Shown here: positions 1 to 64,000 of the stretch, piece after piece
How positions within the stretch are numbered: the first letter of the stretch is position 1
Layout: each line of letters starts with the position of its first letter
From: Sphingobium fontiphilum
GTDB taxonomy: Bacteria > Pseudomonadota > Alphaproteobacteria > Sphingomonadales > Sphingomonadaceae
NCBI RefSeq assembly: GCF_014196635.1
Contig: NZ_JACIEB010000001.1
Span: 248,001 to 312,000 of the forward strand
Direction of reading: 5' to 3'
Length of the DNA stretch: 64,000 bases
Translations under genes and position numbers: made by a program
The notes under the pieces: generated by a model
Seen by the model: only the letters and a program-made list of their open reading frames with translations
Told to the model about the DNA's origin: nothing
The model's database searches: none

Positions 1-1584
1 TACGACACCGTCAAGGGGTCGGACTGGCTGGGCGATCAGGACGCGATCGAATATATGGTGCGCGAAGCGCCCGCCGCCGTGATCGAGCTGGAACATGCAG
101 GCGTGCCGTTCAGCCGCAACAAGGATGGCACCATTTATCAGCGTCCGTTCGGCGGCCACATGCAGAATATGGGCGCCGGCCCGCCGGTGCAGCGCACCTG
201 CGCCGCCGCCGACCGCACTGGCCATGCCATGCTTCACGCCCTCTATCAGCAGAGCCTGAAGTACGACGCCGACTTCTACATCGAATATTTCGCCATCGAC
301 CTGATCATGGAAAACGGCGAATGTCGGGGCGTCATCGCCATCTGCATGGAAGATGGCTCGATCCACCGGTTCAAGGCTCATGCCGTCGTGCTGGCGACGG
401 GCGGCTATGGGCGCGCCTATTTCTCCGCGACGTCGGCCCATAGCTGCACCGGCGACGGCGGCGGCATGGTGCTGCGCGCGGGCCTGCCGCTGCAGGATCT
501 GGAGTTCGTGCAATTCCACCCGACCGGCATTTACGGCGCGGGCGTGCTGATCACCGAAGGCGCGCGCGGCGAAGGCGGCTATCTGACCAACTCCGAGGGC
601 GAGCGTTTCATGGAACGCTATGCCCCGTCGGCCAAGGATCTGGCGTCGCGCGACGTCGTGTCGCGTTCGATGGCGATGGAAATGCGCGAAGGGCGCGGCG
701 TCGGTCCGAACAAGGATCACATCTTCCTGCACCTCGATCATATCGATCCCAAGGTGCTGGCGGAGCGTCTGCCGGGCATCACCGAAAGCGGCAAGATCTT
801 CGCGGGCGTCGACCTGACGCGCCAGCCGCTGCCGGTCTGTCCGACCGTCCACTATAATATGGGCGGCATCCCGTGCAACTATCATGGCCAGGTTGTGACC
901 AAGGTGGGCGACGATCCTGAAGTCGTGGTGCCGGGCCTTTACGCTGTCGGCGAAGCCGCTTGCGTGTCGGTCCATGGCGCCAACCGCCTCGGCTCCAACT
1001 CGCTGATCGACCTTGTCGTGTTCGGCCGCGCCACCGGCCTGCACCTCAAGGAAACGCTCAAGCCCAATGGCCCGCACAAGCCGCTACCCGCGGATTCGGC
1101 CGACCTGGCGCTTTCGCGCCTCGATCATTATCGCAACGCCAAGGGCAGCGTGCCGACCGCGCAGATCCGCCTGGAAATGCAGCGGACGATGCAAAGGCAC
1201 GCCGCCGTGTTCCGCGACAGCGCCCTGCTGTCGGAAGGCGTCGAGAAAATGGGTCAGGTCAACAAAAGCATGGAACATGTCGGCATCACCGACCGTTCGC
1301 TGATCTGGAACACCGACCTGATCGAGACGCTCGAACTCGACAATCTGATGTCGCAGGCCGTGTGCACCATGACCAGCGCCGAAGCCCGCAAGGAAAGCCG
1401 CGGCGCTCATGCGCATGAGGATTTCCCGAACCGCGACGACGAAAACTGGATGAAGCACACGATAAGCTGGTTCGAAGGCTGGGGGGGAACGGGCGGCAAG
1501 GTGACGCTCGATTACCGACCGGTTCACGATTACACGCTGACCGACGAAGCGGAATATGTGAAGCCCAAGGCGCGCGTTTACTAA
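1..1584 (+). CDS. sdhA: Succinate dehydrogenase flavoprotein subunit, 5' truncated by window
   Basis: Flavoprotein subunit of succinate dehydrogenase (complex II), oxidising succinate to fumarate on the cytoplasmic face of the inner membrane and passing electrons to SdhB. The frame is open from base 1; a methionine at position 55 is internal, not the start, and about 80-90 N-terminal residues, including the first FAD-binding loop and covalent-FAD histidine, lie outside the window. Visible family signatures are [37 protein letters not shown] and [19 protein letters not shown], which contains the substrate-binding arginine region, plus the usual C-terminal helical domain. A factor-independent terminator follows the stop, so no sdhB is cotranscribed downstream; the sdhB in this window lies near 24.3 kb. 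Confidence 0.97.
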
Positions 1585-1612
1585 GACGACGTCTGAAAGA
1601 CTGAACAAAGGG

Positions 1613-1644
1613 AACAGGGCTCCGTCGGGGCCCTGTTTCTTTTT
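1613..1644 (+). terminator. Rho-independent terminator after sdhA
   Basis: Eight-base-pair stem (AACAGGGC at 1613-1620 with GCCCTGTT at 1630-1637), nine-base loop, followed by TCTTTTT. It begins 28 bases after the sdhA stop and closes that transcription unit. Confidence 0.85.
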
Positions 1645-1772
1645 GGCGTCAGCGATGTCCACGACCTCGATGTTTCGGGATGGCGGTGGAGGCGCTTCTG
1701 GCCGGGGAATGAAGCTTGTGCGGTTCACGGCATGACGTCAATATGGGCCGCCCCGAACAGGAGAATGCCAGA

Positions 1773-3134
1773 ATGAGCGGTCAGCGCAGCCCAGGCGGCA
1801 AACTTCTGCTCTGCATCCTTCTGGGGCTGTTGCTGGCGGTTCCCCTGTTCGCCACCTATTTGCTGGTCTGGGACCGGCAATCGCAATCGGAAACCGCGCG
1901 CGCCGCCATTGCGCAGGGTTGGGGCGGGCCGCAACTGATCGCCGGGCCGGTGGTCGTGATCCCCTACACCGCCGAGGAAACCGAAAATGTCGTGGAGAAC
2001 GGCAAGCCGGTCAGCCGGACCCGCATGGTGGAAAAGGAATTGTTCCTTTCGCCTGTGTCCAACGCCCTGACGACGGCGGTGACGCCAGAGCGGCGGCGCA
2101 AGGCGATTTACGAGACGGTGCTGTTCGAGGCGGGAGTGAAGGGGCAGGCGCGCTTTGCTCTGCCGGACGACATCGGTCGTTATGGCGTCGCGCGCGAGCA
2201 ATTGCGCCTCGACCGCGCCGAATTGCGCATGGGCGTGTCCGACGCGCGCGGACTGCTGTCGCAGAACGGCCTGAAACTCAACGGGCAGCCATTGACGCTT
2301 CAACCGGGCAAGGGCCTGCGTTCGACCGAAAATAGCGGTTTCTTTGCCTTCACCGACTGGAGCGATGCCCGGCCGCTGTCTGTGGATTACAGCTTTGCGG
2401 TGCGCGGCAATGGCCGGATCAGCATCGTGCCGCGCGGCGGGCGCACAGACTGGACGGTGCAGTCGGTCTGGCCCCATCCCAGTTTCGGCGGCGATTTCCT
2501 GCCGGTCGACCGGCGGATCGACGACAAGGGCTTTTCAGCGCGCTATTCGATCAGCAATCTGGCGCTGGGGCAGGCGCTGGTGCTGACGGAGGATCTGTCC
2601 CCGCCGATGTTCCTTGAAGGGTACGGGGAACGCGGCATGAGCAGCGGCGGAACCGCCGCCGCGACTGTCGGCCTCGTCGAACTGGTCGATCCCTATTCCC
2701 AGGTCAATCGGGCCATCAAATATGGGTTCCTGTTCATCGGCTTCACCTTTGCCGCTTTTCTGATGTTCGACATCATCGCGGGCGCGCGGGTGGCCAGCGC
2801 CGAATATCTGCTGGTCGGCAGCGGGCTGGTGCTGTTCTTCGTCATGCTGCTGGCCTTTGCCGAGGTGATCGGCTTCACGCCCGCCTATCTGGTCGCGGCG
2901 GGCGTGATCACGGGGCTGCTCACCGCCTATTCGGCTGCGGTGCTGCATAGCTGGCTGCGCGCGCGGATCATCGCCGGGTTGCTGGCGGGGCTTTACGCCA
3001 CGCTCTATGTTCTGCTCAATCTGGAGGCATGGTCGCTGTTGATCGGATCAGTGCTGTTGTTCGCGGCGCTGGCCTTCATCATGTGGGCGACCCGGCGCAT
3101 CGACTGGACCCGGATCGCGGGGCAGGAGGAATAA
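1773..3134 (+). CDS. creD: CreD-family inner membrane protein
   Basis: About 453 residues matching the CreD family, an inner membrane protein best known as a member of the creABCD regulon of enterobacteria; its biochemical activity is not settled. One membrane helix lies at the N terminus (roughly residues 10-30), followed by a large periplasmic beta-rich region (roughly 35-310). A block of five or six hydrophobic segments fills the C terminus, from about residue 315 (GFLFIGFTFAAFLMFDIIAG onward). The start at 1773 is preferred because AGGAG lies nine bases upstream; in-frame methionines at 1716 and 1743 have no ribosome binding site. No creBC two-component genes are adjacent, so regulation cannot be read from context. 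Confidence 0.85.
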   Translation: MSGQRSPGGKLLLCILLGLLLAVPLFATYLLVWDRQSQSETARAAIAQGWGGPQLIAGPVVVIPYTAEETENVVENGKPVSRTRMVEKELFLSPVSNALTTAVTPERRRKAIYETVLFEAGVKGQARFALPDDIGRYGVAREQLRLDRAELRMGVSDARGLLSQNGLKLNGQPLTLQPGKGLRSTENSGFFAFTDWSDARPLSVDYSFAVRGNGRISIVPRGGRTDWTVQSVWPHPSFGGDFLPVDRRIDDKGFSARYSISNLALGQALVLTEDLSPPMFLEGYGERGMSSGGTAAATVGLVELVDPYSQVNRAIKYGFLFIGFTFAAFLMFDIIAGARVASAEYLLVGSGLVLFFVMLLAFAEVIGFTPAYLVAAGVITGLLTAYSAAVLHSWLRARIIAGLLAGLYATLYVLLNLEAWSLLIGSVLLFAALAFIMWATRRIDWTRIAGQEE

Positions 3135-3206
3135 GCGGGCGCTTTTTGTCAGCGGGCAGCGGCTTTCCCCTTGCCCGCTGGCCGCGACCGGGCCATCAAA
3201 CGCCGC

Positions 3207-3917
3207 ATGGCCATCACCGTTGTCCCGATGCCGCACCATGAAGTGCATTTCATCAACCGGGTCAGTTGGCTCCGGGCGGCTGTTTTGGGGGCCAATGACG
3301 GCATCGTGTCGACCGCCAGTCTGGTTGTCGGCATCGCAGCATCGGGCGCGGCGCGGGAATCGATTCTGTTGTCGGGTGTGGCCGCGCTGGTGGCGGGCGC
3401 CATGTCGATGGCGGCGGGCGAATATGTTTCCGTCAGCGCGCAGGCCGATGTCGAACAGGCGGACCTCGCCAAGGAAAAACAGGCGCTGGACCAGCAGCCC
3501 GAGGCAGAACGACTGGAATTGCGCGATATCTATATCGAGCGCGGGCTGGAGCCGGACCTTGCCGACAAGGTGGCGACCCAGTTGATGGAGACTGACGCGC
3601 TGGGCGCACATGCCCGCGACGAACTGGGCATTACCGATACCGGGACGGCGCGCCCGGTTCAGGCGGCGATGGCGTCGGCAGCCAGTTTTGCGGTCGGTGC
3701 GGCGGCGCCCCTGCTCGCGGCTGCTATTGTCCCGGAGCAGGGGCGCATTACATGCATAGCGGCCATATCCCTGCTTTGCCTCGTCCTGCTGGGCTATATG
3801 GGCGCTCGGGCAGGTGGCGCGCGGCGGATGCGGTCGATTATCCGCACGTTGTTCTGGGGGGCGCTGGCCATGGCGGTCACAGCCGGAGCCGGGCATCTTT
3901 TCGGCGCGGTGGTTTGA
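3207..3917 (+). CDS. VIT1/CCC1 family transporter
   Basis: About 236 residues of the VIT family (vacuolar iron transporter / CCC1), predicted to move Fe2+ or Mn2+ across the inner membrane. The N-terminal signature NRVSWLRAAVLGANDGIVST, then VGIAASGA and AGAMSMAAGEYVSVSAQAD, forms the first pair of helices. A charged cytoplasmic metal-binding helical hairpin follows (about residues 85-145, rich in Glu and Asp). Three hydrophobic segments complete the protein. The start is uncertain: 3171, 3207 and 3228 are all in frame and none has a strong ribosome binding site; homologues usually begin shortly before the HxxHxxNR segment. Whether iron or manganese is the substrate cannot be told from sequence. 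Confidence 0.85.
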   Translation: MAITVVPMPHHEVHFINRVSWLRAAVLGANDGIVSTASLVVGIAASGAARESILLSGVAALVAGAMSMAAGEYVSVSAQADVEQADLAKEKQALDQQPEAERLELRDIYIERGLEPDLADKVATQLMETDALGAHARDELGITDTGTARPVQAAMASAASFAVGAAAPLLAAAIVPEQGRITCIAAISLLCLVLLGYMGARAGGARRMRSIIRTLFWGALAMAVTAGAGHLFGAVV

Positions 3918-3956
3918 TCCATCCCCATCATTGATAGACGAAAGAGGAGATACATT

Positions 3957-4505
3957 ATGGCGAGTATGATTCAGGACATTGCTCTCAAGACCATCCGGGG
4001 CGACGATGCGAGCCTGGCGGATTATGCGGGCAAGGTGGTGCTGGCGGTCAACGTCGCCTCCAAATGCGGTCTGACGCCGCAATATGAGGGGCTGGAGAAG
4101 CTCTATGCGGATTATCGCGACAAGGGGCTGGTGGTCGCGGGCTTTCCGGCCAATGATTTCGGGGCGCAGGAACCCGGCAGCAATGATGAAATCGCGACCT
4201 TCTGCACCACCAATTTCGGCGTCGAATTTCCGATGTTCGAAAAGATCGTGGTGACCGGGCCTGAAAAACATCCCCTTTACGCGGCCCTCACCAGCGCCGC
4301 GCCCGAGGCGAAGGGCGACGGCGCGTCCTTCCGCGAAAAGCTGGTCGGCTATGGCATCACGCCTGCGCCGGAGCCGGAAATATTGTGGAATTTCGAAAAG
4401 TTCGTGATCGGCAAGGATGGCGAGGTTGTGGCTCGATTCGCCCCGACCACCGCGCCCGACGACGCCGAGCTGATCGCCGTGATCGAGGCCGAACTGGCGA
4501 AATAG
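3957..4505 (+). CDS. Glutathione peroxidase family protein (Cys type)
   Basis: 182-residue thioredoxin-fold peroxidase of the GPx/BsaA family, expected to reduce hydroperoxides with a thiol donor in the cytoplasm. The peroxidatic cysteine is in NVASKCGLTPQYEGL and the conserved tryptophan-asparagine pair in WNFEKFVIGKDG. The usual FPCNQFG motif, which carries the catalytic Gln, reads FPANDFGAQEPG here, so both that Cys and the Gln are replaced. A further Cys in ATFCTTNFG could serve as the resolving residue. An AGGAG sequence precedes the ATG at 3957. It sits 39 bases behind the VIT-type gene and 28 bases before the M20 peptidase, so cotranscription is possible. The electron donor (glutathione or thioredoxin) is not determinable. 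Confidence 0.9.
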   Translation: MASMIQDIALKTIRGDDASLADYAGKVVLAVNVASKCGLTPQYEGLEKLYADYRDKGLVVAGFPANDFGAQEPGSNDEIATFCTTNFGVEFPMFEKIVVTGPEKHPLYAALTSAAPEAKGDGASFREKLVGYGITPAPEPEILWNFEKFVIGKDGEVVARFAPTTAPDDAELIAVIEAELAK

Positions 4506-4533
4506 GACGACTATCTGAAAAAATGGGGACGGC

Positions 4534-5850
4534 ATGGGCAAGCTGATTGCATCGATCCTGGCTGGGGCCATGGCCTCCAACGCCGTCCCCGCCCATGCCG
4601 CGCTGTCGCCGCAGGAGCGCGCCATCAGCCGGAGTGTCGACGCGGGCGTCGATGGCGCCATCGCGCTGCTCGAAAAAATGGTGAATCAGAACAGCGGGTC
4701 GCTCAATATCGAGGGCGTGACGAAGGTCGCGGAAATGGTGCGGCCCCAGTTCGAGGCGCTGGGCTTTGCCGTCACCTGGAAGCCGATGACCCACACCAAG
4801 CGCGCCGGCCATCTGATCGCGACGCACAAGGGGCGTGCCGGAACGACGAAAATGCTGCTGATCGGGCATCTGGATACGGTGTTCGAGCAGGATTCGCCTT
4901 TTCAGACATTTCAGCGTCAGGGGGACAAGGCCGCCGGGCCGGGCGTGGGCGACGACAAGGGCGGGGTGGCCGTCATGCTGCTGGCGCTTCAGGCGATGAA
5001 GGCGGCCGGAACGCTGAAGGACGCCCATATCGAAATCGTGCTGACCGGCGACGAGGAAGATGTGGGCGAACCCAGGGAAGAGGCGCGCGCTGACCTGATC
5101 GCGGCAGGCAAACGGGCCGATGTGGCGCTCGATTTCGAGGGGCTGGCGCGCGAGGATGGCAGGGACATGGGCTCCATCGCCCGCCGTTCGTCCAACAGTT
5201 GGACGATCATGGCGACAGGCAAATCCGGGCACAGTTCGCGGATCTTCTCCGATGCGGCGGGTGATGGCGCGGTTTATGAGCTGGCGCGGATCATCACGGC
5301 GTTCCGCAAGGAGCTGCCCGAACCCAATCTGACCTTCAACGTCGGCCTGATCGGCGGCGGCCAGAGCGCCGATGTCGACAAGGACGGCGTACGGATCGCG
5401 GTGACCGGCAAGACCAATATCATCGCGCCGATCGCCGTCGCCAAGGGCGATTTCCGGACATTGAGCCAGGAGCAAACCGACCGGGTGATCGCGAAGATGA
5501 GGGCGATTGCGGGCAACGGTCATCTCAACGGCACGTCGGCGACCATCGCGATTGAACAGGGCTATCCGGCGATGGCGCCGACCGAAGGGAACCGGGCGCT
5601 GTTGGCGCGGCTCAATGGCGTCAATGCGGACCTCGGCCTTCCAGCCATGCCCGAACTCGATCCTCTGAAGCGCGGGGCGGGCGACATCGCCTTTGTCGCG
5701 GCCGACACCGACGGGCTTGTGGGGCTGGGCCTTGCCAGCAGCGGCGACCATAGCCCGGCGGAAGTGGCGGACCTTGCCAGCATTCCGGTTCAGGCGAAGC
5801 GCGCGGCGATATTGATGAGTCGGCTGGCGAAGGAAAAGGGGCGAAAATAG
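4534..5850 (+). CDS. Secreted M20 family metallopeptidase (carboxypeptidase G2/glutamate carboxypeptidase type)
   Basis: 438 residues with a cleavable signal peptide (MGKLIASILAGAMASNAVPAHA) followed by an M20/M28-type di-zinc hydrolase. Metal and catalytic motifs are in order: GHLDTVFEQDSP (first zinc His and catalytic Asp), GDDKGG (bridging Asp), TGDEEDVG (catalytic Glu and zinc ligand), a DFEGL segment, and SSGDHSPAEVADL (last zinc His). The dimerisation or lid domain lies between roughly residues 215 and 335. The closest characterised relatives release C-terminal glutamate from peptides or folate derivatives, but the specificity here is inferred only. Export suggests periplasmic peptide or conjugate scavenging. 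Confidence 0.88.
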   Translation: MGKLIASILAGAMASNAVPAHAALSPQERAISRSVDAGVDGAIALLEKMVNQNSGSLNIEGVTKVAEMVRPQFEALGFAVTWKPMTHTKRAGHLIATHKGRAGTTKMLLIGHLDTVFEQDSPFQTFQRQGDKAAGPGVGDDKGGVAVMLLALQAMKAAGTLKDAHIEIVLTGDEEDVGEPREEARADLIAAGKRADVALDFEGLAREDGRDMGSIARRSSNSWTIMATGKSGHSSRIFSDAAGDGAVYELARIITAFRKELPEPNLTFNVGLIGGGQSADVDKDGVRIAVTGKTNIIAPIAVAKGDFRTLSQEQTDRVIAKMRAIAGNGHLNGTSATIAIEQGYPAMAPTEGNRALLARLNGVNADLGLPAMPELDPLKRGAGDIAFVAADTDGLVGLGLASSGDHSPAEVADLASIPVQAKRAAILMSRLAKEKGRK

Positions 5851-5865
5851 ATCGCCCGTCGCGCC

Positions 5866-6501
5866 ATGCACGATACGCCCATAACCATGCCCCAGATTGG
5901 CGCCGTGCTGAATATGCTCAGCATCGTCGGAACCTTCCTGTTTGCCGCCTCCGGCGCGCTGGCGGCCGCGCGGTTGCGTCAGACGATCGTGACCTTTGCC
6001 TTTTTCGCGCTGGTCACGGGTGTCGGCGGGGGCACGGTGCGCGACCTGTTGATCGGCGCGCCGGTATTCTGGGTGGTCGACCCGGCGCCCGCCCTGACCT
6101 GTCTCAACGCCGCCCTGATCGTCTGGCTGACGCCGCGCCGCTGGTGGAGCGATCGGGCGCTCGACTGGCTGGATGCCTTGGGATTGGCCGCATTTGCGGT
6201 GTTCGGCGCGGCCAAGGCCATGGCCTTTGGCGTTCACCCCTTTGTTGCGGCGATGATGGGCGTGGTGACGGGCTGCGTCGGCGGCATCATCCGCGATCTG
6301 CTGGCGGGGGAGCCATCCATCCTGCTGCGGCCGGAACTCTATGTCACGGCGGCGGCGGTATCGGCGGGGCTATTTGCGGCGTTGCGCGTTTTGGGCGTCG
6401 ACCTGCCGGTTGCGGCCATCGTCGCGGCGTTGAGCGGCTTTGCCTTGCGGGCGATAGCGATCTGGCGGGGCTGGGGCTTGCCAGGCTATCAGCGGGAATA
6501 G
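5866..6501 (+). CDS. UPF0126 / TRIC-like membrane protein
   Basis: About 211 residues forming two copies of a three-helix unit (GTFLFAASGALAAARLRQT and AFAVFGAAKAMAFGVHPFVA). Each unit is followed by a conserved glycine-rich GGGTVRDLLIG or GGIIRDLLAGEPS motif. This is the UPF0126 (YicG/YadS) family, related to trimeric intracellular cation channels; some members are implicated in glycine uptake or potassium flux. The start could be 5866, 5887 or 5917, since the conserved part begins at MLSIVGT. The stop lies four bases from the convergent sppA stop. Substrate unknown. Confidence 0.85.
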   Translation: MHDTPITMPQIGAVLNMLSIVGTFLFAASGALAAARLRQTIVTFAFFALVTGVGGGTVRDLLIGAPVFWVVDPAPALTCLNAALIVWLTPRRWWSDRALDWLDALGLAAFAVFGAAKAMAFGVHPFVAAMMGVVTGCVGGIIRDLLAGEPSILLRPELYVTAAAVSAGLFAALRVLGVDLPVAAIVAALSGFALRAIAIWRGWGLPGYQRE

Positions 6502-6505
6502 CGGA

Positions 6506-8386
6506 TCAGCGCCAGAGCGCGGCGATCAGGCTCCACAGCCCTTTGTCTTCCGCCGAAACGGCGCGCGGCGCGCCAAAGCCGCGACATTCCAGACAATCGG
6601 CGCGAATGCCGTTGCCGGTCATCATCCCGCGAAGGTCGGTCACAACCTGCATCGCCCATTGCTGGCGGATAGCGGCGGCGCGGCCGAGCATATCGCGGGC
6701 GGCAGGCTCCGCCTCATCCCCGCCGGTCATTTTTTCAAGGAACTGAACGAAGGCGTCCGGCTCTTTCTCGATGCGGTGGATGCTGGCGTTTTCAGGCTTC
6801 AGTCCGGCGCGCTTCGCGGCCTCGGCGACGGCCTCCTCCAGCCCGCCGAAACGGTCGACCAGGCCCTTTTGCCGTGCGGCGCCGCCATCCCACACGCGAC
6901 CCTGCGCGATGGCGTCGACCTGCTGCGGCGTCTTGCGCCGGGACTGGGCCACCAGCCCCAGAAAGCGGCGATACATGTCCTCCACGCCCATCTGCATCAC
7001 GGCGTCAAATTCCGGCGTGGTGCCGCCCGCCAGGTCGGGCTGTCCGGACAGGGGCGTGGTGCGGAAGCCATCGGTCGTGACCCCGATCTTCGCCAGAGTG
7101 CCTTCAAAACTCGGCAAGATGCCGAAGACGCCGATGGAGCCGGTGATGGTGTCCGGTTCGGCGAAGATCATGTCGGCGGGGGTTGAAATCCAGTAGCCGC
7201 CGCTGGCCGCGACATTGCCCATGGAAACGACGACGGGCAGCTTTTCCTTTTTCGCGGCCAGAATGGCGAGGCGGATTTTTTCCGACGCCAGCACCGATCC
7301 GCCGGGCGAATCGACGCGCACCACGAGCGCCTTGAGATCGCGTTCGGCCAGCGCGTCGCGCAGCAGTCCGGCGATGGCGTCGCCGCCAGCCATGCCCGCT
7401 CCGCCGTCGCCATCGACGATGTCGCCAGCGACGGTCAGCACCCCGATGGCGCCATCATTGGCGGGACGATGGACCTTGATATAGTGGCCAAGGTCGATGG
7501 CCGCGAAAGCGGTGTCGCTGTCATCATTGCCTTCGCCCGCAATTTCAGCGACGCGATCTTCAAAGGCGCTTTCATCGCCCAGCCTGTCGACCAGGCCGCT
7601 TGCCTGCGCCGCCCTGGCCAGATCGCCGCCAGCGGCCTTCCCCGCGGCCACGGGATCGCCGATATAGGCGGCAAGTTTCGCGGCTGGACGGGCCTTTGCC
7701 ACTTCGTCGCGCCAATCCTGCCAAAGGGCGGCGGCCAGCGCCGTGCTCGCTTCTTTCGCCTCGGGCGATTGTTCGGCGCGGGTATAGGGCTCGACAAAGC
7801 TCTTATATGTGCCGACGCGATAGACATGGGTGTTGATCCCCAGCTTGTCGATCAACCCCTTGTAATAAAGCCGCGATCCGCCCGGGCCGGCAATGGCGAC
7901 GCCGCCAAAGGGATCGAGCCACGCCTCGCTGGCATGGGACGCGAGTTGATAGCTGTCGTCGGTATAGACGGTAGCGAAGGCGAGAACCGGCTTTTTCGAA
8001 GCGCGCACCGTGTCGAGAGCGCGACCGACACGGGACAATGCGACCTGACCCGCGCCCATGAAGCCATCAAGGTTCAGGACAACGGCCTTCACATTATCAT
8101 CGTCCCTCGCCGCCTCGATCGCGGTGACAAGGTCGGACAGACGATGTTCACGGGGACGATCCGAGCCGCCCGAAAGCAGTTCCAGCGGCTCGGCTTCGGC
8201 TGGCTGTTCCACGATCGTGCCGTTGAGATCGAGCAGGAGCGCGCCATGCTTCACCGGCGCGGCCTTGGGCGATGGCGACAGGGTGAGCGCCATATAGAGC
8301 AGGCCGAAGAATAGCAGCAGGAACAGCAGGACCAGCCCATCCTTAACCGCCACCAATATGCGCCACATGCTCTTTACGAATGCCAC
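6506..8386 (-). CDS. sppA: Signal peptide peptidase SppA, 67K type
   Basis: 626-residue membrane-anchored serine protease that degrades signal peptides and hydrophobic peptide remnants on the periplasmic side of the inner membrane. An N-terminal anchor (LVLLFLLLFFGLLYMALTLS) is followed by two tandem S49 domains, the long E. coli-like layout. The Ser/Lys dyad is split between the halves: the lysine in GTYKSFVEPYTR in the N-terminal domain and the serine in GNVAASGGYWIST in the C-terminal domain. It is divergent from gpmA, with 155 bases between the two starts for promoters. The stop is nearly back to back with the UPF0126 gene, with no visible terminator between them. Confidence 0.95.
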   Translation of the reverse strand: MAFVKSMWRILVAVKDGLVLLFLLLFFGLLYMALTLSPSPKAAPVKHGALLLDLNGTIVEQPAEAEPLELLSGGSDRPREHRLSDLVTAIEAARDDDNVKAVVLNLDGFMGAGQVALSRVGRALDTVRASKKPVLAFATVYTDDSYQLASHASEAWLDPFGGVAIAGPGGSRLYYKGLIDKLGINTHVYRVGTYKSFVEPYTRAEQSPEAKEASTALAAALWQDWRDEVAKARPAAKLAAYIGDPVAAGKAAGGDLARAAQASGLVDRLGDESAFEDRVAEIAGEGNDDSDTAFAAIDLGHYIKVHRPANDGAIGVLTVAGDIVDGDGGAGMAGGDAIAGLLRDALAERDLKALVVRVDSPGGSVLASEKIRLAILAAKKEKLPVVVSMGNVAASGGYWISTPADMIFAEPDTITGSIGVFGILPSFEGTLAKIGVTTDGFRTTPLSGQPDLAGGTTPEFDAVMQMGVEDMYRRFLGLVAQSRRKTPQQVDAIAQGRVWDGGAARQKGLVDRFGGLEEAVAEAAKRAGLKPENASIHRIEKEPDAFVQFLEKMTGGDEAEPAARDMLGRAAAIRQQWAMQVVTDLRGMMTGNGIRADCLECRGFGAPRAVSAEDKGLWSLIAALWR

Positions 8387-8541
8387 CGGCCCAATTCTCC
8401 ATCGCGTCGTCCCGCGATCATATGGGAACGCGCCGCTGATTGCGCTATCCCATCGCCGGTTTCACTGCAATCTTGCGCCACAGCCAGCAACCGTTATGGG
8501 AAGCCCCGATAAAGCGATACCGCCAAGGGAGATACTCCGTC

Positions 8542-9228
8542 ATGCCCACGCTCGTCCTGATCCGCCACGGCCAGTCCGCCTGGAACCTTGAAAACCGCTT
8601 CACCGGCTGGTGGGATGTGGACGTGACCGAGAAGGGCGCGGAGGAAGCGCGGGCGGCGGGCCGGTTGATGAAGGACAAGGGGCTGGATTTCGACCAGTGC
8701 TTCACGTCGGTCCAGACGCGCGCGATCAAGACGCTCAACCTGGCGCTTGAGGAAATGGGGCGGCTGTGGCTGCCGGTCGAAAAGGACTGGCGTCTTAACG
8801 AGCGCCATTATGGCGGCCTCACCGGCCTCGACAAGGCGGAGACGGCGGCCAAACATGGCGACGCGCAGGTCAAGATCTGGCGCCGCAGTTTTGACGTGCC
8901 GCCGCCGCCGCTGGAGGCGGGCAGCGCGTTCGACCTGTCGGGCGACCGCCGCTATGCCGGGATTGCCGTTCCCGCGACAGAAAGCCTGAAGGATACCATC
9001 GCGCGCGTGCTGCCCTATTGGGAAAGCCGCATCGCGCCGGATTTGAAGGCGGGAAAGCGGGTGCTGATTTCCGCTCATGGCAATTCGCTGCGCGCGCTGG
9101 TGAAGCATCTGTCGGGCATCCCCGACGATGAGATCACCGAACTGGAAATCCCGACGGGCCAGCCCATCGTCTATGATCTGGCTGACGATCTGACCGCGAT
9201 CGACCGTTATTATCTGTCGGAACGCTGA
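8542..9228 (+). CDS. gpmA: 2,3-bisphosphoglycerate-dependent phosphoglycerate mutase
   Basis: 228-residue cytoplasmic glycolytic enzyme interconverting 3- and 2-phosphoglycerate through a phosphohistidine. The catalytic RHGQSAWN motif is at residues 8-15, with [16 protein letters not shown], the phosphate-binding [12 protein letters not shown] segment and the second histidine in [17 protein letters not shown]. The length matches dPGM. The start at 8542 follows AAGGGAG with suitable spacing; the frame extends back to 8440, but that extension is not family-like. It is transcribed divergently from sppA. Confidence 0.96.
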
Positions 9229-9335
9229 GCCGGGTCGATAATCGACAGGCCATTATTGCCCCCCGGCGGCCGGGCCGCTAAGGGGCTTGGCTTTCCGGGC
9301 GGCCAGAAAGCCGCTCAAGCAGGGGAAGCGATGCA

Positions 9336-9821
9336 ATGAGCGGGGTGGATGTCGGCATCATCATGGGGTCGCGGTCCGACTGGGACACGATGCGCCATGC
9401 CGCCGAAACGCTGGAAGCGCTGGGCGTTACCCATGAATGTCGCGTCGTTTCCGCCCATCGCACGCCCCAGCGGCTCTATGATTATGCCCGCAGCGCCGTT
9501 GATCGTGGCCTGAAGGTCATCATTGCGGGTGCAGGGGGCGCGGCGCACCTACCGGGCATGACCGCGTCGATGACGCGCCTGCCCGTGCTGGGCGTGCCGG
9601 TCGAATCCAAGGCGCTGAAAGGCATGGATTCGCTGATGTCCATTGTCCAGATGCCCGGCGGCATTCCCGTCGGCACGCTGGCCATTGGCAAGCCCGGCGC
9701 GATCAACGCCGCGTTGCTGGCCGCCGCCATGCTGGCCAATAACGACCCGGCGCTGGCGCAGCGGCTGGACGAATGGCGCGCGCGGCAGACCGCGTCGGTC
9801 GCCGAAACCGTGGAAGATTGA
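9336..9821 (+). CDS. purE: N5-carboxyaminoimidazole ribonucleotide mutase
   Basis: 161-residue class I PurE, converting N5-CAIR to CAIR in purine biosynthesis. [20 protein letters not shown] at the N terminus binds substrate phosphate, and SAHRTP plus [12 protein letters not shown] supply the active-site loops with the catalytic histidine. It precedes purK by nine bases, the classic purEK pair, and heads a compact run purE-purK-folA-ribF in which later genes overlap by four bases. The upstream ATG at 9330 is immediately followed by a stop, so 9336 is the start. Confidence 0.97.
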
Positions 9822-9830
9822 AGCCCCCCC

Positions 9831-10901
9831 ATGACGACCATCGCGCCCGGCTCCACCATCGGCATCCTTGGCGGCGGCCAGTTGGGCCGGATGATCGCCA
9901 TGGCCGCCGCGCAACTAGGCTATCGCACCCACATTTATGCGCCCGAAGAAAGCGGCCCGGCGGCGGATGTATCGCCGCTGTGGACCTGTGGCGCCTATGA
10001 GGATGCTGCCGCACTGGGGGCCTTTGCCGACAGTGTCGATGTCGTCACTTATGAGTTCGAGAATATCGACCCGGCCGCCGTGGATACGCTGGCGGGCCAC
10101 GGGCTGGTGCGGCCGGGCGCGGGGGCGCTGCGGATCGCGCAGGACCGGCTGGCCGAAAAAAGGTTCGTGCAGCAACTGGGCGGGCTGACCGCGCCCTTTG
10201 CGCCGGTCGACAGCCTGGATGATCTGGAAGAGGCGCTGGACGAGATCGGCAGCCGCGCCATCCTGAAAACCAACCGCATGGGCTATGACGGCAAGGGGCA
10301 GGCGCGCCTGTCGGAACCGGGCGACGCGGTGGGGGCCTGGAACGCCATCGGGCGACAGCCGGCGATATTGGAAGGCTTTGTGACCTTCGCGCAGGAATTT
10401 TCCGTCATATTGGCGCGCGGCGCCGATGGCGAGGTGCGTTTCTGGGATTCGCCCGCCAATGTCCATGTCGATGGCATCCTTTCGACGTCAATGCTGCCTG
10501 CCGGGCCGCTGATCGAGGGGCAGGCGCCCGCCGCGCGCGCGCTGGCGGGGCAGGTGGCCGACGCTTTGGACTATGTCGGCGTGCTGACGCTGGAGTTTTT
10601 CGCCAGCGCCGATGGGCCGGTGTTCAACGAAATGGCCCCGCGCGTCCACAATAGCGGCCACTGGACGACCGAGGGCGCGGTGACCAGCCAGTTCGAAAAT
10701 CACGTCCGCGCCATTTGCGGCCTGCCGCTGGGCGACACGGGACTGGCCGCGCAGGGCGTCGTCATGCGCAACCTGATCGGCGATCAGGCGCATGAATGGC
10801 GCGATATTCTGTCCGACCCCGCCAATCACCTGCACTTGTATGGCAAGCGTGAAGCGCGGCCCGGGCGCAAGATGGGCCATGTCACCCGGCTGATGCTGTG
10901 A
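9831..10901 (+). CDS. purK: N5-carboxyaminoimidazole ribonucleotide synthase
   Basis: 356-residue ATP-grasp enzyme making N5-CAIR from AIR, bicarbonate and ATP, the substrate of PurE next door. It starts with the dinucleotide-like fold GILGGGQLGRMIAMAAAQLG and carries the ATP-grasp segments ILKTNRMGYDGKGQ, EGFVTFAQEFSVI and FNEMAPRVHNSGHWTTEGA typical of PurK. Its TGA overlaps the GTG of folA (GTGA), indicating translational coupling. Confidence 0.97.
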   Translation: MTTIAPGSTIGILGGGQLGRMIAMAAAQLGYRTHIYAPEESGPAADVSPLWTCGAYEDAAALGAFADSVDVVTYEFENIDPAAVDTLAGHGLVRPGAGALRIAQDRLAEKRFVQQLGGLTAPFAPVDSLDDLEEALDEIGSRAILKTNRMGYDGKGQARLSEPGDAVGAWNAIGRQPAILEGFVTFAQEFSVILARGADGEVRFWDSPANVHVDGILSTSMLPAGPLIEGQAPAARALAGQVADALDYVGVLTLEFFASADGPVFNEMAPRVHNSGHWTTEGAVTSQFENHVRAICGLPLGDTGLAAQGVVMRNLIGDQAHEWRDILSDPANHLHLYGKREARPGRKMGHVTRLML

Positions 10902-11392
10902 TCGGGGGCAGCCGGATCGTCCTGATCCTGGCGCGCGCCGACAATGGCGTGATCGGGCGGGACGGCGATCTGCCCTGGCGATTGCCCGCCGACCTTAAAC
11001 ATTTCAAGGCGCTGACGCTGGGCCATCCGATGGTGATGGGCCGCAGGACGTTCGACAGCCTGCCCGGCCTGCTGCCGGGCCGCCGCCATATCGTGCTGAC
11101 CCGCGACCGGGACTGGAGCGGGGAGGGCGCGGAGGTCGCCCATGATGTGGCGGGCGCGGTGGCGCTTGCCGGCGCGCCAGAGGCGATGGTGATCGGGGGA
11201 GCGGAGATTTACCGCCTGTTCCTGCCCCATGCCGACCGGATCGAATTGACCGAGGTGCATGCGACGCCGCCGGGCGATGCGATGATCGACTATCCCGCGC
11301 CTGATGCATGGCGGGAGGTCGCCCGCGCGCCGCATCCCGCCGTCGATGGTCGCCCGGCATATGACTTCGTGACCTTCCAGCGCAGGACATGA
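10898..11392 (+). CDS. folA: Dihydrofolate reductase
   Basis: 164-residue NADPH-dependent enzyme reducing dihydrofolate to tetrahydrofolate. Typical motifs are ARADNGVIGRDGDLPWRLP (substrate and Met20 loop), DLKHFKALTLGHPMVMGRRT, GRRHIVLTRD and VIGGAEIYRLFLPHAD (cofactor-binding glycines). It uses a GTG start overlapping the purK stop by four bases, and its own TGA overlaps the ATG at 11389 of ribF. It is usually found beside thyA; here it sits in a purine/flavin operon and no thymidylate synthase is in the window. Confidence 0.95.
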   Translation: MIGGSRIVLILARADNGVIGRDGDLPWRLPADLKHFKALTLGHPMVMGRRTFDSLPGLLPGRRHIVLTRDRDWSGEGAEVAHDVAGAVALAGAPEAMVIGGAEIYRLFLPHADRIELTEVHATPPGDAMIDYPAPDAWREVARAPHPAVDGRPAYDFVTFQRRT

Positions 11393-12381
11393 CCGCGCCG
11401 TCATTGCCAGCGCAATTCCGCACCCCTATAGGCCGCGCCATGGAGCGGCTTTCAAGCGGCGCCCCCATGCCCGCCCGTCTGCGTGGCGGCATTATGGCGC
11501 TGGGCAATTTCGACGGTTTTCATCAGGGCCATCAGGCCGTGGTCGGGCGCGCCGTCGAACTGGCGCGGGCGCAGGGTCGTCCGGCCATCGTCGCCACCTT
11601 CGATCCGCACCCCATGCGCCTGTTCACGCCCGATGCGCCGCCCTTTCGCCTGACGACGCTGGACCAGCGACAGGCGCTGTTCGCGCGGGCCGGGGCGGAC
11701 GCCATGATGGTCTTTGCGTTCGACCGGGCGCTGGCCGCGCTCGACGCCGCCGCCTTCGTCCGTCTGCTGGCGCAGGATATGGGCGTGGCGGGCGTGGTGA
11801 CGGGCGAGGACTTCACCTTTGGCAAGGGGCGTAGCGGATCGGTAACGACGCTGGCCGAACTGGGCGCGGCGATGGGGATGCGCGCGGAAGCGGTGGCCCC
11901 GGTGCGCGATGGGGCGGGAGATGTCGTCTCCTCCAGCCGCATCCGCTATGCCCTGAAGGCGGGCGATTGCGCCACCGCCATGCGCCTGCTGACGCGCCCC
12001 TTTGCAATAGAGGGCGTGGTGCAGCATGGCGACAAGCTGGGCCGCACCATCAACTTTCCCACCGCCAATATCGACCTGGGCCACTATCTGCGCCCGGCCT
12101 ATGGCATTTATGCGGTGCGCGGGATTTTAAGCGACGGCCGGGTGCTGGACGGGGCGGCGAACCTGGGCGTTCGCCCGACCTTCGACCCGCCCAAATTGCT
12201 GCTGGAGCCGCATTTCTTCGACTTTGCCGAAAGCCTTTACGATCAACGGATCGAAGTGCAGTTGATCCGATACCTTCATGGCGAAGTGAAATATGACGGG
12301 CTCGATGCGTTGATGGCGGGCATTGCGCGCGATTGCGAAGAGGCGCGGCAAATCCTTGCGGGAACGCCCCGCCTCGCTTAA
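11389..12381 (+). CDS. ribF: Bifunctional riboflavin kinase / FAD synthetase
   Basis: About 330 residues making FMN from riboflavin and then FAD. The N-terminal nucleotidyltransferase domain carries GNFDGFHQGHQAVV (HxGH-type motif) and the flexible SSSRIRYAL segment near residue 185. The C-terminal kinase domain has GRTINFPTANI (about 222-232), then GAANLGVRPTF and the catalytic EPHFFDF region. The coupled ATG at 11389 is used here; an ATG at 11440 (MERLSSG) is closer to many homologues and cannot be excluded. Confidence 0.95.
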   Translation: MTAPSLPAQFRTPIGRAMERLSSGAPMPARLRGGIMALGNFDGFHQGHQAVVGRAVELARAQGRPAIVATFDPHPMRLFTPDAPPFRLTTLDQRQALFARAGADAMMVFAFDRALAALDAAAFVRLLAQDMGVAGVVTGEDFTFGKGRSGSVTTLAELGAAMGMRAEAVAPVRDGAGDVVSSSRIRYALKAGDCATAMRLLTRPFAIEGVVQHGDKLGRTINFPTANIDLGHYLRPAYGIYAVRGILSDGRVLDGAANLGVRPTFDPPKLLLEPHFFDFAESLYDQRIEVQLIRYLHGEVKYDGLDALMAGIARDCEEARQILAGTPRLA

Positions 12382-12404
12382 TGCGCTGCTCAGATTTCCT
12401 CATT

Positions 12405-12508
12405 CCCGTTCGTGCTGAGCAGGGGCTGAGCGAAGTCGAAGCCTCGTATCGAAGCATCCTTCGATACGCCATTTCGACTTCGCTCAATGGCTACTCAGGA
12501 CGAACGGG
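12405..12508. repeat. 104-bp dispersed palindromic element (type A)
   Basis: Near-perfect inverted repeat: the left arm 12405-12440 matches the reverse complement of 12473-12508 over 36 bases with only a few mismatches, both ending in CCCGTTCGT/ACGAACGGG. Inside is a perfect 10-bp hairpin (12445-12454 with 12459-12468, loop CATC). The GTTCGTGCTGAGC...GCGAAGTCGAA design is like intergenic palindromes repeated many times in sphingomonad and other proteobacterial genomes. It fills the ribF-ileS gap and ends 20 bases before the ileS ATG. Confidence 0.85.
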
Positions 12509-12528
12509 GTGTTTTATGCCGGATACCC

Positions 12529-15447
12529 ATGACCGACGCACCTGACTACAAGTCCACCGTCTTCCTTCCGCAAACCGACTTTCCGATGAAGGCGGGGCTT
12601 GCCGCCAAGGAACCGGCCATTGCGGCGAAGTGGGAGGCGATGGACCTTTATGGCAAGCTGCGCGAAAAGCGCGCCGGTCGCGAACGCTTCATCCTGCATG
12701 ATGGCCCGCCCTACGCCAATGGCGACATCCATATGGGCCATGCGATGAACAAGGTGCTCAAGGACATCATCGTCCGCAGCCAGTCGCTGCTGGGCAAGGA
12801 TGCGCCCTATGTGCCCGGCTGGGATTGCCACGGCCTGCCGATCGAATGGAAGATCGAGGAGGAATATCGCAAGAAGAAGCTGAACAAGGACGAGGTGCCC
12901 GCCGCCGAGTTCCGCGCCCAGTGCCGCGCCTATGCCGACAAATGGGTGGGTGTGCAGAAGGAGCAGTTCAAGCGTCTGGGCGTGATGGGCGACTGGGCCG
13001 ATCCGTATCTGACGATGAAGTTCGATGCCGAGGCGACGATTGTTGGCGAACTGCTGAAATTCGCGGAAAGCGGGCAACTGTATCGCGGAGCCAAGCCGGT
13101 GATGTGGTCGCCGGTGGAGAAGACCGCACTGGCCGAGGCGGAGGTCGAATATGAGGATGTGACGTCGACCCAGATCGACGTCGCGTTCGAGATCATGGAA
13201 GCGCCGAACGCGCCCGAACTGGTCGGCGCCCATGCGGTGATCTGGACCACGACGCCGTGGACGATTCCCGTAAATCAGGCTTTGGCTTATGGGCCGGAGG
13301 TTGAGTATTCTATTGTTTCATGCTTCGATGGGATGGTTACGTCGCACGAGTTTAAAACGGTAGAAGCCGCTTTCTCAATGATCGTCGCGACTGAATTGCT
13401 AGATTCTGTCATGAAGCGATTGGGTTGGGCTGATTCTCCTAGGAAAATCCTGAAGACATTCAAAGGCTCCGACCTCGCCGGCGCTGTCGCCCGCCACCCG
13501 ATGCACGCGCTCGGCGGCTTCTTCGCGAAGCCCCGCCCGTTCCTGCCCGGCGATTTCGTCACCACCGACGCGGGCACTGGCCTCGTCCACATGGCCCCGG
13601 ACCATGGCGAGGACGACTTTGCGCTGTGCAAGGCGCACGGCATCAACCCCGTCTTCGCGGTCGAGGGCGACGGCAAATATCGCGAGGACTGGCTCTGGCT
13701 CGGCGGGCAAGGATCGGTCATCAACCCGAAGTTCGTCAGCAAGGACGGGCCGATCTGCACCGATCTGCGCGAAGCCGGCGGGCTGCTGGCGGCGTCGGAC
13801 GACTTCAAACACAGCTATCCGCACAGCTGGCGCAGCAAGGCGAAGATCATCTTCCGCTGCACCCCGCAATGGTTCATCCCCATGGATCAGCCCCAAGCCG
13901 TCATGCCAGCGCAGGCTGGCATCTCCGGCCTTGGCGCGCAAACGCCTGAGACCCCAGCCTTCGCTGGGGTGACGGTGGCGGGTGGCAACGGGCCGACGCT
14001 GCGCGGCGTGGCGCTGGACGCGATCCAGAATACCCGCTGGGTGCCGGAACGGTCGATCAACCGCATCCGATCCATGGTGGAGGGGCGGCCGGACTGGGTG
14101 ATCAGCCGCCAGCGCGCCTGGGGCGTGCCCATTGCGCTCTATGTCCATCGCAAGAGCGGCGACTATCTGGTCGATCCGGCGGTCAACGCCCGCATCGTCG
14201 AAGCCTTCAAGCAGGGCGGCGCGGACGCCTGGTTCGGCGCGGATCATCAGGCGCTGCTCGGCCCGGATTACGACCTGGCCGACTATGAAGTCGTCAACGA
14301 CATTCTGGACGTCTGGTTCGACAGCGGTTCCACCCACAGTTTCGTGGTCGAGGGCCGTTATGGCGAAGGAACCCGCGCCGACCTATATATCGAGGGATCG
14401 GACCAGCATCGCGGCTGGTTCCAGTCCTCGCTGCTCGAAAGCTGCGGCACGCGCGGTCGCGCGCCCTATGACGCGGTGCTGACCCATGGCTTCGCGCTCG
14501 ACGGGTCGGGCAAGAAGATGTCCAAGTCCCTCGGCAACGTCGTCGATCCGCTGAAGATCATGGCGGAAAGCGGCGCGGACATTTTGCGTGTCTGGGTCGC
14601 CAGCACCGACTATTTCGACGACGTGCGCATCGGCAAGGAAGTGCTGGCCGGTTCGTCCGACGCCTACCGCAAATTGCGCAATACATTCCGCTACATGCTG
14701 GGCGCTCTTTCCGACTATGATGAAGAGACGGAAGCCGTGTCCTACGCGGAAATGCCGGAACTGGAGCGCTACATGCTCCACCGGCTGGCGGAACTGGACG
14801 CGGAACTGCGCGCCGTGGTCGACAAGGCGGCGAAGAGCGAAAACTGGCTGGAGTTCAGCCGCTATACCCGCGCGCTGTTCGATTTCGCCAACAGCGACCT
14901 GTCGGCCTTCTTCTTCGATATTCGCAAGGATTGCCTCTATTGCGATGCGAAGAGCGACCCCAAGCGCCGCGCCTATCGCACGCTGCTCGACACGCTGTTC
15001 CACGCGCTGGTCCGCTATGCCGCGCCGATCATCCCCTTCACCGTCGAGGAAGTGTGGCAGAGCCGCTTCCCAAGCGATGAGGACAGCGTCCATTTCCTGG
15101 AGTGGCCGGAGGTCGACCGGCACTGGATCAACGGGCATCTCAAGGACAAGTGGACCGAATTGCGCAGCCAGCGCGAGCAGGTGAACGAGGCCATCGAGCC
15201 GCTGCGCCGGGAAAAGGTGATCCGCTCCAGTTTGGAAGCTGACGTGACCATGGGCGAATATCTGCCCGTTGGCGAAGTCGATTTCGCGGAAGTCGCGATC
15301 GTCGCGCGGGTGACCATGGGCGAGGGCGACGGGATCGTCGTCAAGCCCAGCGAATGGCACAAATGCGGCCGGTGCTGGCGCTTATTGCCGGAGGTCGCCG
15401 AGGACGGCGCGCTGTGCGACCGGTGCGACGCGGTGCTGACGGCATGA
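12529..15447 (+). CDS. ileS: Isoleucyl-tRNA synthetase (with in-frame palindrome insertion)
   Basis: About 972-residue class Ia synthetase charging tRNA-Ile. The HIGH-type motif reads PYANGDIHMGHAMNK and the KMSKS motif is in GSGKKMSKSLGNVVDP. CP1 editing-domain sequence (TTTPWTIPVNQALAYGP, DAGTGLVHMAPDHGEDDF) and the C-terminal zinc ribbon CGRCWR...CDRC are present. ATG 12529 is preferred; the in-frame ATG at 12492 is inside the upstream palindrome. No strong ribosome binding site precedes it. Residues about 457-482 are encoded by a dispersed palindrome (13899-13974) and are foreign to the family. The 13262-13470 segment is noticeably AT-richer than its surroundings. It is coupled to lspA by ATGA. 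Confidence 0.96.
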   Translation: MTDAPDYKSTVFLPQTDFPMKAGLAAKEPAIAAKWEAMDLYGKLREKRAGRERFILHDGPPYANGDIHMGHAMNKVLKDIIVRSQSLLGKDAPYVPGWDCHGLPIEWKIEEEYRKKKLNKDEVPAAEFRAQCRAYADKWVGVQKEQFKRLGVMGDWADPYLTMKFDAEATIVGELLKFAESGQLYRGAKPVMWSPVEKTALAEAEVEYEDVTSTQIDVAFEIMEAPNAPELVGAHAVIWTTTPWTIPVNQALAYGPEVEYSIVSCFDGMVTSHEFKTVEAAFSMIVATELLDSVMKRLGWADSPRKILKTFKGSDLAGAVARHPMHALGGFFAKPRPFLPGDFVTTDAGTGLVHMAPDHGEDDFALCKAHGINPVFAVEGDGKYREDWLWLGGQGSVINPKFVSKDGPICTDLREAGGLLAASDDFKHSYPHSWRSKAKIIFRCTPQWFIPMDQPQAVMPAQAGISGLGAQTPETPAFAGVTVAGGNGPTLRGVALDAIQNTRWVPERSINRIRSMVEGRPDWVISRQRAWGVPIALYVHRKSGDYLVDPAVNARIVEAFKQGGADAWFGADHQALLGPDYDLADYEVVNDILDVWFDSGSTHSFVVEGRYGEGTRADLYIEGSDQHRGWFQSSLLESCGTRGRAPYDAVLTHGFALDGSGKKMSKSLGNVVDPLKIMAESGADILRVWVASTDYFDDVRIGKEVLAGSSDAYRKLRNTFRYMLGALSDYDEETEAVSYAEMPELERYMLHRLAELDAELRAVVDKAAKSENWLEFSRYTRALFDFANSDLSAFFFDIRKDCLYCDAKSDPKRRAYRTLLDTLFHALVRYAAPIIPFTVEEVWQSRFPSDEDSVHFLEWPEVDRHWINGHLKDKWTELRSQREQVNEAIEPLRREKVIRSSLEADVTMGEYLPVGEVDFAEVAIVARVTMGEGDGIVVKPSEWHKCGRCWRLLPEVAEDGALCDRCDAVLTA
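13899..13974. repeat. Palindromic element (type B) translated inside ileS
   Basis: It holds two hairpins: GCCAGC/GCTGGC (13905-13910 with 13915-13920) and ACCCCAGC/GCTGGGGT (13951-13958 with 13963-13970), framed by CGTCA at the left and TGACG at the right. This is the layout of the common proteobacterial CGTCAT...GGGGTGACG repeat. It is read in frame as part of IleRS, giving a segment beginning VMPAQAGISG and ending AFAGVTV that typical synthetases lack. Confidence 0.85.
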
Positions 15448-15962
15448 GCGCGCCCGCCATCACCCATCGCCCGATGGGGCTGACCGTCGCCATCGTCACG
15501 CTGGCGCTCGACCAGCTTGTCAAATATAGCGTGACCTATCCTTTGGCGCTCAAGAGCCGGGCGGAGGTCGGCATCGACATATTGCCCATATTCCGCCTGC
15601 GCTGGCTGGAAAATCGCGGCGTTTCCATGGGCTTCTTCCATGCGGATACCGACATGGCGCGATGGGCGCTGGTCGGCATGACGATGCTGATCGCCTGCTT
15701 TGTGGGCGTGTGGATGTGGCGCGAAAAGGCGCGGCAGGATGTCGCGGCGCTGGGGCTGGTGCTGGGCGGCGCGGTGGGCAATATCGTCGACCGGGTGCGG
15801 CTGGGCTATGTCATCGACTATGCCGACCTGCATTTCGGCGAATGGCGACCGTTCCTGATTTTCAACCTGGCGGACGCCGCGATCACCATTGGCGTGCTGA
15901 TCCTGCTTGCGCGGGCGCTGCTGCTGCGCGAAAAGGGCGCAAAGACGGAGACTTCTCACTGA
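15444..15962 (+). CDS. lspA: Lipoprotein signal peptidase
   Basis: 172-residue inner membrane aspartyl protease that cleaves prolipoprotein signal peptides ahead of the lipid-modified cysteine. Four hydrophobic segments are visible. The two catalytic aspartates are in GGAVGNIVDRVRLGYVIDY and FNLADAAITIG, and ENRGVSMGF is the usual periplasmic motif. Its ATG overlaps the ileS stop (ATGA), the common ileS-lspA pairing, and its stop overlaps the ATG of the downstream lipoprotein gene, itself a substrate for this enzyme. Confidence 0.96.
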   Translation: MSAPAITHRPMGLTVAIVTLALDQLVKYSVTYPLALKSRAEVGIDILPIFRLRWLENRGVSMGFFHADTDMARWALVGMTMLIACFVGVWMWREKARQDVAALGLVLGGAVGNIVDRVRLGYVIDYADLHFGEWRPFLIFNLADAAITIGVLILLARALLLREKGAKTETSH

Positions 15963-16369
15963 TGCGTAAACTGATCCTCGCCGCCGGTCTTGTCGGCTCG
16001 CTTTCGGCTTGTGGCTCGTCGGGCCTGTTCGACCGCGAACGCCTCGATGAATTCGCCGTTTCGCGTCAGGCGCCGCTGGTCATCCCGCCCGATTTCGCGC
16101 TGGTTCCGCCCGCGCCCGGCGCGCCTTCGTCCGCCACGGTCGATTCGGGCCGCGCCGCGATGCAGGCGATGTTCGGCGGCCCCGCCGCGCGCAGCGCGAC
16201 CGAGGGCGCCGCGCTCGACGCAGCCGGCCGCGCCAGCGCCGCGCCGGGCATCCGCTCATCGGCGGGCGACCCCAATACCCCGGTCGTTGAAATGGGCGGC
16301 ACGACCCGCGACATCATCGCCGCCCCCGAAGGCGACGGCGAAGGCGCGCGGGCGGCGACGCCGCAATAA
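15962..16369 (+). CDS. DUF3035 outer-membrane lipoprotein (BamF-like)
   Basis: 135-residue lipoprotein: signal peptide MRKLILAAGLVGSLSAC with a lipobox at LSAC (Cys17). The mature part is Ala/Pro rich and includes the DUF3035 core FDRERLDEFAVSRQAPLVIP. In Caulobacter a DUF3035 protein (BamF) associates with the beta-barrel assembly complex, so an outer-membrane assembly role is inferred by family. The ATG overlaps the lspA TGA by one base, so it is very likely cotranslated with ileS-lspA. The C-terminal half is low complexity. Confidence 0.85.
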   Translation: MRKLILAAGLVGSLSACGSSGLFDRERLDEFAVSRQAPLVIPPDFALVPPAPGAPSSATVDSGRAAMQAMFGGPAARSATEGAALDAAGRASAAPGIRSSAGDPNTPVVEMGGTTRDIIAAPEGDGEGARAATPQ

Positions 16370-16438
16370 GTTAAGGGTGCGCCTGCCGTTGTTGACGCAA
16401 CATGGCAGGGTTTGCCAAGCATCTGGGCGGGACGTCAG

Positions 16439-16855
16439 TCAGGCTGTCGTCTCGCCCAATTTGCTTTGAAGATATTGCGCAAAGCCTGCCAAGGTCAGTG
16501 GCTTGGGTATGATTTCGGGATCATTTTTGCTGGGTTGCGGCAAACTGAAGTCGTCAAAGAAGGCTGCAACGAAATCCTCAATATCTTCCGGATCGATGCC
16601 CGCATCTTCACTCAGATCATCGTCGGGGTGAGGAGGAATATCACCCTCGCCATAATAGCGGCCGAGAGCATCCCAAACGAAATCAGCTACTGGCTCTGAA
16701 ATCCCCGCCGCAATCAGCCAGTCCAGCAACGCTGATGGTGACATGCCTTGTCGTTTCGCGGTCAGGCAACGAGTGCGGCGTTTCTCCCAAATAAAAGCTC
16801 CGATGCCAATTGCGCCCAAAATGACGGGCACGAATGCCAGCGGACCCCAACCCAC
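16439..16855 (-). CDS. Hypothetical membrane-anchored acidic protein (possible DUF1493-like domain)
   Basis: 138 residues from a GTG two bases after the dxs stop. One N-terminal membrane helix (WGPLAFVPVILGAIGIGAFIW) is followed by a basic stop-transfer stretch. The acidic helical domain (about residues 40-135) has the pattern DDDLSEDAGIDPEDIEDFV followed by PLTLAGFAQYLQSKLG. This arrangement recalls DUF1493/acyl-carrier-like folds, but I cannot confirm it and no phosphopantetheine serine motif is evident. Base composition is clearly AT-richer than dxs. No function is assigned. Confidence 0.7.
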   Translation of the reverse strand: MGWGPLAFVPVILGAIGIGAFIWEKRRTRCLTAKRQGMSPSALLDWLIAAGISEPVADFVWDALGRYYGEGDIPPHPDDDLSEDAGIDPEDIEDFVAAFFDDFSLPQPSKNDPEIIPKPLTLAGFAQYLQSKLGETTA

Positions 16856-16857
16856 CC

Positions 16858-18777
16858 TCAGGCCCGCGCCTCCGTGCCGACGCTGTTGTGGCGCAGGGCC
16901 GTCAGCACCGTGTCGACGATGGCGGCGGCGTCCAGGCGGGCGTCGGCATATTGTTTTTCGGGCTTGTCCTGATCCTGGAACAGGTCGGGCAGGCGCATCG
17001 TCCGCAGTTTGAGGCCGGTGTCGATGAGGCCCAGGTCGCTGGCGAGCGTCAGCACATGGGCGCCCAGGCCGCCGATCGCGCCTTCCTCGATGGTCACGGC
17101 CACTTCATGGGTCGCGAGCAGGCGGCGGATCATCGCCTCATCGAGCGGCTTGGCGAAGCGCAGGTCGGCGACGGTGGTCGAAAGGCCGCGCGCTTCCAGC
17201 GTTTCGGCGGCTTTGAGCGCCTCTTCCAGCCTAGTGCCGAGCGACAGGATCGCGACCTGCCGTCCTTCGCGCACAATGCGCCCCTTGCCGATTTCCAGCC
17301 GCTGCGGCGTTTCGGGCAGGGGCACGCCCACGCCATTGCCACGCGGATAGCGCAGCGCGATGGGGCCGCTGTCGTGGACGGCGCAGGTGTGGACCATGTG
17401 GACCAGTTCCGCCTCGTCCGCCGCCGCCATCACCACCATATTGGGCAGGGTGGCGAGATAGGTGACGTCGAAACTGCCCGCATGAGTCGATCCGTCCGCG
17501 CCGACGAGGCCGGCCCGGTCGATGCCGAAGCGCACCGGCAGGTTCTGGATCGCGACATCATGCACCACCTGGTCATAGGCGCGTTGCAGGAAGGTCGAGT
17601 AAATGGCGCAGAAGGGCCGCATCCCCTGCGCGGCGAGGCCTGCGGCAAAGGTGACGGCATGTTGTTCGGCGATGCCCACGTCGAAGCTGCGCTCGGGGAA
17701 ACGCTCCGCGAATTTGTCGAGGCCGGTGCCCGAAGGCATGGCCGCGGTGATGGCGCAGATGGTCGGATCGCGCTCGGCCTCCGCGATCAGGGCCCTGGCA
17801 AAGACATGGGTGTAGCTGGGCGGTCCGGGGGGAGCCTTGTCCTGCGCGCCGGTGATGACGTCGAACTTCTGCACGCCATGATATTTGTCGGCGGCCGCTT
17901 CGGCGGGGGCGTAGCCCTTGCCCTTCTGCGTCACGACATGGATCAGGCACGGGCCTTCGGCCGCATCGCGCACATTTTCCAGAACCGGGATCAACTGGTC
18001 GAGATTATGGCCGTCGACCGGGCCGACATAGTAGAAGCCCAGTTCCTCGAACAAGGTGCCGCCCATGGCCATGCCGCGCGCGAATTCGTCGGTCTTGCGC
18101 GCCGCCTTGTGCAGCGGGCCGGGCAGCTTGCGGGCAAGGCGCTTGAGGGCATCGCGGACCGACAGGAATTCGCGGCTGGAAACGATACGGGCGAGATAGG
18201 CGGAAAGGCCGCCGACCGGCGGCGCAATCGACATGTCGTTGTCGTTGAGGATGACGACAAGGCGATTGCCCGCATCGCGCGCGTTGTTCATCGCCTCATA
18301 GGCCATGCCTGCCGACATGGCGCCGTCGCCGATCACCGCAATGCCCTTGCCCGGCGTCCCCGCCAGCTTGTTGGCGATGGCAAAGCCCAGCGCCGCGCTG
18401 ATCGAGGTGGAACTGTGCGCCGCGCCGAAGGGATCATAGTCGCTTTCGGCGCGCTTGGTGAAACCGGAAAGGCCGCCGCCCTGGCGCAGGGTGCGGATGC
18501 GGTCGCGCCGCCCGGTCAATATCTTGTGCGGATAGCATTGGTGGCCGACATCCCAGACCAGCTTGTCGTTCGGCGTGTCGAACACATAATGGATGGCGGT
18601 TGTCAGTTCGACCACGCCCAGCCCCGACCCCAGATGGCCGCCGGTTACGCCAACCGCCGAGATGACCTCCTGCCGCAGTTCATCGGCAAGCTGGTGCAAA
18701 TCCTCCTGCCGCAACGCGCGCAAATCAGCGGGCCAGGTCACGCGGTCGAGCATCGGAGTGGTGGGACGATCGGTCAT
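16858..18777 (-). CDS. dxs: 1-deoxy-D-xylulose-5-phosphate synthase
   Basis: 639-residue thiamine-diphosphate enzyme condensing pyruvate and glyceraldehyde-3-phosphate, the entry step of the MEP isoprenoid pathway (carotenoids, quinones, hopanoids). Typical motifs are [14 protein letters not shown], the ThDP-binding [17 protein letters not shown]...NDNDMSI, and the pyrimidine-domain segment [16 protein letters not shown] followed by [15 protein letters not shown]. The start at 18777 (MTDRPTTP) is family-like; the longer frame to 18900 overlaps the Fur-family gene and is rejected. Downstream, the small hypothetical gene follows within two bases. Confidence 0.96.
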
Positions 18778-18814
18778 GGCTTCTCGTTTCTCCGCGCGGG
18801 CAGGCTGGGCCGCC

Positions 18815-19279
18815 TCAGGCGCATTTGGCGCAGGTGCCAAGAATTTCGATGACCGGGCGTTCGGCGTGAAAGCCCTGCTGCGCCGCGACGGCGCGTACAT
18901 CGCCGGTTACGCGGTCATTGTCGACATGGGTTGCTTCCCGGCAACGGCGGCAGACCAGGAATATGCAGTCATGCTGGCAACCGGGATGAGCGTTGGCGAT
19001 ATAGGCGTTGACGCTTTCCACCCGCACGGCGACGTTGCTGCTGACGAACAGGTCGAGAATGCGATAGACGCTGTTGGGCGCCACCCGCTTGCCCCGCGCT
19101 TTGGAGACGGCGTCGGCAATGTCATAGGCCGATGCCGGCTTGTCCTGCCCGGCGAGCGAATCGAAGATCGCCGCGCGCATCGGGGTCCATTGTTCGTCAC
19201 GCGCTTCCAGCGTCCGCCGCGCGGCGTCCGCCAGATTGGCTCCGGTCGGTTCGATGTGATGATGATGGTGGCTTGCCAT
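18815..19279 (-). CDS. Fur family regulator, probably Zur-like
   Basis: 154-residue metal-dependent repressor. The winged-helix DNA-binding part spans roughly residues 20-95 ([11 protein letters not shown], then [28 protein letters not shown]). The dimerisation domain has [16 protein letters not shown] and a terminal CAKC, giving the CxxC pairs that hold a structural zinc. The N terminus [11 protein letters not shown] contains a natural run of five histidines. Homology style points to zinc uptake regulation, but Fur, Zur and Irr cannot be separated without alignment. It lies 38 bases upstream of dxs on the same strand. Confidence 0.85.
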
Positions 19280-19337
19280 CCCGACTATCTAGGCTGACGG
19301 GCGGTGCTGGGCAAGTGTCCGCCGGGCCATCCTTCCG

Positions 19338-20693
19338 TCATGGGCGCAACGCCCGGCGACTGGCCCAGCCCATGGCGACGAAGCCGACGATGGAGGCGGC
19401 GAGCGACGCCACCGCCGCGCCGACCGTGCCAAAAACCGGAAGCAGCGCGAACAGCAAGGCCAGCAGCAGGCCGGTCGTGAACATGGTGATGCGCAGCGAC
19501 AGGCTCGCATTGTCGCTCGCCATCAGGAGCGGACGGTAGCTGACGCCGATCAGGTCGATGCTGGCGCCGATGCCCAGCAGCAGCAATATGGGATAGGCCG
19601 CCAGAAAATCCGGGCCGGCGACCAGGCCCAATATCGGTTTTCCGACCGTCACGATCACGATGATGATGATGACCCCGGCGATCATCGCCAGGCGGCTGGT
19701 GCGCCGGAACAGGGCGCGAAGTTCGTCCACGCCATGCCCGCTATGGACCCGCGCAAGCTCCACGAAGATGGAGCGGGACAGGAGGCCGGAAATCTTGGTG
19801 AGCGCCTGACTGAGCTGATAGCCGAGGCGATATAGGCCCGCACCTGTCGGCCCTACGAAAGCGCCGATGATGAGGACGGCGACCTGCGATCCGACCGACG
19901 ACAGCGTGACTTGCAGGTTGGTGGCGGTCAGAAAGCCCATGATTCCCGGATTTTCGTGACGCGCGTCCATGGCGCGGCCCGCGCGCCACGGCCCCATGCG
20001 TCCGCGCGCTTCGCGCAGGGCGAGGCTCCAGTAAGTGATGGCGCAAAGCAGTTCCGCCATCGCCCAGGCGGCCAGAAAGCCGGATATGCCGGGCATCAGG
20101 AACAGCGCCGCGCCCGCGCCGATCATCCGGCCGATCGGGATCATCGTTTCCGCCAAAGTGCCTGCATCAAAGCGGTTGAACAGGCGCAGCAGGCCCATGG
20201 GCGAGGATCGGATGGTGAGCAGCATCACCGCGCAGAAGCCCAGCGCCTGCCACGCCATGGCGGGCGAAAGATCCATCATCGGACCAAAGAGCAGGACGGC
20301 GATAGCCGCCAGCGCGCATCCCGCGAGCGCGGAAACCAGGTCGATGACAATGCAGAATCGCACCAGGCGGCTGATCGCGTCGCCGCCCATGCCATCGGGG
20401 CGGTTGATATGATTCTGGCCGTAGCGAACGACGATCTGCCAACTGTCGAAGGAGACCAGGGTGCGAATGGCGGCTGCGGCGCTGAGCACCAGAGTGAAAC
20501 GGCCGAAGTCGGCCACGCCGAGGGTGCGGGTGACGATGGCGAGATAGACGAGGCTGAGCACCGCCGCCACGCCCTTGCCGCCCAGCAGCCAGGCGGTGTT
20601 GGCAAGGATACGGTTGAACCCATCCTTGCCGCCCTTCGTTGCGTGCGCGCCCGTCACCCGATGTCGATCTTTCGCTTGGCATTGCCGACCCAT
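19338..20693 (-). CDS. Polysaccharide flippase (Wzx/MOP superfamily)
   Basis: 451-residue polytopic membrane protein with about twelve to fourteen hydrophobic segments and the N-terminal LANTAWLLGGKGVAAVLSLVYLAIVTRTLG pattern of MOP-superfamily O-antigen/polysaccharide flippases. A central FLTATNLQVTLSSVGSQVAV segment is also typical. It would move lipid-linked sugars or related headgroups across the inner membrane. It is divergent from the nucleotidyltransferase gene and next to a CDP-alcohol phosphotransferase and an FkbM methyltransferase, so a role in a surface glycan or phosphoglycan is inferred. The start at 20693 is not strongly supported; the conserved region begins about 25 residues in. 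Confidence 0.85.
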   Translation of the reverse strand: MGRQCQAKDRHRVTGAHATKGGKDGFNRILANTAWLLGGKGVAAVLSLVYLAIVTRTLGVADFGRFTLVLSAAAAIRTLVSFDSWQIVVRYGQNHINRPDGMGGDAISRLVRFCIVIDLVSALAGCALAAIAVLLFGPMMDLSPAMAWQALGFCAVMLLTIRSSPMGLLRLFNRFDAGTLAETMIPIGRMIGAGAALFLMPGISGFLAAWAMAELLCAITYWSLALREARGRMGPWRAGRAMDARHENPGIMGFLTATNLQVTLSSVGSQVAVLIIGAFVGPTGAGLYRLGYQLSQALTKISGLLSRSIFVELARVHSGHGVDELRALFRRTSRLAMIAGVIIIIVIVTVGKPILGLVAGPDFLAAYPILLLLGIGASIDLIGVSYRPLLMASDNASLSLRITMFTTGLLLALLFALLPVFGTVGAAVASLAASIVGFVAMGWASRRALRP

Positions 20694-20799
20694 CCGGCGG
20701 GCGATTGTCTAGGCGGGTCGGGGGCTTTGAGCAATCATGCTGTGCGTCGGGCGCACGGGGCCTGTTTTTGCGCCGCGCATTGGGCTATGGCCGCGCGCC

Positions 20800-21564
20800 A
20801 TGACCATTAGCAAAGCCATCATTCTTTCCGCCGGGCAGGGATCGCGCCTGTTGCCGCTGACCCGCGACGTCCCCAAATGCCTGATCGATTTCAACGGGCG
20901 CAGCCTGGTGAGCTGGCAGGTCGCTGCTCTGGCCGCAAACGGCGTGACCGACATTGTCGTGGTGACGGGGTTCCGCACCGAAAGGGTCGAGGACCATGCG
21001 CTGCAACTCTACCGCGACACCGGCGCGCGCATCCGCACGTTGTTCAACCCTTTCTATCAGGTGGCCGACAATCTGGGCACCTGCTGGATCGCGCGGGAAG
21101 AGATGGACCGCGATTTCATCATCCTGAACGGCGACACCATCATTTCGGACGAGATCGTGGCCAGGCTGATCGCTGGCGCGAGCGAACCGATTACGGTCAC
21201 TGTCGACGTCAAGGACGACTATGACGATGATGATATGAAGGTGAACCGCGACGATGCCGGCCGGCTGCACGCCATCGGCAAGCGGTTGCTGCCCCATGAC
21301 ACCAATGCCGAATCGATCGGCATGCTGGCCTTCACCGGCGATGGTCCGGCAATCTTCCGCAACCAGATCGACCAGATGATGCGCACGCCCGAGGGCGTTG
21401 AACGCTGGTATCTGCGCGCCATCGACATCATTGCCAAGGGCAACCGGGTCGGCACCGTGTCGATCGAGGGGATGGACTGGCAGGAGGTCGATTTCCCGCA
21501 GGATGTCGAAGCCGCCGACGCGCTGACCGCTCGCTGGGTGGCCGAGGGCCGCTACGCGAAATAG
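20800..21564 (+). CDS. Sugar/choline-phosphate nucleotidyltransferase (LicC-like)
   Basis: 254-residue GT-A-fold nucleotidyltransferase. KAIILSAGQGSRLLPLTRDVPKCLIDF is the NTP-binding P-loop-like signature and FIILNGDTIIS carries the metal-binding Asp. An unusual Asp run (DDYDDDDMKV) occurs about residue 145. The closest style is phosphocholine cytidylyltransferase (LicC) and inositol-phosphate cytidylyltransferase relatives, making CDP- or UDP-activated alcohols. The partner CDP-alcohol phosphotransferase gene 400 bases away supports a CDP product; this is inference. The 3' end overlaps the convergent HIT gene by 13 bases. The in-frame start at 20737 is disfavoured because the domain begins at 20800. 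Confidence 0.85.
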   Translation: MTISKAIILSAGQGSRLLPLTRDVPKCLIDFNGRSLVSWQVAALAANGVTDIVVVTGFRTERVEDHALQLYRDTGARIRTLFNPFYQVADNLGTCWIAREEMDRDFIILNGDTIISDEIVARLIAGASEPITVTVDVKDDYDDDDMKVNRDDAGRLHAIGKRLLPHDTNAESIGMLAFTGDGPAIFRNQIDQMMRTPEGVERWYLRAIDIIAKGNRVGTVSIEGMDWQEVDFPQDVEAADALTARWVAEGRYAK

Positions 21565-21980
21565 GGTCTGAGCCAGCCGGTCATCGCCTCGACCTGACCG
21601 GTGTCCAGTTTGACCGCCTGGCCAAGGTCGGGCTGGCCGGGCCAGCCCGCGTCCGTCACCGTCAGGCCTGCTGCCGTCCGTGCGCCCTCATAACGGGGCA
21701 GCACATGGAAATGGACATGCGGGTCGACCATCATCAGCATCAGATAGTTGATCTTTGCATGGCCGACAGCCTTCGTCAGCGCGGCTTCGATGGCCGATGT
21801 CGCCGCCTTGAGTTCGGCATGGGCTTCAGAGGGCAGGTCGCCAAAAGCGGTCGCGTGGGATTTCGCAGCCAGCACCAGCGCGCCCAGCGTTGGCTGGGCC
21901 GGGCGCAGCAGGACGACCCAATGGTCGAATTCCGCGACCAGCGTTGCGGGGTAGCCAAATTTGATGAAGGTGTCGTTCAT
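21552..21980 (-). CDS. HIT family hydrolase
   Basis: 142-residue histidine-triad nucleotide hydrolase. The catalytic HVHFHVLPRYEG motif lies near residue 88, preceded by INYLMLMMVDP. HIT enzymes hydrolyse nucleoside phosphoramidates or Ap4A-like compounds in the cytoplasm; the substrate here is unknown. The start at 21980 (MNDTFIKFG) overlaps the stop of the upstream CDP-alcohol phosphotransferase gene (ATGA), so the two are translationally coupled, which suggests it may clean up nucleotide by-products of that pathway. Confidence 0.9.
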   Translation of the reverse strand: MNDTFIKFGYPATLVAEFDHWVVLLRPAQPTLGALVLAAKSHATAFGDLPSEAHAELKAATSAIEAALTKAVGHAKINYLMLMMVDPHVHFHVLPRYEGARTAAGLTVTDAGWPGQPDLGQAVKLDTGQVEAMTGWLRPYFA

Positions 21981-23092
21981 GCCTGTTCCAGCCATGACCG
22001 GATGGGCGCAGTGCGGGCCCGAACCATGGCCTGCGCCAGCCGGACCGCGTGAAAGACGAGCGACAGCGCGGTCCAGATCGCCACCGCGACAAGGCCCCAG
22101 TCAGGACGGCCGGCCAGCGTCGCGAAAAACAGTATCACCATGTTGGGATTGCGCCGCGCCGTAATCAGGCGGAAATCCGAATCGGCCTTTTCCCAGACAT
22201 GGATATGCATGTTGTAGAGGCGCATGAACGCCCCTTCGATCAAACGCTGGACGACATAGCCGGCGATGATGACGAGCAGGCTCCAGTAAAGCGCGTCAGG
22301 GGTTAATGGTCGACCATAGGCGGCGAGGCCGACGCCCCAGGCGACCCACCAGAAGGGCGGGTGAACCAGGTCGATGCCATGATCGAAGATATTCCCCCAA
22401 TAGGAGGATGTGACGGTGCAACGCGCCAGCTTCCCGTCGACGGTGTCAAGCACCATGAACACCAGCCCCATCGCCATGCCCGACCAGTAATGGCCATGCC
22501 AGAAGGCGAAGGTGGCGAGCACGCACAATAGGGCGCCGATGGCCGTCACCATATTTGGCGTCATGCCGATTCGCGCGGCGATGCGGGTGAGCACCAGCGC
22601 CCATTCGGGCCAGAGATATTTGGTCAACAGGTCGGTGACGCCCTTATAGGCGCCGAAATAGCTCGCCCGTTCGGCCGCGCGCAGCGTCTGGACATTCAGC
22701 GGCATGGCGAAGGGCTGTTCGCGCTTGCGAAGCTGTTCGTTGAGGATGCTGGCGCCATCCTCCATCGCGACGACAGTCAGGCCGGTGTCGTCGGGAAGGG
22801 GTGCGCCATCCCGCATGGCGGCTTCGGCGGCGGCGCGTTCGGGCGCGGTGCGGCAATGGGCGATCACGGGCACGCCGCCAAGCGTCAGAACCTCGCCCGG
22901 CCGTTTGGCGAAATGGCGCAGCCAGGCGGGGTCGAAGGCGTGCGCGCAACTGGCGAGCAGCACGGAGCCGTCAGCCGATCCGCCCTCGCCCACGGGCATC
23001 TTCATGGCCCGCGCCAGGCGGCATATGCGTTCCCGGGTCGTAATGCCCCAGAACAGCGTATCATTGGCGCCCACGGGGAATATGCTCGTCAT
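21977..23092 (-). CDS. CDP-alcohol phosphatidyltransferase with extra N-terminal domain
   Basis: 371 residues. The C-terminal part (about 165-350) is a CDP-alcohol phosphotransferase: the D-x2-DG-x2-AR-x8-G-x3-D-x3-D motif is present as DTVDGKLAR, then G and DHGID, followed by several membrane helices. The N-terminal 140 residues look like a degenerate nucleotidyltransferase-type domain, as in the two-domain IPCT/DIPPS enzymes that make phosphodiester-linked inositols. The true cytidylyltransferase may be the separate gene at 20800. The product could be an unusual phospholipid or phosphodiester osmolyte; the acceptor alcohol is unknown. It is coupled by ATGA to the HIT gene downstream. Confidence 0.85.
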   Translation of the reverse strand: MTSIFPVGANDTLFWGITTRERICRLARAMKMPVGEGGSADGSVLLASCAHAFDPAWLRHFAKRPGEVLTLGGVPVIAHCRTAPERAAAEAAMRDGAPLPDDTGLTVVAMEDGASILNEQLRKREQPFAMPLNVQTLRAAERASYFGAYKGVTDLLTKYLWPEWALVLTRIAARIGMTPNMVTAIGALLCVLATFAFWHGHYWSGMAMGLVFMVLDTVDGKLARCTVTSSYWGNIFDHGIDLVHPPFWWVAWGVGLAAYGRPLTPDALYWSLLVIIAGYVVQRLIEGAFMRLYNMHIHVWEKADSDFRLITARRNPNMVILFFATLAGRPDWGLVAVAIWTALSLVFHAVRLAQAMVRARTAPIRSWLEQA

Positions 23093-23250
23093 CGCGTCAG
23101 TCTATGTCCTTGTTGGCGGGGGTTCCGCGCGTAGGCGCTATTTAGCGCAATGGCCCATAATCACAATCGCGGCATCCCCTTGTATTGCGTGCTTTACAAG
23201 CGCGTCGATCGGAGCGACGAGTGGGCCGGGGTCGAAAAGGGGGGAGAGCC

Positions 23251-24174
23251 ATGTCTCTTGCAAGGGTCGCGCAGGCGCTGCCGCCAAATTTCCGAATCAT
23301 GTTTGCCGATGTGGGGTCGGCCGGCGGGATACACCGACGCTGGAAGCCCGTGCGCGGTCATGTGCAGGCATTGTTGTTCGATCCGCTCGACCCGCAGCCG
23401 GACGACGATGCCAACCGCTATTTCCCGTTCGCTCTGGCCGAGCAGGCCGGGACCGCGACGTTGAACGTCACCCGGCGCATTTCGATGACATCGGTTTTGC
23501 AGCCCAATGCGCCATTGCTGGCCCGCTTCTGGGACAAGCCCGATCATACGCGGATCGAACGGACGATATCGGTTCAGACCGATACGCTGGATCATTTGAT
23601 GGCGCAGGGCGGCATCGCCGTCGATGTCATGAAGATCGACGTGCAGGGGTTTGAACGGTCGATCCTGGCGGGGGCGGAAGAGACGCTGGAGCGATCACTG
23701 TTCCTGGCCGAAATCGAATTGTCGTTCATCGACCGCTATTCCGGACTGACCCGGTTCGAGGATGTGGTCCGCCATATGCGGCAAAAGGGGCTGGAGCTCG
23801 TCGATATCGGCAGGATCAAGCGCTATCGTTATCGAAACGCCATGGGTATCGTCAATCCGGGGCTTGGCATGGGGGATCGCGCCGGTCGCGTGGCCTTTTG
23901 CGACGCGACCTTCATGCTGAACGACGATCTTCTGCGCGAGCGCATATTGGCGGGCGGCGGCGGCAATGGCACGGACCTGGGGCTGAAAGCGATCATCGCG
24001 CTTCTGGTCCATGGCAAGGCGGATGTCGCCGCCTGGCTGTTCGACGCCTGTGCGGACACGCTGCCGGACCGGGCGCGGGCGGCGCTGCAAAAATATCTCG
24101 TTGGGCTGGGCGGGCGCCATTTTGGTCGCCGGGGCTGGCACAAGGCGCTCGACTATCTGGCGCGCAAGGTCTGA
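23251..24174 (+). CDS. FkbM family methyltransferase
   Basis: 307-residue SAM-dependent methyltransferase. MFADVGSAGG near the N terminus is the SAM-binding loop, and DVMKIDVQGFERSILAGAEETL (about 130-150) is the hallmark FkbM segment, with LAEIELSFIDRYSG after it. FkbM enzymes O-methylate sugars or polyketides, so methylation of a surface glycan is a fair inference given the adjacent flippase and nucleotidyltransferase. The start at 23251 follows AGGGGGGAGAG; the earlier in-frame start at 23185 is weak. The C-terminal ~100 residues are helical and not part of the core fold. Confidence 0.88.
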   Translation: MSLARVAQALPPNFRIMFADVGSAGGIHRRWKPVRGHVQALLFDPLDPQPDDDANRYFPFALAEQAGTATLNVTRRISMTSVLQPNAPLLARFWDKPDHTRIERTISVQTDTLDHLMAQGGIAVDVMKIDVQGFERSILAGAEETLERSLFLAEIELSFIDRYSGLTRFEDVVRHMRQKGLELVDIGRIKRYRYRNAMGIVNPGLGMGDRAGRVAFCDATFMLNDDLLRERILAGGGGNGTDLGLKAIIALLVHGKADVAAWLFDACADTLPDRARAALQKYLVGLGGRHFGRRGWHKALDYLARKV

Positions 24175-24264
24175 CAGGCGAACCGCGCTTTTTGCAGTGC
24201 GATGCTTGACTATGGGGCGGCTATATTGTTGACGGGGCCGACGACTCAACGGGATGGCAGGAAC

Positions 24265-25053
24265 ATGGCCGAATTTGCATTGCCCAAGAACAGCAAGATC
24301 TCTGGCAAGGGTGTGGTGCACAAGGCGCCCGACGGTGCGGCGAACGTCAAATCGTTCAAAGTCTATCGCTATGACCCTGATTCGGGGCAAAACCCGCGTT
24401 ACGACACGTTCGAAATCGACCTCGACAATTGCGGCCCCATGGTGCTCGACGCGCTGCTCAAGATCAAGAATGAGTATGACGCGACGCTGACCTTCCGCCG
24501 GTCGTGCCGCGAGGGCATTTGCGGTTCCTGCTCGATGAACATGAACGGCAAGAACGGCCTGGCCTGCACCACCGCGATCGAGGATTGTTCGGGGAAGGAA
24601 GTGCGGATCACGCCGCTGCCGCACATGGACGTGATCAAGGATCTCGTTCCCGACTTCACCCATTTCTATGCCCAGTATAATTCCATCCAGCCCTGGCTGA
24701 AGACAGTGAGCCCCGCGCCTTCGGGCAAGGAGCGACTCCAGTCGCCCGAAGATCGCGAAAAGCTGGACGGCCTTTACGAGTGCATCCTGTGCGCCTGCTG
24801 CTCGACCAGTTGCCCGAGCTACTGGTGGAACAGCGACAAGTTCCTGGGCCCGGCGATCCTGCTTCAGGCCTATCGCTGGCTGGCCGACAGTCGCGACGAG
24901 TTTACCGGCGAGCGCCTGGATGAGCTGGAAGACCCCTTCCGCCTCTATCGTTGCCATACGATTATGAACTGCGCCAATGTCTGCCCCAAGGGCCTGTCGC
25001 CCGCCAAGGCGATTGCGGAAACCAAGAAGATGATGGTCGAACGGCAGCTCTGA
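24265..25053 (+). CDS. sdhB: Succinate dehydrogenase iron-sulfur subunit
   Basis: 262-residue electron-transfer subunit of complex II. The [2Fe-2S] ligands are in [16 protein letters not shown]...CTT (residues about 75-110). The [4Fe-4S]/[3Fe-4S] ligands are in [12 protein letters not shown] and [17 protein letters not shown]. The start at 24265 has GGCAGGA just upstream; the longer frame from 24202 is not family-like. It is detached from sdhA by about 23 kb and heads a TCA-cycle gene run, with a thioesterase gene starting five bases downstream. Confidence 0.97.
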
Positions 25054-25057
25054 TCCA

Positions 25058-25516
25058 GTGAGCGATGGTGTTGCGGGAGGCTTGCCCGTCCCTGATGGCC
25101 AATGGGCGGGATGGACGATATGGTCCGAACCCTCTCCGAACACCTTCTTTCAGGCGATCGGGCGCAGCTATATCCGCGCTGATGGCGACAATCGCGCGCT
25201 TGTGGGCCTGGAAACCGCGGTCGGCCATCGCAACAGGCAGGACAATCTGCATGGCGGTTTCATCGCCACCTTTGCAGATCACGCCTTTTTTGGCGGCCTG
25301 TTCGCCATGGGACATGTGGAGCATGCCAGTGGCCTGACCATCGACCTGTCGATGCAATATCTGGGCGCCGGGCGCGTCGGGCCGCCTGTGATGGCCGAGG
25401 TCGAATTGCTGCGCGAGACCGGGCGTTTGATGTTCATGCGCCTGATGATCAGGCAGGACGGGGAGCCGATAGCGGCTTCGGCCGCCACAATTCGCAAGGC
25501 TTCCAGGCGGCAGTGA
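25058..25516 (+). CDS. PaaI-type hotdog-fold thioesterase
   Basis: 152-residue hotdog-fold acyl-CoA thioesterase of the 4HBT/PaaI type. The active-site helix reads NLHGGFIATFADHAFFGG (about 64-81) and SGLTIDLSMQYLG gives the central strand. The substrate acyl-CoA is unknown. It begins with GTG five bases after sdhB and its TGA overlaps the GTG of zapE (GTGA), so it is embedded in the TCA-gene transcript. A role in balancing CoA thioesters there would be speculative. Confidence 0.85.
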   Translation: MSDGVAGGLPVPDGQWAGWTIWSEPSPNTFFQAIGRSYIRADGDNRALVGLETAVGHRNRQDNLHGGFIATFADHAFFGGLFAMGHVEHASGLTIDLSMQYLGAGRVGPPVMAEVELLRETGRLMFMRLMIRQDGEPIAASAATIRKASRRQ

Positions 25517-26625
25517 CGGCTGTTCTGACCCGATATGAAGGGCTTGTGGCCGCCGGCGAACTGCGCGCCGACCCTGACCAGCGCGCGGCGGCCGGGAGGC
25601 TGACCCTGCTCCAGCGCGAACTGGAAGAAACGCCGCCGCGCGGTTCCACCCTCTGGAAATTATTGCGCAAGGCGCCGGAGCCCCCGCGCGGTCTTTACAT
25701 GTGGGGCGGCGTCGGCCGGGGCAAGTCCATGCTGATGGATCTGTTCTTCGAAACTGTTCAGGTGCAGCGAAAGCGCCGGGTCCATTTCCATGAATTCATG
25801 CTGGACGTCCACGCTCGCCTGGCCGAGGCCCGCAAGGGCGAGAAGGGCGACCCCATTCCCCCTGTCGTGGAGGCGCTGGCCGACGAAGCGCGCCTGCTTT
25901 GCTTTGACGAGATGGTGGTCAACAACATGGCCGATGCGGCGATCATGTCGCGCCTGTTCACCGGCCTTCTGGAAAAGCGCGTGACCATCGTCACCACGTC
26001 CAACCGCGCGCCCGACGATCTTTACAAGGACGGCCTGAACCGCCAGTTGTTTTTGCCCTTCATTGATCTCATCAAGGCCAGGCTGGATGTGATGACGCTC
26101 GACGGGCCGACGGACTATCGGCTCGATCGGCTGGGTGATGCGACGCTTTGGCATTCGCCCAATGGCCCGGAAGCCACGGCGGCGCTCAGCGCAGCCTTTT
26201 TCCGGCTGACCGATTACCCTGTCGAGGATCGGGCCCATGTGCCGGCCGAGGACATCAAGGTTCAGGGCGGACGGACGCTGCATGTCCCAAAGAGCCTGAA
26301 GGGCGTCGCTGTCTTTTCCTTCAAGCGCTTGTGTGTCGACGCCCGGGGCGCTCCCGATTATCTGGCGGTCGCCCGGCGCTATCACACCATCATCCTGGTG
26401 GGGATTCCTGTCCTGGGACCGGAAAAGCGGAACGAGGCGGCGCGGTTCAAGACGCTGATCGATGCGCTTTATGAATATAAGGTCAAGCTGCTGGCGTCCG
26501 CCGACGCGGAGCCAGCGCAACTCTATCCGTCAGGCGATGGCGCGTTTGAGTTCGAACGCACCGTTTCGCGACTGATGGAAATGCAGTCGGACGACTATCT
26601 GGCGCTGGGCCACGGATCGAAATAG
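25513..26625 (+). CDS. zapE: AFG1-like ATPase, cell division protein ZapE
   Basis: 370-residue AAA-type ATPase of the AFG1/ZapE family. Walker A is GGVGRGKSMLMD (about residue 60), Walker B LLCFDEMVV, sensor I TTSNRAPDDLY, and the C-terminal VFSFKRLC motif is typical. E. coli ZapE associates with the Z ring under anaerobic or heat stress; mitochondrial AFG1 handles respiratory-chain proteins, which fits a position next to sdhB and mdh. GTG start, overlapping the preceding stop by four bases. Confidence 0.93.
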   Translation: MTAVLTRYEGLVAAGELRADPDQRAAAGRLTLLQRELEETPPRGSTLWKLLRKAPEPPRGLYMWGGVGRGKSMLMDLFFETVQVQRKRRVHFHEFMLDVHARLAEARKGEKGDPIPPVVEALADEARLLCFDEMVVNNMADAAIMSRLFTGLLEKRVTIVTTSNRAPDDLYKDGLNRQLFLPFIDLIKARLDVMTLDGPTDYRLDRLGDATLWHSPNGPEATAALSAAFFRLTDYPVEDRAHVPAEDIKVQGGRTLHVPKSLKGVAVFSFKRLCVDARGAPDYLAVARRYHTIILVGIPVLGPEKRNEAARFKTLIDALYEYKVKLLASADAEPAQLYPSGDGAFEFERTVSRLMEMQSDDYLALGHGSK

Positions 26626-27896
<1,271 letters not shown>

Positions 27897-27913
27897 AGCA
27901 AATCGACCTGCAC

Positions 27914-27950
27914 CGGTTCGCTCAGGTAAGTGCGCAGCCTGAGCGGACCG
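27914..27950 (+). other. Strong hairpin in the mdh-sucD gap
   Basis: Thirteen-bp stem with one G-U pair (27914-27926 with 27938-27950; core CGCTCAGG/CCTGAGCG) and an 11-base loop. It lies 17 bases after the mdh stop and is not followed by a T-run. It may be an mRNA processing or stabilising structure that sets the mdh/sucD ratio. Confidence 0.65.
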
Positions 27951-27993
27951 ATCCCGGACCGTGAATTGCCACGCCATGAAGAGAGGGGCTTCC

Positions 27994-28878
27994 ATGTCCA
28001 TTTTGGTGAACAAGAACACCAAGGTCATTACCCAGGGTATGACCGGTGCCACCGGCACTTTCCACACTGAAACCGCGCTGGCCTATGGCACGCAGATGGT
28101 TGGCGGCGTCACGCCGGGCAAGGGCGGCACGACCCATATCGGTCTGCCCATGTTCGACACTGTGGCCGAAGCCAAGACGAAAACCGGCGCTGACGCTTCG
28201 GTCATCTATGTTCCGCCGCCGTTCGCGGCGGATTCGATCCTGGAAGCGATCGACGCCGAAATCCCCCTGATCGTGTGCATCACCGAAGGCATTCCGGTGC
28301 TGGACATGGTGAAGGTGAAGCGCGCCCTGTCGGGCAGCAAGTCGCGCCTGATCGGCCCGAACTGTCCCGGCCTGCTGACGCCGGGCGAATGCAAGATCGG
28401 CATCATGCCCGGCAACATCTTCTCCAAGGGTTCGGTCGGCGTCGTGTCGCGTTCCGGCACGCTGACCTATGAAGCGGTGTTCCAGACCACCAATGCGGGC
28501 CTGGGCCAGACCACGGCCGTCGGCATCGGCGGCGATCCGGTCAACGGCACCAACTTCATCGACGTGCTGGAACTGTTCCTGGCTGACGACGCCACCGAAT
28601 CGATCATCATGATCGGCGAAATCGGCGGCGACGCGGAAGAACAGGCTGCCCAGTTCCTGATCGATGAAGCCAAGAAGGGTCGCAAGAAGCCGATGGCCGG
28701 CTTCATTGCCGGCCGCACGGCTCCTCCGGGCCGTCGCATGGGCCATGCCGGTGCGATCGTTTCGGGCGGCAAGGGCGACGCGGAAAGCAAGATCGCCGCG
28801 ATGGAAGCGGCCGGCATCAAGGTTGCCGCCAGCCCGTCGCTGTTGGGCGAGACGCTGCTCGAAGTGCTGAAGGGCTGA
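27994..28878 (+). CDS. sucD: Succinyl-CoA synthetase alpha subunit
   Basis: 294-residue alpha subunit of succinyl-CoA synthetase, carrying the phosphohistidine that relays phosphate between succinyl-CoA and ADP/GDP. The CoA-binding N terminus is [40 protein letters not shown] and the phosphohistidine loop [18 protein letters not shown] are canonical. GAGAGGGG precedes the ATG at 27994. The beta subunit gene sucC, usually immediately upstream, is missing here and must be elsewhere for the enzyme to work. Confidence 0.97.
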
Positions 28879-28895
28879 GCCATATCTGGCTCGAA

Positions 28896-28923
28896 TGGCG
28901 GCCGGGCTGCACCCCGGCCGCCA
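28896..28923 (+). other. Perfect hairpin between sucD and sucA
   Basis: Perfect 11-bp GC stem (28896-28906 with 28913-28923) and a six-base loop, followed only by CTTTCCCC. It is a weak terminator-like or attenuating structure within the TCA operon, 17 bases after the sucD stop. Confidence 0.6.
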
Positions 28924-28960
28924 CTTTCCCCGCGTCATGGCTGCACATGACAGGGTTGGG

Positions 28961-31765
28961 ATGAAGGCAATGGGTTACGAAAATCAGGAATTCGAGGTCG
29001 AGCGCGGACCAAGCTGGGCGCGGACCAACTGGCCGCCGGTTGACACCGACGACCTGACCGGGGCGCTGGACCCGACGCAGATGCAGGTGGCCGTGAAGGC
29101 CGCCGCCAAGTCGGCTGGCAAGGCCGTTTCTGACGCTGACATCGCGCAGGCGGCGGAAGACGCAATCCGCGCGCAGATGCTGATCCGCACCTACCGCGTG
29201 CGTGGCCACCTGGCCGCCAACCTTGATCCCCTGGGTCTGACCCAGCGCCAGCTTCCCGCAGACCTCACCCCTGAATATCACGGCCTGACCGATCCCAAGA
29301 AGAAGGTCTTCCTGGGCGGGACATTGGGCCTCGACTATGCGACGGTCGATGAAATCGTCGCTATCCTGCGTCAGAATTACTGCGGCAATGTCGGCTTGGA
29401 ATATATGCACATCGCCGATGTGGAGGAACGCCGATTCCTGCAGGACCGTCTGGAGGGCAAGGACAAGGAAATCCACTTCACCGCCGAAGGCAAGAAGGCG
29501 ATCCTGTCGAAGGTCATCCAGGCCGAACAATATGAAAAGTTCCTGGCCCGCAAATATGTCGGGACCAAGCGTTTTGGTCTGGACGGCGGCGAATCCATGA
29601 TTCCCGCGCTTGAGGCGGTCATCAAATATGGCGGCGCTTCGGGTGTGCGCGAGATCGTTTACGGCATGGCCCATCGTGGCCGCCTGAACGTGCTGGCCAA
29701 TGTGATGGCCAAGGGTTTCCGCGTGATCTTCCACGAATTTTCCGGTGGCACCGCCAATCCCGAAGACGTTGGCGGTTCGGGCGACGTCAAATATCACCTG
29801 GGCACCTCCACCGACCGCGAGTTTGACGGCGTGAAGGTTCATATGAGCCTTGTGCCCAATCCGTCGCACCTTGAAACGGTCGACCCCATTGTTCTGGGCA
29901 AGGTGCGCGCGCAGCAGACCTTCCGCGACGATCTGGCGCAGCATCAGCAGGTGCTCCCTGTGCTGATCCATGGCGACGCCGCCTTTGCGGGTCAGGGCAT
30001 CGTCTGGGAATGTTTCGGCTTTTCCGGCGTGTCGGGTTACAACACCGGCGGCTGCATCCACTTCATCGTCAACAACCAGATCGGCTTCACGACCTCGCCG
30101 CAATTCTCGCGCGGGTCGCCCTATCCCAGCGACGTGGCCAAGGGCGTTCAGGCGCCGATCCTGCACGTCAATGGCGACGATCCCGAAGCGGTCACCTTTG
30201 CGTGCAAGCTGGCGATCGAATATCGCCAGACCTTCCACCGCGATATCGTGATCGACATGTGGTGCTATCGCCGCTTTGGCCACAATGAAGGCGATGAGCC
30301 GGGTTTCACCCAGCCGTTGATGTACGCGAAGATCCGCAAGCATCCGATGGTCAGCGACATATATGGGTCGCGACTGAAGGCGGAAGGCGTTGTCGGGGAC
30401 GACTTCGTGGCCAAGGCGACCGAGGAGTTCGTCAACCATCTGGAGGACGAGTTCGAGGCGGCGAAAAGTTACAAGGCGAACAAGGCCGACTGGTTCGCCG
30501 GTCGCTGGTCGGGTCTTCACCAGCCCGCCAATGCCGAGACGTCCCGTCAGAATGTGGAAACCGCCATTCCGGCGAAACTGTTCGACAGTTTGGGCAAGAC
30601 GCTGACCACGATCCCTGAAGGCGTGAATGTTCACAAGACCCTGCGTCGCGTGCTCGAAGCCAAGGCGGAAATGTTCCGCAGCGGCGAGAATTTCGACTGG
30701 GCGACCGGCGAGGCGCTGGCCTTTGGAGCCTTGCTGACCGAGGGCTATGGCATTCGCCTGTCTGGTCAGGATTCCGGACGCGGCACCTTCAGCCAGCGCC
30801 ACTCGGTCTGGGTCGATCAGGACACGGAAGCCAAATATATTCCGCTTTCGACCGTCCGCCATGGCCGTTTCGAGGTGCTCGACAGCCCCTTGTCCGAATA
30901 TGGCGTTCTGGGTTTTGAATATGGCTATGCGCTGGCCGACCCCAAATGTCTGGTGATGTGGGAGGCGCAGTTCGGCGACTTCGCCAATGGCGCACAGATC
31001 ATCTTCGACCAGTATATCGCGTCGTCGGAAAGCAAGTGGCTGCGCGCCAACGGTCTCGTCTGCCTGTTGCCGCACGGCTATGAAGGGCAGGGGCCGGAGC
31101 ACAGCTCCGCGCGTCTGGAACGCTTCCTTCAGCTTTGCGCCGAGGGCAATATCCAGGTCGCCAACTGCACGACGCCGGCCAATTATTTCCACATCCTGCG
31201 CCGCCAGATGCTGCGCCCGTTCCGCAAGCCGCTCATCATCATGACGCCCAAGTCGTTGTTGCGGCACAAGGCGGCGGTGAGCAAGGCCGAGGATTTCCAG
31301 GGCGAGCGCCATTTCATGCGCATCCTGTCGGACACCAATCCAGCGCCGGACGCGGAAACGAAGCGGCTGGTGCTGTGTTCGGGCAAGGTCGCCTATGACC
31401 TGATGGAAGCGCGCGATGCGGCCGGGGACAAGAATACCCAGATCGTCCGTATCGAACAGCTTTACCCGTTCCCGACCGAGGCGCTGGCCATTCGCATGAA
31501 GCGCATGACCAAGCTGGAAGAAGTGATCTGGTGTCAGGAGGAACCGCGCAACAATGGCGCATGGTTCTTCGTCGAACCGTTCATCGAAGAGGCTTTGGCC
31601 GAAGCTGGAAAATCGCCGATGCGCGCCCGCTATGCCGGTCGCAAGGCATCCGCTTCGCCCGCCACTGGCCTTGCCAAGCGTCATCTCGCCGAACAGGGGG
31701 CGCTGGTCGCCGATGCGCTGGGTCACAGCGTCCGTGAAGAAATCCGTCGCCAGAAGAAAGGCTGA
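28961..31765 (+). CDS. sucA: 2-oxoglutarate dehydrogenase E1 component
   Basis: About 934-residue thiamine-dependent E1o, decarboxylating 2-oxoglutarate and passing the succinyl group to SucB. Recognisable parts are the N-terminal subunit-binding helix, the [18 protein letters not shown] segment and [20 protein letters not shown]. The ThDP-binding [10 protein letters not shown]...NNQIGFTT and the C-terminal transketolase-like half ([11 protein letters not shown]) follow. Starts at 28937, 28961 and 28970 are possible; 28961 has AGGGTTGGG upstream. The 28895 start is rejected because it overlaps the hairpin before sucA. Eight bases separate it from sucB. Confidence 0.96.
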
Positions 31766-31773
31766 GAAAGCTC

Positions 31774-33021
31774 ATGGCCACCGAAGTCAAAGTCCCCGCG
31801 CTGGGCGAATCCGTTACCGAAGCAACCGTTGGTCAGTGGCTGAAGAAGCCCGGCGAGGCGGTGAAGGCCGATGAACCCATCGTCAGCCTGGAAACCGACA
31901 AGGTCGCGGTTGACGTGCCTGCGCCGGTCGCTGGCGTGCTGGGCGACATCGTCGCCAAGGAAGGCGACACTGTCGAGGTCGGCGCGCTGCTCGCCTATCT
32001 GAATGAGGGCGCAGCCGCAGCCGCAGCCGCTGCTCCGGCTGCTGCGGCAAAGGCGGAAGCCGCCGCGCCCGCGCCCGCCGCTTCGGCGCATGTCGCCCCC
32101 GAGGAGGAAGGCGATACCGGCAGCCTGACCCTGTCGCCGGCCGTTCGTCGGCTGGTTCTGGAACATGGTCTTGACCCGAGCAAGATCAAGGGCACCGGCA
32201 AGGATGGTCGCCTGACCAAGGACGATGTGATGGCCGCGATCGCCGCGGGCACCGCGAAGGCTGCTGCTGCTGCGGTCCCAGTTGCGGCCGCCGCCGCCGA
32301 AACGCCGGCCGCTGGCCCCAGCCGCAAGCAGGAGCGGGTGAAGATGACCCGTCTGCGCCAGACGGTCGCCAAGCGCCTGAAGGAAGCGCAGAACACCGCC
32401 GCGCTGCTCACCACCTACAATGATGTCGACATGACGAACGTCATCGAGGCGCGCGCCAAATATAAGGACCTGTTCGAAAAGAAGCATGGCGTCCGTCTGG
32501 GCTTCATGGGCTTCTTCACCAAGGCCGTGTGCATGGCGCTCAAGGACATTCCGGGCGTCAATGCGCAGATCGAGGGCGACGAGATCGTCTATAATGATTT
32601 CTGCGACATTTCCGTCGCGGTTTCGGCCCCCAACGGTCTGGTCGTCCCTGTGATCCGCAATGCCGAAAGCATGAGCGTTGCGACGATCGAAAAGACCATC
32701 GGCGGCTTCGGCAAGAAGGCCAAGGACGGCACGATGACCATGGAAGATATGAAGGGCGGCACCTTCACCATCTCCAATGGCGGCGTGTTCGGTTCGCTGC
32801 TGTCCAGCCCGATCATCAACCCGCCCCAGTCGGCGGTGCTGGGCCTGCACCGGATCGAGGACCGCCCGGTCGTGCGCGACGGGCAGATCGTGATCCGGCC
32901 GATGATGTATCTCGCGCTCAGCTACGACCATCGCCTGATTGACGGCCGCGAAGCGGTGACGTTCCTTGTTGCGGTGAAGAACGCGATTGAGGATCCGACC
33001 CGTCTGCTGATCGACCTGTAA
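31774..33021 (+). CDS. sucB: Dihydrolipoamide succinyltransferase (E2o)
   Basis: 415-residue E2 core of the 2-oxoglutarate dehydrogenase complex. One lipoyl domain (lysine in ETDKVAVDV, residue about 43) is followed by an Ala/Pro linker (about 80-112). A peripheral-subunit-binding domain ([20 protein letters not shown]) leads to an acyltransferase domain ending in the catalytic [13 protein letters not shown]. The Ala-rich linkers are long, as usual in alphaproteobacteria. Directly downstream lies the GIY-YIG/palindrome cassette, which separates it from lpd. Confidence 0.96.
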
Positions 33022-33035
33022 GGCCTATTTCCCAC

Positions 33036-33065
33036 GTGCTCCTGCGAACGCAGGAGCCCCGGGCG
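33036..33065 (+). repeat. REP-like palindrome (type C), left copy
   Basis: Thirty-base unit containing the perfect hairpin CTCCTGCG-AA-CGCAGGAG (33039-33056). Its orientation is opposite to the copy at 33367-33396, which it matches at 27 of 30 positions. It begins 15 bases after the sucB stop. Confidence 0.85.
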
Positions 33066-33099
33066 GAGAAATGCAACGAAAGCGGGATATGTCTATCTG

Positions 33100-33363
33100 A
33101 TGGCCAGCCGACGCAACGGCGCCCTCTATCTGGGTGTTACAAGCGATCTGGCTGGCCGGACATATCAGCATCGCAACGCTTTGGTTGAAGGCTTTACGAA
33201 GCGATATGGCTGCACCATGTTGGTGTGGTTTGAGTATTATGATGATTTGCAGGAAGCGAGGCTTCGCGAACTGCAGATGAAGAAATGGAAGCGCGCCTGG
33301 AAGATCGAGTTGATCGAACGGGGAAATCCGCAGTGGCGGGATTTGTTCGAGACGCTGTTCTGA
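33100..33363 (+). CDS. Single-domain GIY-YIG endonuclease, N terminus apparently frameshifted
   Basis: 87 residues from the first in-frame ATG. This is a small UvrC-like GIY-YIG nuclease: LYLGVTSDLAGRTYQHR holds the YIG half and catalytic Arg, EARLRELQMKKWKRAWK holds the metal-binding Glu, and ERGNPQWRDL is the usual C-terminal motif. The GIY half (GYVYLMAS) is encoded just upstream at 33085 in the same frame, but no ATG, GTG or TTG precedes it before the sucB stop. An ATG at 33071 in another frame would restore MQRK-AGYVY if one base had been lost near 33080-33084, so the gene is probably a recent one-base frameshift. It is bracketed by inverted REP-like palindromes inside the sucB-lpd gap. 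Confidence 0.75.
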   Translation: MASRRNGALYLGVTSDLAGRTYQHRNALVEGFTKRYGCTMLVWFEYYDDLQEARLRELQMKKWKRAWKIELIERGNPQWRDLFETLF

Positions 33364-33366
33364 CGA

Positions 33367-33396
33367 CGCCCTGGGTTCCTGCGTTCGCAGGAACAC
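33367..33396 (-). repeat. REP-like palindrome (type C), right inverted copy
   Basis: Contains the perfect 9-bp hairpin GTTCCTGCG-TT-CGCAGGAAC (33375-33394). Its reverse complement matches the copy at 33036-33065 at 27 of 30 positions. It starts three bases after the GIY-YIG stop and ends 17 bases before lpd. Confidence 0.85.
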
Positions 33397-33413
33397 AATG
33401 AGGAAGAAGAACG

Positions 33414-34814
33414 ATGGCCGAGTATGATTATGACGTTCTGGTGATCGGCGCTGGCCCCGGCGGCTATGTCGCCGCGATCCGGGCGGCGCAACTGGGCCTG
33501 AAGGTGGCATGTGCGGAAAGCCGCGAAACGCTGGGCGGCACCTGCCTCAATGTCGGCTGCATCCCCTCCAAGGCGCTGCTCCATGCGTCCGAACTCTATG
33601 ACGAAGCGGCCAATGGCGCCCTAGCGAAGCTGGGCGTCAAGATCGACAAGATGAGCCTCGATCTCGATACGATGCAGGGCCAGCGCATTGATGCGGTCAA
33701 GGGCCTGACCGGCGGGATCGAATATCTGTTCAAGAAGAACAAGGTAACCTGGATCAAGGGGCTGGCGAGCTTCACCGGCCCGAACACGGTCGAAGTGGCG
33801 GGCCAGAAGGTGACGGCGAAGAACATCGTCATCGCCACCGGTTCGTCGGTCGCGCCCCTGCCGGGCGTGGACGTCGACAATGCAAAGGGCATGATCGTCG
33901 ATTCGACCGGCGCGCTGGAGCTGACCAGGGTGCCCGAGCATCTGGTGGTGATCGGCGGCGGCGTCATCGGTCTGGAGCTGGGCAGCGTGTGGCGTCGCCT
34001 GGGCGCAAAGGTGACCGTGGTCGAATATCTCGACCAGATCCTGCCCGGCATGGACGGCGAAGTCCGCAAGGAAGCCAACAAGATCTTCAAGAAGCAGGGC
34101 TTTGAATATAAGCTCGGGACGAAGGTCACGGGCGCAGCGGTCAAGGGCAAGAAGGTTGAACTGACCGTCGAGCCTGCCGCCGGTGGCGATGCTGAGACGA
34201 TCAGCGCCGATTGCGTGCTGGTGTCGATCGGCCGCCGTCCTAATACGGCGGGCCTTGGCCTCGACAAGATCGGGCTGGAGCTGAATGCGCGCGGTCAGAT
34301 CGAAACCGACCATGATTTCGCGACCAGGGTGCCCGGCGTCTGGGCCATTGGCGACGTCATCCCCGGCCCGATGCTCGCGCACAAGGCCGAGGACGAAGGC
34401 ATTGCCGTTGCGGAAAACATCGCTGGCCTGACCGGCATCGTCAACCATGACGTCATTCCGTCGGTGGTCTATACCAAGCCGGAAATAGCGGGCGTCGGCC
34501 TGACCGAGGAGGCAGCCAAGGAAAAGGGCGCGATCAAGGTCGGCAAGTTCCCGATGCTGGCCAACAGCCGCGCCAAGACCAATCACGAGCCTGATGGTTT
34601 CGTGAAGGTCATTGCCGACGCCGAAACCGACAAGGTTCTGGGCGTATGGATCATCGCCACGGTTGCCGGCACGATGATCGCGCAAGTCGCGCAGGCGATG
34701 GAATTCGGCGCGTCCAGCGAGGATATCGCCTATACCTGCCACGCGCACCCGACGCACAGCGAGGCGATCAAGGAGGCGGCGATGGCCGTGACCGGAAAGC
34801 CGATCCACATCTGA
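33414..34814 (+). CDS. lpd: Dihydrolipoamide dehydrogenase (E3)
   Basis: 466-residue flavoprotein reoxidising dihydrolipoamide with NAD+ for 2-oxo acid dehydrogenase complexes. The FAD motif GAGPGGYVAAIRAAQLG, redox disulfide GGTCLNVGCIPSKALLH, NAD-binding VIGGGVIGLELGSVWRRLG and the C-terminal catalytic HAHPTHSEA are all present. AGGAAGAAG precedes the ATG. It is the last gene of the TCA run, closed by a strong terminator. As the neighbour of sucB it is most likely the E3 of the 2-oxoglutarate complex. Confidence 0.97.
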   Translation: MAEYDYDVLVIGAGPGGYVAAIRAAQLGLKVACAESRETLGGTCLNVGCIPSKALLHASELYDEAANGALAKLGVKIDKMSLDLDTMQGQRIDAVKGLTGGIEYLFKKNKVTWIKGLASFTGPNTVEVAGQKVTAKNIVIATGSSVAPLPGVDVDNAKGMIVDSTGALELTRVPEHLVVIGGGVIGLELGSVWRRLGAKVTVVEYLDQILPGMDGEVRKEANKIFKKQGFEYKLGTKVTGAAVKGKKVELTVEPAAGGDAETISADCVLVSIGRRPNTAGLGLDKIGLELNARGQIETDHDFATRVPGVWAIGDVIPGPMLAHKAEDEGIAVAENIAGLTGIVNHDVIPSVVYTKPEIAGVGLTEEAAKEKGAIKVGKFPMLANSRAKTNHEPDGFVKVIADAETDKVLGVWIIATVAGTMIAQVAQAMEFGASSEDIAYTCHAHPTHSEAIKEAAMAVTGKPIHI

Positions 34815-34840
34815 TCGCGCCCATCGCGTTCGATATGCCA

Positions 34841-34876
34841 AAAGGGCCTCCGGCGCTTGGCCGGGGGCCTTTTTTT
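34841..34876 (+). terminator. Rho-independent terminator after lpd
   Basis: Stem GGCCTCCGGC (34845-34854) pairs with GCCGGGGGCC (34860-34869) with one G-U pair and a five-base loop, followed by T7. It ends the TCA-cycle operon 26 bases after the lpd stop. Confidence 0.92.
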
Positions 34877-34977
34877 GTCGACGGTCGCGCCGATACATCG
34901 CCGGCCCTGCGGCAGGCCCCGAAACTTTGGTTCAAAGCCGGTTTGCGAATGACTGACGCCCTGCTATCCGACGGGGG

Positions 34978-37254
34978 ATGACCGATTTTCGCGACCCGTT
35001 GGACAGCATCAAGGACCACCCGTTCGACGAGGCGCTGTCGCAGCGATATCTGGTGTATGCCCTCTCCACGATCACCGCGCGTTCGCTGCCCGACCTGCGC
35101 GACGGGTTGAAGCCGGTGCATCGCCGCCTGTTGTGGGCGATGCGGCTGTTGCGGATGGAGCCGAGCGGAGCGAGCGCCGATGTGCTGGCGATCAATCCGG
35201 CCCGCAACGCCACCAGTTACAAAAAATGCGCGCGCGTGGTCGGCGACGTGATCGGCAAATATCACCCCCATGGGGACAGCTCGGTTTATGACGCCATGGT
35301 GCGCCTGGCGCAGGATTTCTCGCTGCGTATGCCCCTGGTCGACGGGCAGGGCAATTTCGGCAACATCGACGGCGATAATGCGGCGGCGATGCGCTATACC
35401 GAGGCGCGGCTGACGCAGGCGGCGGCCGATCTGATGGCGGGGCTGGACGAAGGCACCGTCGATTTCCGCCCGACCTACAATGGCGAGGATGAAGAGCCGG
35501 AAATTTTCCCCGGCCTGTTCCCCAATCTGCTGGCCAATGGCGCCAGCGGCATCGCCGTGGGCATGGCGACCAGCATCCCGCCGCATAATGTGGGTGAGCT
35601 GATCGACGCCGCCAGCCTGTTGATCGACGCGCCCGAAGCCGATCACGCAGCCTTGATGCGGGTGGTGAAGGGGCCCGATTTCCCCACGGGCGGCGTCTTG
35701 GTCGACAGTCCAGCGATCATCGCGGAAGCCTATGCCACCGGGCGCGGGGCTTTCCGCACGCGGGCGCGCTGGCACAAGGAAGATGGCGGGCGCGGCACCT
35801 GGGTCGCGGTGGTCACGCAAATCCCCTATCAGGTGCAGAAGTCCAAGTTGATCGAGCAGATCGCGGCGCTCATCAACGACAAGAAGCTGCCGATTTTGGC
35901 CGATGTGCGGGATGAAAGCGACGCGGAAATCCGCATCGTGCTGGAACCGCGCGCGCGCACGGTCGACGAACAGGTGTTGATGGACAGCCTGTTCCGGCTG
36001 ACCGACCTTGAAAACCGGTTCAGCCTGAATTTGAACGTGCTGGATGCGACGCGGACGCCGCGCGTGCTGGGGCTGCGCGCCGTGCTGGTCGAATGGTTGA
36101 AGCACCAGATCGACGTGCTGGTGCGGCGGGCGCAGCATCGTCTGGACAAGATCGCCGCGCGGCTGGAACTGCTCGACGGCTACATCATCGCCTATCTCAA
36201 CCTTGACCGGGTGATCGAGATCATCCGCACGGAGGATGAGCCCAAGGCGGTGATGATGGACGAATTCTCGCTCACCGACCGGCAGGCCGAAGCCATCCTC
36301 AACATGCGGTTGCGCTCGCTCCGCAAGCTCGAGGAGATGGAATTGCGGCGCGAGCACGCGGAACTGATCGCCGAGCGCGACGAGCTTCAGAAGCTGCTTG
36401 AGAGCCCGGCAAGGCAGAAGACCCGGCTCAAGAAGGATCTGGCGGCGCTCCGCAAACGCTACGCCCATGAAGAGCGGCGGACATTGGTGGAGGAGGCCGC
36501 GCCTGCTCGCGAAATCCCGCTGGAAGCGATGATCGAGCGCGAGCCGATCACCGTCATCCTGTCCGAACGCGGGTGGATCAGGGCGATGAGCGGTCACCGT
36601 GACCTGGCCGCCGCCGATACGCTCAAGTTCAAGGAAGGCGATGGTCCGATGCTCGCCTTTCACGCCCACACCACCGACAAGCTGTTGCTAGCAGCGTCCA
36701 ATGGCCGGTTCTTCACATTGGGCGCGGACAAGTTGCCGGGTGGACGGGGCTTTGGCGATCCGGTGCGTTTGATGATCGACATGGACAATGATGCGCGGAT
36801 CACCACGCTGATGCCTGCGCGCGCGGACGCCAAATTGTTGCTCGCTTCGTCGGACGGGCGAGGATTTGTCGCCGCGGTCGCTGACATTCTGGCCGAAACG
36901 CGCAAGGGCAAACAGATCGTCAACATGCGGCCCGGCGCGCAACTGGCGGTCGTCCACGTGGTCGCCGATGGCGCTGACAGCGTCGCCGTCATTGGCGAGA
37001 ATCGCAAATTGCTGGTGTTTGCCCTGTCCGAACTGCCGGAAATGGCGCGCGGGTCGGGTGTGCAGTTGCAACGCTATCGCGACGGTGGACTGTCCGACGC
37101 CATCGCCTTCAAACTGGCGGAAGGTTTAAGCTGGCGGATGGGCGGCGAGAGTGGCCGCACCCGTACGGAAGCCGACGTGACCCCTTGGCGTGTGGCGCGC
37201 GGCGCGGCCGGGCGAATGCCGCCGGTTGGCTTTCCCCGCGACAATCGCTTCTGA
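34978..37254 (+). CDS. parC: DNA topoisomerase IV subunit A
   Basis: 758-residue breakage-reunion subunit of topoisomerase IV, decatenating daughter chromosomes. The N-terminal domain has [28 protein letters not shown] (quinolone-region helices), [20 protein letters not shown] and the catalytic tyrosine in [12 protein letters not shown] central coiled-coil (about 430-500) precedes a C-terminal domain of about 260 residues with degenerate beta-blades. The lack of a GyrA-box and the length favour ParC over GyrA. It stands alone; GGGGGATG provides the start at 34978. Confidence 0.93.
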
Positions 37255-37315
37255 GCGGATTTCGCTGTCCGCTCCAACGGCCGCATCATTTCCCGTTTGT
37301 TTACCCTTGGTGGAT

Positions 37316-39082
37316 ATGGGGGAAGATATGAAACCCGCCTCCGCGTGCCACCGCGATGATATTGACCAGAATCGCGGCCCTTGTGTCGCGGTAGATGGCG
37401 TATATGATGAGGAGGACAGCTGCGCGGACCATTTGCTTGCCGCGCTTTCCATGCCGGCCGCCATCATCTACGAAAATGACGATCAGCCATGGGTTCACAG
37501 CGCCAATGGCGGCTTCCACCAACGCTTCCTGATGCCGTCGGATAGGGGCGAATCCCTGCGGTTCAAGGGTCGAGAGTGGCAGGATCGCATCGCGCGCTTT
37601 CTGAAAGGCGACAGGGTTTCGGAAAGTTTTGAAATGCCGATCCAGGGCCGCTTCGGTCCAGAATATTTCTACTGCACGATCGGTCGGCTCAAGGAATTGA
37701 CCGATCGCGGGCGGCCCATTCTGGTTACGGCCGTGGACCGGACGAGCGAGCGCACGATCGAGAAAAATCTGCGGCGCGAACTGATGTCGGACAGCTTGAC
37801 CGCTTTGCCCAACCGCACCGGCTTTGGTGAAGCGATCGACGACCGGATCAAGGGTGGTCCCTGGTCGGACAATGCCGGTTTCGCCATTATCGCCATCGAT
37901 CTTAGCCGGTTCAGCCGGGTAAACGAGTCGCTCGGCCCCATGGCGGGCGACGAATTGCTCATCACCGTGGCCAAGCGGCTCAAATCATCCTTGCGTCAGG
38001 GCGATGTGCTGGCGCGCATCGGCGGCAATGACTTTGCCATTTTCGCCCGCCTTAACAATGGCTTGTCGGATGCCTTGCATATCGTGCAGCGCGTGAAGGA
38101 TGCGCTGTCGTCGCCCATACGCCTCAGCAACCTCCAGATACGCGTCGATTGCGCCATCGGCTGCGCCATTGCTGTCTCCCTTGATGAAGACCCCGACGAT
38201 GTCGTTCGCAAGGCGCAGGCGGCGGTCAAGATCGCCAAGCGCAGCGGAAAGGTCGAAATCTACCGTAACGGCGTGCTCAAGGAGGCGCATCGTCGTTTTC
38301 TGGTCGAAAGCCGTTTGCGCGATGCCCTGAGCAAGGGCGCGCTGACCCTGGCGTTTCAGCCGCTCATTCACCTGAGTTCCAGCGAAATTACCGGGTTTGA
38401 AGCGCTTGCCCGGTGGAATGACGAGGAACTGGGCGCGGTTGCGCCCGTCGAATTTATCGCCGTGGCCGAGGAAAGCGGGCTCATCGTCGAGTTGGGGCGC
38501 TGGGCCGCCCTGGAAGCAGCCCAGACGCTGGCGCGCTGGGATGAGGCCGTTGGCCAGACATTGCCTGTCGGAATGAACATCAACCTGTCGCCAATCCAGA
38601 TGGCGCGGGACGATGTCGCGTCGATGTTCGAGGAAGCGTTGCGCTTTTCCGGCATCGAAGGTCGGCGACTGACGGCGGAGATCACCGAGAGCGCGATCAT
38701 TGCCGACCCGGAAAAGGCGAGAAAACTGCTATTCGCCCTGAAAGAACTGAAAATGTCCATCGCGATGGACGATTTCGGGACCGGATTTTCCAATCTGGCC
38801 AGCCTCCACAGCCTGCCTATCGACATATTGAAGATCGATCGCAGTTTCGTTTCGACGATGATGGAGGACCACGACAAGGAAGTGATTGTCCGCACGATAT
38901 TGTCGATGGCCGAATCGCTGAATCTGAAAGTGACAGCCGAAGGAATCGAAGACCAGTCGCTCGCCCACCGTTTGCAGCAATGGGGCTGCTGGCAGGGACA
39001 GGGATATTATTTCGCCAAGCCGATGAACGAGGCCGAGGCTTTCGATTATTGGCGCGTGCGCTGGAATTTCGAAACCGTCTGA
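37316..39082 (+). CDS. PAS-like/GGDEF/EAL cyclic-di-GMP protein
   Basis: About 588 residues: an N-terminal PAS-like sensor (about 45-150), a GGDEF domain (about 160-320) and an EAL domain (about 330-585). The cyclase signature reads RIGGNDFAIF, so GG[DE]EF is degenerate and cyclase activity is doubtful. The EAL site looks complete: FEALARWN, NLSPIQMA, AEITESAI, MDDFGTGFS, LKIDRSF and AEGIED, so cyclic-di-GMP phosphodiesterase activity is likely. ATG 37316 or 37328 could start it; GGGGGAAG favours 37328. The 3' end overlaps the convergent CCA-transferase gene by 37 bases. Confidence 0.88.
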   Translation: MGEDMKPASACHRDDIDQNRGPCVAVDGVYDEEDSCADHLLAALSMPAAIIYENDDQPWVHSANGGFHQRFLMPSDRGESLRFKGREWQDRIARFLKGDRVSESFEMPIQGRFGPEYFYCTIGRLKELTDRGRPILVTAVDRTSERTIEKNLRRELMSDSLTALPNRTGFGEAIDDRIKGGPWSDNAGFAIIAIDLSRFSRVNESLGPMAGDELLITVAKRLKSSLRQGDVLARIGGNDFAIFARLNNGLSDALHIVQRVKDALSSPIRLSNLQIRVDCAIGCAIAVSLDEDPDDVVRKAQAAVKIAKRSGKVEIYRNGVLKEAHRRFLVESRLRDALSKGALTLAFQPLIHLSSSEITGFEALARWNDEELGAVAPVEFIAVAEESGLIVELGRWAALEAAQTLARWDEAVGQTLPVGMNINLSPIQMARDDVASMFEEALRFSGIEGRRLTAEITESAIIADPEKARKLLFALKELKMSIAMDDFGTGFSNLASLHSLPIDILKIDRSFVSTMMEDHDKEVIVRTILSMAESLNLKVTAEGIEDQSLAHRLQQWGCWQGQGYYFAKPMNEAEAFDYWRVRWNFETV

Positions 39083-40257
39083 TCGGCGATCTGTTCGAGG
39101 CGATCCCGTTTGGGGAAGCCCTCGGCGATCCATTGCTCCTCGACTTCGCGCAGGGCCCTGGCCACATCCGGGCCAGGAGCAAGGCCTCGGGCGATCAGCG
39201 CGCCGCCACCGACTTCAAAGGCAGGCTTCTGCCATTCCCGAAGCATCGCCAAGGATGCAGGATCGCGCGCGTCATCAAGCAGCCAGCGGTCGACAGTGCC
39301 TTCGACGCCGCGACGATAGGCAAGTTCGGCGAGTGACATGGCAGGACCGACGGGTGTGAGCGCCAGAGCCATGCGCTTGCGCGCCTTGTTGGACAGTTTG
39401 AGGCGCGCGGCGATCTGATCGGCGGTTTCGACGTCCTGCGGCACGAGCGCCGCCAGCCTGCGCACCGCGCTCGGTTCGACCCGGGCGCGATGCTCCCGCG
39501 CGGTCAGGCTCCCCAGGCGGGCGACCCCCGCCTCGTCGATCTCCGGCAGGACCGCGCGCAAGATGCCGCCGCGCACCATCATGCCCAATGTCGGCGCTGG
39601 ATCGGCGACGAGCAACAGCTTCAGCAACTCGTCGGCAATCCGCTCGCGGGAGAGGGCCATCAGGCTGTTGGCGGCTTCACGGCACGCAGTATAGGATTCG
39701 CCATCCGGATCGCCGCCGCCATAACGGGCAAGGAAGCGGAAATAGCGCATGATCCGCAGATGATCTTCGGCAATCCGCTCGCGCGCGTCGCCGATGAAGC
39801 GAACGGTGCGGGATTGCAGGTCGGCCAGGCCGCCGAAAAAGTCGCTGATCGCGCTGCTCGTGGGATCGGCATAAAGGGCGTTGATGGTGAAATCGCGTCG
39901 CGCCGCATCCTGCCGCCAGTCGTCGGTATAGGCGATGGTCGCGCGCCGTCCATCAGTGCTGACGTCGCGGCGCAGGGTGGTGATCTCGACCGGCGCGCCG
40001 CCGATGATGGCCGTTACGGTGCCATGATCGATGCCCGTCGGCACGACCTTGATCCCTGCATCCTTCAGGCGGGGCATGACCGCTTCAGGGGGCAGGGTCG
40101 TTGCGATATCGACATCGCTGACCGGAAGACCAAGCAATGTGTCGCGCACCGCGCCGCCAACGAAACGGGCGCAATCGCCCTCTGCGTTGAGCAGGGCCAC
40201 AAGTTCGGCAAGGCCCGGGCGGTGGCGCCAGGGCGCGTCAGGCAGATGCATGGTCAT
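39046..40257 (-). CDS. cca: CCA tRNA nucleotidyltransferase
   Basis: About 403-residue class II nucleotidyltransferase adding or repairing the CCA end of tRNAs. FVGGAVRDTLLGLPVSDVDIATT carries GGxVRD and the metal-binding DxD. RRDFTINALY and EDHLRIMRYFRFLARY are the ribose- and base-selecting motifs. The C-terminal tail is extended and basic, as in alphaproteobacteria. Start candidates are TTG 40263, ATG 40257 and ATG 40251, all overlapping the end of the Nudix gene, so the two are cotranslated. Poly(A) polymerase activity is a less likely alternative. Confidence 0.92.
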   Translation of the reverse strand: MTMHLPDAPWRHRPGLAELVALLNAEGDCARFVGGAVRDTLLGLPVSDVDIATTLPPEAVMPRLKDAGIKVVPTGIDHGTVTAIIGGAPVEITTLRRDVSTDGRRATIAYTDDWRQDAARRDFTINALYADPTSSAISDFFGGLADLQSRTVRFIGDARERIAEDHLRIMRYFRFLARYGGGDPDGESYTACREAANSLMALSRERIADELLKLLLVADPAPTLGMMVRGGILRAVLPEIDEAGVARLGSLTAREHRARVEPSAVRRLAALVPQDVETADQIAARLKLSNKARKRMALALTPVGPAMSLAELAYRRGVEGTVDRWLLDDARDPASLAMLREWQKPAFEVGGGALIARGLAPGPDVARALREVEEQWIAEGFPKRDRLEQIADQTVSKFQRTRQ

Positions 40258-40849
40258 AACCAAGGCGCCTGGAAAGGTTGGTCAATATCGCGGCGGTCAC
40301 GCCCCATATGCGGCGTTCCTGCCAGAAAATCTCATAATAATGGCGCTCAACCCCCTCGAATATTGCAGATTTCCGAATGCGGTTGCGCGGATCGAGCACG
40401 AAGCCGAGCGGGACTTCGAACCAGTCGGCCACTTCGTCGGCCTGGGGAACGAGAGGCAGGTCGGGCGGCACAACGCCCAGAACCGGCACGATATCGAACC
40501 CGGTGAAGGTGTGATAGCGATCGGACATGCCGATCACCTGCACCTGATCGGGGGGCAGGGCGATTTCCTCCTGCGCTTCACGCAGGGCGGCCGCGATTTC
40601 ATTGCTGTCGGTATGATCGACCCGGCCGCCGGGCAAGGCGACCTGTCCAGGATGTTTGCGCAGCGATGATGCCCGCTGGGTCAGGATCAGGCCCGGATTG
40701 CTGCGATCAGTGACGGCAACGAGCACGGCGGCAGGGGCCAGCACGCGTTCACCGTCTATGCGCGGATCGCGCGTGTCGCCGGGAAGCAGGCCGATATTGC
40801 GGCGATGCCCATCGGCCAGCGCCGCGCGCAGGGTTTCAGCGAGCGCCAT
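40238..40849 (-). CDS. Nudix hydrolase, CoA pyrophosphatase type
   Basis: About 203 residues. The Nudix box GGRVDHTDSNEIAAALREAQEEI has the longer G-to-E spacing of the CoA pyrophosphatase branch (NudL/YeaB, UPF0035), and LTQRASSLRKHPGQVALPGG just before it is the branch-specific motif. It would hydrolyse CoA or acyl-CoA to 3',5'-ADP and phosphopantetheine. The usual IGL after the box is IAL here. The start at 40849 (MALAETL) lies five bases after the DUF1285 stop; the longer frame from 40897 overlaps that gene. It forms a run DUF1285-Nudix-cca. Confidence 0.9.
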   Translation of the reverse strand: MALAETLRAALADGHRRNIGLLPGDTRDPRIDGERVLAPAAVLVAVTDRSNPGLILTQRASSLRKHPGQVALPGGRVDHTDSNEIAAALREAQEEIALPPDQVQVIGMSDRYHTFTGFDIVPVLGVVPPDLPLVPQADEVADWFEVPLGFVLDPRNRIRKSAIFEGVERHYYEIFWQERRIWGVTAAILTNLSRRLGYDHASA

Positions 40850-40854
40850 CCCGA

Positions 40855-41421
40855 CTAATCCTGCCCGTCCAGACGGAAAAAGACGCCATCGCTCCACAGG
40901 CCGACCGGATCATGGCCTTCCTCGATGGCAAGCGAGGCCAGCTCATAATAGACGTTGCGGCCGATGCGGGCTTCCAGACCGCCGCGCACATGAAGATAGG
41001 GACGGGGTTCATCGCCGTCCCGCCGCACCATGATCGCATGATCCGGCCCTGCGACCACCATGTCGCCGGTGTTCAGACGAAAGGCGAGCCGTCGTTCATG
41101 CGCCTTGCCCTCGCTTTTGAGTTCGACGGCCATGAACGGCGCGTCCTCCACGATAATGGACAATTTCTCCACCGGCGTCACCAGCACATGGCTGCCGTCG
41201 GCTTCCCGGCGCAAAATGGTTGAAAAGAGGCGCACCATATTTTCGCGACCGATGGGCGTTCCCTGATGAAACCAGACGCCGTCACGCGCGATTCGCATCT
41301 CGCTGTCCCCGCAATGGTCGGGATTCCAGCGATCCACGGGGGGCAGGCGGGCTTCTGCCGCCAGGCGGGCGATGTCGGCGAGCGACAGGGACGATATATC
41401 GGGCAAGGGCTGCATCGGCAT
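40855..41421 (-). CDS. DUF1285 family protein
   Basis: About 188-residue cytoplasmic protein of the DUF1285 family, with structural genomics models but no assigned activity. Recognisable parts are RWNPDHCGDSEMRIARDGVWFHQGTPIGRENMVRLFSTILRRE and a beta-rich C terminus (YYELASLAIEEGHDPVGLWSDGVFF). It is the first gene of a DUF1285-Nudix-cca run. The start may be 41421 or 41415; the frame extends to 41457 but almost reaches the GNAT gene stop at 41465. Confidence 0.85.
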   Translation of the reverse strand: MPMQPLPDISSLSLADIARLAAEARLPPVDRWNPDHCGDSEMRIARDGVWFHQGTPIGRENMVRLFSTILRREADGSHVLVTPVEKLSIIVEDAPFMAVELKSEGKAHERRLAFRLNTGDMVVAGPDHAIMVRRDGDEPRPYLHVRGGLEARIGRNVYYELASLAIEEGHDPVGLWSDGVFFRLDGQD

Positions 41422-41464
41422 GGACAAGCAGATAGGTGCAGCCGCGCCCGAAGGCAAAGGGCTT

Positions 41465-42025
41465 TCAGGCTGCGATCGGGATGCGCGGTCCGAGCATGCC
41501 GACGCCGCCGATCATTTCGCCCGACACCGGCAGCGCAAGCAGGCGGCGCGGCTCGAACGGGCCAGGGGCGTCCCATCCGCCGGTGCCTTGCGCCGAAAAG
41601 CCCCAGAAGCGGCCATAATATTCAGGATCGCCGATCAGCATCAGCGGTTCGGTTCGCGCCGCGCGGGCGGCGGCGACGACGGCGTCCATCATGGCGCGGC
41701 CATGGCCGTCTCGCTGAAATTCGGGCTCCACCGCGACCGGGCCGACCATGATCAGCGGCATCTGAACGCCATCGGGCCGATTCAGGGCGACGGGCCAGCT
41801 TTGCAGGGTGCCGATCAGCGCACCCTTCTGTCCGACGGCGGCAAACGATAGTGGCGGCAGCCAATCCGTGCCCGCGCGAATGGCGTAGGCGGTCCGCCCC
41901 CGGCGATCACGGCCGAAAGCGTCGTCCAACAGGCGTTCCACGGCCTCGAAAGGCTGGCTGATCAGGGGGACGATTGATGACACGGGCTTGCCGATCCGCA
42001 AATAGTGGCGCATGGAGCGCGCCAT
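41465..42025 (-). CDS. GNAT family N-acetyltransferase (YhbS-like)
   Basis: About 186-residue acetyl-CoA-dependent acyltransferase. The acetyl-CoA binding motif A reads VGPVAVEPEFQRDGHGRAMMDAVV (Q-x2-G-x-G), with DPEYYGRFWGFSAQG toward the C terminus as in YhbS-type members. The acceptor is unknown. Several in-frame starts are possible near 42025 and 42010. It lies just upstream of the DUF1285 gene on the same strand and divergent from folB. Confidence 0.85.
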   Translation of the reverse strand: MARSMRHYLRIGKPVSSIVPLISQPFEAVERLLDDAFGRDRRGRTAYAIRAGTDWLPPLSFAAVGQKGALIGTLQSWPVALNRPDGVQMPLIMVGPVAVEPEFQRDGHGRAMMDAVVAAARAARTEPLMLIGDPEYYGRFWGFSAQGTGGWDAPGPFEPRRLLALPVSGEMIGGVGMLGPRIPIAA

Positions 42026-42120
42026 GAACGGCGGCGTTTAGCGGCTGACCGTGAAAAGAAAAGGACATATCGGACAGGGGCGCGGCATGGGCCTGCGCCT
42101 TTTCGCCGTTCTGCGGACCC

Positions 42121-42504
42121 ATGACGACATTTGACCAAGACATGCTGGCCCTGGAGGTCAACGATCTGCACGTCGACGTGCTCACCGGCATCTATTCGGA
42201 AGAGACGCATCTGGCCCAGCCGCTGCGCATTTCAGTGCGCGCGATGCTCGCGGTGCAGGATCATTATGACCCCGACACGCCGCTCACCGTTTCCAAAAAC
42301 TATATGGACCTCAAGCACGCCGCGACGACCGGCCTGCCCGAAGGCCGGCATTTCACCCTGATCGAAGCGGTCGCCGACCATATCATCGACACAGTATTCA
42401 TGCAGGACGCGAAGGTCCGCCATGTGCAGGTGAAGATCGTGAAGCTCGCGCTGAGTGAACGAGGCGAGGAAATCGGCATCACGCTGAGCCGCTGGCGCAA
42501 ATAG
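42121..42504 (+). CDS. folB: Dihydroneopterin aldolase
   Basis: 127-residue FolB-family enzyme releasing glycolaldehyde from dihydroneopterin in folate synthesis, acting as an octamer. Conserved features are LEVNDLHVDVLTGIYSEET near the N terminus, the active-site Tyr/Lys region VSKNYMDLKH, HFTLIEAVADHIIDTVF and the C-terminal VKIVKLALSERGEEIGITL. It stands alone between divergent neighbours; folA is 31 kb away. Confidence 0.9.
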   Translation: MTTFDQDMLALEVNDLHVDVLTGIYSEETHLAQPLRISVRAMLAVQDHYDPDTPLTVSKNYMDLKHAATTGLPEGRHFTLIEAVADHIIDTVFMQDAKVRHVQVKIVKLALSERGEEIGITLSRWRK

Positions 42505-42535
42505 GAGCGGGGGGTGGAACAGCCCCCGCCGGTCG

Positions 42536-43483
42536 TCAGCCCTTTTTGATAAGGCCGATTTCGATCAGCCGTTCCGTGAGATAGTCGTGCGCGCTGATCG
42601 GCGGATCGCGCCGGGGATGATCGGCGTCCACGCACTGTGGCAGCGCGTCGATGATGAAATCGGGCCGCAGGTGGAGGAAGAAGGGCATCGAGTAGCGCGA
42701 ACGGCCGCGCCGTTCGGGCGGCGGGTTGACCACGCGATGGCTGGTGGACGGTAGCCGATGGTTAGTCAGGCGCTGAAGCATGTCGCCGACATTGATGGCC
42801 AGAGCGCCGGGCGGGGGAACGACGGGCAACCAGTCGCCCTGTCGATCACGCAGTTCCAGCCCGCCTTCCTCCGCGCCCAGCAACAGGGTGATGAGGTTGA
42901 TATCCTCATGCGCGCCCGCGCGAATGCCCGGAGCCTCTGGCGACACGGGGGGATAATGGAGCAGGCGCAGGATGCTGTTGCCGTCCTTTATCGCCGAATC
43001 GAACCAGCGTTCGGGCAGGCCCACATAAAGCGCGATGGCCGAAAGCAGTTCGGCGCCGACCCGGTCGAACTCCCGATAGAGACGACTGAAGATGAAGCGA
43101 AACTCGGGAATTTCATCCGGCCAGATATTGGGTGGCATGGTCCCGGCCAATGGATCGCCCGGTTCCAGATCGCGGCCGACATGCCAGAATTCCTTCAGGT
43201 CATTCTCGCTCGCGCCCTTGGCGATTTCCACGCCAAAGGCGGTATAGCCGCGCTGGCCGCCATTGCCCGAAGCATCGTAGCGGCGCTTGGCGGCAACCGG
43301 CATGGCAAAGAACTGGCGGGCGATGGCCCAGCCTTCATTCACCAGTCCCTGATCCATGCCATGGTCGCGCACCATTGCGAAGCCGAAGGTTTGAAAGGAT
43401 GAGCCGAAGGCCTGCGCGAAATCGGCCTTCGGCAATTCGGCCATGGAAAGCAGGGGCACCTGTTCCAGGATAGCGTGGGGCAC
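42536..43483 (-). CDS. 2-oxoglutarate/Fe(II)-dependent oxygenase, IPNS-like
   Basis: 315-residue non-haem iron oxygenase of the isopenicillin N synthase/2OG-Fe(II) superfamily. The N-terminal DIOX_N region includes FQTFGFAMVRDHGMD. The iron triad is His/Asp in GAHEDINLITLLLG and the distal His in STSHRVVNPP. The 2OG-binding Arg-x-Ser is in GRSRYSMPFFLHLRP. Bacterial relatives act on small acids, gibberellin-like or purine compounds; the substrate here is unknown. It is divergent from the EVE-domain gene with about 90 bases between. Confidence 0.88.
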   Translation of the reverse strand: MPHAILEQVPLLSMAELPKADFAQAFGSSFQTFGFAMVRDHGMDQGLVNEGWAIARQFFAMPVAAKRRYDASGNGGQRGYTAFGVEIAKGASENDLKEFWHVGRDLEPGDPLAGTMPPNIWPDEIPEFRFIFSRLYREFDRVGAELLSAIALYVGLPERWFDSAIKDGNSILRLLHYPPVSPEAPGIRAGAHEDINLITLLLGAEEGGLELRDRQGDWLPVVPPPGALAINVGDMLQRLTNHRLPSTSHRVVNPPPERRGRSRYSMPFFLHLRPDFIIDALPQCVDADHPRRDPPISAHDYLTERLIEIGLIKKG

Positions 43484-43572
43484 GGTCTTGAAAACTCCAC
43501 TGGTTGCGGCCTGTCGCGCCGCTTCATGCTGCGATCCTTGATCGTCCCGGCGCGCTGATGCAAGGAGGCGAA

Positions 43573-43980
43573 ATGAACTATTGGCTGATGAAATCGGAAC
43601 CCGACGTGTTTTCCTATGACGACCTGGTCGAAAAGGGGCGCGCGGAATGGGACGGGGTGCGCAATCACAGCGCCAAGCTGAACATGATGGCGATGAGGAA
43701 GGGCGATCAGGCGATATTCTATCACAGCAATATCGGCGTCGAGGCTGTCGGGATCATGGAGATCGTGGAGGAAGCCGCGCCTGACAGCACGGACGAAACC
43801 GGGAAGTGGGTTGCGGTCCACGTCGCGCCGGTACGCAAATTCGTGCGGACCGTATCGCTCAAAACGATGAAATCCGATCCGGCGCTGGCCGACATGCAGA
43901 TGATCCGGCAATCCCGCCTCTCGGTGTCGGCGCTGAAAAGAGCGGAGTTCGACCATATTGTGGCGTTGTCCGAAGGGTAA
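43573..43980 (+). CDS. EVE domain protein
   Basis: 135-residue single EVE (PUA/YTH-like) domain protein, related to thymocyte nuclear protein 1. MNYWLMKSEPDVFSYDDL, WDGVRNHSAKLNMMAMRKGDQAIFYHS and RLSVSALKRAEFDHI are signature segments. The domain has an aromatic pocket that binds modified nucleobases in DNA or RNA, so a nucleic-acid quality or defence role is inferred from the family. AAGGAGG sits just before ATG 43573; the frame from 43504 overlaps the divergent promoter region. Confidence 0.92.
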   Translation: MNYWLMKSEPDVFSYDDLVEKGRAEWDGVRNHSAKLNMMAMRKGDQAIFYHSNIGVEAVGIMEIVEEAAPDSTDETGKWVAVHVAPVRKFVRTVSLKTMKSDPALADMQMIRQSRLSVSALKRAEFDHIVALSEG

Positions 43981-44120
43981 ATTCTGTAAGTTGCGCCTGG
44001 TGCAATCGCCATGACGATTTTTGCGTTTGCCCGATGCTGCGTCGCAACATAGAAAGGCGTCAACAGAACATAATAATCGCAAATTGAGGTGTTTGATCGG
44101 CATTCCCAAAGGAGATACCT

Positions 44121-44399
44121 ATGCGAATGCTGTCCAAGTTCATGGTCGCCACCCTGGTTGGCGCCGCCGTTTCTGTCCCCGCCATGGCCGAAGAACCCGC
44201 CAAGCAGAGCTTCAAGCACGAAGGTTATACCTATGTGTATCAGGTCAAGGACACCAAGACCGGTCAGGTGATTTCTGGCCGTCGTTATCCCGATGCGGTC
44301 GCTTTCAATCTGGCCATCAAGAATGGCAAGGTTTCGGGCGTTTCGAACGGCCAACCGGTGTCGTTCGACGTCGAGGAAGCCCGCGGCGCCGCCGACTGA
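44121..44399 (+). CDS. Small secreted protein of unknown function
   Basis: 92 residues with a clear signal peptide (cleavage near AMA-EEPAKQ, residue 23). The mature ~69-residue part is basic and Tyr-rich at the front (FKHEGYTYVYQVKDTKTGQV), with a repeated-strand feel (GRRYPDAVAFNL, GKVSGVSNGQPVSFDV). AAAGGAG precedes the ATG. I do not recognise the family. Its own 140-bp upstream region and terminator make it monocistronic. It is probably periplasmic. Confidence 0.82.
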   Translation: MRMLSKFMVATLVGAAVSVPAMAEEPAKQSFKHEGYTYVYQVKDTKTGQVISGRRYPDAVAFNLAIKNGKVSGVSNGQPVSFDVEEARGAAD

Positions 44400-44430
44400 A
44401 CGCTTCGGCTATCGCCAAGTCCTTGAAAAG

Positions 44431-44461
44431 GGCGGTTCTCCAGACGAGAACCGCCTTTTTT
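44431..44461. terminator. Bidirectional Rho-independent terminator
   Basis: Perfect 10-bp stem GGCGGTTCTC/GAGAACCGCC (44431-44440 with 44446-44455), loop CAGAC, T6 to the right and AAAA to the left. It serves the convergent genes ending at 44399 (+) and 44466 (-). Confidence 0.92.
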
Positions 44462-44465
44462 CGCG

Positions 44466-44768
44466 TCAGCGACAGCGCCGTTTGCTGTCGATTTCCTTAC
44501 CGATCAGCGCGCCTGCCGCAGCGCCCAATAGGGTGCCGGTGGCGCGATCGCCGCGCGTGTCGATGGATCGCCCGACCAGCGCGCCGCCGACGCCGCCGAT
44601 AATCAGCCCGGTGGTGCCATCGGATTTTCGGCAATATAGGCGGCCATCGCGGCCCCGCCATTCCTTGTATCGGTAATGTTTGCGCGCCTGCGCGCCTTCG
44701 ACCGGCAACGCCATCGAAACGGGAATGGTAAGGGAAAGGGCGGCTGCCGCCATCATAATATTGCGCAT
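44466..44768 (-). CDS. Glycine-zipper 2TM domain envelope protein
   Basis: 100 residues: a signal peptide (MRNIMMAAAALSLTIPVSMA), a short basic linker, then the glycine zipper TGLIIGGVGGALVGRSIDTRG...GTLLGAAAGALIGKEIDSK, the Rickettsia 17-kDa-like pattern that inserts into or oligomerises at membranes. No lipobox cysteine is seen. GGAGGAG precedes ATG 44768; the longer frame to 44954 is an artefact overlapping the cupin gene. Function unknown, likely envelope integrity. Confidence 0.87.
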   Translation of the reverse strand: MRNIMMAAAALSLTIPVSMALPVEGAQARKHYRYKEWRGRDGRLYCRKSDGTTGLIIGGVGGALVGRSIDTRGDRATGTLLGAAAGALIGKEIDSKRRCR

Positions 44769-44894
44769 GGATATGCTCCTCCGATCAACTATGGTTCGGG
44801 GGATCAACCGTCTCCCGGCGCTGTGGTTGCATGAACATGAGACAACAGCGTTTGCAGAGGCAGTTGATCGGATTTGTGGCGCGGGGGTGCATCT

Positions 44895-45335
44895 ATGATC
44901 GAGCGGGATGAGGCGGCGGCGGCGATCATCGAGCGGCTGGAAATGCAGCCGCATCCCGAAGGCGGTTGGTATCGCGAAATGTGGCGTGCGCCTGTTTCAG
45001 GCGGCGAGCGGGCCGCGGGTTCGGCGATCCTTTTCTTGCTGGAATCGCATGAACGGTCACACTGGCATAAGGTCGACGGCGACGAACACTGGTTTTGGCA
45101 CGCAGGCGCCCCCTTGATGCTGTCCGTCGGGCTGGAAGGGGAAACGCCCCGCGAAATATGGATGGGCGGCGACGTGTTGGCGGGGCAGGCGCCGCAGGCG
45201 CTGGTGCCAGCCCATCATTGGCAGGCGACCCGTCCACTGGGGGGATGGGTGCTGGTCAGTTGCACAGTCATTCCGGGGTTCGAGTTTGCCGGCTTTACTC
45301 TGGCGCCGCCCGACTGGACGCCAGAGCGCGGGTGA
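44895..45335 (+). CDS. DUF985 cupin family protein
   Basis: About 146-residue cupin_5 (DUF985) protein. QPHPEGGWYREMWRAP near the N terminus, SAILFLLESHERSHWHKVDGDEHWFWHAGAPL with the metal-ligand histidines, and VPAHHWQATRP...VSCTVIPGFEFAGF are characteristic. Relatives include sugar-nucleotide epimerase-like folds but no agreed reaction. It is transcribed away from the glycine-zipper gene. Confidence 0.87.
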   Translation: MIERDEAAAAIIERLEMQPHPEGGWYREMWRAPVSGGERAAGSAILFLLESHERSHWHKVDGDEHWFWHAGAPLMLSVGLEGETPREIWMGGDVLAGQAPQALVPAHHWQATRPLGGWVLVSCTVIPGFEFAGFTLAPPDWTPERG

Positions 45336-45362
45336 AGCCAGCCGCCTGTTTGCGAGGGAGGG

Positions 45363-46076
45363 TCAGCCCTCCACGCGCGTCCGCTGCCCCGCCGGTGTAT
45401 CGGCGAGGATGAGGTCCAATATGGCCTGTGCGACGATGGCGGGTTCCTTGACCGTTGCGGGGTCTTCACCGGGGAATGCCCGCGCGCGCATGGCGGTGCG
45501 GGTCGCGCCGGGATCCACGATATGGGTGCGGATGGCGGAGATGTTCTTCACCTCTTCGCCATAAGCCGCGACCAGCACCTCAAGCGCCGCCTTCGACGCG
45601 CCATAGGCGCCCCAATAGGCGCGCGGCTGGCTGGCGACGGAGGTTGTCAGGGCGATGACCCGCGCGTCGGCGCTGGCCCGCAGCATCGGGTCGAATGCGG
45701 CGATCAGCGCCTGTTGCGCGGCGATGTTGAGCGTGAGAAGGCGCGCAAATTCCTTGACGTCGATGGCGGGCACCGACGCCAGCGAGCCGAGGGTCGCGGC
45801 GTTGAGCACCAATATGTCGAGCGCCGGCCAACGGCCGGACACCGCGCCGGCCAGTCGGCCGATGCTTTCCCCGTCGATGAGGTCAAGCGGCGCGATGGTC
45901 GCGCTGCCGCCGGCAGCATGGATTTTCTCCTCCACCGCTTCAAGGCCTCCACTGGTCCGCGCCGTGAGGATGACATGCGCGCCGGCGTTCGCCAGCGCCA
46001 GCGCCGCGGCCGCACCGATGCCCCGGCTGGCGCCGGTGACAAGGGCAAGTTTGCCGTCAAGGGGAAGGTTGGACAT
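45363..46076 (-). CDS. SDR family oxidoreductase
   Basis: 237-residue classical short-chain dehydrogenase/reductase. The nucleotide-binding TGASRGIG motif is at residues 15-22, NAA in VLNAATLGS, the catalytic Ser in ALTTSVAS and the YGASK Tyr/Lys pair near residue 160. NADP preference is plausible from the downstream arginine (TARTSGG). Substrate unknown. Convergent with the cupin gene; purF starts upstream on the same strand but about 100 bases away. Confidence 0.88.
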   Translation of the reverse strand: MSNLPLDGKLALVTGASRGIGAAAALALANAGAHVILTARTSGGLEAVEEKIHAAGGSATIAPLDLIDGESIGRLAGAVSGRWPALDILVLNAATLGSLASVPAIDVKEFARLLTLNIAAQQALIAAFDPMLRASADARVIALTTSVASQPRAYWGAYGASKAALEVLVAAYGEEVKNISAIRTHIVDPGATRTAMRARAFPGEDPATVKEPAIVAQAILDLILADTPAGQRTRVEG

Positions 46077-46180
46077 GCGGGGGCTCCATGGACTGGAAGC
46101 GGATGATGGCTGGGTGGGCCGGGCGCTGGTTGCAGCGGACCGGCCTTCGACATCCGGGCGCTAGACGGAAGAGGGGCTGT

Positions 46181-47641
46181 TCAGACCACCCGTTCGGCAA
46201 GCAGTTCCAACTGATCCTTGACAACGACGTCGTCCTGATCGGTCAGCGGTGTCGGATAATCGCCAGTGAAGCAGGCGTCGCAATATTGGGGACGGGCATC
46301 GGCGCGCTTCGCTTCGCCCAAAGCCTTGTACAGGCCGTCGATCGAGATGAAAGACAGGCTGTCGGCATGGATGAAGTCCTGCATGCCGCCAATATCCAGC
46401 CGGTGCGCCAGCAATTTGGTGCGTTCGGGCGTGTCGACGCCATAGAAGCAACTATGTTTGGTCGGCGGGCTGGCGATCCGCATATGCACTTCGGCCGCGC
46501 CCGCTTCACGCATCATCTGCACGATTTTCAGGCTGGTGGTGCCGCGCACGATCGAATCGTCAATCAGCACGATCCTCTGGCCGTTGATGAGAGCGCGATT
46601 GGCGTTGTGCTTCAGCTTGACGCCCAGATGGCGGACCTTGTCGCCCGGCTGGATGAAGGTGCGGCCGATATAGTGCGAACGGATGATGCCCAGTTCAAAG
46701 GGGATGCCCGATTGCTGGGCATAGCCGATGGCGGCGGGCACGCCGCTGTCGGGGACCGGGATGACCAGATCGGCCTCGACCGGATTTTCGATGGCGAGCT
46801 GCGCGCCGATCGCCTTGCGGACCGAATAGACGCTGGAGCCGTCGACAATCGAATCGGGGCGGCTGAAATAGACATGTTCGAAAATGCAGGGGCGCGGATG
46901 CTGTTCGCCAAAGGGGCGATGGCTGCGCACTTCCCCGTCATGGGTGACGATGACCAGTTCGCCCGGATCGATGGAGCGGACATGTTCCGCGCCGACGACG
47001 TCGAGGGCGACGGTTTCCGAAGCGAAAATGATCGAATCGCCCAGCTTGCCCATGACCAGCGGGCGGATGCCCAGCGGATCGCGGCAGGCGATCATGCCCT
47101 CGGGCGTCATCACGATCAGCGAATAGGCGCCCTCGATCTGTTTCAGCGCGTCGATGAACTTGTCGATCAGGGTGCGATAGGTCGATGTCGCGACCAGATG
47201 GATGATGACTTCGGTGTCGGAGGTCGACTGGAATATGGAGCCGCGACGGATGAGTTCGCGACGCACCTTCATCGCGTTGGAGATATTGCCATTATGGGCA
47301 ATGGCGAAACCGCCGGAATTGAGTTCCGCATAAAGCGGCTGGACGTTCCGCAGCGATGTTTCACCGGTGGTCGAATAGCGCACATGGCCGCAGGCTGCGC
47401 CGCCGGGCAAGCCGCGAATCACATCGTCGCGGTCGAAATTGCCCGCGACATGGCCCATCGCCCGATGGGTATGGAAATCATGGCCATCCCAACTGGTGAT
47501 TCCGGCTGCTTCCTGCCCGCGATGCTGGAGCGCATGAAGGCCAAGGGCGACAATGGCCGAGGCCGAATCCGCGCCGGAAATGCCGAAAATGCCGCATTCC
47601 TCGCGCAACTTGTCGTCGTCGAAAGGGTTTGTGCTGATCAT
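46181..47641 (-). CDS. purF: Amidophosphoribosyltransferase
   Basis: 486-residue first committed enzyme of purine synthesis, forming phosphoribosylamine from PRPP and glutamine. The N-terminal propeptide (15 residues, MISTNPFDDDKLREE) is cut to expose the catalytic Cys of CGIFGI. The glutaminase motifs RYSTTGET and AHNGNISNA follow. The PRPP loop is in VLIDDSIVRGTTS. YCDACFTGDYPTPL and other cysteines mark the iron-sulfur, B. subtilis-like class. The longer frame to 47893 is rejected. It is divergent from ccmC with a 199-bp gap. Confidence 0.96.
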   Translation of the reverse strand: MISTNPFDDDKLREECGIFGISGADSASAIVALGLHALQHRGQEAAGITSWDGHDFHTHRAMGHVAGNFDRDDVIRGLPGGAACGHVRYSTTGETSLRNVQPLYAELNSGGFAIAHNGNISNAMKVRRELIRRGSIFQSTSDTEVIIHLVATSTYRTLIDKFIDALKQIEGAYSLIVMTPEGMIACRDPLGIRPLVMGKLGDSIIFASETVALDVVGAEHVRSIDPGELVIVTHDGEVRSHRPFGEQHPRPCIFEHVYFSRPDSIVDGSSVYSVRKAIGAQLAIENPVEADLVIPVPDSGVPAAIGYAQQSGIPFELGIIRSHYIGRTFIQPGDKVRHLGVKLKHNANRALINGQRIVLIDDSIVRGTTSLKIVQMMREAGAAEVHMRIASPPTKHSCFYGVDTPERTKLLAHRLDIGGMQDFIHADSLSFISIDGLYKALGEAKRADARPQYCDACFTGDYPTPLTDQDDVVVKDQLELLAERVV

Positions 47642-47840
47642 GGGTGTGAACGGGTCCGTTGCCGATCCTGCGCGCCAGGGGACGCGCCTGTTGCGGGCCC
47701 TATAGTGTTTTCTGTCCCGCTTGTCGCCCCACTGTAACAAAAAAGCGGTGGAGGCGATGGTGGCGTCCTGCGCCAACAGTCTCCATGGGTAAAAAGCCCT
47801 ACTGGCGTTGGCGTGTCGCCGGGGGTAAAGACCCACCCTG

Positions 47841-48563
47841 ATGCATCGCTTCGCCAATCCTGCCCGCTTTCTGAAAATTGCGCGGCCGCTCACCGGCTGG
47901 CTGTTCTGGTCGGGCCTGCTGCTGCTGCTCGTCGGCGTGGCTTGCGGCCTTTTCGTGACGCCCGCCGATTATCTTCAGGGGGATACGGTGCGGATACTCT
48001 ATATCCATGTGCCAGCCGCCTGGCTGGGCATGGGGGGATGGAGCGGCATCGCCATCGCCGCGCTGATGCAGCTTGTCTGGCGTCATCCGCTCGCTGGCAT
48101 TGCGGGACGCGCCATCGCCATGCCCGGCGCACTGTTTACCGCCATCTGCCTGGTGACCGGCTCCATCTGGGGCCGTCCGACATGGGGCACCTGGTGGGAA
48201 TGGGACGGGCGAATGACGTCGATGCTGGTGCTGCTGTTCCTGTATCTGGGCTATATCGCCCTGGCCAACGCCAGCGCGCGGGACGGGCAGGGCGGGGTCA
48301 GCCCGGTGACGGCGATCTTCGGTCTGGTCGGCGCCATCAACATTCCGATCATCAACCGGTCGGTGGTGTGGTGGAACAGCCTGCATCAGGGGCCGAGCAT
48401 CACCATGCGCGGCTCGAGCATCGACATGGCCATGCTGTGGCCGCTGGGCCTGACGCTGCTGGGCTTTTCGCTGTGGTTCGGCGCGATCGTGCTGATGCGG
48501 ATGCGGGCCATCTTGGCGCAGAACAAGGTCGAGGCGCGGTTGCAGCGTCTGGCGCGGAGCTGA
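47841..48563 (+). CDS. ccmC: Cytochrome c maturation protein CcmC
   Basis: 240-residue inner membrane protein that hands haem to CcmE in system I cytochrome c biogenesis. Six membrane helices are visible and the tryptophan-rich periplasmic haem-handling motif is TWGTWWEWDGRMTSM (about residues 114-128). It starts the operon ccmC-D-E-F-G-H-I, but no ccmA or ccmB precedes it: purF lies divergently upstream. Confidence 0.95.
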   Translation: MHRFANPARFLKIARPLTGWLFWSGLLLLLVGVACGLFVTPADYLQGDTVRILYIHVPAAWLGMGGWSGIAIAALMQLVWRHPLAGIAGRAIAMPGALFTAICLVTGSIWGRPTWGTWWEWDGRMTSMLVLLFLYLGYIALANASARDGQGGVSPVTAIFGLVGAINIPIINRSVVWWNSLHQGPSITMRGSSIDMAMLWPLGLTLLGFSLWFGAIVLMRMRAILAQNKVEARLQRLARS

Positions 48564-48571
48564 ACGAAGCG

Positions 48572-48703
48572 ATGAATCACTGGGCATTTGTGTGGGCGGC
48601 CTATGCGTTGACCGCGCTGGGAACGGCGGTCGTGAGCCTGACGAGCTGGCGGGCCATGCGCCGGGCGGAAGCGCGCGCGCGGGACATGGGTGGCCGCGAA
48701 TGA
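48572..48703 (+). CDS. ccmD: Cytochrome c maturation protein CcmD
   Basis: 43-residue single-helix protein (MNHWAFVWAAYALTALGTAV, then a basic tail) that stabilises the CcmABC-CcmE complex. Its position between ccmC and ccmE, size and topology identify it. The TGA overlaps the ccmE ATG. Confidence 0.88.
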   Translation: MNHWAFVWAAYALTALGTAVVSLTSWRAMRRAEARARDMGGRE

Positions 48704-49146
48704 AGGCCAAGCATCAGCGGCTGATACTGGCGCTGGTTGCGCTTGCGGCCTTGATCGGCGCCGGATTGCTGGCGGCGTCCGCACTGAAGGACGAGGCCGC
48801 CTATTTCTATGCGCCCGCCGATGTGAAGTCGAAGGGCGTGGAGCCCGGTAAAGCGATCAGGCTGGGCGGCATGGTGGTGAAGGGCAGCCTGAAGCGCGCG
48901 GCCGATGGCGTGACCATCCATTTCGACGTCACCGACGGCAAGGCGACTGTGCCCGCAAGCTTCAGCGGGATCGCCCCCGACCTGTTCAAGGAAGGATCAG
49001 GCGTGGTGGCCGAGGGCGCGTTCGACGGCAAGGGCGTGTTCGTGGCCACCAATCTGCTCGCCAAGCACGACGAGCGTTACATGCCCCGCGAACTGGAGGG
49101 CATGAGCTATAATGAGACGACCCATCAGATGAAGGCCGAGAAGTGA
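48700..49146 (+). CDS. ccmE: Haem chaperone CcmE
   Basis: 148-residue periplasmic haem chaperone anchored by an N-terminal helix (LILALVALAALIGAGLLAAS). The OB-fold carries the haem-attaching histidine in LLAKHDERYMP (HxxxY). ATGA overlap with ccmD and GTGA overlap with ccmF show tight coupling. Confidence 0.95.
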   Translation: MKAKHQRLILALVALAALIGAGLLAASALKDEAAYFYAPADVKSKGVEPGKAIRLGGMVVKGSLKRAADGVTIHFDVTDGKATVPASFSGIAPDLFKEGSGVVAEGAFDGKGVFVATNLLAKHDERYMPRELEGMSYNETTHQMKAEK

Positions 49147-51077
49147 TCGCTGAATTCGGCCTTGCGGCGCTGTGGCTGGCCGCCGCGCTGGCGCTGCTGC
49201 AACTGGGGCTGGCCATTGGCGGATTGAAGGGCGGCAGGCCCGAATTGCAGGCCGCGATCCGCCCCGTGGCGGTGGTGCAGGGCGCGTTGACGGCCATGGC
49301 GTTCATCGCGCTCATCACCCTGTTCATGCGGTCGGACATGTCGGTGCTGCTGGTCGCGACCAACAGCCATTCGATGAAGCCGTGGCTGTATAAATTCGCC
49401 GGCACATGGGGCAATCACGAAGGCTCCATGCTGCTGTGGGTGACGGTGATGGGCGTCGCGGGCGCGGCCGTCGCGCTGTTCGAGCGCGCATTGCGGCGCG
49501 ACACGCATATGGCGACGCTGGGCGCGCAGGCTGCGATTTCGCTCGGTTTTTACGCGTTCCTGCTCTTTTCCTCCAACCCCTTCGCCCGGATCGACCCGCC
49601 CGCGCCCGACGGACAGGGGCTGAACCCGCTGTTGCAGGACCCCGGCCTCGCCTTCCATCCGCCGACGCTCTATTTCGGCTATGTCGGGCTTTCGGTGGCC
49701 TTTTCCTTTGCGGTCGGCGCGCTGCTGACGCGGCAGGTGGACGCTGCCTTCGCCCGCGCCATGCGGCCCTGGGTGCTGGGCGCCTGGGTGCTGCTGACAT
49801 TGGGCATCACGGCGGGCAGTTACTGGGCCTATTATGAGCTGGGCTGGGGCGGCTGGTGGTTCTGGGATCCGGTGGAAAACGCATCGCTGATGCCCTGGCT
49901 GGCGGCGACTGCGCTGCTACACAGCGCGACCGTGCTGGCGACGCGCGATGCGTTGCGGGCGTGGACGGTGATGCTGGCGGTGGTCGCCTTTTCCATGTCG
50001 ATGGTGGGCACCTTCCTGGTGCGCTCCGGCATTCTAACCAGCGTCCACGCCTTTGCCGTCGACCCAGAACGGGGCAGCTTCATCCTGGCGCTGCTGGGCA
50101 TCTATATCGGCGGGGCGCTGGCGCTGTTCGGCTGGCGCGTCGGCACGGTGCGGGAAGGCGCGCCGTTCGAACTGGTCAGTCGCGAAACCATGCTGGTGAT
50201 CAACAACCTGCTGCTGTCGGTCATATTGGGGCTGGTGCTGATCGGCACGCTCTATCCGCTGATGACCGAAGCGTTCGGGCACAAGGTGTCGGTAGGACCG
50301 CCCTATTTCGACCGGATCGCCGGCCCGATCGCGCTCGCCCTGATGATCGCGATGGCGGTCGGGCCTATGATCCGGTGGCGGCGGGACAACGCCAGCGCCG
50401 TTGCCAGGCGCTCAATGGCGCCTGCTTTGGTGGGACTTTCCGTGCTGGCGGTGGTGGCCGTGACGTCATGGGGCCGGATCGGCATATTGCCTTTCCTTGG
50501 TCTCGTCATCGCCCTGACCGTGGCGGTCGCCAGTATAGCGCCTTTGTGGGGGCGCAAGCCGTTGCGGACGCCCCTTTTCACCTGGGGCATGGTGATCGCG
50601 CATCTGGGCTGCGCCGTCAGCCTGGGCGGCATGGCGGCGGATTCGGCTTTCACCGTTGAAAAGCTGGTCGCGGCGCGGCCCGGCGAGACGATCGAGACGG
50701 CCGGATGGCGCTTGCGATTCGACAAGATCTTGCCGGTCGCGGGCGACAACTGGACCGCCTTGCAGGCCGATATGCGCGTCAGCCGGGGCGGCGGCGCACC
50801 AGTCGCCATCCACCCGCAATCGCGCTTCTTCACGTCGCCCCCGACCACCACCACCGAAGCTGCGCTGCTGACGCGATGGGACGGGCAGTTGTATGTCGTG
50901 CTGGGGCAGGAGGCTGACGCGGGCCGCTGGCAAATGCGGATATGGTGGAAGCCTTTTGTCACCTGCATCTGGCTGGGCGGCACGATGATCGCGCTGGGCG
51001 GCCTTCTGGCGCTGATCGGACGCGAGCGGCGCGGATGGACGCTGAAATGGCGCGCGCGCAGGGCGACAGCGGCATGA
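49143..51077 (+). CDS. ccmF: Cytochrome c haem lyase subunit CcmF
   Basis: 644-residue polytopic protein forming part of the haem ligase with CcmH. The WWD-type motif GWGGWWFWDPVENASLMPWLA (about residue 237) and multiple helices with conserved His residues are typical. GTG start overlapping the ccmE stop; the stop overlaps the ATG of ccmG. Confidence 0.96.
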   Translation: MIAEFGLAALWLAAALALLQLGLAIGGLKGGRPELQAAIRPVAVVQGALTAMAFIALITLFMRSDMSVLLVATNSHSMKPWLYKFAGTWGNHEGSMLLWVTVMGVAGAAVALFERALRRDTHMATLGAQAAISLGFYAFLLFSSNPFARIDPPAPDGQGLNPLLQDPGLAFHPPTLYFGYVGLSVAFSFAVGALLTRQVDAAFARAMRPWVLGAWVLLTLGITAGSYWAYYELGWGGWWFWDPVENASLMPWLAATALLHSATVLATRDALRAWTVMLAVVAFSMSMVGTFLVRSGILTSVHAFAVDPERGSFILALLGIYIGGALALFGWRVGTVREGAPFELVSRETMLVINNLLLSVILGLVLIGTLYPLMTEAFGHKVSVGPPYFDRIAGPIALALMIAMAVGPMIRWRRDNASAVARRSMAPALVGLSVLAVVAVTSWGRIGILPFLGLVIALTVAVASIAPLWGRKPLRTPLFTWGMVIAHLGCAVSLGGMAADSAFTVEKLVAARPGETIETAGWRLRFDKILPVAGDNWTALQADMRVSRGGGAPVAIHPQSRFFTSPPTTTTEAALLTRWDGQLYVVLGQEADAGRWQMRIWWKPFVTCIWLGGTMIALGGLLALIGRERRGWTLKWRARRATAA

Positions 51078-51601
51078 GAAAGCTGTTCATCTGGCTGCCG
51101 TTGGCGCTGTTCGCTGTCTTTTTCGGGCTGTTCGCCAGCGGGCTGCTGAAGCCCGATGATCGGGTCATTACGTCGAAGCTGGTGGGCAAGCCGCTCCCCG
51201 CCTTCGAACTGCCAGCGGCGGCCAGTGACCGGCCCGGTCTTGCATCTGGACAATTGGCGACGGGCCAGCCGCGCCTGCTCAATATCTTCGCCAGTTGGTG
51301 CGTGCCCTGCGCGGCCGAAGCGCCGCAACTGATGGCGCTTAAGCGCGAAGGAGTGGCGATCGACGCCATCGCCATTCGTGACGCGCGGCCCGATGTCGAC
51401 GCATTTCTGGCGCGCTGGGGCAATCCCTATGCGCGGATCGGCCTCGACGCGCGCTCGTCGGTTCAGATCGCGCTGGGATCATCCGGCGTCCCCGAAACCT
51501 TCGTCATCGATGGACAGGGGCGCATCGCCTATCAGCATATCGGCGATATTCGCGCCGACGATGTGCCGATGATCCTCAAACGGCTGGAGGAAGCGCGATG
51601 A
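51074..51601 (+). CDS. ccmG: Thiol:disulfide interchange protein CcmG/DsbE
   Basis: 175-residue membrane-anchored periplasmic thioredoxin-fold reductant keeping apocytochrome cysteines reduced. Single N-terminal helix, active site FASWCVPCAAEAPQL (CVPC) and cis-proline loop GVPETFVIDG. ATGA overlaps with ccmF and ccmH. Confidence 0.95.
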   Translation: MRKLFIWLPLALFAVFFGLFASGLLKPDDRVITSKLVGKPLPAFELPAAASDRPGLASGQLATGQPRLLNIFASWCVPCAAEAPQLMALKREGVAIDAIAIRDARPDVDAFLARWGNPYARIGLDARSSVQIALGSSGVPETFVIDGQGRIAYQHIGDIRADDVPMILKRLEEAR

Positions 51602-52005
51602 GGTTGATGATCGCCTTGCTAGCGCTGATCCTGTCCGCGCCCGCCTTTGGCCAGTCTGCGCTTCCGCCCGCGCCATGGGCCGACCGCCAGATTCCTGACC
51701 CCGCGCAGGAGAAGGAGGCGCGCGACCTGATGCTGACCATCCGCTGCCTCACCTGTCAGAGCCAGTCGATCGCCGACAGCAACGCCAGCATGGCGGGCGA
51801 CATGCGGTCGCAGATTCGCGAGCGGATCATGGCGGGGGAAGAGCCGGAACATATCCGTCGCTGGCTGATCGAGCGTTATGGCGACTGGGTGAGTTATGAG
51901 CCGACGGGCGATCCGATATTATGGCCGCTATGGGCCGCACCGGCGGTGCTGCTGGCGCTTGGCGCGCTGCTGCTGCGCGGGCGTTTGAAGCGGAGGACGC
52001 GCTGA
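51598..52005 (+). CDS. ccmH: Cytochrome c maturation protein CcmH (CycL type)
   Basis: 135-residue protein with a signal peptide, a three-helix thiol domain with the redox motif IRCLTCQSQSIADS, and a C-terminal membrane helix (WAAPAVLLALGALLL). It reduces apocytochrome c cysteines with CcmG. This is the short CycL form; the TPR part is a separate gene next door. TGATG overlap with ccmI. Confidence 0.95.
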   Translation: MRLMIALLALILSAPAFGQSALPPAPWADRQIPDPAQEKEARDLMLTIRCLTCQSQSIADSNASMAGDMRSQIRERIMAGEEPEHIRRWLIERYGDWVSYEPTGDPILWPLWAAPAVLLALGALLLRGRLKRRTR

Positions 52006-52640
52006 TGGGCTGGGTGATCGCGGCGGCCATGGCGGTGGTTGTGATGGCGTTGCTGATGCTGGCCGGGCGTCTTCCGCGCGGAACATGGGAATTGGCAGGA
52101 GCCGCATTGATGCTGGGTCTTGCGGGTTATGCCTGGCAGGGGCATCCGCGTCTGGCCGGATCGCCGCGCAAGGTGGCGGAACAGGCCGCGTCCTTTAACG
52201 AGGATATGGCCGAGCGCCGGCGCGGCATGGCGGAGCGTTTCGGCCCGGCAGCGCAGTGGATGGTCCTTTCGGACGGGCTTGCGCGACAGGGTAAGAAAAA
52301 GGAAGCCGCCAATGTGCTGCTGTCGGGCCTGCGGCAGTCGCCGGACGACCCCAATCTTTGGCTGGGTCTTGCCAATGCGCTGGTCGAACATGGCGGCATG
52401 ATCTCCCCGTCTGCCGACTATGCCTATCGCAAGGCGATTGCGCTGGCCCCCGATGCGCCGGCCGCTGCCTATTTTTACGGGCTGGCGCTGGCGCAATCGG
52501 GGGATCTGGCCGGGGCGAAGGCGCAGTGGGCGCCCATCGCCGAAAAGGCGCCGCCCGACAGTGAAGTGCGCGCCGAATTGCAGGCGAATATCGCGCGAAT
52601 CGACGCCATGCTGGCGGGCAAAGCCCCGCCCACGCGTTGA
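52005..52640 (+). CDS. ccmI: CcmI-like TPR protein
   Basis: 211 residues: two N-terminal hydrophobic segments (about 4-20 and 27-44) and a TPR-containing domain (SDGLARQGKKKEAANVLLSGL, NLWLGLANALVEHGGM, AAAYFYGLALAQSGDLAGAKAQW). CcmI chaperones apocytochrome c to the CcmFH ligase. It corresponds to the C-terminal half of E. coli CcmH. Last gene of the operon; no T-run terminator is evident behind it. Confidence 0.88.
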   Translation: MGWVIAAAMAVVVMALLMLAGRLPRGTWELAGAALMLGLAGYAWQGHPRLAGSPRKVAEQAASFNEDMAERRRGMAERFGPAAQWMVLSDGLARQGKKKEAANVLLSGLRQSPDDPNLWLGLANALVEHGGMISPSADYAYRKAIALAPDAPAAAYFYGLALAQSGDLAGAKAQWAPIAEKAPPDSEVRAELQANIARIDAMLAGKAPPTR

Positions 52641-52774
52641 CGGAAGCTCTGTCTTGCCGCGATTGCGAAGGCGCCTGAGCCATGATAGGGCGGCCGGGTC
52701 AAATCGGCGATCCCGGCTGGGAAACGCGGGATGAAGCGGATATTCTTCGATCATGTTTTTAGGGCGCGTGTCGC

Positions 52775-54709
52775 ATGGCTGATGCTTTCGTGAGCGGAAC
52801 TCCCGGTGCGCAGTCCGGCGATGATGGCGATGGCCATCACGGCCATGCCAACCAGAAAGCGACGCTGAAGCTGGTCGTCGGCGCGATCGGCATCGTGTTC
52901 GGCGACATCGGCACCAGCCCGCTTTACGCCTTCAGGGAAACCTTCGCCGGCCACCATCATCTGGATATGGACCCTGACCATATCATGGGCGTCATCAGCC
53001 TGATGTTCTGGTCGATGATGCTGGTGGTGACGCTGAAATATGTCAGCATCATCATGCGTGCGGACAACAAGGGCGAAGGCGGCAGCCTGGCGCTGCTGGC
53101 GCTCATCAATGCGTCCACCAAGACGCAGCGCTGGTCAAGCGGCATCATCCTGCTGGGCGTTTTTGCGACGGCGCTGTTCTACGGCGACTCGATGATTACC
53201 CCGGCGGTGTCGGTGCTGTCGGCAGTCGAAGGGTTGGCCGTCTATAATCCGGCTTTCGGTCCGGCCATTTTGCCGGCCGCGATCATCATCCTGCTGGGCC
53301 TGTTCTGGATACAGGGACTGGGCACGAGCAAGGTCGCCAGCCTGTTTGGCCCGATCATGCTGCTTTATTTCGTGGCGATCGCCACGCTGGGCGTCATCAG
53401 CATCATTCAGACTCCCGGCATCCTATATGCCTTCAACCCCTATTGGGCGTTCATGTTCTTCGTCACCGATCCGCTGCCCGCCTTCCTGGCGCTGGGCGCG
53501 GTCGTGCTGGCGGTGACCGGGGCGGAGGCGCTTTATGCCGACATGGGCCATTTCGGGCGCAATCCCATTCGCGTGTCGTGGCTCGCCTTCGTCCTGCCCG
53601 CGCTGATGCTCAACTATATGGGGCAAGGCGCGCTTCTGTTCCGGGAAGGCGCGGCCGCGCTGCAAAGCCCGTTTTACAATCTCGCGCCGCAATGGGCGCA
53701 ATTGCCTTTGGTGGGGCTGGCCACGATGGCGGCGATCATCGCATCGCAAGCGGTGATTTCAGGCGCTTTTTCGGTCACGCAACAGGCGATCCAACTGGGC
53801 TTCATGCCGCGGCTACGCATTGAGCATACCAGCGCGTCGACCGCCGGGCAGATTTACATCCCCCTCATCAACTGGGGGCTGATGGTCATGGTCATCCTGC
53901 TGGTGCTGGTGTTCCAGACATCGTCCAACCTGACGGCGGCCTACGGCATTGCGGTGACGGGCGCGATGTTCATCGACAATCTGCTGCTGACGGTCGTGCT
54001 CTACCGCCTGTGGCACTGGAAATGGTATTACGCGATGCCGCTGCTGTCGGTCTTCTTCCTGGTCGATGGCGCCTATCTGGCGGCGAACCTGACCAAGGTG
54101 CCCGATGGCGGCTGGTTCCCGCTGCTCGTCGGCATGATTATCTTCACGTTGCTGACCACCTGGGCGCGCGGGCGCAAGCTGATGCAGGACCGTCTGCGCG
54201 AGTCGGCGATGCCGATCCCGGTGTTCGTCGCGTCGGCCGCCAACAGCGCGGTGCGGGTGCCCGGCACGGCCGTCTTCATGACGTCCGCCGCCGATGGCGT
54301 ACCCCATGCGCTTCTCCATAACCTCAAGCATAACAAGGTGCTGCACGAGCGTGTCATCCTGTTGACTGTGAAGATCAAGGATGTGCCCGTGGTCGAGGAT
54401 GACGGGCGATGCCGTCTGGAGGATCTGGGCCGGGGCTTTTTCCGCCTGGTGCTCCATTATGGCTTCATGCAGGAGCCTGACGTTCCCGCCGCGCTCAAGA
54501 ATGTCAGCGGTTGCGGCCAGTCGTTCAAGATGATGGACACCAGCTTCTTCCTGGCGCGGCAGACATTGCTGCCATCCTCCAAGCCCGGCATGGCGGTGTG
54601 GCGCGAAAAGATTTTTGCATGGATGCTGCGCAACGCGGAAAGCGCGATGGAGTTTTTCCGCCTGCCCACCAACCGCGTGGTCGAACTGGGCAGCCAGGTC
54701 GAAATCTGA
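52775..54709 (+). CDS. kup: Low-affinity potassium transporter Kup
   Basis: 644-residue KUP/HAK/KT potassium-proton symporter of the inner membrane. [18 protein letters not shown] is the family signature in the first helix, followed by [13 protein letters not shown] and about twelve helices to residue 460. A cytoplasmic C-terminal domain of about 180 residues follows. A His-rich N-terminal stretch ([10 protein letters not shown]) precedes helix 1. It is monocistronic as far as visible. Confidence 0.95.
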
Positions 54710-54757
54710 AAGCGGCGGCGCATGGCGTTTCCCCCTGCTATGGCTTAAGGCGCGGCC

Positions 54758-56386
54758 ATGCTCCGCCTTACTGAAATCAAGCTGCCGATCGATCACCCCG
54801 CCGACGCCTTGCGTGAGGCTGTGATTGCGCGCCTGGGCATCGTCGACGACGACCTGATGGCGCTCACCATTGCCCGTCGGGCCCATGATGCGCGGCGCAA
54901 ATCGGCCATCCTGATGGTTTACAACGTCGATGTGGAGGTGAGGGACGAGGCCGCCGTGCTGGCGCATTGTGGCGGTGGCAAGGGCCATGTGCGTCCCACG
55001 CCTGACACCGGTTATCGCCCGCCCATCGTCGCGCCCACCGGATGGAGCGGTCAGCGTCCGGTGGTGATCGGCGCGGGGCCATGCGGACTGTTCGCGGGCC
55101 TGATATTGGCGCAGGCCGGTTTCCGCCCGATCATCGTCGAGCGCGGCAAGGTGGTGCGCGAGCGGACCAAGGATACATGGGGCCTGTGGCGGCGCGGGGT
55201 GCTGGACCCCGAATCCAACGTTCAGTTCGGCGAAGGCGGGGCAGGCACTTTTTCGGACGGCAAGCTCTACAGCCAGATCAAGGATCCCTGTTTTCTGGGC
55301 CGCAAGGTGCTGGAGGAATTCGTCAAGGCGGGCGCGCCGGAAGAAATATTGACCGAGGCGCATCCGCATATCGGCACCTTCCGCCTCGTTTCGATGGTCG
55401 AGTCGATCCGCGCGACCATCGAGCAACTGGGTGGCGAATATCGTTTCGGCCAGCGGGTGGAGGATTTCGACATCGAAACCCGCGCCGATGGCGAACGGCA
55501 TGTGCGCGGCCTGCATTTCCATGATGGCGGTTATTTGCCCGCCAGCCATGTCGTGCTGGCCGTCGGGCACAGCGCGCGCGGCACGTTCCAGACGCTGCAT
55601 GACCGGGGCGTGCATATCGAGGCCAAGCCCTTTTCCATCGGCGTGCGGATCGAACATCCGCAAAGCTGGATCGACCGGGCGCGCTTTGGCGCCTGTGCGG
55701 GCCATCCCGATCTGGGCGCGGCCGCCTATTCCCTGTCGCATCATTGCAGCAACGGGCGCACGGTCTACAGCTTTTGCATGTGCCCCGGCGGGCGGGTGGT
55801 CGCCGCGACTTCGGAGGAAGGGCGCGTCGTCACCAACGGCATGAGCCAATATTCCCGCGCCGAGTTCAACGCCAATTCCGGACTGGTCGTCGGCATCGAT
55901 CCGGCGCCCGATTATCCCGGCCATCCGCTGGCGGGCCTTGCGCTGCAACGGCGGCTCGAGGATGCGGCATTCATCGCGGGCGGAAGCAATTATCATGCGC
56001 CGGGGCAGAGGGTGGGGGATTTCCTCGCCGGGCGGCCTTCAACGGCTTTTGGCGCGGTTGAACCGTCCTACAAGCCTGGCGTCACGCCGACCGATCTGGT
56101 GCAGGTGTTGCCGGCTTTCGCGGTGGAGGCGATGCGCGAGGCGCTGCCGGTTTTCGGCCGCCAGATCGCCCGCTATGACGACCCAGACGCCACAATGACG
56201 GGCGTCGAAACGCGCACGTCGTCACCGATCAGGATCACGCGCGGCCGAGATTTCCAGAGCCTCAACACGAGCGGGCTTTTTCCGGCGGGTGAGGGTGCGG
56301 GCTATGCCGGCGGCATATTGTCGGCCGGGGTGGACGGGATCAAGGTCGCCGAAGCCGTGGCCAACATGCTCATTCAGGCGCCATGA
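54758..56386 (+). CDS. FAD-dependent dehydrogenase, COG2509 type
   Basis: 542-residue flavoprotein of the uncharacterised COG2509 family. An N-terminal ~90-residue domain precedes the FAD Rossmann motif VVIGAGPCGLFAGLILAQAG. The conserved NVQFGEGGAGTFSDGKLYSQ and C-terminal LNTSGLFPAGEGAGYAGGILSAGVDG follow. Reported relatives are involved in redox reactions of unknown substrate. It ends directly at a hairpin that acts as terminator for the opposite-strand hsp20. Confidence 0.88.
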   Translation: MLRLTEIKLPIDHPADALREAVIARLGIVDDDLMALTIARRAHDARRKSAILMVYNVDVEVRDEAAVLAHCGGGKGHVRPTPDTGYRPPIVAPTGWSGQRPVVIGAGPCGLFAGLILAQAGFRPIIVERGKVVRERTKDTWGLWRRGVLDPESNVQFGEGGAGTFSDGKLYSQIKDPCFLGRKVLEEFVKAGAPEEILTEAHPHIGTFRLVSMVESIRATIEQLGGEYRFGQRVEDFDIETRADGERHVRGLHFHDGGYLPASHVVLAVGHSARGTFQTLHDRGVHIEAKPFSIGVRIEHPQSWIDRARFGACAGHPDLGAAAYSLSHHCSNGRTVYSFCMCPGGRVVAATSEEGRVVTNGMSQYSRAEFNANSGLVVGIDPAPDYPGHPLAGLALQRRLEDAAFIAGGSNYHAPGQRVGDFLAGRPSTAFGAVEPSYKPGVTPTDLVQVLPAFAVEAMREALPVFGRQIARYDDPDATMTGVETRTSSPIRITRGRDFQSLNTSGLFPAGEGAGYAGGILSAGVDGIKVAEAVANMLIQAP

Positions 56387-56417
56387 AAAAGGCGCGGCGC
56401 CATCAAAACGCCGCGCC
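56386..56417 (-). terminator. Rho-independent terminator of hsp20
   Basis: Read on the minus strand: GGCGCGGCG/CGCCGCGCC stem (56409-56417 with 56391-56399), nine-base loop, then T5 at 56390-56386. It lies 24 bases past the hsp20 stop and touches the stop codon of the convergent flavoprotein gene. Confidence 0.88.
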
Positions 56418-56440
56418 CCAATATTTACCGCAACCAGGCC

Positions 56441-56908
56441 TTACGCTGCGTCGCGGTCCTTGGCGTTGATGTCGACAAGCTGGCCGCCGTTGATGGCGAC
56501 CTTCTTGGGCTTCATCGCTTCGGGCACTTCGCGCAGCAGTTCGATGGTCAACAGGCCATCGGCCAGGTCAGCCCGCTCGACCCGCACGAAATCGGCGAGT
56601 TCGAAGCGGCGTTCGAAGCTGCGGTTGGCGATGCCGACATGCAGGAATTTCGAACGGTCGGCGGCGCTCGCTTCATCCTTGCGTCCGATGACCTGAAGCA
56701 GGTTCTGCTGGGCGGTGATGTCGATTTCATCAGCACGGAAACCGGCGACGGCCAGCGTCACGCGATAGCGGTCTTCGGACAGGCGTTCGATGTTGAACGG
56801 GGGGTAATTGTCGCTCTGCTGCAACCGGGCGTTGTTCTCGATCAGATCGAACAGACGATCAAAACCGACGGTCGAGCGGCGATAGGGGGTAAGGTCAAAA
56901 CCACGCAT
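56441..56908 (-). CDS. Small heat shock protein Hsp20 (IbpA type)
   Basis: 155-residue alpha-crystallin-domain holdase that binds unfolding proteins. YPPFNIERLSEDRYRVTLAVAGF begins the domain, GIANRSFERRFELADFVRVERADLADGLLTIEL holds the conserved A-x-x-x-n-G-v-L motif, and the C-terminal tail ends KKVAINGG. The N terminus FDLTPYRRSTVGFDRLFDL is characteristic of alphaproteobacterial IbpA/HspH. Its 5' leader looks like a ROSE RNA thermometer. Confidence 0.94.
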   Translation of the reverse strand: MRGFDLTPYRRSTVGFDRLFDLIENNARLQQSDNYPPFNIERLSEDRYRVTLAVAGFRADEIDITAQQNLLQVIGRKDEASAADRSKFLHVGIANRSFERRFELADFVRVERADLADGLLTIELLREVPEAMKPKKVAINGGQLVDINAKDRDAA

Positions 56909-57010
56909 AATATCATCTCCTCAACGAGCAAAATGAAGGTGCCGGACCCACGGCGGGCGTCCTGGCGATCAAGTGTCCGGCCCCGCGACGGGCGGCCGGA
57001 CGGAGGTGAT
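56909..57010 (-). promoter_or_regulatory. ROSE-like RNA thermometer in hsp20 5' leader
   Basis: On the minus strand TTTTGCTC (56933-56926) faces the ribosome binding site GAGGAG (56922-56917) across a short GTT loop, 14 bases before the ATG. The pairing gives C-G, U-A, C-G, then a G-G mismatch followed by U-A and U-G pairs, the hallmark of ROSE elements. Upstream, a perfect GTCCGGCC/GGCCGGAC stem (56975-56982 with 56994-57001) supplies the additional hairpin usual in these leaders. Heat would melt the 3' hairpin and permit translation. Confidence 0.75.
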
Positions 57011-57060
57011 ATGGTTTGCGCAAAATGGCTTTCAAGAGGGGCTGAACGGTCGGCGTGCCC

Positions 57061-58515
57061 TTACCGAAATGGCGGTTCGTTGAAGGCGCGCAACTTGCGG
57101 CTGTGCAATTTCGCGCCCTCCTGCCGCAGCAGTTCGCAGGTCAAAATGCCGACGCGCAAATGGCTGGCGATGGCTTCCTCGTAAAAGCGGTTGGCCTGGC
57201 CCGGCAGTTTGAGTTCGCCATGGATCGGCTTGTCGGACACGCAGAGCAAAGTCCCATAGGGCACACGGAAGCGATAGCCCTGCGCCGCGATGGTGGCCGA
57301 TTCCATGTCGATGCCCACAGCGCGCGACAGGCTGAAACGCAGGGCGGAGTGGGAATAGCGCAATTCCCAGTTGCGATCATCGGTGGTGACGACCGTGCCG
57401 GTGCGCAGGCGACGGCGAAAGTCCTCTGCGCCATTGCCGCCCAGAATGGATTCCGCGGCGCTGGCCAGCGCCACCTGCACTTCCGCGATGGCGGGCACCG
57501 GGATTTCCGGCGGCAGCATTTCGTCAAGGACATGGTCGTCGCGCAGATAGGCGTGGGCCAGCACATAGTCCCCAATCCGCTGACTGGGGCGCAGCCCGCC
57601 GCAATGGCCGATCATCAGCCAGGCTTCCGGGCGGACCACGGCCAGATGGTCGCAGATCGTCTTGGCGTTGGAAGGGCCGACGCCGATGTTGACCAGTGTG
57701 ATGCCGCTGCGGTCGGGCGCGATCAGGTGATAGGCCGGCATCTGATGCTTGCGCCATGCGCTGTCGGCGATCATCCGCGCGGGATCGGCGGTTTCAGGCG
57801 TCACATAGACGCCGCCCGCGCCCGACAGGGCGGTAAAGCGGGTTTCTTCCCGATTCAACTCGGTGCAGGCCCACGCCACGAACTCATCGACATAACGATG
57901 GTAGTTGGTGAACAGGATGTAGCGTTGAACATGATCGGCGGGCGTGCCGGTATAATGTTTGAGCCGCGCCAGCGAGAAATCGGTCCGCAACCCGTCGAAC
58001 AGGGCGAGCGGGCGTTCCCCCTCCGCATTGGGCATGAACAGCCCATCCGCGATCTCGTCGCCGATTTCCGCCAGATCGGTCGCCGGGAAGTGGCGGGCGA
58101 GTTCGGTGGGGGCGATCCCGTCGAGCGCGCTCATGTCAAGGCCGTCGAGCACATAGGGGAACGGAATGGGCTGGTCGCTCAGGCCCGTTTCCACCTCCAC
58201 GCCATAATCCCGCACCAGCAGGTCGATCTGTTCAGCCAGATATTCGGCGAACATCGCCGGCCGGGTGATGGTCGTCGCATAACAGCCGGGGGTGGACAGA
58301 CGGGCGAAGGAACGGCCGGGTGGCGGCGTGTCACCCTCTATACGATGGATGATCCGCAATTCGGGATAGCAGAAGCGGCGGTCCGCCCGCGCCTGAAGGC
58401 CCGGCAATGTGCCGTCACGGCCATAGGCCAGCAGCGCGGCGCGCAGCGTTTCGATGGAAGTGCGGTAAATGTCGTCCAGTTGCGCAACGATGGCGCGTCC
58501 AATGCTTTGTGTCAT
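57061..58515 (-). CDS. amn: AMP nucleosidase
   Basis: 484-residue enzyme splitting AMP into adenine and ribose-5-phosphate, controlling adenylate pools. The N-terminal regulatory region (CYPELRIIHRIEG, RSFARLSTPGCYATTITRP) precedes the catalytic nucleoside-phosphorylase fold with LVNIGVGPSNAKTICDHLAV, WLMIGHCGGLRPSQRIGDYVLAHAY and AVGIDMESATIAAQGYRF. hsp20 lies downstream on the same strand with its own leader. Confidence 0.94.
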   Translation of the reverse strand: MTQSIGRAIVAQLDDIYRTSIETLRAALLAYGRDGTLPGLQARADRRFCYPELRIIHRIEGDTPPPGRSFARLSTPGCYATTITRPAMFAEYLAEQIDLLVRDYGVEVETGLSDQPIPFPYVLDGLDMSALDGIAPTELARHFPATDLAEIGDEIADGLFMPNAEGERPLALFDGLRTDFSLARLKHYTGTPADHVQRYILFTNYHRYVDEFVAWACTELNREETRFTALSGAGGVYVTPETADPARMIADSAWRKHQMPAYHLIAPDRSGITLVNIGVGPSNAKTICDHLAVVRPEAWLMIGHCGGLRPSQRIGDYVLAHAYLRDDHVLDEMLPPEIPVPAIAEVQVALASAAESILGGNGAEDFRRRLRTGTVVTTDDRNWELRYSHSALRFSLSRAVGIDMESATIAAQGYRFRVPYGTLLCVSDKPIHGELKLPGQANRFYEEAIASHLRVGILTCELLRQEGAKLHSRKLRAFNEPPFR

Positions 58516-58626
58516 CGTCCCTTGTTATCGTTTATTCAAGACGGGCGGAAGACAGGCGCGCATTGGAAATATTCCGGCAATGCCGGGTCAACCAATGATT
58601 AAACGCCTTGCGCTATACAAAGCCCT

Positions 58627-59679
58627 ATGTTGCGCTTTTACCTGACCATCGACACCGAATTGTCGGCGGACCATTTCAGCCGCTTCGGCCGCGCGGGGCT
58701 GGAAGCAAATCTTGCGTCTTCGATCTGGGGGCGGACCGCAAAGGGCGATTTCGGCATTGGCCACACCATGGACGTTCTGGAACGCCATGGGATGCGCGGC
58801 GTGTTTTTTGTCGATCCTCTGCCGGCTCTGGTATGGGGCACGGACGTGATCAAGCGCATTGTCCACCCGATCGTTGATCGCGGCCATGATGTGCAGTTGC
58901 ACGCGCACACAGAATGGCTGGCCTTCTCGCAGCGTTCACCTGTGGGTGGGCGCACCGGACGGAATATCGGGGATTTCAGCCTTTCGGACCAGCGCGTCAT
59001 CCTGTCCCTGGCGCGCGATTTCCTGGTGGCGGCCGGTGCGCCTGAGCCCGTTGCGTTCCGGGCCGGCAATTATGGCGCGAATGACGACACGCTTCGCGCT
59101 CTGGCGACGATAGGGATCAGCCATGACAGCAGCCTGACGCCGGGAATCGCCCGATCGGACTGCGCGATCAACCTGTCCGCGGATGTCATTGATCCGATCG
59201 AACATTGCGGGGTCGTCGAAGTGCCGATCTCAGCGATAGAGCAGCGGGGCGGGAGGCGTCGTCATGCGCAACTCACCGCCCTATCCGCGCGGGAGATATT
59301 GGCGGCCGTCGACCATGCGGCCAGTCGGGGCGCACAACAGTTTACGCTGGTGTCCCACAGCTTCGAACTCATGTGTCGTCAGCGGCGCGTGCTCAATTGC
59401 ATCGTCGCGCGCCGTTTCGAGGCGATGTGCCGGGGCCTTGCCGCACGCGACCATGTGCGGTCGGGCACCTATGCCGCGCATCCGCCATGCGCCGTCGCAG
59501 CCGGCGCCCGGCCGACCCTGCTGCGGGGCGGCGTGGTTCAGACAGCGTTGCGAAATCTTGAGCAGGCGGCGTCCAACCTGATGTTCGGCGAGTGGCGTCC
59601 CTCGCCAATGGCCAGCGGGCGTCGTCGGCCAGGCGATTCAGGGCGACGCAAGGTTGCCCTGGCCTCGCGTCAGAGCTGA
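58627..59679 (+). CDS. Polysaccharide deacetylase family protein (WalW-like)
   Basis: 350 residues with a NodB/polysaccharide-deacetylase-like fold: LTIDTELS near residue 6 carries the first Asp, GHDVQLHAHTEW holds the H-x-H metal-binding pair, and PVAFRAGNYGANDDTLRAL the conserved arginine. No signal peptide, so it may act in the cytoplasm on a nucleotide- or lipid-linked sugar. The C-terminal ~60 residues are basic and unmatched. It ends overlapping the convergent peroxiredoxin gene by ten bases. Confidence 0.82.
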   Translation: MLRFYLTIDTELSADHFSRFGRAGLEANLASSIWGRTAKGDFGIGHTMDVLERHGMRGVFFVDPLPALVWGTDVIKRIVHPIVDRGHDVQLHAHTEWLAFSQRSPVGGRTGRNIGDFSLSDQRVILSLARDFLVAAGAPEPVAFRAGNYGANDDTLRALATIGISHDSSLTPGIARSDCAINLSADVIDPIEHCGVVEVPISAIEQRGGRRRHAQLTALSAREILAAVDHAASRGAQQFTLVSHSFELMCRQRRVLNCIVARRFEAMCRGLAARDHVRSGTYAAHPPCAVAAGARPTLLRGGVVQTALRNLEQAASNLMFGEWRPSPMASGRRRPGDSGRRKVALASRQS

Positions 59680-60155
59680 CCCAGCATGTGATCGGCCGAC
59701 GACAATTTGAAATCGCCCGGCGCCTCGACATTGAGTTCGACGATCACGCCGTCGCGCACGATCATCGAGAAACGCTGCCCGCGCAGGCCCATGCCGAACT
59801 TGCTGCCGTCCATGGTCAGGTCAAGCGTTTTCACGAAATCGCCATTGCCGTCCGCCAGCATGGTGACGGCGCCATCGGCTCCGGCCGCCTTGCTCCAGGC
59901 GCCCATGACAAAAGCGTCGTTGACGGCGGTGCAGGCGATGACGTCGACGCCCTTGGCCTTGAGAGCTTCGGCTTTTTCGATGAAGCCGGGCAGGTGCTTG
60001 GCCGAGCAGGTGGGCGTGAAAGCGCCCGGCACGGAAAACAGCGCAACCGTGCGCCCGGCGAAAAATTCGTCGCCATTGACCGCTTCGGGGCCATTGCCGG
60101 TCATGGTCATGAATGTGGCGCTTGGCGCCTTGTCGCCTTTTGCTACGGTCATCAT
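59670..60155 (-). CDS. Peroxiredoxin (Prx5-like)
   Basis: 161-residue thiol peroxidase. The peroxidatic Cys is in SVPGAFTPTCSAKHLPGF; a second Cys (DVIACTAVND) could take part in a 2-Cys cycle. KFGMGLRGQRFSMIVRDG is the typical C-terminal segment of the atypical Prx5 class. Starts at 60155 or 60152 follow AAAGAGGA; the frame to 60863 is an overlap artefact of yqgE. Confidence 0.93.
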   Translation of the reverse strand: MMTVAKGDKAPSATFMTMTGNGPEAVNGDEFFAGRTVALFSVPGAFTPTCSAKHLPGFIEKAEALKAKGVDVIACTAVNDAFVMGAWSKAAGADGAVTMLADGNGDFVKTLDLTMDGSKFGMGLRGQRFSMIVRDGVIVELNVEAPGDFKLSSADHMLGQL

Positions 60156-60329
60156 TCGCATCCTCTTTGCCGGGTGTTCCGGTGGCTTCGGCTTTCCCGC
60201 ACGCAGGTCGCTCCTCTCGCCAATACTGTCAAGGCGTGGCGAACCGATGTCGCCTGAAATCGTCCCCCTTTGGCACCGGCCTGCCCCCTTGGCCTTGGCA
60301 CGGGCTGCGCATGGCCTATAGTTACGGAT

Positions 60330-60890
60330 ATGGATCAACCGATTTACTATGCGGGGCAATTGCTGCTCGCCATGCCGGGCATCGGGGACGAACGGTTTGA
60401 ACGCTCGGTCATCGCGCTGTGCATCCACGACGAAGGCGGGGCGCTGGGCATCAATCTGGGCGAGGAAATCGAGGGGCTTTCGCTGGAGGCGTTGATGTCC
60501 AGCTTCGGGCTGGAAGCGCCACAGGCTCGAGACATACCCGTTCTGCGGGGCGGACCGGTCGAGCCGCAAAGGGGCTTTGTGCTCCACTCGCTCGATTGGG
60601 GCGGGCAGGATCTGGTTCATGTCGCCGATGGCTGGGGCCTTTCGGGTTCGCTCGATATATTGAAGGCGATAGCGGAGGGCCGGGGGCCAAGCCGCTATCT
60701 GGTCGCGCTGGGCTATGCCGGATGGAGTCCGGGCCAGTTGGAGGAAGAATTGCATGGCGACGGATGGTTTCTGATCCCCGGCGACTTTGACCGGATGGCG
60801 GGCCTGTTGGCGGAGAACCGGCGCAACGCCGCTTTTGCCGCCTGTGGCATCGACCCGGCGCATCTGGTCGCGGGAACAGGCTCCGCCTAG
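60330..60890 (+). CDS. YqgE/AlgH family protein (UPF0301)
   Basis: 186-residue member of the YqgE/AlgH family. YYAGQLLLAMPGIGDERFERSVIALCIHDEGGALGINL is the family opening, followed by VLRGGPVEPQRGFVLHS and LGYAGWSPGQLEEELHGDGWFLIP. Function is not established; AlgH was linked to alginate regulation in Pseudomonas. The start at 60330 is family-like; the longer frame from 60270 is not. A palindromic operator follows within five bases of the stop. Confidence 0.9.
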   Translation: MDQPIYYAGQLLLAMPGIGDERFERSVIALCIHDEGGALGINLGEEIEGLSLEALMSSFGLEAPQARDIPVLRGGPVEPQRGFVLHSLDWGGQDLVHVADGWGLSGSLDILKAIAEGRGPSRYLVALGYAGWSPGQLEEELHGDGWFLIPGDFDRMAGLLAENRRNAAFAACGIDPAHLVAGTGSA

Positions 60891-60895
60891 GCCAC

Positions 60896-60911
60896 ATAAA
60901 GAATTCTTTAT
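60896..60911. promoter_or_regulatory. Perfect 16-bp palindrome, putative operator for ahcY
   Basis: ATAAAGAATTCTTTAT reads identically on both strands and stands out as AT-rich in GC-rich surroundings. It lies about 105 bases upstream of the ahcY start. The position and shape fit a dimeric repressor site such as that of SahR-type ArsR regulators, which control SAM-cycle genes in Proteobacteria; assignment is inference. Confidence 0.65.
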
Positions 60912-61016
60912 ATTCTGTTGCCATGGGCGATGGCGATTGGTAAGGCCCAGCGATCACGGCCGCGCCCCTGAACCGGGGCACGCGCTGCACTCGCACGAAC
61001 CGCAATGGAGATTGTC

Positions 61017-62420
61017 GTGGCCACAGCCCCCGCCACCCTGGATTATGTCATCGCCGACATCGGCCTTGCCGCCTTTGGCCGCAAGGAAATCGAGATCGCT
61101 GAAACCGAAATGCCCGGCCTGATGGCCCTGCGCGAGGAATTCGGCCATGTGAAGCCGCTGCGCGGCGCGCGCATCACCGGATCGCTCCATATGACGATCC
61201 AGACCGCCGTGCTGATCGAGACGCTGGCCGTGCTGGGCGCCGACATACGCTGGGCGTCGTGCAATATCTTTTCGACGCAGGACCACGCCGCCGCCGCCAT
61301 CGCCGCCAGCGGCATCCCGGTGTTCGCGGTCAAGGGCGAGACGCTGGAAGAATATTGGGATTATGTGATCCGGATCTTCGACTGGGGCGACCAGACCTGC
61401 AACATGATCCTGGACGACGGCGGCGACGCCACCATGTTCGCCCTGTGGGGCGCGCGCGTCGAAGCGGGCGAACCGCTGTTCAAGCCCGCGAACGAGGAAG
61501 AGGAAATCTTCGTCGCGACGCTGACCCGTTTCCTGGCGGAACGTCCCGGCTACCTGACCAGGACGGTCGCCAACATCAAGGGCGTGTCGGAAGAAACCAC
61601 CACCGGCGTCCACCGCCTGTATGAACTGGCGAAGAAGGGCAAGCTGCCCTTCCCGGCGATCAATGTGAACGATAGCGTGACCAAGTCGAAGTTCGACAAT
61701 CTCTATGGTTGCAAGGAATCGCTGGTCGACGCCATCCGCCGCGCCACCGACGTCATGCTGGCCGGCAAGGTCGCCTGCGTCGCGGGCTTCGGCGATGTCG
61801 GAAAGGGCAGCGCCGCGTCGCTCCGCAATGGCGGCGCCCGCGTGCTGGTGACCGAAATTGACCCGATCTGCGCGCTTCAGGCCGCGATGGAAGGCTATGA
61901 AGTCGTGACCATGGAAGATGCGGCCAAGCGCGCCGACATCTTCGTCACCGCGACCGGCAATGAAGACATCATCACGCTGGATCATATGCGCGAGATGAAG
62001 AACATGGCGATCGTGTGCAACATCGGCCATTTCGACAGCGAAATTCAGGTCGCGGCGCTGAGCAACATGAAGTGGACCGAGATCAAGCCGCAGGTCGACG
62101 AGGTCGAATTCCCCGATGGCAAGAAGATCATCATGCTGGCCAAGGGCCGCCTGGTGAATCTGGGCTGCGCCACCGGCCACCCCAGTTTCGTCATGTCGTC
62201 CAGCTTCACCAACCAGGTGCTGGCGCAGATCGAACTTTTCGCCAAGGGCGACGAATACAAGAACGAAGTCTATGTGCTGCCCAAGCATCTGGACGAGAAG
62301 GTGGCGGCGCTGCACCTCGAAAAGCTGGGCGTGAAGCTGTCTAAGCTCAGCCCCAAGCAGGCCGCCTATATCGGCGTTCCGGTCGAAGGGCCGTTCAAGC
62401 CCGACCATTATCGTTACTGA
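61017..62420 (+). CDS. ahcY: Adenosylhomocysteinase
   Basis: 467-residue NAD-bound S-adenosylhomocysteine hydrolase regenerating homocysteine and adenosine from SAH, keeping methyltransferases free of product inhibition. Substrate-binding residues are in [16 protein letters not shown] and [17 protein letters not shown]. The NAD motif is [20 protein letters not shown] and the C-terminal lysine-tyrosine tail FKPDHYRY completes the partner active site. The ~40-residue insertion of the bacterial long form is present. GTG 61017 ([10 protein letters not shown]) with GGAG just upstream is preferred; ATG 61005 is in frame and possible. Confidence 0.96.
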
Positions 62421-62430
62421 CGAACCGGAC

Positions 62431-62460
62431 GGGGCGGCCACTGGCCGCCCCGCTAGTTTT
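62431..62460 (+). terminator. Rho-independent terminator after ahcY
   Basis: Perfect 9-bp stem GGGGCGGCC/GGCCGCCCC (62431-62439 with 62443-62451), three-base loop, then GCTAGTTTT. The T-run is short, so termination may be partial. Confidence 0.7.
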
Positions 62461-62558
62461 ACGGCCATAAGTTAGCCGCTTCACCCTGCCGCCGCTTTGC
62501 GATAGTCCATCGCCATGCAGGGTCTTTTCACCAGATCGCCGGGCGTGCAATCGGCCCT

Positions 62559-64000
62559 ATGACGACATTGTCTCCCCTGGCCGCCATCGCCATTGGCGGT
62601 ATCCTGGCGCTGTGGCTCGCCGCCGCCATATGGGCGCTGATGAAGGGCGCGCAACAGCAGCGGCAGGGCGCGCATGCGCAGGATCAGCTTGATCGCCTGA
62701 CCGCGCTGATCGAATCGGCGCCGGCGATTGTCGCGATGGTGCGGCCCGATGGGCGACTGGAGGCGACGGACCGGCTCTCGACCTGGCTGGGACTGGAGCA
62801 AGTCCCCGCTTTTGCATCCGAACTGACCGGCGCCGATGGCGGGTTGTCGGCCGAGGACAGCGCTGCGCTGGCGCGCGACATTGGCGCGGCGCAGCGGGCG
62901 GGTCGCCCCTTTTCCCGACCGGTGAGGGCGCTGGGTTCATCCCGTTCGCTCATGGTTCGCGGTGCGCCCGCCAGTCCCGAACTGGCCGAATCAGGCAGCG
63001 TCGTGCTGTGGTTTTTCGACGCGACCGAGAGCCAGTCGGAGATTTTGGGGCTTCAGGCCCATGTCAGCCAGCTTCGCGACGCGCTGGAGACGCTGGCCGG
63101 GCTGATCGAGGCCGCGCCGCTGCCGATGTGGCATCGCGGCCCGGACCAGAAGCTGAGCCTCGTCAACAGCGCCTATGTTCGCGCCGTTGACGGGATAGAC
63201 GCCGCCCGCGTCATCCATGAAGGCATCGAATTGGTGGAAGCCGTGGAAGGCATCAGTCCCGGCGAAGCGGCGGCGCAGGCGGCGCTGACCGGGGGCCCTC
63301 TCGAACGGCTGGTGCCAGCCACCATTGACGGCGAGCGGCGCACCATGCGTGTGGTCGATGTGCCTTTGGGGGAGGCAGGCGTCGCCGGTTTCGCGATGGA
63401 CCAGCATGAACTGGAACAGGTGCGCGTCGAACTGCGGCGGCTGGAAGCGGCGCAGCGCGATCTGCTCGACCGGCTGTCAGCGGGGGTTGCCCGCTTCGGT
63501 GCTGACCGTTCGCTGCGTTTCTGGAATCAGCCATTCATCAGTCTGTTCGCGCTCGACGCCGGGCATCTGGCCGATGCGCCCGCGTTCGAACGGGTGCTGG
63601 ACCGGATGCGCGAGGCCGGGCGCATCCCCGAACATCGCGATTTCCCCGCCTGGCGGGCGGAGCGGCGGGACTGGTTCCTGTCGCCCGAACCGCGCGAGGA
63701 AAACTGGCTGCTGGCCGACGGCACCCATTTGCGCGTCTACGCCCAGCCGCTGCCCGATGGCGGCTTGCTGATGATTTTCGAGGACCGCACCGAACAGGTG
63801 ATGCTGTCGAGCGCGCGCGACACGCTGTTGCGGGTGCGAACGGCGACGTTCGACAATCTGTTCGAATCGATCGGCGTCTTCTCTCAGGACGGTCGCCTGC
63901 ACTTGTGGAACAACCGTTTCCGGGTGATGTGGGGCGTGCCGGAGGAAATGCTGGCCGCCCATCCGCGCATCGACGAATTGATGGCGAAGGTGCAGACGCG
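62559..64000 (+). CDS. PAS-domain sensor histidine kinase, DivL-like, 3' truncated by window
   Basis: First 480 residues of a large sensor kinase. A single N-terminal membrane helix (LAAIAIGGILALWLAAAIWALM) is followed by at least three PAS-like repeats (starting near residues 45, 185 and 290, e.g. LIESAPAIVAMVRPDGRLEA, LIEAAPLPMWHRGPDQKLSL, LSAGVARFGADRSLRFWNQPF), plus a fourth at the end (LFESIGVFSQDGRLHLWNNRF). The dimerisation and kinase domains lie beyond the window. A PAS-rich kinase next to ahcY is the DivL arrangement in alphaproteobacteria, so a role in cell-cycle control of CtrA is inferred. Confidence 0.82.
   Translation, partial: MTTLSPLAAIAIGGILALWLAAAIWALMKGAQQQRQGAHAQDQLDRLTALIESAPAIVAMVRPDGRLEATDRLSTWLGLEQVPAFASELTGADGGLSAEDSAALARDIGAAQRAGRPFSRPVRALGSSRSLMVRGAPASPELAESGSVVLWFFDATESQSEILGLQAHVSQLRDALETLAGLIEAAPLPMWHRGPDQKLSLVNSAYVRAVDGIDAARVIHEGIELVEAVEGISPGEAAAQAALTGGPLERLVPATIDGERRTMRVVDVPLGEAGVAGFAMDQHELEQVRVELRRLEAAQRDLLDRLSAGVARFGADRSLRFWNQPFISLFALDAGHLADAPAFERVLDRMREAGRIPEHRDFPAWRAERRDWFLSPEPREENWLLADGTHLRVYAQPLPDGGLLMIFEDRTEQVMLSSARDTLLRVRTATFDNLFESIGVFSQDGRLHLWNNRFRVMWGVPEEMLAAHPRIDELMAKVQT

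Follow-up and report, generated by a model that had tools for sequence, protein, structure and literature searches.

Ssn is reportedly a family of site-specific single-stranded nucleases of the GIY-YIG type, published from Neisseria in 2025 (Chenal et al., Nature Communications), and the neisserial enzyme is said to act on a repeated sequence (NTS) and to modulate natural transformation. GIY-YIG enzymes hydrolyze DNA and do not join it. Enzymes and repeats are also combined in the REP/RAYT systems (GTAG REPs, REPINs, TnpA-REP), in which one or a few bracketed enzyme genes are accompanied by many gene-less paired repeats. A further type of repeat, the CGTC REPs, was defined by Di Nocera et al. 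2013 (PMC3733652), who found them mostly as head-to-head dimers, equated the neisserial dRS3 with the CGTC-1 REP, and described them as apparently without a dedicated transposase.

The window, a stretch of 64,000 nucleotides from Sphingobium fontiphilum, holds a block of one small gene and two repeats between sucB and lpd. As judged from its sequence, the block probably consists of an Ssn-type GIY-YIG nuclease gene and a head-to-head pair of CGTC-type REPs, which the nuclease most likely recognizes.

The sucB-lpd block and its gene

The block and its two neighbors are made up of the following features.

31774-33021, + strand: sucB (2-oxoglutarate dehydrogenase E2), upstream neighbor outside the element, assigned from its ORF and from adjacent orthologues in syntenic loci
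33036-33065, + strand: left palindrome (REP), core TCCTGCGAACGCAGGA at 33040-33055 followed by a CCC/CCAGGG-type tail, conserved at sucB-lpd in relatives
33065-33068, + strand: Shine-Dalgarno-like GGAG, 7 nt before the ACG; a GGAG lies 4-7 nt upstream in most ACG orthologues
33076-33363, + strand: GIY-YIG nuclease gene, 95 aa, apparent ACG start at 33076-33078 and stop TGA at 33361-33363, assigned from Pfam, alignment, AlphaFold, and purifying selection
33367-33396, - strand: right palindrome (REP), inverted copy, core TCCTGCGTTCGCAGGA at 33377-33392
33414-34814, + strand: lpd (dihydrolipoamide dehydrogenase), downstream neighbor outside the element, assigned from its ORF

The earlier note had described a single GIY-YIG gene enclosed by two inverted 30-base palindromes in the sucB-lpd gap, and this arrangement is confirmed by the Pfam match of the gene and by a repeat search, in which the arms (33036-33065 and 33367-33396) are 30 nt long, 301 nt apart, and complementary at 27/30 positions (90%). 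When the genome was scanned for the 30-base unit, as the note had proposed, the exact core TCCTGCGNNCGCAGGA was found only at the two arm sites, in the 64-kb window and in the whole 3.4-Mb genome alike; slightly different forms do occur elsewhere, as gene-less head-to-head dimers.

The frame 33070-33360 hits Pfam PF01541 (GIY-YIG) at 1.6e-14, far above the cut-off. Residues Y7, Y18, G20, R28, H32, E65, and N84 are invariant when the window protein is aligned with 24 relatives. The AlphaFold model of the 95-aa protein has a mean pLDDT of 95.7 and comprises the GIY-YIG domain only. A comparison with the PDB places the model nearest to the solved folds of UPF0213 BH0048, Slx1, and UvrC (1zg2, 6seh, and 1yd6 among the best). 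The fold is shared with UPF0213/YhbQ-type GIY-YIG proteins and with the nuclease domains of UvrC and Slx1, but the similarity in sequence to UPF0213/YhbQ-type proteins is weak (E=0.016 to 1zg2). NCBIfam and PADLOC searches of the protein found no family and a PHROGs search gave weak hits only, so the protein carries no named or defense family label. Judged by its sequence, the gene is under purifying selection and its active site is intact. The dN/dS ratio is 0.05-0.23 against most Sphingobium orthologues, and the value of 0.72 for S. xenophagum is based on very few changes.

Before 33100 the frame holds no ATG, GTG, or TTG, and 33100 is already past the GIY tyrosine codon (33094-33096). As no usual start codon is present upstream of this tyrosine, the likely start is the ACG at 33076 behind the GGAG, and the gene likely spans 33076-33363. 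This ACG occupies the position of the ATG in Sphingomonas orthologues. It is the only plausible start in 19 of the 39 sucB-lpd orthologues, the window's included, and one further orthologue has ATT; the ACG-start loci besides the window are L051-L065, L073, L074, L081, L090, and L091. At other loci, 66 family members were compared, and not one has an ACG-type start. A frameshifted gene with the ATG at 33071 out of frame was also considered and was rejected, because about half of the orthologues have the same ACG arrangement and because the codons upstream of 33100 carry a synonymous excess (pS 0.77 vs pN 0.20). The ACG start would set the expression of the nuclease deliberately low, and its conservation suggests an unusual way to keep the enzyme scarce.

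Kinship and pairing of nuclease and palindrome

On sequence features, the window palindromes are probably CGTC-type REPs. With the CGTC super-family (PMC3733652) they share the hairpin with a stem of ~8-9 bp, a loop of 4-5 nt, and a CCA-like tail, and also the arrangement in mostly head-to-head dimers, the occurrence mainly in alphaproteobacteria, and the positions in operons and inside genes. The super-family is tagged by a terminal CGTC, TGTC, or CCTC; the window unit has GTG(C) before the stem and not CGTC, and CGTC stands there in relatives of the family from the window's genus. Additionally, no transposase or nuclease is associated with CGTC REPs in PMC3733652, whereas the window REPs adjoin a nuclease gene. 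Two of the gene-less dimers of the window genome (L011 and L017) read GTGCTCCTGCGAAGGCAGGAGCCCAGGG...CCCTGGGCTCC...GGAGCAC and have the stem-loop, the tagged unpaired end, and the CCA-like tail by which CGTC REPs are recognized.

The window protein is 59% identical to a relative from N. gonorrhoeae (51/86 aa, E=3e-40 pairwise). No other relative was found in an N. gonorrhoeae chromosome. The gonococcal gene lies amid 16 dRS3 copies in 3.3 kb, and with this dRS3 setting its protein is probably Ssn itself. This gonococcal protein in its dRS3 array makes the window gene most likely a member of the Ssn nuclease family. The homology extends over the whole single domain, the catalytic residues are intact, and a genome-specific repeat accompanies the gene. 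As in Ssn, the protein is a small single-domain GIY-YIG enzyme with cognate repeats around its gene and in the genome. The palindromes differ, with ATTCCC..GGGAAT in Ssn/dRS3 vs TCCTGCG..CGCAGGA in the window, and the window gene is further set apart by its single conserved locus at sucB-lpd, its ACG start, and its few genomic repeats. Two records of 2.17 Mb that are labeled as N. gonorrhoeae plasmids (NZ_CP119140.1 and NZ_CP119142.1) are chromosome-sized and look like mislabeled chromosomes.

The layout is also that of the REP/RAYT systems, but the enzyme is a different one. By Pfam and by fold it is a GIY-YIG protein and not an HUH tyrosine transposase; the two share no homology, and a joining activity is not expected of the window enzyme. 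Among the papers searched, none names GIY-YIG together with "repetitive extragenic palindromic" and none names it together with dRS3. The earlier note had known of no described REP/GIY-YIG system, a view that is not supported: the CGTC REPs have been described, and Ssn, a GIY-YIG partner of their neisserial member, has reportedly been published. Given this attribution of the neisserial relative, the block is not a new system.

The association of nuclease and palindrome was scored across the family. For the bracket score, the 200 nt upstream of a gene were compared with the reverse complement of its downstream flank, and the best ungapped match was scored. A score of at least 16 counted as bracketed, and windows shifted within the same loci served as controls. 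Among 69 relatives dereplicated at 80% identity, 49 (71%) are bracketed, vs 0 of 345 shifted windows. Arms that were paired across different loci reach the cut-off in 17%, vs 71% for arms of the same locus. About 29% of the dereplicated relatives have no bracket by this score, some being degenerate and some truly without. In a second sample, whose genomes are mostly Sphingobium-type, 36 of 40 further genes (90%) are bracketed vs 0 of 200 controls, and their palindromes are of many kinds that nearly all have a CGTC outer end (CGTCATGCTGAACTTGTTTCAGCATCCAT, CGTCACCCCAGCGAAGGCTGGGGTCTC, CGTCATGCCGGACTTGATCCGGCATCCA, and others).

Each such gene has a matching pair of palindromes, whose sequence varies from one locus to the next, and two paralogues in the same genome can each have a different palindrome; the window genome itself holds a paralogue (L003) with another palindrome. 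The more alike two proteins are, the more alike are their palindromes (Mantel r=0.48, p=0.001), also when the sucB-lpd set is left out (r=0.47). The bracket controls and the covariation with the protein argue that the pairing is specific and no by-product of repeat-rich gaps. The association between nuclease and REP that the earlier note had suspected is, in these comparisons, real, specific, and very widespread. The note had named two patterns that would speak against it, a gene at sucB-lpd without palindromes and palindromes that are equally common elsewhere and unpaired. Neither was observed: relatives with the gene at this locus are almost all bracketed, and palindromes away from such genes are common but often paired and inverted. 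The operon-gap position between sucB and lpd would also suit ordinary mRNA hairpins (attenuators or stabilizers), with the gene merely lying in the same type of gap. This explanation is very improbable, as bracketing is missing from the control windows, the covariation with the protein holds outside sucB-lpd too, and dimers occur inside reading frames as well.

A second GIY-YIG subfamily is represented in the window genome by a small UPF0213-like protein (L001, G000:C1:236482-236781), whose gene is bracketed by inverted CCGTTCGTCCTGAGCTTGTCGAAGGAC. In this subfamily, 9 of 30 relatives are bracketed at a score of at least 16 vs 0 of 150 controls (loci listed with L001: L165-L169, L184, L187, and L188), and the palindrome is unrelated to the sucB-lpd type. 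Many of the unbracketed matches are parts of far longer open frames and are perhaps not genes of their own.

History of the sucB-lpd site

GIY-YIG genes are found at sucB-lpd in Sphingobium, Sphingomonas, Sphingopyxis, Stakelama, Novosphingobium, Parasphingorhabdus, Erythrobacter, and Qipengyuania. A tree of 88 sequences, poorly resolved at most of its forks, requires 3 changes of the sucB-lpd label vs a shuffled mean of 29. By this tree, the sucB-lpd genes from across the Sphingomonadales form almost a single clade and may have a single origin. The near-single clade points to an old resident with losses, and we infer that the gene has mostly been kept vertically at this site. The distances of the gene and of Lpd correlate weakly (Spearman 0.22, within the permuted range), which does not prove purely vertical descent.

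The empty sites that the earlier note had looked for in relatives exist. In 30 sucB-lpd gaps of the window's genus (L131-L160), the gene is present in four and missing from 26. Two gaps are bare (26 bp), two hold another small gene with a secreted-looking protein (L137 and L158), and the remaining ones hold gene-less palindrome dimers of two kinds that belong to other REP families (grouped by eye; one degenerate). The varied contents of these related gaps suggest that the gap is a repeated landing place. Members of the family also recur in an apparent mdh-sucD gap (L027, L028, L043, L084, L111, L114, and L126; neighbors named by eye), and in Azospirillum a member separates sufB from sufC (L164), so that the family appears to have a taste for operon gaps.

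The gaps without the gene in most Sphingobium-type genomes would suit a true mobile cassette, in which the whole REP-giy-REP block would move and would have entered sucB-lpd by recent insertions. The several family sites per genome and two copies of an identical 438-bp unit with REP-giy-REP in the genome G035 are consistent with it as well. Mobility at sucB-lpd, which the earlier note had proposed, is at odds with the near-single clade of the copies there; moreover, no target-site duplication was seen, the ends of the G035 unit do not match the REP ends, and the DNA outside is partly similar. The cassette is unlikely on balance. In G035, the exact 438-bp unit stands at four contig ends (L235-L238) with outer flanks that are partly alike, and these are probably two recent genomic copies; four insertions were considered and dropped, two copies being the simplest reading.

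Empty alleles and a GIY-YIG domain would also be expected if the protein were a homing endonuclease that cuts both strands of sucB-lpd alleles without the gene. The chance of this is close to negligible, and the homing-type nuclease of the earlier note is not supported. The locus has no intron, the 95-aa protein has no domain for DNA binding apart from the GIY-YIG domain, and relatives are paired with palindromes in the same way at many unrelated sites, which indicates that the palindrome, and not the site in the host, sets the specificity. A homing endonuclease is inserted at one conserved host site and is specific for it, whereas this family has paralogues at many sites and a palindrome-linked identity.

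Turnover of REP dimers and possible roles of the nuclease

The window genome also has the same REP without a gene, in head-to-head dimers whose halves are separated by a short spacer (L011, L017, and L018, the second half of L018 being decayed). Two of these dimers are in frame within genes that were named from their translations, L017 within glyS (about 1497-1573) and L011 within a gene for an acyltransferase (E2; about 1446-1519). The two host genes are of an essential type. Six related genomes lack a dimer at the glyS site, the same dimer is present there in G004, and G022 and G018 have dimers of other REP families; G014 carries a near-identical dimer away from this site. From this comparison, REP dimers are gained, lost, or exchanged on a species time scale, and the gene-less dimers are polymorphic between species, being present, absent, or replaced.

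Genome-wide REP counts were obtained by pattern searches. Over 61 genomes, the REP pattern is found 18.4 times per genome vs 0.7 times for a control pattern, and the REP counts rise with the GIY copy number (Spearman 0.68). A few REP-rich genomes have one or no family gene (such as G045 with 55 REPs and no gene, and G051 with 73 REPs and one gene), which indicates that REPs can persist without the enzyme.

The nuclease could instead be a gatekeeper that cuts incoming single-stranded DNA at genome-specific REPs and modulates the recombination of foreign DNA, with REP spread as a by-product. Its closest characterized relative, Ssn, reportedly acts on natural transformation, and the 59%-identical gonococcal gene lies within a dRS3 array. 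The window genome has about seven loose REP matches, which makes REPs too sparse to police uptake generally, and the family spans many phyla. As the main role of the nuclease, gatekeeping is therefore somewhat unlikely.

In the preferred reading of an Ssn-type nuclease with its own REP pair, the enzyme would bind its palindrome as a single-stranded hairpin, at the replication fork or in incoming DNA, and would cut one strand at the hairpin. Repair after cutting would then copy or remove dimers and would be the likeliest source of their turnover and spread; since GIY-YIG enzymes hydrolyze without joining, REP dispersal would need host repair. The gene-bearing copy would be the source and the gene-less dimers its followers, like RAYT genes and REPINs. 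RAYT-like REP spread and control of incoming single-stranded DNA are candidate roles that do not exclude each other.

More tentatively, and with rather less confidence than for the block itself, GIY-YIG nucleases could be dedicated partners of CGTC-type REPs generally. Each lineage would have its own palindrome, which would be cut as single-stranded DNA and thereby drive the spread and exchange of gene-less dimers, as an enzymatically unrelated counterpart of RAYT/REPIN; the second subfamily would do likewise with the unrelated palindrome CCGTTCGTCCTGAGCTTGTCGAAGG. Widespread hairpin REPs that were long thought to be partnerless seem to have a partner enzyme of a recently described kind. With the bracketing and the covariation, the question of who moves or cuts CGTC REPs becomes a direct biochemical test, and the family offers a large natural set of nuclease/recognition-site pairs that would be useful for working out a specificity code of single-strand nucleases.
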